Of a stretch of 38,354 nt of DNA, positions 1 to 38,354 are shown in pieces. Made by a program: the position numbers and the translations under genes. Position 1 is the first letter of the stretch. Every line of letters begins with the position of its first letter. The stretch is from Chitinophagaceae bacterium. GTDB taxonomy: Bacteria; Bacteroidota; Bacteroidia; Chitinophagales; Chitinophagaceae. The stretch covers positions 1-38,354 of the forward strand of contig SCQV01000469.1 of assembly GCA_004299085.1 (NCBI GenBank), given 5' to 3'. A model generated the notes under the pieces. It was given only the letters and a program-made list of their open reading frames with translations, was not told where the DNA came from and did no database searches.

Positions 1-13
1 AATCGGCCCATAA

Positions 14-235
14 TATTTTATTTCTAAACGGATTGCTTTTTCTGCAACAGCCGGCCCTGCATGGCATGCCATAGAAACAGTTGGATTTTCAAGAAATATG
101 GCATATCAACTCATGGGAACAGGCTTTTGGGGGAAAAGAAAAAAGCTGGTAACCCAACTATTTTTTACGGAAATTCCCAAACCGGTAGCCAACATTCAAT
201 ACATTGGTTTAGGACTGGGTTATCGCATTTTTTGA
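14..235 (+). pseudogene. 3' coding remnant of an unrecognised protein
   Basis: The frame ending at the TGA at 233-235 reads like real protein for about 73 codons, with segments such as WHAIETVGFSRNMAYQLMG and a C-terminus of NIQYIGLGLGYRIF. The other two forward frames do not read this way. An in-frame TAA lies at 11-13, and the only in-frame ATG codons (104-106 and 119-121) lie well inside the readable part. It therefore looks like the 3' end of a longer gene that is truncated or frameshifted at or before the window edge. The last strand (alternating residues, terminal Phe) could be the closing strand of an outer-membrane beta barrel, but the rest does not clearly fit. I do not recognise the family. 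Confidence 0.4.
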
Positions 236-275
236 CTCTTTAAAAGTTCATAAAAGATAGTAATTTGCTTCTTAA

Positions 276-788
276 ATGAATATACATAAACACTATCTGA
301 TCATTGCAAGCGGGTTAATTTTCATCGTTAGTCTCTCAGGCTGTATCTCTATCCGTGCTAAAGACGAAGCTAAAAAGATAATGAATTTGATCAAAGATCA
401 GCAATATGATCAGGTAAAGAAATTGTGTCACTACAATCCACCCTGGGATCAGGACGATTCGATTTTTAATCAAAATATTCGTTTTATTCACGGTTACTTG
501 GTAAAATATGGCATGCCTTCCGGGAGGGATTATCATTATTCAATAGATACACTGGACAGAACTACTGCTGTAAGGGTCTATCTGGATAAAATTACTTCTT
601 TTGATACCGCCTTACAGTCTGCTTATGTTGAAATGGATTTCTTTAATCTTGATGTGGCGTTTTCCGATGTACCTTCTTCTTTCAAGAAAAAAATTGCTCT
701 CACTGAAATGAAACTGGCTCCTCCTCTTATAACTAATTTTTATTTGATCAGAATGAAAAAAGGAGAAAACTATTCTATTAGGTATTAA
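276..788 (+). CDS. small putative lipoprotein of unknown function
   Basis: This is a 170-residue protein with a short basic N-terminus, a hydrophobic stretch and a lipobox LSGC placing the lipidated cysteine at residue 23. It is therefore probably anchored in the periplasmic face of the inner membrane or in the outer membrane. The mature part begins with a charged helical stretch (KDEAKKIMNLIKDQQYDQVK), an opening often seen in small secreted alpha+beta proteins of the NTF2/DUF3887 sort, but I see no diagnostic motif. It stands alone, with more than 400 bases free on its 3' side. Start ATG at 276 is the first codon before the signal peptide. Function unknown. Confidence 0.7.
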   Translation: MNIHKHYLIIASGLIFIVSLSGCISIRAKDEAKKIMNLIKDQQYDQVKKLCHYNPPWDQDDSIFNQNIRFIHGYLVKYGMPSGRDYHYSIDTLDRTTAVRVYLDKITSFDTALQSAYVEMDFFNLDVAFSDVPSSFKKKIALTEMKLAPPLITNFYLIRMKKGENYSIRY

Positions 789-1009
789 GAATTACTTTAT
801 TAGTTGTAATGTTCATAATCCCTGATTCCTTTTCAATTAGTTTAAAAATCTATCGCCTCTTTCCCCTTTTGTTTAATGATTGATGGATATGATTAATCGC
901 TGATTAAAGAAGCTGTTTCTCTGATTCCTTTATTTCCAGTATTTTTGACAAAAGAGAAGACTATTTGTTATCCAAAAGAGTGAGATTAAATTGATTGTTT
1001 TAAATGGTC

Positions 1010-1162
1010 AATAAGGTAATAAGGTTCAACTCAGGATTACATTCTTGATTGCTACTAAGGTTAATAAAGTTTTTTACGGTAACTTTTCATTAAAAGTGAA
1101 TTTTACCTTATTACCTTAGTAGCTCAAATTTTCAAAAATATTCCCAACCTTATTACCTTATT
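1010..1162. repeat. nested inverted-repeat element, copy 1
   Basis: The gap 789-1225 holds no gene. Inside it are two nested inverted repeats. The outer arms AATAAGGTAATAAGGTT (1010-1026) and its exact complement (1146-1162) match over 17 of 17 bases, and each arm is itself a tandem copy of AATAAGGT. The inner arms begin GCTACTAAGG (1051-1069) and match 1106-1123 almost perfectly. At the centre is a small hairpin, ACTTTT-CATT-AAAAGT (1082-1097). A related element lies at 22614-22815. It could be a MITE-like or REP-like element or a protein-binding site; no coding content is visible. Confidence 0.8.
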
Positions 1163-1225
1163 TCCTTCACAAAACAAAGAAGACCCGAAAACGATTTTAG
1201 CTTATTTAAAAATTAGGCAATTATT

Positions 1226-2404
1226 ATGAACGAAGTATTTATTGTTTCAATCGCCCGTACTCCCATTGGTAGCCTAAATGGAGAATTAGCTCCTGTGCCT
1301 GCTACGCAATTGGGCGCTGTAGCTATTAAAGCTGCTTTGGAAAGAGCCGGCATTAAACCAGAGCAGGTTCAGGAAGTATATATGGGTAATGTGCTTACGG
1401 CCAATGAAGGGCAGGCGCCCGCTAATCAGGCAAGCATTTATGCAGGTATCCCAACTAATGTGCCCTGTACCACAGTCAATAAAGTTTGTGCCAGCGGTAT
1501 GAAAGCCATCATGCTGGGGGCACAAAGCATCATGCTGGGAGACAATGAAATTGTGATTGCCGGCGGCATGGAAAGCATGACCAATGTGCCGTATTATTTA
1601 GACAAAGCACGAAAAGGTTACCGTCTCGGGCATGGAGAAATAACCGATGGCATTATTCGGGATGGATTGTGGGATCCTTATAAAGATTTTCACATGGGCA
1701 ATGCCGCCGAGCTCTGTTCCGCTAAATATAAGCTGTCGCGTGAAGATCAGGATACATTTGCAGCAGAAAGCTATCACAGGGTGGCTAACGCTTACCAGAA
1801 AGGATATTTTCAGAAAGAAATAGTCCCGGTAACCGTCGAAGGGAAAACCAGCGTATTCATTAGTGAAGATGAAGAATATAAAAAGGTGAATTTTGAAAAA
1901 ATATCCAAGCTAAAACCTGCTTTTCAGAAAGACGGGACCATCACGGCTGCCAATGCATCCAAAATCAATGATGGAGCGGCCGCGGTAGTTTTGATGAGTG
2001 GAGAAAAAATGAAATCTTTAGGTTTAAAGCCTTTGGTGAAAATAATTTCTTTTGCCGATGCTTCCCAGGATCCGGAGTGGTTCACCACTACGCCTACCAT
2101 AGCTATGAATAATGCTTTGAAAAAAGCAGGATTGAAAATATCCGATATGGATTATGCAGAAATCAATGAAGCCTTTTCCTGCGTAACGATGGCTAATGAA
2201 AAAAATTTAGGCCTTTCGCCGGAAAAAGTAAATGTGTGGGGGGGGGCAGTGGCATTGGGACATCCCTTAGGCTGCAGTGGAGCGCGTATTGTAGTGACGC
2301 TCGCTAATATCTTACATACCTATCAGTCGCAATATGGTATTGCGGGTATTTGCAACGGCGGCGGCGGCGCCAGCGCTATAATTATAGAAAGAATTGCAAA
2401 GTAA
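1226..2404 (+). CDS. acetyl-CoA C-acetyltransferase (thiolase)
   Basis: A full-length 392-residue thiolase that condenses two acetyl-CoA to acetoacetyl-CoA or cleaves 3-ketoacyl-CoA; probably cytoplasmic. The nucleophilic cysteine is C88 in VNKVCASGMKA, the catalytic histidine is H346 in ALGHPLGCSGAR, and the second cysteine is C376 in GICNGGGGASA. The N-terminal IVSIARTPIGSLNGEL is typical of the biosynthetic-type (AtoB/ThlA/PhaA) family. There is no neighbouring beta-oxidation or polyhydroxybutyrate gene, so the pathway is not fixed by context. A run of nine G lies within the codons before the active-site histidine. The gene is convergent with the DUF5606 gene; the two stop codons are separated by one base. 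Confidence 0.95.
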   Translation: MNEVFIVSIARTPIGSLNGELAPVPATQLGAVAIKAALERAGIKPEQVQEVYMGNVLTANEGQAPANQASIYAGIPTNVPCTTVNKVCASGMKAIMLGAQSIMLGDNEIVIAGGMESMTNVPYYLDKARKGYRLGHGEITDGIIRDGLWDPYKDFHMGNAAELCSAKYKLSREDQDTFAAESYHRVANAYQKGYFQKEIVPVTVEGKTSVFISEDEEYKKVNFEKISKLKPAFQKDGTITAANASKINDGAAAVVLMSGEKMKSLGLKPLVKIISFADASQDPEWFTTTPTIAMNNALKKAGLKISDMDYAEINEAFSCVTMANEKNLGLSPEKVNVWGGAVALGHPLGCSGARIVVTLANILHTYQSQYGIAGICNGGGGASAIIIERIAK

Positions 2405-2405
2405 C

Positions 2406-3047
2406 TTAGCTGTGCCTGTCGCCACTTTGAACCCTTTTCTGAGCTTGCTTTTTCTTTGTATCTGAAGGCTTTTCTTTAGCAGCCGTAGCTTTCTTTTCTG
2501 ATGCAGTTTTTGTGGCAGGAGCTTTGGGTGCTTTGGCTTTTACAGGTTCTTCTTCCTTGTCTTTTACCTTCGATATAGTCTCTTTCTCCGGTTCCTCCAC
2601 AATTTCTTCTTTCATATCTTCTTTAGGTTCTTCCACTTTTTCATCTTCAACCTTTTCCTCTTCAAATTTCAATAGATCTACGTTGTTTAATTGAGGATAC
2701 CATTTCAGCATTTTTTTCAAATCGCTCTGATATACCCGTTCTTCATCTAAGGAAGGAAATATCTGCAGAAAATAGTCTTTAATAGTTTTGTTGTCTGAAT
2801 TGGCATCAGGAACAGAATGGGCGGTTTCATTACCTTTCATAGCTTTGAAAATATCTGCAAGCATCACATTCTCGTCCGTAGTAAATACTTCAATGCTTTC
2901 CAAAGGCGTAAAATTGTGATTTCTCGAAGGGATAAATTTGGTATTTTTCCCGTCTAAAGAACGAACGATAGCCCCATCGCTTTTTGAAGATAAAAGCTGA
3001 AAAAGCCCTGCTTCACCGGTAACGCTTACAATTTCCTTGTATTCCAT
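2406..3047 (-). CDS. DUF5606 family protein with Lys/Ala/Glu-rich tail
   Basis: Residues 1 to about 130 (MEYKEIVSVTGEAGLFQLLS onward) match the Bacteroidota-specific DUF5606 family as I remember it; its function is unknown. The remaining 80 or so residues are low-complexity, first a Glu/Lys/Val-rich acidic stretch and then a Lys/Ala/Pro-rich basic tail resembling histone H1. I chose ATG at 3047 because the longer reading would start at TTG (3077) and add ten residues not belonging to the family. The gene lies after the lipid kinase gene on the same strand with 85 bases between, so it may be co-transcribed. Confidence 0.85.
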   Translation of the reverse strand: MEYKEIVSVTGEAGLFQLLSSKSDGAIVRSLDGKNTKFIPSRNHNFTPLESIEVFTTDENVMLADIFKAMKGNETAHSVPDANSDNKTIKDYFLQIFPSLDEERVYQSDLKKMLKWYPQLNNVDLLKFEEEKVEDEKVEEPKEDMKEEIVEEPEKETISKVKDKEEEPVKAKAPKAPATKTASEKKATAAKEKPSDTKKKQAQKRVQSGDRHS

Positions 3048-3132
3048 AAAAAATAGTTGGTTGTTTTGTGGACGCAAAGATAATAGTTTTCGGTTGGCGG
3101 TAAAAAAGGAGATAAAATATTCTTTTGGCGGC

Positions 3133-4008
3133 CTATACGACTACGGTCAGACAGGCAGGTTGAATGTTGATATTGATACGGTTATCCTTTACTTCCACGG
3201 CATCCCCATCCACCTGCATCCATTCCAGGGGTTCCTCTCTGGTGATGATCAGGCTTTTACAACGAATGTATTTTGCATATTGGCTCCCTTCAAGCCTGCC
3301 GGTAAGCGATTTGAGGGATACGGTCGCTAAATGTTTTACCCGTAAGGGTTTCATGATGCAGATATCCAATACGCCATCATCAGACGATGCATGCGGAGCA
3401 ATTTTAAAATTATATCCGAATTGATTACCATTAGCCGCCGTTACAAAAAAAGCCTGCTCGTGTATCTCTTTCCCATCAACGGTCAAGTGATAATGTTTGG
3501 AAGGATAATTATGGACAGCCTGCATGACTAATTTGGAATAATTCATGAATCCCCGTTGCGATCTGTCTTTAAACAACCGCGCTATTAAGGTATCGAAGCC
3601 CGCGCCGGCGTTACTCAGAAAAAGATGGCCATTGGCATAACCTACATCAATTGTTTTAGTTTTAAAATGGTTAATCCGTTCGAGAGCTTTCTCCGTATTT
3701 CTTGGAATTTTTAAAGAACGTGCCAATCCGTTGCCGCTGCCGCGCGGAATAATGGCGAGTGTACTATCTGTACCCAGAATGCCTTGAGCTACTTCATTCA
3801 CCGAACCATCTCCACCGATAGCAGTAATAATTTCCACCCCATCCTTAGCGGCTTGTGCTGATAGTTCTATGGCATCTCCGGGATATTCCGTATAAGCTAT
3901 TTCGTAAGAAAATAATTTTTTGTTAAGAACATGATCAACTTGTGATGGAAAATCTTTTTTCCCATCAGTTCCTGATTTTGGGTTAATGATAAATAATATT
4001 CTTTTCAA
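3133..4008 (-). CDS. diacylglycerol kinase family lipid kinase (YegS/BmrU-like)
   Basis: A 291-residue protein of the diacylglycerol/sphingosine kinase superfamily. The nucleotide-binding GGDGSVNEVAQG motif is at about residues 65-76, preceded by the N-terminal strand KRILFIINPKSG. The second conserved block includes DVGYANGHLFLSNAGAGFD. These enzymes phosphorylate lipid alcohols such as diacylglycerol with ATP at the inner face of the cytoplasmic membrane. The actual lipid substrate cannot be told from sequence. Its start lies four bases after the stop of the ClC channel gene on the same strand, so the two are almost certainly one operon. Confidence 0.9.
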   Translation of the reverse strand: MKRILFIINPKSGTDGKKDFPSQVDHVLNKKLFSYEIAYTEYPGDAIELSAQAAKDGVEIITAIGGDGSVNEVAQGILGTDSTLAIIPRGSGNGLARSLKIPRNTEKALERINHFKTKTIDVGYANGHLFLSNAGAGFDTLIARLFKDRSQRGFMNYSKLVMQAVHNYPSKHYHLTVDGKEIHEQAFFVTAANGNQFGYNFKIAPHASSDDGVLDICIMKPLRVKHLATVSLKSLTGRLEGSQYAKYIRCKSLIITREEPLEWMQVDGDAVEVKDNRININIQPACLTVVV

Positions 4009-4012
4009 AAGA

Positions 4013-5308
4013 TTATGCTTTTAACAGATTTTTGTCTTTACCGACTTGTGCTGAAATGAGCGGCGACTTCGGCGCCAGGAAAAATCCGGTAAGGCTGGCA
4101 AACATGATAGGAATGAACTGACTATAACCGGTCATGGTAGCCACTAAAAGAATAGTGCTGATAGGTGTTCTCGTAACGCAGGAATTGACCGCAGCCATAC
4201 AGCAGACAATCGCCAATGCCAGACTTTGCATCCCCGGATGTATTTGATAAGTCAACATACCGGTAGCAGCGCCTATAAAGAACAACGGAATGATAAACCC
4301 ACCCCGCCAGCCGGAAGTGACCGTCAGCGACATGCTGATAATTTTTATAACAATAATAATGATAAGCGCTTTGATGGCGAAAGTACCGGCGAGCAGATCC
4401 TGCAATTGGTAATGACTGAAGAAACGGGTAATTGGCAATTTCCATCCCAAAATGCCCAGCAAAACACCTGCGAGGGTTGTCTGGATATAAATGGGTAAGT
4501 GCATTTTTTTAAAACCCTTCTTGAAATTTTTGAAAACCCAGATAGTTCCCCAGCCGATGAGCGCACCGATAACACCATAAAACATTCCCCAGAAAAAATC
4601 CAGCACCTGGGGCGTATGATGAACGTTGATGAACCACACGGGCGCTAAGCTCAATTTAGAAATGATGATGTAAATAATATAGCTTGTGCCGCTGGCTACA
4701 AATGCCGGTATTAAAGCCTGGTAATATTCTACCACATGTTTATGATGCATTATCTCTAAGGCAAATAAGCTTCCGCCCAAGGGTGCTCCAAACATAGACG
4801 TAAAACCTGTGGCCATCCCGGCAATGGTCATAGACCGGTAATCTTCGCCCTTCAGATGGAGTTTCTTAGCCATCCAGGAGCCGATAGAGCCAATCACCTG
4901 AACCATCGGTGCCTCAGGGCCTGCACTGCTGCCGACACCAATACCCAATGCAGAAGTAACGATCATGGATGGATTATGTCTAGTTTCCAACCGTCCGCCA
5001 TTGAATCGAACGTTGTTCACTACCAAATCCATTTCTCCCGGCTCACTCACAAAATGTATAATAAGTCCGATGATCAATCCGCCGCCACCCATAATCAGGA
5101 TCACCTCCCAGCCGGCAGAGAATTGGCCAAAGAACTTCATCAGAAGATTAATCAAAAGCCAATATAATCCGGCCACAATACCTCCCACAATACCCAGGGA
5201 TGCCCACATAAAAAACTGCTTGGTAAATACAAAAGGATTGAGCTTTAAGGGAGCATTGATCTGGTTACGCAGGCCAATCCATTTACGCCTTCGGGAAAAT
5301 TCTGTCAT
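4013..5308 (-). CDS. ClC family chloride channel or H+/Cl- antiporter
   Basis: A 431-residue polytopic inner-membrane protein with many hydrophobic segments. The conserved ClC selectivity motif appears as GSSAGPEAPMVQ (residues about 127-137), where E132 is in the position of the gating glutamate. Later blocks include TSMFGAPLGGSLFALEI and SGWRGGFIIPLFFIGAATG. The length is typical of bacterial ClC proteins without C-terminal CBS domains. Having the gating glutamate is compatible with antiport; whether this is a channel or an antiporter cannot be decided here. It is the first gene of a tight pair with the lipid kinase. Confidence 0.93.
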   Translation of the reverse strand: MTEFSRRRKWIGLRNQINAPLKLNPFVFTKQFFMWASLGIVGGIVAGLYWLLINLLMKFFGQFSAGWEVILIMGGGGLIIGLIIHFVSEPGEMDLVVNNVRFNGGRLETRHNPSMIVTSALGIGVGSSAGPEAPMVQVIGSIGSWMAKKLHLKGEDYRSMTIAGMATGFTSMFGAPLGGSLFALEIMHHKHVVEYYQALIPAFVASGTSYIIYIIISKLSLAPVWFINVHHTPQVLDFFWGMFYGVIGALIGWGTIWVFKNFKKGFKKMHLPIYIQTTLAGVLLGILGWKLPITRFFSHYQLQDLLAGTFAIKALIIIIVIKIISMSLTVTSGWRGGFIIPLFFIGAATGMLTYQIHPGMQSLALAIVCCMAAVNSCVTRTPISTILLVATMTGYSQFIPIMFASLTGFFLAPKSPLISAQVGKDKNLLKA

Positions 5309-5408
5309 AACTAATTTTAAAAATCTGTTCTCGGAAAGCAGTATTAAAAAGGATCAAAATCGGCGCAAAGGTACTGGAGAGAATTGAAAAAAATAACTAC
5401 ACCGAAAA

Positions 5409-8027
5409 TCAACGGCTTTTCTTTACTAATACCACAGGGATTTTGAAACGTTTAAATTCACCCTGTTTATTAAAGATTTCTATGTAAACGATATAAATTC
5501 CCGATGACATCAAGTACATTTGATCGTTTTTCCCGTCCCATACTATTTGGCCATTGGTACCTAATAAACTATTGGGAAGTAAGTGACGAACTATGCGGCC
5601 GTAAGAATCAAAAACCAGGATTTTCCCTGTATAACCCGGCGCAGGAAGATAATAATCAATATTTACCAGATCATCTGTTCCGTCATTATCGGGTGAGAAG
5701 ACTTGGGGATTTACTTTAAAGGCATTGCTTATTGCCCCGTCAACCTGAGATTGGGAGTTCAGGTAAGTAGGGGTAGCATAACCTGAGACAGAAGAGGCTG
5801 AATGCCAATTATCCGGGTCATTGCTTTCCCGCTGATCGCTGATACGTTCCAAAGAAACACCCTCCTGGTGATGAAACAAATCAAATTGAGCGCTTTCTGT
5901 ATAATGTACTTCATCAATTACGTTTTCATTATTGGACAACAGAACCACCGTCCCTTCATTGTTCGGATAGGAAGGTAAGGATGCAGTTTCCAAAATAGAA
6001 GAAGGTGTTTTACAAAAATACTGTCGCATCAGATCATTTTTATCTTCGGTAATGACCAAAAATTCATTGGGAAACAAATATACGGGAACAGGGGTGATAT
6101 TTTTTATGGAGGCAATTTTCTTTTCTTTATTACGATTAGCCAGTTGCAAAGACTGAATATCTATGACCTTAGTTGAATGATTATAAATCTCAATAAAGTC
6201 TTTACTCCCTTTTTTAGGATGAAAAAGAATTTCATTGATGACGATGTCAAAGTTTTCGACAGCTTCCGGATAACCGAAATGCCCTACATCATCAAGCCCT
6301 GTTTTAATTTGAGCGCAGGCAGTAAAGTTTTTCACTTTCAAAGAATATATTCTCCCTTTCTCTAACGGGGAAGACAAATGCAGCGAAACGGCCATAAACA
6401 ACGGCACTCCCGGCAACGCAGAGAGCACGCTGTTATTATTAATCAGATAATTTTCAGGCAAAGAAGCGGCATCATTATCAGGAGCCAGATTAAAATGAGC
6501 AACGATATGCACACTGTCCAATACTTCCACATATTGCAAAACAAGAAATTGTAAATCATCCGCACCATTTTGCTCCACTGAGTTTTCCTTCCCGGGAGTT
6601 CCACCCAAAAGGTCTGTACTGGCAGTCCAATTGCTACTTCCAGCACATGCTAAATTTGTATTCTTCATCTCCAATGACCATCCCCCACTTGATTTATTTT
6701 TGTCATGATAGGTGTTTTTGTCATAAATGATGCTATGGATCACCTTGTCCGCTTTATCTGACAGCTTTAAGGTATCTCCATTATTGTTTAATACGGGAAA
6801 ACTCTTCAGGTTAACATATCTCCCAAAAGAAGAAAAAGCGGTGTCAGCTTTTTCATCGCAAAGGATGAGAAAATTGCCGGATTGTAACATCAGCATGGGG
6901 AGCGCTGCACATCGGGTATGATTACAAAATTTCCATCTGGCCAAATTAATGGGATAAGGAGAAATATTTTTAATCTCTGCATATTCAAACTCCGGCAATC
7001 CGTTGGAATGGGAAGGATCGGGATATATTTCATCCATAATTACTTCAAAGGGCAGCGGTTCATAATATACAAATGAAACAATGGAATCTTGTTTATTTCC
7101 TGAAAGATCCCGGATATTTTTTATCTGCAAATGATATAATTGCTTTTGCACAATTTCTTTTTCAAAAAATAATTTTACGAGATTCCTGTTTTTAGGATCC
7201 AGTGCGGTACTGTCCGGCATAATCAATCCGTTATCAGCCGCATAATTCAATACATTTTCTGCACTGTGCTGATCTAAAGCTTCAGAAAACAAAAGGTGCA
7301 CGTGATGATTATCTATCGTATAAATTTCTACAACCGAAGGCGGGATGGTATCGGGCACAAAAGGGACGATTTTTATATCATCAAAAAAATGCTTTTCTAC
7401 TGCTGTTTTTCCGGATTGAATAACCACCATGCTGAAATACCGGCTATGGCGATAAGCGCTGTCCGTCATTTTCCCTTCAGGAAAATATTGCAATCTTGTT
7501 CCCGTATCATCTGTATAAAGTGACCATTGATAATGTTCATCACAAGTCACTTTTATATTTAAAATATTATTGCTGTGGTTGGTGATTCCCGCTCTGCCTT
7601 TAATCAATAAAACATCTTTTGTGCTGTCTCTGCGATATAAGCAAATATCATCCTGCGTGCTGCCAATCCGCACAAAATAACCATGCGTTGCATTACAATG
7701 CAATAATCCGCATCGCGGATCTTCCTGATCAGAAGTTAAATATACTTCCACATAATTTTTGGAAGAAGTATTGAATTTTAATTGTGCCCAGAATTCCCAT
7801 TCTGTATTTTTCACTGCGGTTGAAAGTGTGCTCAGATGAAAAAAGATTGTCGCACCGGCATCCATTCCCGGAAAATGGCTTTGCAGCTTTCCGGCATTGA
7901 GTTGCCAATAAGCCGTATCGCCAACCCAGACCGGATTCTGAGTAAAATTTTCATTGGAAAAATCTTCGCTCATTTGAGCAGAAGCGGCGAAGGGAAACCA
8001 TAAAATGGGTAAGTACAGCCATTTCAT
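5409..8027 (-). CDS. secreted multidomain lamin-tail protein, possible type IX cargo
   Basis: An 872-residue exported protein. The signal peptide is residues 1-17 (MKWLYLPILWFPFAASA before Q). Residues 20-225 form a beta-rich segment; about 228-330 is an Ig/SbsA-like domain beginning DTIPPSVVEIYTIDN. Lamin-tail domains occupy about 335-460 (FEVIMDEIYPDP, EYAEIKNIS) and about 600-720 (FDIVINEILFHP, DFIEIYN). A second Ig-like stretch separates them. The last 100 residues (FSPDNDGTDD, GQIVWDGKND, SGIYIVYIEI) are the FlgD-like/gliding-motility-type C-terminal domain common in proteins sent out by the type IX system. Function is probably structural or adhesive at the cell surface; no catalytic motif was seen. 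It stands alone and is divergent from asd. Confidence 0.85.
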   Translation of the reverse strand: MKWLYLPILWFPFAASAQMSEDFSNENFTQNPVWVGDTAYWQLNAGKLQSHFPGMDAGATIFFHLSTLSTAVKNTEWEFWAQLKFNTSSKNYVEVYLTSDQEDPRCGLLHCNATHGYFVRIGSTQDDICLYRRDSTKDVLLIKGRAGITNHSNNILNIKVTCDEHYQWSLYTDDTGTRLQYFPEGKMTDSAYRHSRYFSMVVIQSGKTAVEKHFFDDIKIVPFVPDTIPPSVVEIYTIDNHHVHLLFSEALDQHSAENVLNYAADNGLIMPDSTALDPKNRNLVKLFFEKEIVQKQLYHLQIKNIRDLSGNKQDSIVSFVYYEPLPFEVIMDEIYPDPSHSNGLPEFEYAEIKNISPYPINLARWKFCNHTRCAALPMLMLQSGNFLILCDEKADTAFSSFGRYVNLKSFPVLNNNGDTLKLSDKADKVIHSIIYDKNTYHDKNKSSGGWSLEMKNTNLACAGSSNWTASTDLLGGTPGKENSVEQNGADDLQFLVLQYVEVLDSVHIVAHFNLAPDNDAASLPENYLINNNSVLSALPGVPLFMAVSLHLSSPLEKGRIYSLKVKNFTACAQIKTGLDDVGHFGYPEAVENFDIVINEILFHPKKGSKDFIEIYNHSTKVIDIQSLQLANRNKEKKIASIKNITPVPVYLFPNEFLVITEDKNDLMRQYFCKTPSSILETASLPSYPNNEGTVVLLSNNENVIDEVHYTESAQFDLFHHQEGVSLERISDQRESNDPDNWHSASSVSGYATPTYLNSQSQVDGAISNAFKVNPQVFSPDNDGTDDLVNIDYYLPAPGYTGKILVFDSYGRIVRHLLPNSLLGTNGQIVWDGKNDQMYLMSSGIYIVYIEIFNKQGEFKRFKIPVVLVKKSR

Positions 8028-8086
8028 AATAAGAGAGTTAAAAGTATAACACAGGTTTAAAACTTTCTAAAGATATAAAAAAGCTA

Positions 8087-8116
8087 TTTGAAAACATAGA
8101 ACAATTTATAACTTTG
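8087..8116 (+). promoter_or_regulatory. Bacteroidota-type promoter candidate for asd
   Basis: TTTG at 8087-8090 is followed after 18 bases by TAACTTTG at 8109-8116, matching the TTTG / TAnnTTTG consensus of the primary sigma factor in this phylum. It would start transcription near 8122, giving a leader of about 100 bases before the asd ATG at 8221. A second, weaker -7 candidate TAAATTTG is at 8151-8158. Confidence 0.55.
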
Positions 8117-8220
8117 CACTCCAAAAAATGAACCTTATTGGCAAAAAGTGTAAATTTGTGGTTTGTTTTTCTGTAAAAAGAATAAATCTTTAGAAATAAT
8201 CATATAAAAATCAGTTATTT

Positions 8221-9246
8221 ATGAAAGTAGCAGTCGTGGGTGCCACCGGATTGGTAGGTTCTAAAATGATGCAGGTTCTGGCGGAAAGAAATTTCCCGGT
8301 GGATGAATTAATTCCGGTAGCTTCTGAGAAATCGGTTGGTAAAAAAGTAGAATTTAAAGAGAGAAAATATACAGTGGTTTCCCCCGAAACTGCCATCAGT
8401 ATGAAACCGGATGTGGCACTATTTTCTGCCGGAGGAAGCGCCTCTTTGGAATGGGCGCCCAAATTTGCCGAAGCCGGCATAACAGTCATTGACAATTCAT
8501 CGGCATGGAGAATGGATAAAACTAAGAAGTTAGTGGTTCCGGAAATAAATGCAGATGCTTTGGCTCCGGATGATAAAATCATTGCTAACCCTAATTGCTC
8601 CACAATTCAGATGGTGATGGCATTGAATCCGTTGCATGAAAAGTATCAGATAAAACGCGTAGTAGTCAGCACTTACCAGTCGGTAACAGGAACCGGCGCA
8701 AAAGCGGTCAATCAATTAATGAACGAACGCAATGGAAAGGACGGGGAAAAAGCCTATCCTTACCGTATTGATATGAATGCCCTTCCCCACATTGATGTTT
8801 TCCAGGAAAATGGTTATACCAAGGAAGAGATGAAAATGGTGAATGAGACCAGAAAGATTATCGGTGATGATTCCATCCAGGTAACGGCCACTGCAGTGCG
8901 TATTCCGGTAATGGGCGGGCACAGTGAATCCGTGAATGTAGAATTTGCGCATGAATATGAATTAAAAGATATAGCAGATGTGCTGAGCCATACTCCGGGT
9001 GTAGTGGTAGTGGATGATGTGCACAAGCTGAAATATCCCATGCCCATTGATGCCCATGAACGCGATGAAGTGTTTGTAGGCCGTATCCGCAGGGATGAAA
9101 CACAACCGAATACACTTAATTTGTGGATTGTGTCGGACAACTTACGCAAAGGCGCTGCCACCAATGCCGTTCAGATAGCGGAATATCTTTTGCAAAAAGG
9201 ATGGATTGGGAAAAAATCCAAAGTATTATCCGGACAAATGGCATAA
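8221..9246 (+). CDS. asd: aspartate-semialdehyde dehydrogenase
   Basis: A 341-residue cytoplasmic enzyme that reduces aspartyl phosphate to aspartate semialdehyde with NADPH, the branch point to lysine/diaminopimelate, threonine and methionine. The dinucleotide-binding GATGLVGSKM is at residues 7-16. The catalytic cysteine is C126 in NPNCSTIQ, followed by the typical STYQSVTGTGAKAV block, and the acid/base histidine is H234 in MGGHSESVNVEF. Length matches the family. The gene appears to be transcribed alone and ends nine bases before the stop of a convergent small gene. Confidence 0.97.
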   Translation: MKVAVVGATGLVGSKMMQVLAERNFPVDELIPVASEKSVGKKVEFKERKYTVVSPETAISMKPDVALFSAGGSASLEWAPKFAEAGITVIDNSSAWRMDKTKKLVVPEINADALAPDDKIIANPNCSTIQMVMALNPLHEKYQIKRVVVSTYQSVTGTGAKAVNQLMNERNGKDGEKAYPYRIDMNALPHIDVFQENGYTKEEMKMVNETRKIIGDDSIQVTATAVRIPVMGGHSESVNVEFAHEYELKDIADVLSHTPGVVVVDDVHKLKYPMPIDAHERDEVFVGRIRRDETQPNTLNLWIVSDNLRKGAATNAVQIAEYLLQKGWIGKKSKVLSGQMA

Positions 9247-9255
9247 AATGGCACC

Positions 9256-9600
9256 TTACCACTTATCTTCATCCGGAATATTTTTATCGCGACTGTTGAG
9301 TTGTTGTCTTGTTTGAATTTTCTGCAAGGTCCTTTCCAGAATAAGACTCGCTATCATGTAGCCTGCATCTTTATCAGGATGGGCATTCAGCATATCCGTC
9401 ACTTTTTGCTCAGGGACATCAATCCGGTACAAAATATTAATCAACTGATTAAAATCCTTGTCTAAAAGCGGTCGAATAAAAGCAGCGATCCATTCCAATA
9501 TTTGCTGATAAGATATGAGGTTCTTAGAAGGAAAAGAAAGCCGTGGATCAATTTCTTTTACCAGCGTCTCCAATAAAATATCTTTTTCGGATGGCATCAT
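9256..9600 (-). CDS. small conserved hypothetical protein
   Basis: I place the start at the ATG-ATG pair 9600/9597, giving about 114 residues beginning MMPSEKDILLETLVKEID. A longer reading from 9762 would lie inside the upstream gene and adds a cysteine-rich stretch that looks non-coding. The protein is largely alpha-helical by composition, with blocks such as YQQILEWIAAFIRPLLDKDF and DAGYMIASLILERTLQKIQ. There is no signal peptide or catalytic motif. It starts 26 bases after the DUF6263-like gene and is probably co-transcribed with it. Similar small proteins occur in other Bacteroidota as far as I recall; function unknown. Confidence 0.65.
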   Translation of the reverse strand: MMPSEKDILLETLVKEIDPRLSFPSKNLISYQQILEWIAAFIRPLLDKDFNQLINILYRIDVPEQKVTDMLNAHPDKDAGYMIASLILERTLQKIQTRQQLNSRDKNIPDEDKW

Positions 9601-9626
9601 CAACTTTAGAAAACTAAGCTTTAAGA

Positions 9627-10568
9627 TTAAAAATGCTTGAACTGGTAACTTGCATCCTTCACAACGCGAACAGGCACTTGAATCTTTCCCTTCCCATTCT
9701 TGGGATTGATATAGATATAATCTCCTTTCAATTCTGTATGGGTAATGCACATGGTAGGCCATCCTGAAGAAGGATCTATCATGTATTGCCCTTGTACTTT
9801 ACCCGTCAGATCAACATAACCTTTTTGCCCTCCACCCATATCCACCTCCTGAGTGGAATCTGTCGAAAAGAGCGCCTTGTTGGTCAAGTTGATGCTGTAT
9901 TTATCGCCATAAGTCAGCTTCCAGTAATTATCGGTATGCGCGTTGTAAAAGCCGTTAGTGTAAAGCCGGTTGGTCCACGTGCCGTTTACTTGTACCGGAG
10001 TGTTGGGATAATACGGCAATATCAGCGCCAGGCTTCCCTTTAACGCTTCAGGGCCAAACTGGCTTTCTAAGAACTTCTTTAATGTCTCCCGGTCTTTCGC
10101 CTCAACTCCAGCATTGCCAATCATAGCATCAAAGATTGAATTTAATCCACTGATGCTGCTGATAATTCCGTTTGACTGCATAATAATAGTAAATTTCTTC
10201 CCCGTCATGGCTTTAAAAAGCCGGTTATATACATCTTTGGCGTCCGAATTGGTGTTGACGGAAACACTTTGATCCTGTGATGAACTAAGCAGGCTAATCT
10301 GTTTAAAAGTAGCTTCCAAGGTGGCCTGCGCTGCGTTTACGTTGGTAACTGTAAGCAGCATCGTGTCGTCTAACTGGTTTGTAGTGCGTTGTTCCACTCC
10401 GTCCAAATCAAGATAGCTGTCTTCCTGCGAATGTTGCTTCACCTGAAATTGATCCCCTGTCGTGAATTGATACTTAAGATCAAATTCCGAAGATGAATTG
10501 CTTAGCTGGGCAAACGCTGAAGAAAAGGAAATCAGTGTAAGGGCAACGATAAAAATAAAGGGTTTCAT
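9627..10568 (-). CDS. exported DUF6263-like protein
   Basis: With the ATG at 10568, just before a clear signal peptide (MKPFIFIVALTLISFSSAFAQ), the protein has 313 residues. The longer reading from 10607 adds 13 residues ahead of the signal peptide and is unlikely. The mature part is a beta-rich protein (YQFTTGDQFQVKQHSQED, TMLLTVTNVN, NGTWTNRLY) that I match from memory to DUF6263, a family of periplasmic or outer-membrane-associated proteins in Bacteroidota of unknown role. No lipobox is present. It is the middle gene of a minus-strand cluster: TIGR02757 gene upstream, small helical gene downstream. Confidence 0.75.
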   Translation of the reverse strand: MKPFIFIVALTLISFSSAFAQLSNSSSEFDLKYQFTTGDQFQVKQHSQEDSYLDLDGVEQRTTNQLDDTMLLTVTNVNAAQATLEATFKQISLLSSSQDQSVSVNTNSDAKDVYNRLFKAMTGKKFTIIMQSNGIISSISGLNSIFDAMIGNAGVEAKDRETLKKFLESQFGPEALKGSLALILPYYPNTPVQVNGTWTNRLYTNGFYNAHTDNYWKLTYGDKYSINLTNKALFSTDSTQEVDMGGGQKGYVDLTGKVQGQYMIDPSSGWPTMCITHTELKGDYIYINPKNGKGKIQVPVRVVKDASYQFKHF

Positions 10569-10625
10569 AGTCAATTTTGAAATTATTAAATCCAATTGAT
10601 AAAGCAAAAACCATGCGGTAAAAAA

Positions 10626-11399
10626 TCATACAAATTTCTCCATGATCCCTAATCCAAACAGGGCGAAATCGTATTTCACAGGATCGACAGGATCAAAAGC
10701 GCGTAATTCGTCAGTAAGCGCCGAAGCATTTTTCCAGGTCACTTTATCATTTTCGATAAGCTCCAAACGCCGGGCAACGCGGGAAACATGAACATCCATT
10801 GGAATAATAAGCTGTGATGGAGCAATCGTTTTCCACAATCCGAAATCCACTCCCTGATGATCAGTGCGGACCATCCAGCGAAGAAACATATTCAATCTTT
10901 TGCAAGCCGAGTTTTTAGCCGGCGAAGACAAATGTTTTCTTGTCCGTTCCGGATGTTCCCCTGCAAAAACGATTTGCCGGAAGCCAATAAGGGCTTTTTT
11001 AATATCGGGGTCTTCCGGGGTAAGATAGTTGGAAAATGCCGGTTCCAGGGATACAAAAGTGGAATAATATTCTTTAAAAAAAGAAATAAAATACAACAAA
11101 TCCGTAGAGTTAAAAGTACGATAGGTAAAGCTGAGCAATGGTTTTAAATCCTGCTCTGTATGATGAAGCATGAAATCATAAGGAGCATGATCCATCATCT
11201 GCATCAGGTTATTGCAGCTTTTAATGATCATGCTTCGCCTTCCCCAGGAAAGTAAGGCGGTAAAAAAACCGGAGATCTCAATATCCTGAAGCCTCTGATA
11301 CTGATGAGGAATACTAATTGGATCATCGGGAATAAAAGATGCGTTGTTATAAAGGGTCACTTTATAATCCAGAAATTCCTGAAGCGCTGCTTTGTTCAT
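10626..11399 (-). CDS. TIGR02757 family protein
   Basis: A 257-residue cytoplasmic protein matching the TIGR02757/DUF2400 family, as shown by the blocks SIPHQYQRLQDIEISGFFTA, LLSWGRRSMIIKSC and the C-terminal DVHVSRVARRLEL. The last block resembles the DNA glycosylase HhH-GPD arrangement, in which an Asp after a helix is catalytic, and some relatives are described as possible base-excision repair proteins. I do not claim activity. It is first in the minus-strand cluster, divergent from rny, with 183 bases between them. Confidence 0.85.
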   Translation of the reverse strand: MNKAALQEFLDYKVTLYNNASFIPDDPISIPHQYQRLQDIEISGFFTALLSWGRRSMIIKSCNNLMQMMDHAPYDFMLHHTEQDLKPLLSFTYRTFNSTDLLYFISFFKEYYSTFVSLEPAFSNYLTPEDPDIKKALIGFRQIVFAGEHPERTRKHLSSPAKNSACKRLNMFLRWMVRTDHQGVDFGLWKTIAPSQLIIPMDVHVSRVARRLELIENDKVTWKNASALTDELRAFDPVDPVKYDFALFGLGIMEKFV

Positions 11400-11582
11400 G
11401 GATACGGAAATATGAGCTTAACCAAGGGTATAGAGCAATAAAAGTTGCAAGTTTATAAAAAATGTCCATAAAACAAGAAAATCATTTTCCTCCATTTATT
11501 CTAAATTCGTAATTTCGCAAGTCAGTTTTCATCAGAAACAAGTGTAGAATAGTAATTTTTAACATGAAACCAGTACTTTTAT

Positions 11583-13148
11583 ATGATCTCGAATACTATT
11601 TTGATTATTGTCGCGGTAGTGGCAATAATCATCGGCATATTTTTAGGCAAAGCCATTTTCGCCAAAAATACTCAAAAACAGATTGACGAAGCAAACCAGC
11701 AATCTCAAAAAATCATCGGGGATGCACAAACAGAAGCGGAAAACCTGAAAAAAAACAAGCTCCTTGAAGCTAAAGAGAAGTTCCTGCAAATGCAAAACGA
11801 CTATGACAGGGAAGTTTCTCAGCGTAATAAGAAAATCAACGAGACTGAAAACCGCATTCGCCAGAAAGAAAATACCCTGAGTCAGAAAACCGAGCATTTG
11901 CAGCGCCAGCTTCAGGAAAATGAAGCTATTAAGACTAATCTGAGTCAGCAAATGGATCTGGTAGGCATCAAGCGCTCCGAATTGGAAAAGCAACAGGACG
12001 AGCATGTCCGCCGTCTGGAAAAAGTGGCAGGGCTGAGCGCCGAAGAAGCCCGTGCACAACTGGTGGACACTTTAAAAGAAGAAGCTCGTACCCAGGCAGC
12101 CGCCCACGTGCAGGAAATTGTGGAAGAAGCTAAGCTGCGCGCTAATAAAGAAGCAAAAAAGATCGTCATTCAAACCATTCAAAGAACTGCCGCCGAGCAA
12201 ACCATCGAAAATGCCATTACGGTTTTTAACCTGGAAAGCGATGAGCTGAAAGGTCAGATCATCGGGCGTGAAGGAAGAAATATCCGCGCTATAGAAGCTG
12301 CTACCGGCGTGGATTTAATAGTGGATGATACGCCGGAAGCCATTGTTTTATCTTGCTTTGATCCGCTGAGGAGAGAAGTGGCGCGGCTGGCTTTACAACG
12401 CCTGGTGCAGGATGGCCGTATTCATCCGGCACGTATTGAGGAAGTAGTTGAAAAGACTAAAAAGCAGTTGGAAGAACAAGTGGCTGAGATAGGCGAACGC
12501 ACCATTATTGAACTTGGCATACATGGTATGCATCCTGAACTGGTAAGATTGGTAGGTAAAATGCGATTCCGCTCTTCCTATGGTCAGAACCTGCTGATGC
12601 ATTCCAAAGAAACCGCCAATTTATGCAGCATTATGGCGTCTGAATTAGGACTGAATGCCAAAATGGCCAAAAGAGCCGGATTGCTTCATGATATTGGTAA
12701 AGTGCCTGATGACGAATCCGAATTGAGCCATGCTTTGCTTGGGGCAAAATTAGCGGAGAAATATAATGAGCATCCTGCCGTGGTCAATGCGATTGCTGCC
12801 CACCATGATGAAGTAGAAATGCAATATGTCATTTCGCCCGTAGTACAGGCTTGTGATGCCATCAGTGGCGCCCGTCCTGGTTCCCGCCGCGAGATCATGC
12901 AAAGCTATATGCAGCGCATTAAAGACTTGGAAAATCTGGCTATTGCATTTGACGGAGTGGAGAAAGCGTACGCCATCCAAGCGGGCAGGGAATTAAGGGT
13001 CATCGTGGAAAGTGAGAAAGTAAGCGATGCAGATGCTGACCGGCTGTCATTTGAGATTGCCCAAAAGATCCAGAATGAAATGCAGTTTCCGGGGCAGATT
13101 AAAGTAACCGTCATCCGGGAAAAACGCGCGGTGAATATTGCCAGGTAA
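11583..13148 (+). CDS. rny: ribonuclease Y
   Basis: A 521-residue endoribonuclease that starts decay of many mRNAs. It has an N-terminal transmembrane helix (residues about 4-24), a long charged coiled coil (about 30-205), a KH domain with [13 protein letters not shown] from residue 226, and an HD domain whose metal-binding His-Asp pair is H369-D370 in GLLHDIGKV, with a later AHHDEVE block. The domain order and length match the family, and the N-terminal helix would tether it to the inner membrane. The next gene follows after 15 bases and is probably co-transcribed. Confidence 0.97.
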
Positions 13149-13163
13149 AATTTTCTCAGCAAT

Positions 13164-13541
13164 ATGAAAAAGTTCCTTACTATTCTCATCCTCGCAGTGG
13201 TAGTATTTGCAGGTATTTTTACCTACTATCACTTTTATTATTCTTTTGCAGAAGGCAATCGCAACGGATTATTAATCCGTTTCATGAAGAAAGGATATGT
13301 ATTTAAAACTTATGAAGGACAAATTATTCAACCCGGACTCCGATCCTATCCTAACACACCTGTTGCCACCAACGACTTTGAATTTTCTGTAGCTGATGGA
13401 ACTATTGCTGATTCATTGATGAATTGCGAAGGCAAGGAAGTAGTTCTTCACTATGTAGAATATTTTGCCAGATTACCCTGGCGGGGAAACAGCAAATATG
13501 TGGTGGACAAGATTGTATTAGTGAAAGAACCGGCTCAATAA
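13164..13541 (+). CDS. small membrane-anchored protein of unknown function
   Basis: A 125-residue protein with an uncleaved-looking N-terminal membrane helix (KKFLTILILAVVVFAGIF) and a short extracytoplasmic beta-rich domain containing NRNGLLIRFMKKGYVFKTYE and GKEVVLHYVEYFARLPWRG. Close relatives in Bacteroidota are, as I recall, often labelled 6-phosphogluconate dehydrogenase, but nothing here supports such an enzyme: it has no Rossmann motif and is far too short. It lies 15 bases after rny and is likely in the same transcript. Function unknown. Confidence 0.8.
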   Translation: MKKFLTILILAVVVFAGIFTYYHFYYSFAEGNRNGLLIRFMKKGYVFKTYEGQIIQPGLRSYPNTPVATNDFEFSVADGTIADSLMNCEGKEVVLHYVEYFARLPWRGNSKYVVDKIVLVKEPAQ

Positions 13542-13725
13542 GCCTTTTCAAATTTGTATTGTACTGCCGATATCTTTACATTCGTTTCTCACATCTTTTT
13601 GTTATTCCGAAAATAGCCAAAGCGTGCCTGTTGACAAACCGTTCAATAAGGGTCGTATGAAATTTTACAGAATCTATTATTCTGGAAAAATATTGATAAA
13701 TCACATCTTTTAATCTTTTGTTCAT

Positions 13726-13753
13726 TATATTTGCATGTTCACGGTTCGTGAAC
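13726..13753 (+). promoter_or_regulatory. promoter -7 element with overlapping operator-like palindrome for the AbiE pair
   Basis: TATATTTG at 13726-13733 fits the TAnnTTTG -7 consensus. Three bases later GTTCACG-GTT-CGTGAAC (13737-13753) is a perfect 7-bp inverted repeat with a 3-base centre, placed at the expected transcription start and 31 bases before the AbiEi ATG. This is the position expected for self-repression by the winged-helix antitoxin; the assignment is inference. Confidence 0.55.
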
Positions 13754-13784
13754 AATTAGGTAAAATAGAAATGGAGTAACATAA

Positions 13785-14783
13785 ATGGAAGAAAAAATTG
13801 TAAATACCGCTTTAGATAATCTCAGAAAATATACTGGAATCGAGGGAAATTTTACGCTCACCAGAGAAAATAGGCTGGATGGTAAAGTGGACTTCCAACT
13901 TCCAAAAGGCAAAGAAGTATTTGTGGCAGAAGTGAAAAGAGAAGTTCGCAATTATCAGTTGCCAATTATTGAAAATACGGCAAGACAGTATAAAAATTTC
14001 CTATTGATAGCCGAAACCATCTTCCCGAATATAAAGGAGGAACTGCGCAAACAGGAAATCGCCTATTTAGATGCGGCAGGAAATATCTTTCTGAAAACAG
14101 CCAGGCATTATTTATGGATAGAAGGACATAAAGTTGAAAAGGCCAACATTGAAAAAGCTAATCGTGCTTTCACGGCTACGGGTCTAAAAGTGGTTTATCT
14201 TTTCCTAACAGATGAACATTATCTTAACCTCCCCCAACGCATCATAGCCGAAGAAGCGGGAGTTGCTTTGGGAAATATCAATTACATCATCAGAGGTTTA
14301 AAGGAGCAAAAATTTCTTATTCAAAAAGGAAAAAAAGAACTCCAAATTCTCCATAAAAAGGAACTGCTGGAGAAATGGATAATGAGTTTTGAAGAAAAAC
14401 TGAAACCTGCTCTACATACCGGTAATTTCAGATTTACGAAAACCGGCGATGAAAAGGATTGGAATCAAATGACATTAAAACCACATGAGACATATTGGGG
14501 AGGCGAACCGGCAGGAGCATTGCTTACTAATTATCTTCAGCCTGAAGTGTTTACCATTTATACAAGTGAAACAAGAAACGATTTGATAAAAAATTACAGG
14601 ATTGTACCTGATGCGAAGGGCAATATCCAAGTGTATAGCAAATTTTGGAAAGAACACGACACAAAAAATAAAACTATAGTAAATCCCATTTTGATTTACA
14701 CTGATTTACTAAATACAGGCAACAGCAGATGCATTGAAACGGCACAAATGATATATGACAAACACATTAAACAGAACATATAG
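13785..14783 (+). CDS. AbiEi family antitoxin (type IV toxin-antitoxin)
   Basis: A 332-residue protein matching AbiEi-family antitoxins of type IV systems. Residues 1 to about 110 contain D36 (KVDFQL) and E49-V-K51 (VAEVKREV), followed by NTARQYK. This is the D...ExK arrangement of restriction-endonuclease-like folds and may be a degenerate or active nuclease-like domain. A stretch like YLDAAGNIFLK (about 95-105) precedes a winged helix at about 145-185 (LPQRIIAEEAGVALGNINY). The C-terminal half is an effector-type domain seen in the family. It overlaps the toxin gene by 29 bases, so the two are translationally linked. An earlier ATG at 13771 stops after two codons. Confidence 0.85.
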   Translation: MEEKIVNTALDNLRKYTGIEGNFTLTRENRLDGKVDFQLPKGKEVFVAEVKREVRNYQLPIIENTARQYKNFLLIAETIFPNIKEELRKQEIAYLDAAGNIFLKTARHYLWIEGHKVEKANIEKANRAFTATGLKVVYLFLTDEHYLNLPQRIIAEEAGVALGNINYIIRGLKEQKFLIQKGKKELQILHKKELLEKWIMSFEEKLKPALHTGNFRFTKTGDEKDWNQMTLKPHETYWGGEPAGALLTNYLQPEVFTIYTSETRNDLIKNYRIVPDAKGNIQVYSKFWKEHDTKNKTIVNPILIYTDLLNTGNSRCIETAQMIYDKHIKQNI

Positions 14784-15594
14784 AGAACTTTCGAGCCCAT
14801 ACTTCAAAGAGGTTTTTCGGCTCATTGATAAAATTTGTAATAACCTGAGGGTTGAATATTACTTAATCGGGGCACAGGCGAGAAATATCCATTTGTTGAA
14901 AGGCGGTATTGCACCATGCCGTGGCACACAGGATATTGATTTTGCAGTTATGTTACCAGAAATGAAAGTGTATGATGAAATAAAGGATGGATTGGAGAAA
15001 AAAGGATTCAGAAAAGTGAATGAACCTTACCGGCTGGTTCATGACAAGACAAATACCGTGATTGATTTGCTTCCATTTGGTGAAATTGAAGAAGAAGGGA
15101 CAGTAAGATTTACAGACAGAGAAACAGAGCTTTCGGTAATAGGGATGAAAGAAGTAAGCGCACACGTTATGAAGGTAAACCTGGAAGAAATAACCATAAA
15201 AGTTTCACCTTTAGAAGGTATGATTATTTTAAAATTAATTTCGTTTAGCGAGAAACCTGACAGGACAAAAGATCTCGATGATATAAATGATATTCTAAGC
15301 CATTATTTTGATATAAATGAAGATAGATTTTATGAAGAACATGCAGATATAGTGGATGAAATAGAAACGGATGATTTTACACTGTTGGCAGGCTCCAGAA
15401 TACTTGGTAGAGATATGAAAAGGATTTTGAAGCAGTCCAAGAAATTGACCAATCAAATTGAACATGTTATTCAAAATGAGCTGGGAGAAAATATCGGAAG
15501 CATTACGAAATACTTTCTCAGCCAAAATTATGTAAAGGATTACGAACTGATTAAAAATATTTTCACTCAACTATTGAAGGGAATAAAAGAATAG
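14755..15594 (+). CDS. AbiEii/AbiGii family nucleotidyltransferase toxin
   Basis: A 279-residue cytoplasmic protein. The nucleotidyltransferase core shows YLIGAQARNIH (about 36-46) followed by GTQDIDFAV, whose D60-x-D62 pair would bind metal. A third acidic position may be the aspartate in TVIDLLPFG. In studied AbiE systems this enzyme transfers nucleotides to targets such as tRNA and blocks growth, giving abortive phage defence, while AbiEi represses and neutralises it. The catalytic residues are present and the frame is intact, so it is probably functional. Start ATG at 14755 lies inside the antitoxin gene. Confidence 0.88.
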   Translation: MTNTLNRTYRELSSPYFKEVFRLIDKICNNLRVEYYLIGAQARNIHLLKGGIAPCRGTQDIDFAVMLPEMKVYDEIKDGLEKKGFRKVNEPYRLVHDKTNTVIDLLPFGEIEEEGTVRFTDRETELSVIGMKEVSAHVMKVNLEEITIKVSPLEGMIILKLISFSEKPDRTKDLDDINDILSHYFDINEDRFYEEHADIVDEIETDDFTLLAGSRILGRDMKRILKQSKKLTNQIEHVIQNELGENIGSITKYFLSQNYVKDYELIKNIFTQLLKGIKE

Positions 15595-15727
15595 ATGAAA
15601 TAGGAATATTTGGAAGATGCATTAGCAGAGAATTCACCCGGCAATCTCTGCGAAAATTCAAGAGAAAGTTCTCTATAACTGAAAATTTCTCTCATAAAGA
15701 AACTAAAAATAAAATTCAGATTCTACC

Positions 15728-16438
15728 CTATTTTTGATTGACTGCCAGCCCTTTATAATTTTTCTCATTCTCCTGTAAAAGCTGTTCTGCCAGCCATAAA
15801 TCCACCGGCTTCGTAATTTTTATATTCTGTTCTTCCCCCTCAATGAGGTGAACAGGATAGGCTGCTTTTTCCACCACAGTGGCTTCATCTGTAAATGAAT
15901 CTTCATAAGGACTAAAGAAAGCTGTGATAATAATTTCCGAAAAAAAAGCCTGTGGAGTCTGAACAGTCCTGAAATCATGCCTGTCCACCGAAGTATTACC
16001 CTCCTTTTCCAGCCGGCGAATACTTTCTTTTAACGGCAGGCAGGGAACTGCAGTCCCTTCTTTTATAGTTTCATTATAACAGGAATGAATGAGATGCGAA
16101 CTGATCAAAGGCCTGACACCGTCATGGACAAAAACAACCGAAGCTGTTTTTATTTCCTGTAATCCGCTTTTTACTGAGTGAAAACGTGTTTCTCCTCCCC
16201 TGACGGTAACAATTTCTTTACCGGGAAAATAAGCAAGCACCTGCTCCACATAATTTTCATCCCCGGTGGCATACACTAAAATGATATTAATATCTTCAAA
16301 TGCCTGATAGAATGAATGAATGGAATAATATAAAACAGGTTTACCCGCTAACAGCAGATATTGTTTAGGGGTCGAATTTTCCATCCTGACTCCTTTCCCT
16401 GCGGCAACAATGATGGCATATTTATCGCGCGCTTCCAT
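15728..16438 (-). CDS. ispD: 2-C-methyl-D-erythritol 4-phosphate cytidylyltransferase
   Basis: A 236-residue cytoplasmic enzyme of the MEP isoprenoid pathway that joins methylerythritol 4-phosphate with CTP. The N-terminal nucleotide-binding loop is AAGKGVRM (residues 12-19), followed by TPKQYLLLAGKPVL; the VFVHDGVRPL block and the TVQTPQAF block are characteristic. The length is normal. It starts 12 bases after the stop of queA on the same strand and is likely co-transcribed with it. Confidence 0.96.
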   Translation of the reverse strand: MEARDKYAIIVAAGKGVRMENSTPKQYLLLAGKPVLYYSIHSFYQAFEDINIILVYATGDENYVEQVLAYFPGKEIVTVRGGETRFHSVKSGLQEIKTASVVFVHDGVRPLISSHLIHSCYNETIKEGTAVPCLPLKESIRRLEKEGNTSVDRHDFRTVQTPQAFFSEIIITAFFSPYEDSFTDEATVVEKAAYPVHLIEGEEQNIKITKPVDLWLAEQLLQENEKNYKGLAVNQK

Positions 16439-16450
16439 TGGAATTGGGTT

Positions 16451-17500
16451 TTACAATATCAGCATAGCATCACCATAGCTGAAGAAATGATACTTTTCTT
16501 TAATAGCTTCCTGGTAGGCATTCATAATGAGATCATATCCCGCAAAAGCACAGGTCATGATGAGCAGACTGGTCTTGGGCAAATGAAAGTTGGTTACCAG
16601 TCCATTGGCTATTCTGAAATCATAAGGCGGATGAATGAAAAGATTAGTCCATCCTTCTCCTTCACGTAATAAGTTCCCGGAAGTAACGGACGATTCGATG
16701 GCACGCATAGAGGTAGTGCCTATAGCACAAATCTTACGGTTATCTTCTTTAGCCTTATTCACTATCTGCACTGCATGATCTTCAATATGATAATACTCTG
16801 CATCCATTTTATGCTTGCTCAAATCTTCCACCTCTATCGGGCGAAAAGTACCCAATCCGGTATGCAGCGTTACTTCAGCAAATTTAATTCCTTTAATCTC
16901 CAGTCTTTTAATCAGCTCTTTGCTGAAATGCAATCCTGCTGTCGGCGCAGCCACGGCGCCTTCGTGCTTGGCATATACTGTCTGATAGCGCTCTTTATCT
17001 TCCTCATCAGGCTTCCGTTTAATATATTTGGGCAGCGGAGTTTCGCCTAAATCAGTCAATATTTGCTTATATTGTTCATCGCTGCCTTCAAATAAAAAGC
17101 GGATAGTACGGCCACGGGAAGTCGTGTTGTCTATCACCTCAGCCACCAGCTCGTCGTTCTCACCAAAATACAACTTATTTCCCACCCTTATTTTCCTTGC
17201 CGGATCTACGATGACATCCCACAAATGACTGTGGGTGTTTAACTCGCGCAGCAGAAACACTTCTATTTTAGCTCCGGTTTTTTCTTTTCGTCCATAAAGC
17301 CTTGCCGGAAATACTTTCGTATTATTCACAATCATGGCATCCTTGTCTTTAAAATAAGTGAGGATGTCTTTAAATACTTTATGTTCAATTTTACCGGTAT
17401 TACGATGAATAACCATCAAACGGGCTTCATCACGGGACTTACTGGGGTGTTGGGCAATTAAATTGAGGGGTAAATCAAATCTGAATTGAGATAATTTCAT
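16451..17500 (-). CDS. queA: S-adenosylmethionine:tRNA ribosyltransferase-isomerase
   Basis: A 349-residue enzyme that transfers and isomerises the ribosyl part of SAM onto 7-aminomethyl-7-deazaguanine in tRNA, the step giving epoxyqueuosine. Diagnostic blocks are the N-terminal [50 protein letters not shown], and the C-terminal [18 protein letters not shown]. It is full length. Other queuosine genes are not in the window. It lies upstream of ispD on the same strand. Confidence 0.96.
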
Positions 17501-17586
17501 TTTACGGAATGAATTTTAAGGGTGCAAAGGTATTGAATTATTATCTTAGCCAAAAGATTATTTTTTCTAAGGGTTTGGGAAGCCGG

Positions 17587-19572
17587 TTATCCGGTACTTT
17601 TTTTCTCTTTGTGAGAGGCGGCTATTCTCTTCAGATGAATATCGCTTACAGGGTTCACCACCAGTGGGATTTTTTCCACTACAATATCACTGGTATCCAA
17701 TCCAAATGCCTTGGCTTCTGAAGGCGCCATCTTTTTCAGGAAAAAATAGCTTTTTAGAATGAATCCCTCTCTCAGGCTGAATTCATTTTCCACAGAAAGA
17801 AACCTCTCCAGGATTACAAATTTAAAGTCGGCTATCAGGTTGTATTTGCTTAACGATTCATAATGGCTGGTAATGTCAATTTCTTTATGACGCACCATTT
17901 CTTCCACCACCTTTCTGAAAAGTATGTTTACCCGTGGTTGCACTCTGAATCCGAGTCTCAGATTGATCTTAATGGCTTTGTCTTTTAATAATTCCACCAC
18001 TTCATATTCCATAGTGTAAGGCTCATCAGTTCTGTCAATATGAATAAACCAGTAAAAATCAGCCCGTTTGGGTTGACGGTTAAAAATGGAATAAATGATT
18101 TTTTGTTCAATTTGCTTGTTACTGTCGGCTTTTGTAAGATAAATAAGATGAGTGGCATATTTTGATATAGACGTATCCCGGCTTAAGGCGTCTATACGTG
18201 GCAGGTATTCTTTTATATTGACAAATTCAAGAAGGCTGTTGGTGATTTTTCTGGCCTTCACCCATATATACATGGTGAAAATAAGGCCGAATTCACAGAA
18301 AAGGAACATCCACCGCTTGGTAATCTTGATGGCATTGGTAATGAAAAATGAAAATTCAACCGTCAGAAATACGCATAAAATAATAGCGATGATCCATAAT
18401 GGCCAGTGTTTCACATATCTCATAAAATAGTACATCAATACAGTAGTCATCATCATGGCAACGGTGATGGAAAATCCGTAAGCGGCGGTCATATTATCGG
18501 AAGTACGAAAATATAATACCACTGCCATGCAACCAACCCATAAAAACCAGTTGATGCTGGGAATATAAATCTGACCCCGTATATCTGTGGGGTATTTTAC
18601 CAATACCCTGGGCCACATGTGCAAGCTGATAGCTTCACTGATGAGCGTAAACGACCCGCTGATCAGCGCCTGACTGGCAATGATGGATGCCATCGTGGCA
18701 ATAATTACTCCGGGTATCAGAAACCATACCGGCATGATGAGAAAAAAAGGATTGGCTTCATGTATAAAAGTTTTATGCTGAGCCATTACCCAGGCCCCCT
18801 GCCCCAAATAATTCAGCACTAAAGTGATTTTCACAAATATCCAACTTACCCGGATATTCTTACGTCCGCAATGCCCCAAATCGGAATATAACGCTTCGGC
18901 GCCGGTGGTGCAAAGAAATACGGCCCCTAAAAGCCAGAAACCATCCGGATAACGAGTTAAAAACTCATAAGCATACACCGGGCTTAAGGCAGCGAAAATA
19001 TGGGGATGATGCCAGATTTGGCTGAAGCCCAGAATACCCAGCATTAGAAACCACAAGAACATAATCGGCCCAAAGGAACCACCAATGACTTTTGTCCCGA
19101 ATTTCTGAAAGAAAAACAACAGGGAAAGGATGGCGATAACAATCCCCACGACTACATCGTTTCCCGGTACAAAAATGCTGTGAAGCCCGGGTATTTCTCT
19201 TAAGCCCTCAATAGCCGAAGTAACGGTGATAGGTGGAGTAATAATACCGTCTGCCAATAACGTTCCGGCACCGATTATACAGGGATAGACGAGCCATTTC
19301 CCATACCTCCGCACTAAGGCATACAGGGAAAAAACACCTCCTTCTCCGTGGTTATCCGCCTGCAGAGTCAATAAAACATATTTGAAGGTGGTCTGCAGGG
19401 TCAATGTCCAGAAAACGCAGGAAATAGTGCCATAGACCAGCAAGGTGGTAATATCTCTTTCACCAAGGAGGGAGCTGAAAGTATATAACGGCGAAGTTCC
19501 AATATCGCCATAGATAATCCCCAGCGTGATAATCAATCCCGGAAACGTCAGTTTCCGAAGTTTTGAATCCAT
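17587..19572 (-). CDS. kup: Kup-type potassium uptake transporter
   Basis: A 661-residue inner-membrane K+ transporter (K+/H+ symport in studied members). The N-terminal signature GDIGTSPLY is at residues 22-30, followed by about 12 hydrophobic segments and a C-terminal soluble region of about 200 residues. I start at ATG 19572; the longer reading begins at TTG (19596) and adds eight residues. It stands apart from queA by 86 bases. Confidence 0.95.
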   Translation of the reverse strand: MDSKLRKLTFPGLIITLGIIYGDIGTSPLYTFSSLLGERDITTLLVYGTISCVFWTLTLQTTFKYVLLTLQADNHGEGGVFSLYALVRRYGKWLVYPCIIGAGTLLADGIITPPITVTSAIEGLREIPGLHSIFVPGNDVVVGIVIAILSLLFFFQKFGTKVIGGSFGPIMFLWFLMLGILGFSQIWHHPHIFAALSPVYAYEFLTRYPDGFWLLGAVFLCTTGAEALYSDLGHCGRKNIRVSWIFVKITLVLNYLGQGAWVMAQHKTFIHEANPFFLIMPVWFLIPGVIIATMASIIASQALISGSFTLISEAISLHMWPRVLVKYPTDIRGQIYIPSINWFLWVGCMAVVLYFRTSDNMTAAYGFSITVAMMMTTVLMYYFMRYVKHWPLWIIAIILCVFLTVEFSFFITNAIKITKRWMFLFCEFGLIFTMYIWVKARKITNSLLEFVNIKEYLPRIDALSRDTSISKYATHLIYLTKADSNKQIEQKIIYSIFNRQPKRADFYWFIHIDRTDEPYTMEYEVVELLKDKAIKINLRLGFRVQPRVNILFRKVVEEMVRHKEIDITSHYESLSKYNLIADFKFVILERFLSVENEFSLREGFILKSYFFLKKMAPSEAKAFGLDTSDIVVEKIPLVVNPVSDIHLKRIAASHKEKKSTG

Positions 19573-19646
19573 GATACCGGATTTTGAGGCGGGCAAAGGT
19601 CAGGGTATTTTTGAATTCAAAAATTGGAGAGGATGTTATTTAGATG

Positions 19647-19784
19647 TTATTGACAGAGTGGGCTTTTGAAAGCCTTTTTGGGTATATTTATAGCAGAATT
19701 GAAATGAACTAATTTTTTCCAATCTATTTCGCCGCTGTCTTTATAGAAGTCGTTTGCAAATTCTCTTGTAAACTTATTTATCAT
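19647..19784 (-). other. short coding-like ORF, possible gene fragment
   Basis: A 45-codon frame from ATG at 19784 to TAA at 19647 reads MINKFTREFANDFYKDSGEI and ends KAFKSPLCQ. Its composition is protein-like, unlike the other frames here, but it is short and unsupported by any recognised family. It lies upstream of kup in a gap that seems to contain remnants. It may be a fragment of a lost gene or chance. Confidence 0.25.
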
Positions 19785-19839
19785 TTTAGAACATGATTTC
19801 AGAAAGAGGCGTTTAAATACCCCCAATTTGTCACGAAAC

Positions 19840-19987
19840 GTTCCTCCGGAACATTTACCTATGTTGATTTATACCTATAACCAATAATGCGTTCCGCCAG
19901 AGGCGGACGACAGTTGTTCCAGCGGAATATATAGTAGGTAAAAAATAGAATGATAGTTGACAATCAACGTCCTCCTAAGGCGGACGT
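19840..19987. repeat. cluster of short GC-rich palindromes (REP-like)
   Basis: In an otherwise AT-rich gap there are four short hairpins: GTTCC-TCC-GGAAC (19840-19852), TCCGCC-AGA-GGCGGA (19893-19907), TTCC-AGC-GGAA (19917-19927) and ACGTCCTCC-TAA-GGCGGACGT with one mismatch (19967-19987). They are separated by AT-rich linkers carrying ACCTAT and GGTATA-like stretches. From memory, similar palindromes occur in many copies in some Bacteroidota genomes; this needs a genome search. Confidence 0.6.
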
Positions 19988-20039
19988 ATTGTGGGTTAAT
20001 AAAGAGCCTTATTCTATATGATCTTACAGATTTATTATT

Positions 20040-20083
20040 TTGTTTGATATCAAACAACAATTTTGTTTGTTTGCATCAAACAA
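20040..20083. promoter_or_regulatory. two tandem operator-like palindromes upstream of an XRE gene
   Basis: TTGTTTGATATCAAACAA (20040-20057) is a perfect 18-base palindrome. TTGTTTG-CAT-CAAACAA (20067-20083) has identical 7-base arms around three bases. Their centres are about 26.5 bases apart and the second ends four bases before the ATG at 20088. Paired palindromes of this kind are typical operators of autoregulated XRE-type antitoxins. Confidence 0.6.
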
Positions 20084-20087
20084 GTTT

Positions 20088-20264
20088 ATGTGTACCAAAC
20101 TTGAAAAAAGAATGACACAGGAAGAAGTTGCTGAAAAAGTAGGAATAACAAAATCATACATTTCTAAGATTGAGAACAATATAAAGAAAGCAAGAATTTC
20201 AACACTTCAGAAAACCGATGAAACAAGCTTTGATGGAAAATTAAAATTAACTATTAAACTATAA
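20088..20264 (+). pseudogene. N-terminally shortened XRE-family antitoxin-like protein
   Basis: From ATG 20088 it encodes 58 residues: a helix-turn-helix of the XRE/HigA type (RMTQEEVAEKVGITKSYISK) followed by IENNIKKARISTLQK and a C-terminus GKLKLTIKL, which resembles the normal end of HigA-like antitoxins of Bacteroidota. Those proteins usually have 30-60 more residues before the HTH. An in-frame TTG start at 20040 would translate through the palindromes and is unlikely. No toxin gene accompanies it. I infer a deletion that joined the operator region to the 3' half of an antitoxin gene. It might still make a small DNA-binding protein. Confidence 0.5.
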
Positions 20265-20696
20265 ACATCGTAAGCATTGAAAGACTTTGTTGAAACAAAA
20301 TTGATTTGACTCCGTTCTCAATACTTGTCAACGATGTGTCTTTGATATCGCCAATCTTTTCTGCACTGAATAAACCTCCCCAATCAATATAATCAGTGCT
20401 TTTACTTAGCGAAGTCTGTCCAAACACTGCAATAGGAGCACATAAACTTACGCAAACTAATATGGCATTACCATGATAAATATCGTGTCCTTTTGGATAG
20501 CAAATGAATTCAAGATAGTTTCCTAAATCCCCCTCTTCAGCATAGTAGGTATCAAACAGTAAGTTTTGGGGCAACTTATTAATAAGGTCAGCATAGTAAG
20601 AGTTTATGTTGTTGTCTATTTGATTTCCGTCAACAATCCAACCTCTCTGTATGGTTACCACAAAAAAATTTTGTTTACTTCCTCTTCTGATAACAT
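20254..20696 (-). pseudogene. uncharacterised gene with probable frameshift near its start
   Basis: The main frame from GTG 20661 to 20254 gives 135 residues with real-looking content (NYLEFICYPKGHDIYHGN, STDYIDWGGLFSAEKIGDI). Just upstream, another frame begins at ATG 20696 as MLSEEEVNKIF and ends after 13 codons. One extra base in the run of seven A at 20662-20668 would join the two into one protein starting MLSEEEVNKIFFVVTIQRGW. The end (SMLTMFIV) overlaps the antitoxin remnant by 11 bases and may be a truncated C-terminus. I do not recognise the family. Confidence 0.5.
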
Positions 20697-20818
20697 TTGT
20701 TGTTGAGTTAATAAGGTGTCAATATTCTTGCTAGCGACATTTCATTGGCATATATTCTACCTGAACATCAAACGCTCAACTTTATTACTTCCATTGAGTT
20801 TTCCGATATATGGTATTC

Positions 20819-22570
20819 TTACCAACCCCCAACCTTCGGAATAGCTGCAATCAATTGCTTGGTATAATCTGTTTTCGGATGATAATATATTTCATCGGAA
20901 GGGCCGGATTCTTCTATTTGCCCTTTATTCATGACAATGATCCTGTCGCACATGAATTTGACAACTGACAAATCATGGGAAATGAAGATACAACTAAATC
21001 GAAATTCATCTTTTAATTGCAACAGCAGATTCAATACCTGCGCCTGCACGCTGACATCTAGTGCGGAAACAGATTCATCACAAATGATAAAATCGGGTTC
21101 TACGGCCAGAGCCCGTGCAATGCCAATCCGCTGACGCTGACCTCCGGAAAATTCATGCGGATAACGGTTAAAAAATTCAGGTTTCAGCGTTACTGTTTCT
21201 AATAATTCTAATGTCTTCTGCCGCCGCTGCTTATCATTTCCATAAAGACCGTGTACCTGCATGGGTTCCATAATAGCCTGCCCGACAGTCATACGGGGAT
21301 TTAAAGAAGAATAAGGATCCTGAAAAATGATCTGTACTTTTTTACGAAGTTTTCTTAATTCTTCTTCCGGCATTTTGCTGAGTTCTTGTCCTCGATAAAT
21401 CACTTCTCCCGAAGCAGGACGAACCAATTGTAAAATCGTTCTTCCCAGGGTGGTTTTACCGCAACCGGACTCTCCCACTAACCCTAAAGTTTCACCTGGA
21501 TATAATTCAAAATTTACTTTATTAACCGCATAAGTCCATGATTCTGTTCTCCCCCAGAAATTTGTTTTCCCCGGAAAACGGGTAACCAAATCTTTGACCA
21601 GCAAAATGGGCCGCTTTTCCTGCAATGTTTTTAAATTGATTTCCTTTTGCAAAGAAGTAATTTCTAATTGGCTTAACAACTCTTCTATATCCGTATTTTT
21701 TTCAACAATCACTCCGTTTTTCTCTTCCATAAAATCGGCAATCACCGGAAGCTTTTTTAATTGCCGGTCCAAAGGCGGGCGGCAGGCAAGCAACCCTTTG
21801 GTATAAGGATGCTGCGGAGCTTTAAAGATTTGCTGAACAGTTCCTTGTTCTACTATCTTCCCCCTGTACATCACCATCACCCTGTCTGCTATTTCTGCTA
21901 CCACACCCAGATCGTGCGTGATGAAAAGCACACTGATATGTAGTTGTTGCTGCAAATCTTTTAACAATTTTAAAATAGCCTTTTGAACAGTCACATCCAG
22001 TGCAGTCGTGGGTTCGTCTGCAATGACCAATTGCGGATGGCAGCAAATAGCCATAGCTATCATCACACGTTGCTTTTGCCCACCGGACAATTGATGTGGA
22101 TAACGTTGCAACATCTTTTCAGGCGTGGGCAATTGTACGCGGCGAAATAATTCCACTACCTGCTTCTCTGCTTCGGGGTGGGAAATATGCTGATGCAGCC
22201 TGATAGCTTCTACTAACTGATCCCCGCAGGTAAAAACAGGATTAAGTGAGGACATGGGTTCCTGAAAAATCATACCCAATTTGTTTCCGCGATAATGACG
22301 GATACCTTCTTCACCAAGTTCTAAAAGATTAGTTTCCTTTGCGTTTTCATAAAACAAAATCTTTCCTGCATCAATGGAAGCAGGTGGCACGGGCAGAAGT
22401 CGCATCAGTGAAAGGGAGGTAACGGATTTCCCCGAACCGGACTCGCCGACCAAACCTACTACTTCTCCTTTATCAATATGAAAGGAAATGTCATTTACTA
22501 CGGGCACCCTTTCATCGTCATGAGGAAAGCTGATGGTGAGGTGTTCTACATCAATTAGTTTGTCGGGCAT
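20819..22570 (-). CDS. fused dipeptide/oligopeptide-type ABC transporter ATPase
   Basis: A 583-residue cytoplasmic ATPase with two complete nucleotide-binding domains, as in YejF and GsiA. Domain 1 has Walker A GESGSGKS (K48) and signature [15 protein letters not shown]; domain 2 has Walker [10 protein letters not shown] (K372) and signature [15 protein letters not shown]. Each domain carries the Opp/Dpp C-terminal extension ([26 protein letters not shown]). Such proteins drive import of peptides or related solutes with two permeases and a binding protein. No permease or binding-protein gene is in the window, so the substrate is unknown. Confidence 0.92.
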
Positions 22571-22613
22571 GTTAACAAAATATATTCTTGTTCTCCAAGT
22601 TTAACATAAGTCT

Positions 22614-22815
22614 AACCTTAGTAGAAAACAACTACAATAAGATTGCCTCAACCTTATTTCCTTATTGAGAATGATAATATCTAATGGATGAAAGTCAGAT
22701 TAATCCTCGACTGCTGAATATTTTTTCTATTCTCCAATCAGTTTCATTTTATCTCACTTTTCGGAATAAGGTGATAAGGTGCAAAGATTTATATAAGCCG
22801 CTTTCTACTAAGGTT
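22614..22815. repeat. nested inverted-repeat element, copy 2
   Basis: The outer arms AACCTTAGTAGAAA (22614-22627) and TTTCTACTAAGGTT (22802-22815) are perfectly complementary. The inner arms AACCTTATTTCCTTATT (22650-22666) and AATAAGGTGATAAGGT (22765-22780) are imperfect. The same two motif types build copy 1 at 1010-1162, but there the order is reversed, so that the motif that is outer here is inner there. Between the inner arms are about 98 bases with no coding content I can support. Confidence 0.7.
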
Positions 22816-22862
22816 CATTATGGAAACCAAAATAAGTACAATATTAAAAACTATTTTTTAAA

Positions 22863-25271
22863 TCATGCAACCACTTGCACTTCAAAGTTCTTTCCTTCCC
22901 AGTTGCCGGTTTCTGTCCATAAAAAAGTGAATACCAAAGTGGCCCCTGCTTTTCTTCTGGATAAAGGCAGGTCCACATGATGAATTCCTATCCCTGTATC
23001 TTCACTCAGGGTGTCTTTGGCAGTTGTCCAGTTATCAAAGCTCCAATGTAATGAGAAAGGAACAGGCGCCTCAATGCGAAGCTTTTTCTTCTTGCTGATG
23101 GCAATTAATTTTCTCCCAAATCTCCAGAAATCATAAGGAGAAGATATTTTTTGTTTCAAATACCTTTCCTGAGTTTGTAGCGGCATATCAAAAACTGTTT
23201 TATCATGAAGCGATCGGCAGAGCTTCATATATTCGCTATGTGCCCAAACCAATGGCATGGCGGACCCGGCAGGTTTGCCAAAAAATAATTCCCGGTTAGG
23301 AATATCTTTGGTGTCCCATATTTGCTCCGGTATCATTCCGCCTTCATTGGAGAAATTACCCATGGTGATTAGCAGTTCTTCGGCTCGTTTCATATTTCCC
23401 GCTCCCAGTTCATAATGTGCTCTTTCTCCTGTCAACAGTGGCCAGGCCCTGCCGATACCGGTACCGTTAAAGGGGCTGCCGTCTTCATGTTCACCATAAC
23501 CATCATGATTATAACGATGCCAGCAATCTCCAAAAGGCGTTTCCACTTTCAACAGGCTGTCAATAGCTTTGATAGTGCTCAATATTTTTGGATCTTTCGC
23601 AGCACGCAAGCCAAATCTTACCAAAGCCAGCGCATCCGGGCTTACAATCTGAGCCGAAATAGCTCTGGCATTGGATGACAGATTTTTAATTAAAATGACA
23701 TCATCGTCTAAAGTAGCAGTTTCACCCACGTTGGGCGGTGCAATCCGTACGTAATAGCCTTCAATGTTAAGTTGTTTTGAAAGCTCCGTATTGGCCACAT
23801 AAGTCCATGCTTCAATATTATCATTCCAGGTATCAGCCGTTTCACGGATGTACTGTGCTGATTTTTTATCTCCTCCCATTTCTATCATATCAGCAGCCGC
23901 TAATAAACCGCTGATAACTGCTGCCAACGTGAATGGGGAATAGCCTGCATTTTCCTCCCAGCGATCCTGTTGTGAACAAGGCCCGCTTTTCAAAAGAAAT
24001 CTGGCGGCTTTCTTCACCATTGGGAGAAATTCCAGCATTTTACTTTTATCAATAGCCTTATGATAAAACATCATATTAACTAATAGAATAGGGAAAGCAG
24101 TTTCATCCAACTGAATGCCTCCCCAATAAGGAGAGCCATCCAGCCACATATTTTGAAGCCAGTGCCCATCCGGTTCCTGCGCCAAGCGCAAATAATGCAA
24201 TACGGATAAAGCAGCACGATCGGCACCGGCAGCCAGCAAGCCGCCCGCCACTTCCACCAAATCCCGCGGCCAGATTAAATGATAACCGCCGAGATCATCA
24301 TCTCCTTTGGAAAATCCCCAGGGAACAGAAAGGCTGGCGATATATCCACCCGGAAATTGTTGCGCATGATGGGTTTGTATAGCAGCAGCACTTATACGGA
24401 ACAAACTTTTAGTTCCTTTTTTAGGATAAGAATATTCATGAATATTCTTTTGCCAATCCGCCCAAATTCCAACGTAATTTTGTTTAGCGCTGTCAAAGCC
24501 GTCCATGATACTGGCTAAAGCCCTTTGTCCTGCCTCATCTGCATTTATCCCAAAACCAATCGTAATGAGAAAAGGATGGTTACCTGCTTTTTCCAAATCT
24601 ATTTCGCCGCACATCGCTACATTGCCATTATCAGCCCTGCGATATCTCCGGGTCATTTGCTTATTTTTTGAAATGTCCTGCCACGAATCGGACACCCCCA
24701 CAAAACCCACGGAAAGAGCTTTGAATGGAACAGAACACGCCATGGCAACGGCGCTGTTTTCCCTTTCAGCAAATAACATGGGCAATCCTTTATACTCGCC
24801 GCACCATGCCGTATTACCAGATCCTGCATTCATAATATGCGGAGCCATGAGCGCATATAAATGATAATCCTCCAACTGACCCTGCAATGGTGTGAAAGAA
24901 ACCTGTTGAAGCAGCGTATCACGGTTTGGGTCGGTAACAATCACTTTATCAATCCGATACCTGTTTTTCTTGCATACATTTGTAAAATGTACTGCAGGAA
25001 CGCCGTCCTCTAAGTATTCCAATTGACTATTCGCGTGCCGTTTTTCTTCCGAGAAAAAATCTTTTCCATCACTGACTAAAAAACCCATATCACGGATACA
25101 GGCATAATCCACACGGGGATAATATACTTCATTCAATATCCCGTGACTTGTTGTAAACCATACCTGGCTTAAGGGACAAAGGCACACTCCCACGCTGCTT
25201 TTCGCGCTCGAATTCCAACGGGGAGATGACCCCGGCCAACCGGGAGCATAGTTTTCAGTAAAATCTTCCAT
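22863..25271 (-). CDS. GH15 glucoamylase-like glycoside hydrolase
   Basis: An 802-residue enzyme of bacterial GH15 type, which releases glucose from the non-reducing ends of alpha-glucans with inversion. A beta-sandwich domain occupies about 1-270 and the (alpha/alpha)6 barrel about 290-690. The general acid is expected at E439 in RWEENAGYSP and the general base at E649 in IPEQIWD; substrate-site blocks include YHLIWPRDLVE and WLDGSPYWGG. A beta-rich tail (WSFDNWTTAKDTLSEDTGIG) follows. No signal peptide is visible, so it may act on intracellular glucan or oligosaccharides; trehalose activity is known in some relatives. It is transcribed alone or with the downstream ABC ATPase, from which it is separated by about 290 bases holding the repeat. 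Confidence 0.9.
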   Translation of the reverse strand: MEDFTENYAPGWPGSSPRWNSSAKSSVGVCLCPLSQVWFTTSHGILNEVYYPRVDYACIRDMGFLVSDGKDFFSEEKRHANSQLEYLEDGVPAVHFTNVCKKNRYRIDKVIVTDPNRDTLLQQVSFTPLQGQLEDYHLYALMAPHIMNAGSGNTAWCGEYKGLPMLFAERENSAVAMACSVPFKALSVGFVGVSDSWQDISKNKQMTRRYRRADNGNVAMCGEIDLEKAGNHPFLITIGFGINADEAGQRALASIMDGFDSAKQNYVGIWADWQKNIHEYSYPKKGTKSLFRISAAAIQTHHAQQFPGGYIASLSVPWGFSKGDDDLGGYHLIWPRDLVEVAGGLLAAGADRAALSVLHYLRLAQEPDGHWLQNMWLDGSPYWGGIQLDETAFPILLVNMMFYHKAIDKSKMLEFLPMVKKAARFLLKSGPCSQQDRWEENAGYSPFTLAAVISGLLAAADMIEMGGDKKSAQYIRETADTWNDNIEAWTYVANTELSKQLNIEGYYVRIAPPNVGETATLDDDVILIKNLSSNARAISAQIVSPDALALVRFGLRAAKDPKILSTIKAIDSLLKVETPFGDCWHRYNHDGYGEHEDGSPFNGTGIGRAWPLLTGERAHYELGAGNMKRAEELLITMGNFSNEGGMIPEQIWDTKDIPNRELFFGKPAGSAMPLVWAHSEYMKLCRSLHDKTVFDMPLQTQERYLKQKISSPYDFWRFGRKLIAISKKKKLRIEAPVPFSLHWSFDNWTTAKDTLSEDTGIGIHHVDLPLSRRKAGATLVFTFLWTETGNWEGKNFEVQVVA

Positions 25272-25561
25272 GACGTAATTTATAAATGATTAGTGTTACC
25301 ATAATACAATTTAGTTACATAAACGCAGCAATAAAAGGGAAAATATTTTAACATAAAATCCGCTCACCCTTCTGATGACAGGATCATCTTGATATTCTTG
25401 GCGCAATAACCATACCTTTCAGGCTGGCGCTTGTAATATTAATAGACCATTGTTCATAAAAGAAACAAAATAAACCGGAATATGATCCTTTACCTATAAT
25501 CAGGCGGCAATATTAAGGAATTCCTGACGGTTACTGATATTAAGGAAATGGTAATTTTTAT

Positions 25562-26275
25562 TTACGTTTTAATCAAATGATATATCGGGATAATAGTGCC
25601 GGTGACTGCTGCTCCTCTTTCTGAAATAAGCCAGGATATCGTTTTGGCAATATCTTCAGGTGGCGTCCACTTTTCTAATTCTTTAGTTGATGCCGCCCAT
25701 TCAGCATTCGCTTCTGTCCGTATAACCGCCGGAGCAATGACATTGGCCCTTACATGAAACGGCCTTCCTTCTTCCGCTGCTGCTAAAGTAAGATGAATCA
25801 GCGCAGCCTTGGATGCTGCATAAACCGCATTCTCTGCGATAACATGAAGCGCAGGTTTAGCGCCAACGGTAACAATAGCACCGCCTTCATTTTCTTTCAT
25901 TAAAGGTAAAACGGTTCTAAGCAGCAGGAAAGTAGATCGTGTGTTCAGATCAAACATCTGGTCAAAAAGGTTCGGATCATGGTCGGCGAAAGTAGCTGCC
26001 CCCTTAAAACCACCGGCGAGATGAACCAATGAGTTCGTTATTCCCATCTCTTTAACAGCATTTTCAATATCGGTCATACCGGTAACATCACCGGTAAGAA
26101 AGGACAATTGACTTTCTGTGTTAGTGGGAAATTTTTTACGCATTGCCTCCACCTTTTCATCATTATGCAAAAAAGCATATACATGCCATCCATCCTGCAA
26201 AAGCTGCGATACAACCGGAATGCCTAATCCTCCGTCAGCGCCTGTTACCAATACATTTTTAGTTTTGTTATTCAT
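25562..26275 (-). CDS. short-chain dehydrogenase/reductase with atypical active site
   Basis: A 237-residue Rossmann-fold protein starting at ATG 26275 (the longer frame begins at TTG). The cofactor loop TGADGGLGIP is at residues 11-20, the N-x-A-G-type stretch appears as LVHLAGGFKGA, and the YxxxK pair is Y152-K156 in VYAASKAAL. The usual catalytic serine about 13 residues before the tyrosine is replaced: the segment reads TVGAKPALHV, with A139 in that place. It may have altered or weak activity. Substrate unknown. It is followed by about 290 bases with nothing clear in them before the GH15 gene. Confidence 0.85.
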   Translation of the reverse strand: MNNKTKNVLVTGADGGLGIPVVSQLLQDGWHVYAFLHNDEKVEAMRKKFPTNTESQLSFLTGDVTGMTDIENAVKEMGITNSLVHLAGGFKGAATFADHDPNLFDQMFDLNTRSTFLLLRTVLPLMKENEGGAIVTVGAKPALHVIAENAVYAASKAALIHLTLAAAEEGRPFHVRANVIAPAVIRTEANAEWAASTKELEKWTPPEDIAKTISWLISERGAAVTGTIIPIYHLIKT

Positions 26276-26462
26276 AATTTCCAATTTATTTTAGCGGGAC
26301 ATTCAAAATTATAAGAAGTGCTGTGGTGCATATTTTTTCTTCTTAAACTAATACATCTTCCTCAAAGATGAACAACTAAAAAAAGAACTTAGCAGCTTAA
26401 AAGTATCAGATATTATGTACGAGAAACAATAGGTGTATGAAATTGAATTGCTCCTTTAAGAT

Positions 26463-26712
26463 TCAGGAAGAGATTCCTTCCATTGTTCTCACGCTTAATA
26501 TTTCATCTTCATTAAGGGGTATAATATCTGATTCTGATAGTAAGGCCACCGCTGTAGAATCTCCAACTGCATTAAAGGCTTCCAGAGAATAACCATCCTC
26601 CATATTTGAAGAAGGACGGTATTCCGCTGCGGTGGCTAAATCACCTCTTTTAAGCTTGCTATCAGGAATATCTTTTCCCCAACTTCACCTCAGCAAATAG
26701 CTCGTATTTCAT
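26463..26712 (-). pseudogene. broken DUF4926-like gene
   Basis: From ATG 26712 the reading begins MKYELFAEVKLG and then hits a stop; removing one G from the GGGG run in the following codons lets it continue as GKDIPDSKLKRGDLATAAEY to the TGA at 26463-26465, ending DEILSVRTMEGISS. The joined 82-residue product matches, from memory, DUF4926 proteins, which are short SH3-like partners (often KGD and GYSLE.FNA patterns) encoded beside DUF6883 genes. Its start lies four bases after the end of the DUF6883-like remnant. Confidence 0.65.
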
Positions 26713-26715
26713 TTT

Positions 26716-27036
26716 TTAATTTTTATCCGGATACATAGTAATAAATTTCGTTTGTCCGCTTTTATTTTCAATCATCTAAACGGTGAACACCTTGATGAAT
26801 CTATTATCAGTTCCATAAAGTACTCCTTTTATTTCATACATATTGCCATATAATGAATTATCTATTAACACCGCATCCAAAGGCAGAATCTGAGCCCTCA
26901 AATCAAATTCTAAAATATCCCGGTTTCCGAAATCATACCCGACCTGTTTCAGCCATTTTGATTTATCATTCCTTTTTTATGCAACAACAAATAATTTATC
27001 AATTTGTCCTTAGAAATAAGGACTGATGGCGATCAT
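26716..27036 (-). pseudogene. broken DUF6883-like gene
   Basis: Read on the minus strand from ATG 27036, the sequence needs two single-base corrections (after MIAISP, and at the run of A before NDKSKW) and then gives DKSKWLKQVGYDFGNRDIL, QILPLDAVLIDN, YEIKGVLYGTDN and FIKVFTV. A TAG at 26776-26778 then interrupts, followed in frame by MIENKSGQTKFITMYPDKN and the natural stop at 26716. TGG to TAG at that codon would restore the expected TVWMIENKSG. The family match is from memory. The gene is clearly dead: one nonsense codon plus at least two frameshifts. Confidence 0.65.
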
Positions 27037-27236
27037 TTCATTCTTAAAAAATTAAAAAATAATATGCCTTTTTTGTTTTTCATCATTATTCTAAGCTAAT
27101 CAGGTGAACAAATTTAAGGAAATTTCTATATGTTTTTACATTTCCATACTTACACTAAAAAAATTAGTGCCTTATTCCTTAGGGATCAAACAATAACCAC
27201 ATTCACTATATATCAAGAAGTTTAAAAATAAATTTG

Positions 27237-27286
27237 GTTTGTATTACAAACTATTCTATATTCGCAAATCAGTTTGTAGTAATAAT
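27237..27286. promoter_or_regulatory. operator candidate upstream of a winged-helix operon
   Basis: GTTTGTA-T-TACAAAC (27237-27251) is a perfect palindrome around one base. A partial second copy, GTTTGTAGTAATAAT (27272-27286, 11 of 15 matches), lies 35 bases further on. TATATTCG at 27257-27264 between them resembles a -7 element. The first ATG of the operon is at 27300. The winged-helix protein encoded two genes... second in the operon is the natural candidate to bind here; this is inference. Confidence 0.5.
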
Positions 27287-27299
27287 TTAAAAAGCTATT

Positions 27300-27881
27300 A
27301 TGGAATTAGAAGACAAACCACTAAATCCGCAGGAAAGCCTCCTGCTGATAGAGAAATTTATCTCCGGCACGCGAGGCAATATCAAACGATCTGCTTTCGG
27401 ATTTATCTTCTGGGGCATTCTGATCGCAGTTGCCTCGTTTGGCAATTACCTGCTCATGCTGATTATAAAACCGGAAATGGCCGGGCTTATCTGGCCGGTA
27501 TTAACCATCGGCGGATTTATTGTTACGATGATCTACTATACGGCCAATCCAAAAAAAGATGGAGCTGTTTCCACCTTTGGCCATTTCTTTAAATGGTTGT
27601 TTTTATGTGGCGGCATCACTTATTTTTTATTTGTATTTCTGAGTGTGAAAGAGCATATTTCCCCCACTCCGTTTATGCTGGCGCTCACAGCACTTTTGAT
27701 CACAGTGGCCGGATTAGCCATGCGGTTTAAACCCATGATTTTCGGTGGCATCCTGTTTTTTGTGGTTTCAATTATCAGCGTTTTTGTTATGCCTGTGAAT
27801 CAGTTACTATTAGTGGGTGGCAGCTTTATCATAGGTTATCTGATACCTGGAATTTTATTGGTTAGGAAAAAAGAGGAGTAA
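27300..27881 (+). CDS. multi-spanning membrane protein of unknown function
   Basis: A 193-residue protein with a short acidic cytoplasmic N-terminus (LEDKPLNPQESLLLIEKFIS) followed by about six hydrophobic segments, including FGFIFWGILIAVASFGNYLL-type stretches and a last one ending GYLIPGILLV before a charged tail. It is the first gene of a three-gene operon whose second gene encodes a winged-helix DNA-binding protein; the stop and next start overlap as TAATG. Pairs of membrane proteins with small winged-helix regulators are common in Bacteroidota. Function unknown; possibly the sensor or the regulated product. Confidence 0.8.
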   Translation: MELEDKPLNPQESLLLIEKFISGTRGNIKRSAFGFIFWGILIAVASFGNYLLMLIIKPEMAGLIWPVLTIGGFIVTMIYYTANPKKDGAVSTFGHFFKWLFLCGGITYFLFVFLSVKEHISPTPFMLALTALLITVAGLAMRFKPMIFGGILFFVVSIISVFVMPVNQLLLVGGSFIIGYLIPGILLVRKKEE

Positions 27882-28165
27882 TGTTGAAAGAATTAGATCC
27901 GTTATTACATTCACAGATCAGGCTGGCTATTGTTTCTATCCTGATGGGCGTGGATGAGGCACAGTTCAATTATTTGAAGGAAAAGACAGAGACAACAGCG
28001 GGAAACCTAAGCTTTCAATTATCAAAGCTGAAAGAGGCGAATTACATAAAAGTAAGTAAGGGATTTAAAGATAATTATCCGCTTACCACCGTGCGCATGA
28101 CCGCTAAGGGCAAAAAAGCTTTTGAAGAATATGTAATAACAATGAAACAATATTTACAATTATAA
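27881..28165 (+). CDS. winged-helix transcriptional regulator (HTH_34-like)
   Basis: A 94-residue protein consisting almost entirely of one winged helix: helix 1 DPLLHSQIRLAIVSILMG, a recognition-helix region TTAGNLSFQLSKLKEANYI, and a wing with FKDNYPLTTVRMTAKG. This matches the HTH_34 (MarR/PadR-like) family. It has no effector domain, so its signal is probably a partner protein, such as the membrane proteins encoded on both sides. Its start overlaps the previous stop by one base and its stop is one base before the next start, so the operon is certain by spacing. Confidence 0.9.
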   Translation: MLKELDPLLHSQIRLAIVSILMGVDEAQFNYLKEKTETTAGNLSFQLSKLKEANYIKVSKGFKDNYPLTTVRMTAKGKKAFEEYVITMKQYLQL

Positions 28166-28166
28166 A

Positions 28167-28619
28167 ATGCACCACATGAGAAGCAAACGTTTCTTTTTCG
28201 CCTGGCTGGCCGTTTATGCTTTCTGCAGCATTACAGGATATCTGGAGCATGATATCATCCTGCATAATGCTTATATGCGCTTAATGCCAACGATACATTC
28301 CAGCGATGTAAAAAGTAAAATATGGGCATTTATCATTTCAGCAATAGTAAGCACTTTCTTTTATACGCTGATTTATACCTCATGGAAAAAGAAAGGAACC
28401 ATGGCGGAAGGATTAAAATATGGAGTATTTATCGGGTTGTGGATGTGGATAGTCATGACGATGAGAACGTATGCCAGCACGGATTTGATTCCTTTTTCTT
28501 TGATAACCCAATGGTTGATTTACGGTTTTATCCAGTATGCACTTTGTGGAATGCTGCTGGCGTTAGTTTATAATTATAAGAAACGATCAGTACAGACTTT
28601 GTCACCTATAGACGCATAG
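28167..28619 (+). CDS. small four-helix membrane protein of unknown function
   Basis: A 150-residue integral membrane protein with about four hydrophobic segments: RFFFAWLAVYAFCSITGYL, AFIISAIVSTFFYTLIY, GVFIGLWMWIVMTM and FIQYALCGMLLALVYNY. The loop SSWKKKG-like region (TSWKKKGTMAEGLKYG) resembles loops of DUF1761-type or related small membrane proteins, but I do not make that assignment. It is the last gene of the operon with the winged-helix regulator. ATG 28167 is used; a second ATG three codons later is also possible. Confidence 0.78.
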   Translation: MHHMRSKRFFFAWLAVYAFCSITGYLEHDIILHNAYMRLMPTIHSSDVKSKIWAFIISAIVSTFFYTLIYTSWKKKGTMAEGLKYGVFIGLWMWIVMTMRTYASTDLIPFSLITQWLIYGFIQYALCGMLLALVYNYKKRSVQTLSPIDA

Positions 28620-28807
28620 CTGATAAGGATATTTATAAGCTTACCACTTTGTCCTTTATTCATTTAATTAACAGTTTTGTAAACGAAAGGGATTCCAGTT
28701 TAAATTAAAGGATATAAAAAAGGAATTGACCGACAAAATAATAGGCTTCACCGATTCAATATTGATCTTGTTTTTGATTATTGATAATCTTGTACAAAAT
28801 CATTCTC

Positions 28808-31009
28808 GTGAAATACATAATACCCATCCTGCTATCCATTCTTTCAGCCTTGCCCGCGCTTGCGCAGCATAAGGTCGGCGGTACGATTACAGACAACCAT
28901 CATCATCCTTTAGCCGGAGCCAATATTTATCTGGAAGGAACTTTCGATGGCGCTACTTCCGCAGAGGATGGGACTTTTTCTTTCACCACTGATGCAACGG
29001 GGAAGCAGACTTTGCTAATCAGCCAGCTTGGTTTTCAGAAAGATTCCCTACAAATTCAAATAGAAAAAACGCCCGTTCATATACAGATAATTTTAAAAGA
29101 AAGTATCAATAAGCTGAATGCCGTAACTATTTCTGCAGGCAGCTTTTCTATCAGCGATAAATCGAAAAATACGGTGCTTTCTCCTTTGGATATTGTAACC
29201 ACTGCAGGAGCTGCAGCCGATCCGATGGCAGCTTTACGAACGTTGCCGGGCGCTCAGCAAGTTCCCAATCAAACAGGATTGTTCATCCAGGGCGGAACCG
29301 GAGAAGAAACCAAGGCTTTCATTGACGGTATGGAAGTATTGCATCCTTTTTACAGCGCTACTCCTCAAATTGGTTCACGTGGCAGGTTTAATCCTTTTCT
29401 ATTCAGCGGCACTCTATTCAGCAGCGGCGGTTATTCTGCTCAGTATGGAGGCGCTATGTCTGCTGCGGTCATTTTAACATCCAATGATTTACCGCAACAA
29501 TCTTCGGCTACGCTCGGTGTTTCCAGTGTGGTTTTAAGTGGCGGCATTGATCAGTTGTCCAAAAACAAAAAGGCATCTTATGGAGGCGATATCAGTTATG
29601 TCAATCTTTGGCCTTATTTTCAGCTTGTATCACAAAAACAGGACTGGTCGCTTCCACCTTATGACCTGAACGCCGATGCTAATTTCCGCATTAAAACCTC
29701 TCCTACCGGCATACTGAAATTTTATGGTTATGCCGACTTTAATAAGCTTCAATTGGGCTACCCGGGAGTGGATCATCCGAACAGCAACGATATGTTTAGT
29801 GATAAAAATGCGAACGGTTATACGAATATGACCTATCAGGAATCTCTTGGAAAAAATAAAGACTGGAGATTATATGTAGGAACTGCTTACAATACCAATA
29901 CCGATTGGATAAAAACCGGTTATCAGCCTAAAGGAGAATCTCCGGTATTGGACACCATTAAAGAATACACGCAACTCAGTGAAGGTAAATTCATGCTGAC
30001 TCACCCTATCGGAGTGCTCTCCGATATTCGTTTCGGCCTGTCTTATCAATATGAGACCGATAATACGACTTATAGTCCTGCAGATACAACGGTATCAGCA
30101 GGATACACTTTTAAAAATAATCTGTATGATAATTATACGGCAGCTTTTGCAGAAACGGATTTGTACTTTACTCCAAAATTTGTTACACGCATCGGCGTTC
30201 GCGGGGAGTATTCATCTATGTTGAACAAATATGATCTCGCACCGAGATTATCACTGGCATACAAATTAGGAGAAGCCACGCAATTATCAGCAGCATGGGG
30301 AGATTTTTATGAAAAACCTGATAACCAATATCTGTTGTTTCATCCTGATGTGGGTTTTATGAAAGCACAGCATTATATTCTTACCTTTCAGCATATCAGT
30401 CAGGAATATACATGGCACGTAGATCTTTTTTATAAAAAATATTACAGCTTATTAAAAACAGTTCCTGATACCTCTACCACCGGATCCGGCTATGCCAGAG
30501 GAATAGAATTTTTCTGGAGAGACAGAAAGACTATCAAGAATGGCGATTACTGGATATCTTATACTTATTTAGATACCAAACGTAATTATCTTAACTATCC
30601 TTATGAAGTGCAGCCTCCTTTTGCGTCTAAAAACACCTTGAATGTAGTTTATAAGCAATTTATTCCTTCCATTATGACCAACCTGAGCGGAACTTATACT
30701 TTTGCCGGCGGTAAGCCCTATTATAATCCCAATAATCCGGAGAATAAATTTATGAGTGACCGTACGCCGCCTCTTAGCACACTGTCGCTAAGTGCGGCTT
30801 ATTTGATAAAGGGGAAAAAGACATTTACCGTGTTAGTCTTTTCGGTGAATAATGTACTGGGTAGCAACCAGGTTTATGATTACCAGTTTTCACCGGATGG
30901 TAGTGAACGAATGGCTATCACAGCTCCTGCAAAACGTTTTTATTTTGTCGGCGCTTTCTTTAGCTTTGGCATTGACAGAAGCCAGGATGTGATTAATAAT
31001 AATTTATAA
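28808..31009 (+). CDS. TonB-dependent outer-membrane receptor
   Basis: I start at GTG 28808, which gives 733 residues with a clean signal peptide (MKYIIPILLSILSALPALAQ); the longer frame starts at TTG and puts nine residues before it. A carboxypeptidase-regulatory-like beta-sandwich follows (VGGTITDNHHHPLAGANIYL), then the plug (DPMAALRTLPGAQQVPNQTG, IDGMEVLHPFYSATPQIGSR) and a beta barrel to the end. It imports a large or scarce nutrient across the outer membrane using TonB energy. No SusD gene is adjacent, so it is not a SusCD pair; the substrate (metal complex, vitamin or other) cannot be told. It is followed by the period-7 repeat and a TPR-like secreted protein. Confidence 0.9.
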   Translation: MKYIIPILLSILSALPALAQHKVGGTITDNHHHPLAGANIYLEGTFDGATSAEDGTFSFTTDATGKQTLLISQLGFQKDSLQIQIEKTPVHIQIILKESINKLNAVTISAGSFSISDKSKNTVLSPLDIVTTAGAAADPMAALRTLPGAQQVPNQTGLFIQGGTGEETKAFIDGMEVLHPFYSATPQIGSRGRFNPFLFSGTLFSSGGYSAQYGGAMSAAVILTSNDLPQQSSATLGVSSVVLSGGIDQLSKNKKASYGGDISYVNLWPYFQLVSQKQDWSLPPYDLNADANFRIKTSPTGILKFYGYADFNKLQLGYPGVDHPNSNDMFSDKNANGYTNMTYQESLGKNKDWRLYVGTAYNTNTDWIKTGYQPKGESPVLDTIKEYTQLSEGKFMLTHPIGVLSDIRFGLSYQYETDNTTYSPADTTVSAGYTFKNNLYDNYTAAFAETDLYFTPKFVTRIGVRGEYSSMLNKYDLAPRLSLAYKLGEATQLSAAWGDFYEKPDNQYLLFHPDVGFMKAQHYILTFQHISQEYTWHVDLFYKKYYSLLKTVPDTSTTGSGYARGIEFFWRDRKTIKNGDYWISYTYLDTKRNYLNYPYEVQPPFASKNTLNVVYKQFIPSIMTNLSGTYTFAGGKPYYNPNNPENKFMSDRTPPLSTLSLSAAYLIKGKKTFTVLVFSVNNVLGSNQVYDYQFSPDGSERMAITAPAKRFYFVGAFFSFGIDRSQDVINNNL

Positions 31010-31013
31010 TAAA

Positions 31014-31139
31014 GGAAGAAGGAGTAAGGAATAAAGAATAACGAACATCGAATAACGAATAACGAATAAAGAATAAAGAACAAAGAATAACGAATAAGGA
31101 ACAAGGGGTAATGAATAACGAACTAAGAACCAGAAACAA
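31014..31139. repeat. period-7 degenerate tandem repeat, 18 units
   Basis: The whole stretch divides without a single insertion or deletion into 18 seven-base units with consensus NGAATAA (first base A, C, G or T; other variants GAACAA, GAACTA). It fills most of the space between the receptor stop (31009) and the next ATG (31163). Because the stretch is only 24 bases from that start, changes in unit number could alter expression. Confidence 0.85.
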
Positions 31140-31162
31140 TCTAACAACTAAATAATACAATT

Positions 31163-31807
31163 ATGAAAAAGACATCTTTATTACTGGTGCTCCTTACGGT
31201 GGGGGCAAGTGCTTTTGCGCAAAGCAACAGCCAATATGAAGAGGCGATGAAAAAAAACATTTCCATATTGGATACCACGGAAAATCTGTTTGCATTAGAA
31301 ACGGTAGCCAATAATTTTGAACGCATTGCCTCGGTTACCAAAGATCAGTGGCTGCCGTATTATTATGCGTCCCTTGCAAGAGTCCGTACTGCCTTTATGC
31401 AAAAAGATAAAAGTAAAATTGATCCTATCGTGGATCAGGCAAAAGTGTTGGCAGAAAAAGCAGATGCGTTACATCCTGACAATGCTGAAATGCTTTGCCT
31501 AAAGTCTATGCTCGCCTCTGCCCGAATAGCAGTGGATCCGCAGACCCGCGGTATGCAGTATGGGCCGGAAGCCGGGAAATTACTTCAGCAGGCAGAACAA
31601 TTGTCACCTGGTAATCCACGGGTATCCTTGTTGCTGGGACAAAATGCATTTTATACTCCCGCACAATGGGGCGGTGGAAAAGAAAAGGCAAAGCCGCTGT
31701 TGGGAAAAGCATTACAGGAATATTCCACCTTTAAACCGGCAACTGATCTTTCCCCCAACTGGGGAAAAGGATTAGCAGAATATTTATTGGCGCAATGCAG
31801 TAAATAA
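31163..31807 (+). CDS. secreted TPR-like protein beside a TonB receptor
   Basis: A 214-residue protein with a signal peptide (MKKTSLLLVLLTVGASAFAQ). The rest is helical, with repeat-like pairs such as AKVLAEKADALHPDNAEMLC and GKLLQQAEQLSPGNPRVSLL, typical of tetratricopeptide-type helices (A-x-x-L-xP-x-N). It is probably periplasmic. Similar genes next to TonB-dependent receptors are, as I recall, common in Bacteroidota; they may help regulate or assemble the receptor, but the role is not established. It is separated from the receptor by the repeat array. Confidence 0.8.
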   Translation: MKKTSLLLVLLTVGASAFAQSNSQYEEAMKKNISILDTTENLFALETVANNFERIASVTKDQWLPYYYASLARVRTAFMQKDKSKIDPIVDQAKVLAEKADALHPDNAEMLCLKSMLASARIAVDPQTRGMQYGPEAGKLLQQAEQLSPGNPRVSLLLGQNAFYTPAQWGGGKEKAKPLLGKALQEYSTFKPATDLSPNWGKGLAEYLLAQCSK

Positions 31808-31827
31808 AATAGAAAAGTAAAGCGCAC

Positions 31828-31860
31828 AAAAAACCCTCTTCCGATATGAAGAGGGTTTTT
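31828..31860. terminator. bidirectional intrinsic terminator
   Basis: AAAAAACCCTCTTC pairs with GAAGAGGGTTTTT around a six-base loop (CGATAT), with an A run before and a T run after. It sits between the convergent genes ending at 31807 and 31885 and would stop transcription from both sides. Confidence 0.9.
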
Positions 31861-31884
31861 CTTTTTCCTTTAAAAAAATTATCG

Positions 31885-33690
31885 TTATTGCTGTCCACTT
31901 TTCTTCTTAGCTGCTTCATACGCTTTCATCTTTGCCTCATAGGCTTTCATCTGTTGGATATAACTAAGCACCTGGGTTGCGGTCTGATTGCCTGGATTAA
32001 TCTGAAGCGCTTTATTAGAAAGGCCCGTCGCCTTGTCATAGTCTTTTGCCTGTGCTGCCTTATAAGCCTGATTGGCATAAACATTGGCGGCTACCGAGCT
32101 CTTCGGATTTACTGTCAGCAATTTTTCCAGCGTTGCATCCAACTTAGCATTATCTCCCTGTGTGGCATAGCTCCCCACTTCGTATGAATAAATAAGCTCA
32201 AGAAGTTCCGTTTTCCCTTTCAATTCCTCCGGCTTTTGCAAACTGAGATATTTATCAAATGCAGGGATGGCGGTCCCTTTGAAGGCAGTATCCTGCGCTC
32301 TCTGGCACATACCTATATAATAATATCCGGAAGGCTGATCTGGAAATCTTTTAGTAAAAGCCTGCCATGTTTCCAACGCTTTGCTATAGGAACCCAATCC
32401 CTTTACAGCAGCGCCATATTGCGTAAAAGCACGGTAATAATAATCTGATAAAGCCAGTTGAGAAGTATCAGCCACCTTAAACAATTTGTCATACCATAAA
32501 TTGGCGGCTTTAAAATTATTATCAGTAGATAACTTTTTCGCTTCGTCTCTTATAAAATTGAGATTGGTGGACGTATCCTTATCCACGAATTTATTAAGAT
32601 AAACCAACTGCATGGAATCATTACCTAATTTTTCCATTACATCAGCATAAAACTTATAATCTTGCGGTATTACTTTATCCGTATCCTGGCGTTGGAAATA
32701 GGTATCCATATTTTTCTTGGCATTTAAAGAATCTCCTTCCGAAAGGTCGCTATAAGCTATTAGCTTATAAAGCCGGGTCTTAGTATCAGCATTTATAGGT
32801 TGATTCATCAGGTCATTGGCCTGGTCAACGGCATCCTTGAATTTACCTTGTAAGTATAAAACGTCCACCAAATTTACTTTGGCATTTAACGGATCATCCG
32901 TAAGTGTCATATATTTATTCAGATTATCCTGTGCTTTGGCAAGGTCACGAACACGATAATAAGAGAACAATTGATAAAAGGCAGGCCCAAAATTCGGATC
33001 AGCGCTCACGGCTTCATTCCAGTCCTGCAATGCAAGGCTGTCCTGTCTTGCCTGGCTCCATAAAATACCTTCATCATAAAATGCAGCGGCATATTTAGCA
33101 TCTTTTGCCTGGGCAGTTTCATAGTTTGTAGCTGCTTTGCCGCCGCCATCAGGCAGGTTGGCATATACATTTCCTAAAGCAGTATAATCTGCAGCCGTCA
33201 TTTCATACTTACGGTTCTTCCGGTCATTCTTAAATTGCTCTACCAAATCTAGCGCATATTGTGCATCCGCTTTCGGTGATAAGGCGGTTGCCTGCAAAAT
33301 GGCACGCACTACATCAAAATCACGGCCTTTGGACACGTCCCATGCTTTCTGAAAAGCCTGCTTCGCTCCCGTGAAATCTTTATTTACTATAGCCATTCTC
33401 CCCATCCCCACATAGTTTAAAGCAGAATTGGGGTCCACCTGCAGCCCCTTTTGGAAGTCAGCTTTTGCCGCATCATTGTCATCTAACCCCATATCAGCCA
33501 AGCCCAAATAATAGTAAGCGTCGGCATCCGGCTTGGAAGAAATTATTTGTTGCAAAGTCTTCTTAGCTGTCTGGTACTTTTGATAATACAGGTCCTGTTG
33601 GGCATCTTTAACAGACTGGGCAAAAACAGCCTGCATCGTAAACAACAGCAATGCAGCCAGCATACACATCTTTGTTTTCATTGTTCTCAT
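31885..33690 (-). CDS. 601-residue periplasmic TPR protein
   Basis: A signal peptide (MLAALLLFTMQAVFAQ region, starting near residue 9) is followed by tandem TPR-type helix pairs throughout, for example DAYYYLGLADMGLDDNDAA, PNSALNYVGMGRMAIVNKDF and PNFGPAFYQLFSYYRVRDL. The tail is a short charged coiled coil (AYEAKMKAYEAAKKKSG). TPR arrays act as protein-binding scaffolds; nothing shows the partner. It starts 19 bases after the stop of the PstS-like lipoprotein gene and the two are probably co-transcribed. ATG 33690 is used; ATG 33681 is equally possible. Confidence 0.88.
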   Translation of the reverse strand: MRTMKTKMCMLAALLLFTMQAVFAQSVKDAQQDLYYQKYQTAKKTLQQIISSKPDADAYYYLGLADMGLDDNDAAKADFQKGLQVDPNSALNYVGMGRMAIVNKDFTGAKQAFQKAWDVSKGRDFDVVRAILQATALSPKADAQYALDLVEQFKNDRKNRKYEMTAADYTALGNVYANLPDGGGKAATNYETAQAKDAKYAAAFYDEGILWSQARQDSLALQDWNEAVSADPNFGPAFYQLFSYYRVRDLAKAQDNLNKYMTLTDDPLNAKVNLVDVLYLQGKFKDAVDQANDLMNQPINADTKTRLYKLIAYSDLSEGDSLNAKKNMDTYFQRQDTDKVIPQDYKFYADVMEKLGNDSMQLVYLNKFVDKDTSTNLNFIRDEAKKLSTDNNFKAANLWYDKLFKVADTSQLALSDYYYRAFTQYGAAVKGLGSYSKALETWQAFTKRFPDQPSGYYYIGMCQRAQDTAFKGTAIPAFDKYLSLQKPEELKGKTELLELIYSYEVGSYATQGDNAKLDATLEKLLTVNPKSSVAANVYANQAYKAAQAKDYDKATGLSNKALQINPGNQTATQVLSYIQQMKAYEAKMKAYEAAKKKSGQQ

Positions 33691-33708
33691 TTTTTGTTTT
33701 GTTTAATT

Positions 33709-34662
33709 TTATTCAATAGTGGCTTGTTGTATTTGAATGTTCAAATTTAATGGATATAATCTTTCTTTACCAATAATCATTTGTCCTTTGTTCCCTCCTA
33801 AGAAATTTGCAAAACCTGTGCCTAATCCAAAATAAGGCTGGCGCAATACAAAGTAAACCGTACGGGTAAGCGGATAGCTCCGGAATGCAATATACGCCTG
33901 ATAAGGTTTAAAATAATAGCTGATATATTGTGGGCTCTGCGGATTAAAGCCCTGATTCTGACTCAAATAATTGTAAGTGGAATCGCCCATGATTCCAACT
34001 ACTCTTATCTTTTGTAAAAAGCTAAGTCCGGTAGAGTCAAAAGGATTAGAAACCCAGCTTACCCCGATTACGCCCAGCGCATTTTTATGTTGCGACACAT
34101 AATTTACCACATTAGCACAACCATTAGCAGCCATTGCATAAGAAGGCAAGGGCTGCCCATGATTAACGGAATCTACCACGTATCTGACCAGGCTTGAGTT
34201 CTGTTCATCGAAAACCAAGCTGTACTTCCGGGGGTTATTTTTCCCATCCATCAGATCCCTTATTTCGTGCATCGTCATTAAAGTATCCGGATTCGAAGGA
34301 TTCACAATTAACGCTACGGCATCTCTTGCTATTGCCCTGCTTTTGATGGGCATGTGCAATTCCTTGAAATACTTTGCTTCCGAAGGATTCAACTCACGCG
34401 TGACAATAACTAATCTGGCGCTGTCATTAATTAAATCTTTGAAACAATCTCCTTCTGATTTATATTCAGCTATAATATGCGCCGTTGGATTAAGCGCCTC
34501 GAAAACGCTGATTTCCGTATCTATCAGAGGTTGAAAGGACTCATCCACACTGATCTTAATAGTACCTGAAGTAGGAGTATCAACGGTGCTATTTTTTTTA
34601 TTTTTACACCCCCATCCTGTTAGCAGGAAAAGTAATACAATATATAAAGCCGGTTTCTTCAT
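33709..34662 (-). CDS. PstS-like substrate-binding lipoprotein
   Basis: A 317-residue protein with a lipobox LTGWGC (lipidated C19) and a type II periplasmic binding-protein fold like PstS: GTIKISVDESFQPLIDTEIS at the start, RLVIVTRELNPSEAKYF, and AVALIVNPSNPDTLMTMHEI. In true PstS this domain binds phosphate, but here no Pst permease or ATPase genes are near. Such proteins often accompany ExbB/ExbD/TonB and a TPR protein in this phylum, so a role in outer-membrane energy transfer or sensing is a guess. It lies between a small membrane protein and the TPR protein, all on the minus strand. Confidence 0.85.
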   Translation of the reverse strand: MKKPALYIVLLFLLTGWGCKNKKNSTVDTPTSGTIKISVDESFQPLIDTEISVFEALNPTAHIIAEYKSEGDCFKDLINDSARLVIVTRELNPSEAKYFKELHMPIKSRAIARDAVALIVNPSNPDTLMTMHEIRDLMDGKNNPRKYSLVFDEQNSSLVRYVVDSVNHGQPLPSYAMAANGCANVVNYVSQHKNALGVIGVSWVSNPFDSTGLSFLQKIRVVGIMGDSTYNYLSQNQGFNPQSPQYISYYFKPYQAYIAFRSYPLTRTVYFVLRQPYFGLGTGFANFLGGNKGQMIIGKERLYPLNLNIQIQQATIE

Positions 34663-34667
34663 TTCTT

Positions 34668-34901
34668 TTAAAAAATATGTTTAATCCCTCTGAATATGCG
34701 AAATAATCCATAGAGGATCAATAAAATCGCCAACGACCACATAAAAGTCCTGGAAATAACTACACTGAAATCAATCCCAAACTTTTTTGCCATCATTACC
34801 AACACACCGCATGCAATGTACAACAACCCCATTGCTATGTCAAAAATCATTCTAAACTGCACATAGGCCTTATTCTGCCTGTTCCTCTCCTTTATATTCA
34901 T
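34668..34901 (-). CDS. small two-helix membrane protein
   Basis: From ATG 34901 it has 77 residues (a longer frame would use TTG). A basic N-terminus with QNKAYVQFRMIFD is followed by two hydrophobic helices, IAMGLLYIACGVLVMMA and TFMWSLAILLILYGLFRIF. It overlaps no gene and starts the three-gene cluster with the PstS-like lipoprotein (five bases apart) and the TPR protein. In related genomes the equivalent small gene lies, as I recall, among exbD, tonB and pstS-like genes. Function unknown. Confidence 0.75.
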   Translation of the reverse strand: MNIKERNRQNKAYVQFRMIFDIAMGLLYIACGVLVMMAKKFGIDFSVVISRTFMWSLAILLILYGLFRIFRGIKHIF

Positions 34902-34925
34902 AAGCAATTTTGGCAATTAAGTTCG

Positions 34926-34958
34926 CAATGTTACAAAAAATTTATTTTCTTTTCCAAA
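34926..34958 (-). promoter_or_regulatory. promoter candidate for the PstS-like/TPR cluster
   Basis: On the minus strand TTTG (34955-34958) is followed after 21 bases by TAACATTG (34926-34933), close to the TTTG / TAnnTTTG consensus. It lies about 25 bases before the ATG at 34901, which would leave a short leader. Confidence 0.4.
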
Positions 34959-35095
34959 AAAGGCTATGTTGCTACATTTTCGTTCCTAAATACCTGTCTT
35001 TTTGTTATTTCACCTTTTTCTTAGAACAGGTTATGAATTACCTTAGTTTATAAATAAAGATGTAAGGTTTGTTAAATTTCCATAAATAAAATTAT

Positions 35096-35578
35096 ATGAA
35101 GCTACTAATGGTATGCCTCGGTAATATCTGCCGTTCTCCACTTGCCGAAGGTATTTTAAAGAAAAAGATTAAAGAAAATCATCTCGACTGGGAAGTGGAT
35201 AGCGCCGGAACAGAGTCTTATCATGTTGGAGAAACGCCGCATCCGCTTGCGCAGAAAATTGCCGTACATCATGGTATAGATATTTCCGGCCACCGGGCAA
35301 GGCGTTTTTCAAAAAGTGATCTGGAAAAATTTGATAAAATATATGCTATGGCAAAAGATGTTTATGAAGAAATGAAATTCATTGGTGGGAAAAATACGAA
35401 CATGCAAAATATCGATCTTTTTCTGAATGAAGTATCACCGGGTAAAAACCTTTCTGTACCCGATCCCTGGTATGGAGGTGAAGAAGATTTTAAATACGCT
35501 TACAAACTAATGGAAGAAGCCTGTGACAAAATTATTCTGAAATATGGGAGGCAAAATTCCGGACCGCTCCCACTTTAA
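35096..35578 (+). CDS. low-molecular-weight protein-tyrosine phosphatase
   Basis: A 160-residue cytoplasmic phosphatase. The P-loop C7-LGNIC-R13-S14 in MVCLGNICRSPLAEG carries the nucleophilic cysteine and binding arginine, and the general-acid aspartate is D123 in VPDPWYGG. The length fits the family. Bacterial members often control exopolysaccharide synthesis with a BY-kinase, but no kinase or polysaccharide genes are near. It stands alone between two minus-strand genes. A TTACCTTAG / TAAGGT inverted repeat lies just before it at 35038-35068. Confidence 0.95.
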   Translation: MKLLMVCLGNICRSPLAEGILKKKIKENHLDWEVDSAGTESYHVGETPHPLAQKIAVHHGIDISGHRARRFSKSDLEKFDKIYAMAKDVYEEMKFIGGKNTNMQNIDLFLNEVSPGKNLSVPDPWYGGEEDFKYAYKLMEEACDKIILKYGRQNSGPLPL

Positions 35579-35615
35579 AATATCGGGAGAACGGCCCGGC
35601 TCACGTTGAAATCAT

Positions 35616-38033
35616 TCACCATCTTATTTCAACCAAATCCTGCTGATTATTGATTTCAAAACTTTGTACTTCCTGGCCATCATTAGCCGATTTCGTTATA
35701 GCTAACGATGAGTCATCGAACTGAACTTGTGACAAGTCAGGAAACCCATGCAAAACAAATTGTATCTTTTGAAAACGGCTTTCATAGCTGCCGGTCACTT
35801 TGCCTAAATCAATCGTTTTATTTTGTGGTAAGAACGAAATCAATCGTTTATAATAATCTCCTTTTTCGTAGTTATAGGTTGTGCCGTCATCCTCATAATA
35901 GGTAAAATTGCTGCTGTCTTTTCCGTACCAGATGTTTAGATATAAGATTCCGTTCCCTTTTTGTGCCGTACTTTCAATCACGTTTTGCATCGGTATAATA
36001 GCACCGGCTTTTACAAATACGGGTAAGTTGTCTAATGGCGAAGGAACATCATAAGCCGTACCACCTTTTAATTTTTTACCGGATGAGTATCTGTACCATT
36101 CTCCTTCAGGAAGATACACTCTTGATATCATCTGTTCACTTGTAACCGGGGCCACCAGAATATTTTTACCAAATAAAAATTCATTTTCAAAACGTTGATC
36201 ATAAATAGGAGTGTCATAGGTATAATGGATGGCCAGGCTGCGATTGACAGGCATACCATTCTGGCTTGATTCATAAAATGTACTGTAAATATAAGGTAGC
36301 AGCCGGTATCGTAACTCAATATCTTTCCGCATTTGTGGTTCGGCATATTCTCCCCATGCCCACGGTTCATGATGGGTGTTGCCTTTGGCAGTATGATTAC
36401 GGAACATCGGCATAAATGTTCCCAAAGACATCCATCGCAACATTAATTCCGGAGTAGGGTTTCCACTAAACCCGCCCACATCCATGCCCACAAAAGGCAT
36501 TCCGGTTAGTCCCATGCTGCTGATCAGCCTGAAACCTAAAAGCATGTGCTGATCGGTGGGATTATTATCGCCGGTCCACATGGCAGAATAACGTTGAATA
36601 CCCGAATAAGCAGCCCTGCTAAGAATAAACGGCCTTTTACCATCCATTAATTCTTTAGTTCCATTGTAGGTGGCTCGTGCCATTTCCATTCCGTACACAT
36701 TACGGGCCTTTTTTAGCGTTTCAATATTTTTCCCTTCACCGAATTCAATCAAAGGTGGAATATCCTGTCCCCATGCCGAAGGCTCGTTCATATCATTCCA
36801 GAAGCCCGTAACGCCATCATCAACTAATATTTCAAAATTATTGCCCCACCATTGGCGAACATCCTGGCGGATAAAATCAGGGAAATGACTGCGTCCTGCC
36901 CATACGCTTCCGGTATAAAATCTGCCATCCGGGTATCGTGCAAAATAACCATGCGCCCTGCCTGTCAGATAGGGCTCATAACCATCGGAATCAATTTTTA
37001 TACCCGGATCAATGATGGTGGCCAAATGAATGCCCATCGCTTTGAGGCTATCCGTCATGGCTTTGGGATTGGGAAATGTGCTTGGATTCCAGGTAAAAAC
37101 CCGGTAGCCATGCATATAATCAATATCACAATATATCATATCACACGGGATGGTGTCTTCCCGCATTTTATGCGCAATGTCCATCACTTGCTGCTGACTC
37201 ATATAGCTGTAACGGGATTGCTGATAACCCAATGACCATATTGGCGGCATATTGATACGCCCGGTAAGCCAGGTATAATCTTGTAATATCCCCGCAACCG
37301 TGGAGGCGCCGAAGAAATAATAATTCATCGCCCCCCCTTCCGCACCAAAAAATGACAGGGTGCTATCAGTAGAAGTATTGAAATTAAAGAAGGATTTATA
37401 GGTATTATCAAAAAATATCCCATATACTCTTCTATTGTGAATGCCCATATAAAAAGGCATGGTAGAATAAATCGGATCCTGATTGATATCGTATCCGTAA
37501 GCATCCGTATTCCAATTCACATAAGCATGTTGTGCACGATTCAGCGGGCCTGTTTTTTCACCCAGTCCGATAAATTTCTCATCCGGGGAGGATTTCCGGT
37601 AATCGGTCACTTCGGCGCCCTGCCATTCCACACCCAGGTTCGGATCATCACCATTCAGCCACTGTCCTGCCGCATTATAAAATTCAATGCTCAATGGTTT
37701 TTTATGAACTAATATCTTAAGAGAATTGGTAGTCAATGTCAGCACATCAGGAGAATGAGTGATTTGCGTAAAAGAAGATAAGGGCCGGCGGATAACAGCC
37801 CAGGAAGAATCTTCCGGAGTGGCTTTCTGAGTAATGCGCACGCTGATAATAGTAGGCGAATAATCCTGTATGCTCACTACTGCATTGGAGGCCTTGATAA
37901 CAATGCCATGATCTTCTTTTTTAAAGCTTTGAAAATCCCCCAACCTGTGGCTGATTAGCGCATCCTGTGCGAAAAGGGGTTGCAAAAATATTCCCATAAA
38001 TAACAAAAAGAGTAGCGCCCATTTGCTTTTCAT
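35616..38033 (-). CDS. exported GH31 alpha-glucosidase-type glycoside hydrolase
   Basis: An 805-residue enzyme with a signal peptide (MKSKWALLFLLFMGIFLQPLFAQ, last part cleaved). An N-terminal beta-sandwich (to about 230) is followed by the (beta/alpha)8 barrel. The nucleophile is D414 in FWNDMNEPSAWG and the acid/base is D489 in WTGDNNPTDQ; IYCDIDYMHGYRVFTW is the family substrate-binding block. A C-terminal beta domain (about 640-805) contains ILVAPVTSEQMISRVYLPEG. It probably cleaves alpha-glucosides or alpha-xylosides in the periplasm; substrate preference cannot be read. It complements the GH15 enzyme encoded at 22863-25271. Confidence 0.94.
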   Translation of the reverse strand: MKSKWALLFLLFMGIFLQPLFAQDALISHRLGDFQSFKKEDHGIVIKASNAVVSIQDYSPTIISVRITQKATPEDSSWAVIRRPLSSFTQITHSPDVLTLTTNSLKILVHKKPLSIEFYNAAGQWLNGDDPNLGVEWQGAEVTDYRKSSPDEKFIGLGEKTGPLNRAQHAYVNWNTDAYGYDINQDPIYSTMPFYMGIHNRRVYGIFFDNTYKSFFNFNTSTDSTLSFFGAEGGAMNYYFFGASTVAGILQDYTWLTGRINMPPIWSLGYQQSRYSYMSQQQVMDIAHKMREDTIPCDMIYCDIDYMHGYRVFTWNPSTFPNPKAMTDSLKAMGIHLATIIDPGIKIDSDGYEPYLTGRAHGYFARYPDGRFYTGSVWAGRSHFPDFIRQDVRQWWGNNFEILVDDGVTGFWNDMNEPSAWGQDIPPLIEFGEGKNIETLKKARNVYGMEMARATYNGTKELMDGKRPFILSRAAYSGIQRYSAMWTGDNNPTDQHMLLGFRLISSMGLTGMPFVGMDVGGFSGNPTPELMLRWMSLGTFMPMFRNHTAKGNTHHEPWAWGEYAEPQMRKDIELRYRLLPYIYSTFYESSQNGMPVNRSLAIHYTYDTPIYDQRFENEFLFGKNILVAPVTSEQMISRVYLPEGEWYRYSSGKKLKGGTAYDVPSPLDNLPVFVKAGAIIPMQNVIESTAQKGNGILYLNIWYGKDSSNFTYYEDDGTTYNYEKGDYYKRLISFLPQNKTIDLGKVTGSYESRFQKIQFVLHGFPDLSQVQFDDSSLAITKSANDGQEVQSFEINNQQDLVEIRW

Positions 38034-38050
38034 AATGTGTATATTTTACG

Positions 38051-38080
38051 CAAAGTAACACAAACTTATCTGTTTCTCAA
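38051..38080 (-). promoter_or_regulatory. promoter candidate for the GH31 gene
   Basis: On the minus strand TTG (38078-38080) is followed after 19 bases by TTACTTTG (38051-38058), close to the Bacteroidota -33/-7 pattern (one base off TAnnTTTG). It lies 18 bases before the ATG at 38033. Confidence 0.45.
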
Positions 38081-38318
38081 TAATTTTTTTGAATTAGGTA
38101 CTTAGTTCTCGTTAATCAAGAAATCATGGCATTGCCAAAACGACCTTAGGAAAATGACGTTAAGAAATTTGCAAAATGGAGCGTTAAACGGAAAATAAGA
38201 TTGGATTTGGGTGAATGCTGAGTATTACAAAGGTCTATTATAGATTAAAAGCCAATCGGAGCATTATTTTCCGTAGCGGAATGGAGCAAATTTTAGTCAT
38301 TTTTCGACAGTCTTGAAT

Positions 38319-38354
38319 TTTCTTTGGTTCTTTCTTTGGTTCAAGCCAAAGAAA
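38319..38354. repeat. TTTCTTTGGTTC direct repeat and hairpin at the window edge
   Basis: TTTCTTTGGTTC occurs twice in tandem (38319-38330 and 38331-38342), and the second copy begins a hairpin TTTCTTTGG-TTCAAG-CCAAAGAAA (38331-38354) that reaches the end of the window. The rest of 38081-38318 shows no gene. The hairpin might be a terminator or part of a dispersed repeat that continues beyond the window. Confidence 0.55.

Follow-up and report, generated by a model that had tools for sequence, protein, structure and literature searches.

A COG4861 antitoxin with a predicted PD-(D/E)XK-like N-terminal domain that probably serves as a binding platform

Introduction

Does an antitoxin encoded in a Chitinophagaceae genome begin with a nuclease-like domain, and if so, does that domain cut nucleic acid or hold it? 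The question is raised by two overlapping genes on the forward strand of a 38,354-nucleotide stretch of contig SCQV01000469.1 (assembly GCA_004299085.1), analysed at its full length and referred to here as the window. An antitoxin gene (13785..14783, 332 aa) is followed by a gene for an AbiEii/DUF1814-like nucleotidyltransferase toxin (14755..15594, 279 aa). A sequence-only reading had picked out D36, E49-V-K51 and NTARQYK (64–70) in the antitoxin and D60-x-D62 in the toxin, all of which are present at these positions, and had offered two alternatives for the antitoxin N-terminus, a nuclease or a binding platform. The reading that we favor, with a probability of roughly 0.6, is a toxin-antitoxin cassette in which a tRNA-modifying nucleotidyltransferase toxin is paired with a self-repressing, three-part antitoxin. 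The PD-(D/E)XK-like N-domain of this antitoxin would act mainly as a binding platform, with cutting being dispensable.

Results and Discussion

The C-terminal region of the antitoxin (residues 187–328, 14343..14768, + strand) matches the AbiEi_2 family PF09952 with E 6.6e-31 and 108 bits, against a cut-off of 21. The antitoxin frame shares 29 bases with that of the toxin, which carries the nucleotidyltransferase residues G39, D60-x-D62, D104, K160 and D176 and scores slightly below the 22.5-bit cut-off of PF08843 (AbiEii; 21.7 bits, E 2.2e-4). With an overlapping toxin frame of this kind downstream of a COG4861/AbiEi_2 antitoxin, the pair is of the COG4861–COG4849 type (AbiEi_2 plus AbiEii-like toxin) and not a textbook AbiEi (COG5340) system. 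The COG4861–COG4849 pairing has been described, in passages that report no shared sequence identity between COG5340 and COG4861 (PMC3985639). Alignment by hhalign of the family profile (113 members, 101 of them used by the program) with 10 AbiEi_1 proteins gave a Prob of 1.2%, a comparison with COG5340 that covered AbiEi_1 alone. The contrast with textbook AbiEi drawn in the sequence-only reading was misplaced: because the antitoxin belongs to a different family, COG4861/AbiEi_2, the textbook domain order is the wrong yardstick. PF09952, equated with COG4861, is included in a list of toxin-antitoxin and Abi regulators within PMC7251935, and Mycobacterium tuberculosis Rv0837c is given as a putative COG4861 antitoxin within PMC7319586. 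By analogy with related toxins, for which tRNA is the target in the portions of PMC7725324 and PMC10435456 that concern them, the AbiEii-like toxin most likely adds nucleotides to tRNA.

No PADLOC model matched the window antitoxin. Among 79 relatives, 8 were matched by mad1, and two AbiEi models had one weak match apiece. The defence models barely recognise COG4861 antitoxins, so counts of AbiE-like systems may miss many COG4861 pairs. The window's own genome also encodes an unrelated antitoxin of the AbiEi_1 type (PF09407, E 1.9e-24) at G000:C34:20726-21157 (L194).

The bases preceding the antitoxin gene contain a candidate promoter and operator. The sequence TATATTTG (13726..13733, + strand) resembles the Bacteroidetes -7 promoter element, whose consensus is TAnnTTTG; no clear -33 element was seen. 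Of the 113 family members, 67 have a TAnnTTTG in the 150 bases ahead of the gene, compared with 7–18 in ten mononucleotide shuffles. Just after TATATTTG, and ending 30 bases before the ATG, lies the palindrome TGTTCACG-GTT-CGTGAACA (13736..13754, no strand assigned). It was first spotted in a listing of the best inverted repeats, and TGTTCA-N(2-9)-TGAACA was then scored in the 150 upstream bases. Exact matches were found in 43 of the 113 upstream regions, matches with at most one mismatch in 68 and with at most two in 90. Ten dinucleotide shuffles of the same regions gave 0–1, 0–3 and 6–19, respectively, and elsewhere in the loci (498,751 bases) the counts were 3, 18 and 280. Spacing between the arms was always 7 or 8 in sites with at most one mismatch. 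Although these data also served to define the motif, such circularity cannot account for so large a contrast.

At one mismatch or fewer, the operator is found in Bacteroidota, in 3/10 Pseudomonadota plasmid loci (L142, L147, L151), in 1/3 cyanobacterial loci (L140) and in Arthrobacter (L155). It is absent at this threshold from 45 of the 113 upstream regions, including 7/10 Pseudomonadota plasmid and 2/3 cyanobacterial loci. Within the window's own genome (95% complete), the palindrome occurs at one place only within two mismatches, the one described here. Such a conserved, genome-unique operator makes self-repression by the antitoxin very likely, as in AbiE; the inverted repeat sits at the promoter and is conserved among relatives, as expected of an autoregulated AbiE-like operon. 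Promoter inverted repeats have been shown for AbiE and Rv2827c in parts of PMC3985639 and PMC7319586. We infer that the antitoxin, probably via its winged helix, binds TGTTCACG-N3-CGTGAACA and represses its own operon. A second operator copy is present 72–85 bp further upstream in some loci (e.g. L029, L031, L052, L081).

The winged helix itself is predicted at residues ~126–190 (14160..14354, + strand) from AlphaFold secondary structure and VIA-align, with Z up to 8.7 against CRP/FNR and MarR winged helices. Weak helix-turn-helix Pfam matches to this region were obtained in part of the relatives. Ahead of it, residues 1–118 (13785..14138, + strand) are predicted by AlphaFold, Foldseek and VIA-align to be PD-(D/E)XK-like. 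The relatives used for structure prediction came from 78 of 80 loci, L063 (broken near its start) and L106 (truncated) being excluded. With 79 sequences, AlphaFold returned a pLDDT of 93.2 and pTM of 0.87 for residues 1–118 alone, and 91.6 and 0.69 for the full-length antitoxin. The N-domain model comprises a helix (2–17), three strands (20–25, 33–39 and 42–54), a helix (56–68) and a strand (72–79). Helix, three strands, helix and strand is the core order of the PD-(D/E)XK superfamily, and the predicted model has this alpha-beta-beta-beta-alpha-beta core.

The top five Foldseek matches in the PDB were 3dnx and NucS/EndoMS entries (E 2.8e-3 to 7.5e-3, probability 0.94–0.99), with unrelated folds such as chaperonins and acetyl-CoA carboxylase intermixed from rank 9 (E ≥ 0.05). 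VIA-align placed 1y88 (Z 7.2, rmsd 3.7 over 101 residues) and NucS 2vld_B (Z 7.2, rmsd 3.3 over 92 residues) at the head of its list, ahead of PaqCI (Z 7.0) and EndoMS (6.7), then Cdn1, XisH, Card1, Can2 and restriction enzymes; nitrilases also came up, at Z of about 4. Judged by title or known fold, most of the VIA-align top 20 are of the PD-(D/E)XK type. All PDB matches of the N-domain lie below Z 8, where, as the tool cautions, a match may stem from a widespread arrangement, and none reaches a Foldseek E of 1e-3, so that the fold is likely and not proven. In the viral structure library, one uncharacterised archaeal-virus protein matched at E 1.7e-4, and the 50 matches listed included Mrr-like, VRR-NUC and RecB-family proteins along with others of no evident relation. 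The second-best viral match (BFVD A0A8S5PFG1, E 2.0e-3) is a siphovirus protein of 381 aa named 'Antitoxin'. Pfam searches of 79 N-domains matched 46 families; the 25 listed include Mrr_cat in 4 domains (best E 0.11) and NOV_C in 2 (best E 0.081), which we take to be PD-(D/E)XK families, among unrelated families that score alike or better. PDB sequence searches with the whole antitoxin, its profile and the N-domain profile returned nothing relevant. No AbiEi structure appeared among the 50 matches listed for the full-length model, a result that carries no weight.

Residues 1–118 thus likely carry a PD-(D/E)XK-like domain, as modelled. The proposal of a nuclease-like N-terminus ahead of the winged helix gains from the predicted fold and from best matches that are mostly PD-(D/E)XK proteins, and is held back by scores that are all modest. 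The antitoxin would then consist of three parts: the PD-(D/E)XK-like N-domain (1–118), the winged helix (~126–190) and the AbiEi_2 C-domain (187–328). The N-domain looks usual in COG4861 antitoxins rather than added in the window copy, judging from alignment columns 32, 49 and 51, all three of which are occupied in 109 of 112 non-redundant homologues; most homologues came from full-length queries or profiles, which biases this count towards proteins having the N-domain. Among the papers listed from the open-licence literature, none was recognised as describing a PD-(D/E)XK domain in AbiEi_2/COG4861 proteins, and the passages matched in PMC8741817, PMC10782964 and PMC7251935 do not describe one.

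Conservation of the candidate active-site residues was assessed in a set of 156 proteins, the window copy included. Removal of near-copies at ≥ 85% identity (the window's own loci among them) and of proteins shorter than 280 aa (3/156) left 113 non-redundant members of 293–378 aa, that is, the window and 112 homologues. None of D36, E49 and K51 is invariant in the alignment. D36 (13890..13892, + strand), proposed earlier as the acidic residue, is D in just 13/112 homologues and ranks 110 of 118 N-domain positions by site rate (rank 1 being slowest). Conserved instead is D32 (13878..13880, + strand), with D in 89/112 and rank 18. The E49-V-K51 pair (13929..13937, + strand) lies in strand 42–54 of the AlphaFold model; position 49 is E in 76/112 and D in 6 more (rank 40), and position 51 is K in 89 and R in 14 more (rank 12). 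Right after this strand follows a conserved basic residue, R55 (13947..13949, + strand; R in 84/112, rank 15). In the 80 nearest loci, D32 is kept in 70, E49 in 59 (D in 6 more), K51 in 70 (R in 7 more) and R55 in 77, with 2 loci gapped. The most conserved motif of the domain is [DE]xxGN, represented by D96-A-A-G99-N100 (14070..14084, + strand). N100, G99, D96 and Y94 are the slowest sites of the N-domain, and D or E at 96, G99 and N100 are each found in 112/112 homologues, exceeding the nuclease-like site in conservation.

A bare D...[DE]xK motif was dropped as evidence. The pattern D-x(8,30)-[DE]-x-K is found in 317 of 731 segments, each 110 residues long, that were drawn from another 21 reading frames of the window, and in 1034 of 2000 shuffles of antitoxin residues 1–110. 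Because it is this common by chance, the motif says nothing, and the weight rests on fold and conservation. A RecB-like QxxxY motif in NTARQYK was likewise rejected, since both Q68 and Y69 belong to the fastest-evolving positions of the domain (ranks 111 and 107 of 118).

The positions of the conserved residues were compared with those of NucS (D160, E174 and K176, with E127, Q187 and Y191) and EndoMS (D165, E179 and K181), as given in a section of PMC7343888. With residues 1–98 of the model aligned on NucS 126–231 and EndoMS 131–236, E49-x-K51 falls on both ExK pairs by simple offset. D32 comes out 3 residues short of the NucS/EndoMS aspartate, so that a small gap is needed in the alignment. 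In the model, D32 precedes strand 33–39 and E49-V-K51 is within strand 42–54, the strands at which an acidic residue and [DE]xK would be expected. The N-domain may be regarded as a candidate descendant of a nuclease-type fold, with the D32/E49/K51 site retained in the window copy.

Retention of this triad across the family was examined next to that of the toxin residues. D32, E/D49 and K51 occur together in 59 of the 113 proteins, are not kept together in 51, and 3 are gapped; accepting K51R raises the count to 64 of the 110 scorable proteins. The family-wide conservation expected of nucleases is accordingly not seen. On a tree built from residues 120–332 only, and so leaving out the N-domain, the triad label needs 33 changes, at least 15 of them forced by starred branches. 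Shuffled labels need a mean of 36.4 changes, with 65 of 500 shuffles as low, and the observed label shows hardly more clustering than these. Triads are kept in Bacteroidota, in Pseudomonadota (4/10 plasmid rows) and in Cyanobacteria (1/3), which suggests, without proof, an ancestral origin of the site; gain and loss look alike in these counts.

Beside full-length toxins, the triad is repeatedly absent. Among 74 operons with such a toxin (> 85% of the profile covered, a selection that favors intact toxins), the window included, 42 keep the triad, 30 do not and 2 are gapped. Three of these 30 differ by K51R alone, and 19 lack both E and D at position 49. Among the residues that replace E49 in operons with a full toxin are Q, I, V, A, T and F, of which the hydrophobic ones would not suit a metal site. 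Toxin residues G39, D60, D62, D104, K160 and D176 are unchanged in 73/73 full-length partners; among 611 sites ranked by rate, toxin D60 and D62 rank 5 and E49 ranks 293. The other 39 of 112 partners are not full-length by profile, comprising 20 with none found (some at a contig end), 17 partial and 2 cut by the contig. Several of the partial partners, L139, L142 and L144 among them, carry full-gene annotations and are divergent, not broken. In L056, L004, L009, L013, L016 and others, no toxin was found downstream by profile although more than 1 kb follows the antitoxin gene; these may be orphan antitoxins, or loci with toxins too divergent for the profile. Absence of the triad was also considered as a sign of a dying operon and rejected. 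Independent pairs pointed weakly in the expected direction (5.1 the same way, 2.1 the other way and 7.8 with no difference), which was not significant (median p 0.45).

Repeated absence of the triad beside full-length toxins makes cutting probably dispensable. The PD-(D/E)XK superfamily has known inactive families, and the patchy triad therefore lowers the case for a nuclease and not the case for the fold. Of the two alternatives offered at the outset, the platform is favored over an essential nuclease as the more likely role, the triad not being kept in 30 of 72 scorable full-toxin operons. The N-domain would mainly grip nucleic acid or a partner, and cutting need not occur for antitoxin function. 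Slow evolution at D32 and K51 and the presence of the triad in several phyla are more than a purely structural platform predicts, and triad-keeping members such as the window copy may still have nuclease activity.

An active, metal-dependent nuclease in the D-E-K members, cutting phage, plasmid or toxin-encoding nucleic acid as a second activity, would account for the 59 of 113 proteins with the full triad, Pseudomonadota and Cyanobacteria members among them, for the slow K51 and D32 sites and for an ExK in register with NucS. We judge it unlikely given the 30 of 72 operons described above (19 without E/D at 49), the scatter of the label over the tree and the mid-range rate of E49 compared with toxin D60 and D62. 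A bolder version is less probable again: COG4861 antitoxins would be two-handed, acting as repressor and neutraliser and, through D32/E49/K51, as a true metal-dependent nuclease against invading DNA or the toxin transcript upon toxin release. The site, found in several phyla, would then be ancestral and have been inactivated time and again by single substitutions wherever the cost of cutting outweighs its benefit. Somewhat easier to entertain, and still doubtful, is a domain that binds no nucleic acid, a structural or toxin-binding module built around the [DE]xxGN hairpin (96–100), K84 and R88, with the old site a relic. N100, G99, D96 and Y94 being slowest in the domain, with G99 and N100 universal, suits this module well; K51, R55 and D32 are slow as well, however, indicating that the old pocket is still constrained. 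Least probable by some way is a generic alpha/beta fold with no relation to PD-(D/E)XK, in which D32, E49 and K51 coincide by accident. The modest PDB scores, the unrelated folds lower in the lists and the chance frequency of the bare motif are all compatible with it, whereas PD-(D/E)XK proteins make up most of the best matches, and the D conserved just before the second strand and the ExK within the third occupy the places that PD-(D/E)XK gives them.

Other COG4861–COG4849 pairs share with the window pair the antitoxin Pfam domain, gene order, nucleotidyltransferase toxin partner and similar length; the passages of the sources on them do not describe the N-domain fold or the operator. AbiE of Streptococcus agalactiae and MenAT3/MenAT4 also combine a nucleotidyltransferase toxin with a winged-helix antitoxin, but in their COG5340 AbiEi antitoxins the winged helix comes first and the C-domain is a different one. 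Likeness to NucS/EndoMS lies in the predicted fold of residues 1–98, with the ExK in register and an aspartate ahead of it. The DNA that NucS enzymes cleave is branched, mismatched or deaminated (PMC7343888), whereas the window family keeps its putative site in 59/110 members. An antitoxin acting as a nuclease has a precedent in the type V system GhoST, in which cleavage of the toxin mRNA by GhoS is experimental; GhoS has another fold, and cutting by the window antitoxin is just a possibility.

A widespread and little-studied antitoxin family thereby gains a testable architecture of nuclease-like domain, winged helix and AbiEi_2 domain. D32, E49, K51, R55 and the [DE]xxGN hairpin are singled out, D36 is corrected and an operator sequence is supplied. 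Should cutting prove real, the pair would possess an additional and independent weapon.

Of 195 genomes from the same family, 21 contain homologues of the antitoxin (counting the own genome and one short fragment), as do 49 of 395 genomes of the phylum (counting the own genome and several short, weak matches). Genome contigs yielded 504 confirmed homologous stretches, of which the best 80 were retained. Homologues are also present in 31 plasmid records, some of them from Vibrio, Paraburkholderia and Cyanobacteria, and a search with a proteobacterial relative reached Arthrobacter. Phage records gave no antitoxin match and viral contigs gave one (L149). In the congener G030 (97% complete, no antitoxin match in the genome), the flanking genes for a 125-aa protein and ispD are convergent with a 7-bp overlap (L185, G030:C37), and no toxin-antitoxin pair lies between them. 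The COG4861–COG4849 cassette is present in the window genome and missing at the same site of the congener. DNA similarity between the two stops at 13542 and returns at 15867, and on this comparison the cassette has been either gained in the window genome or lost in G030.
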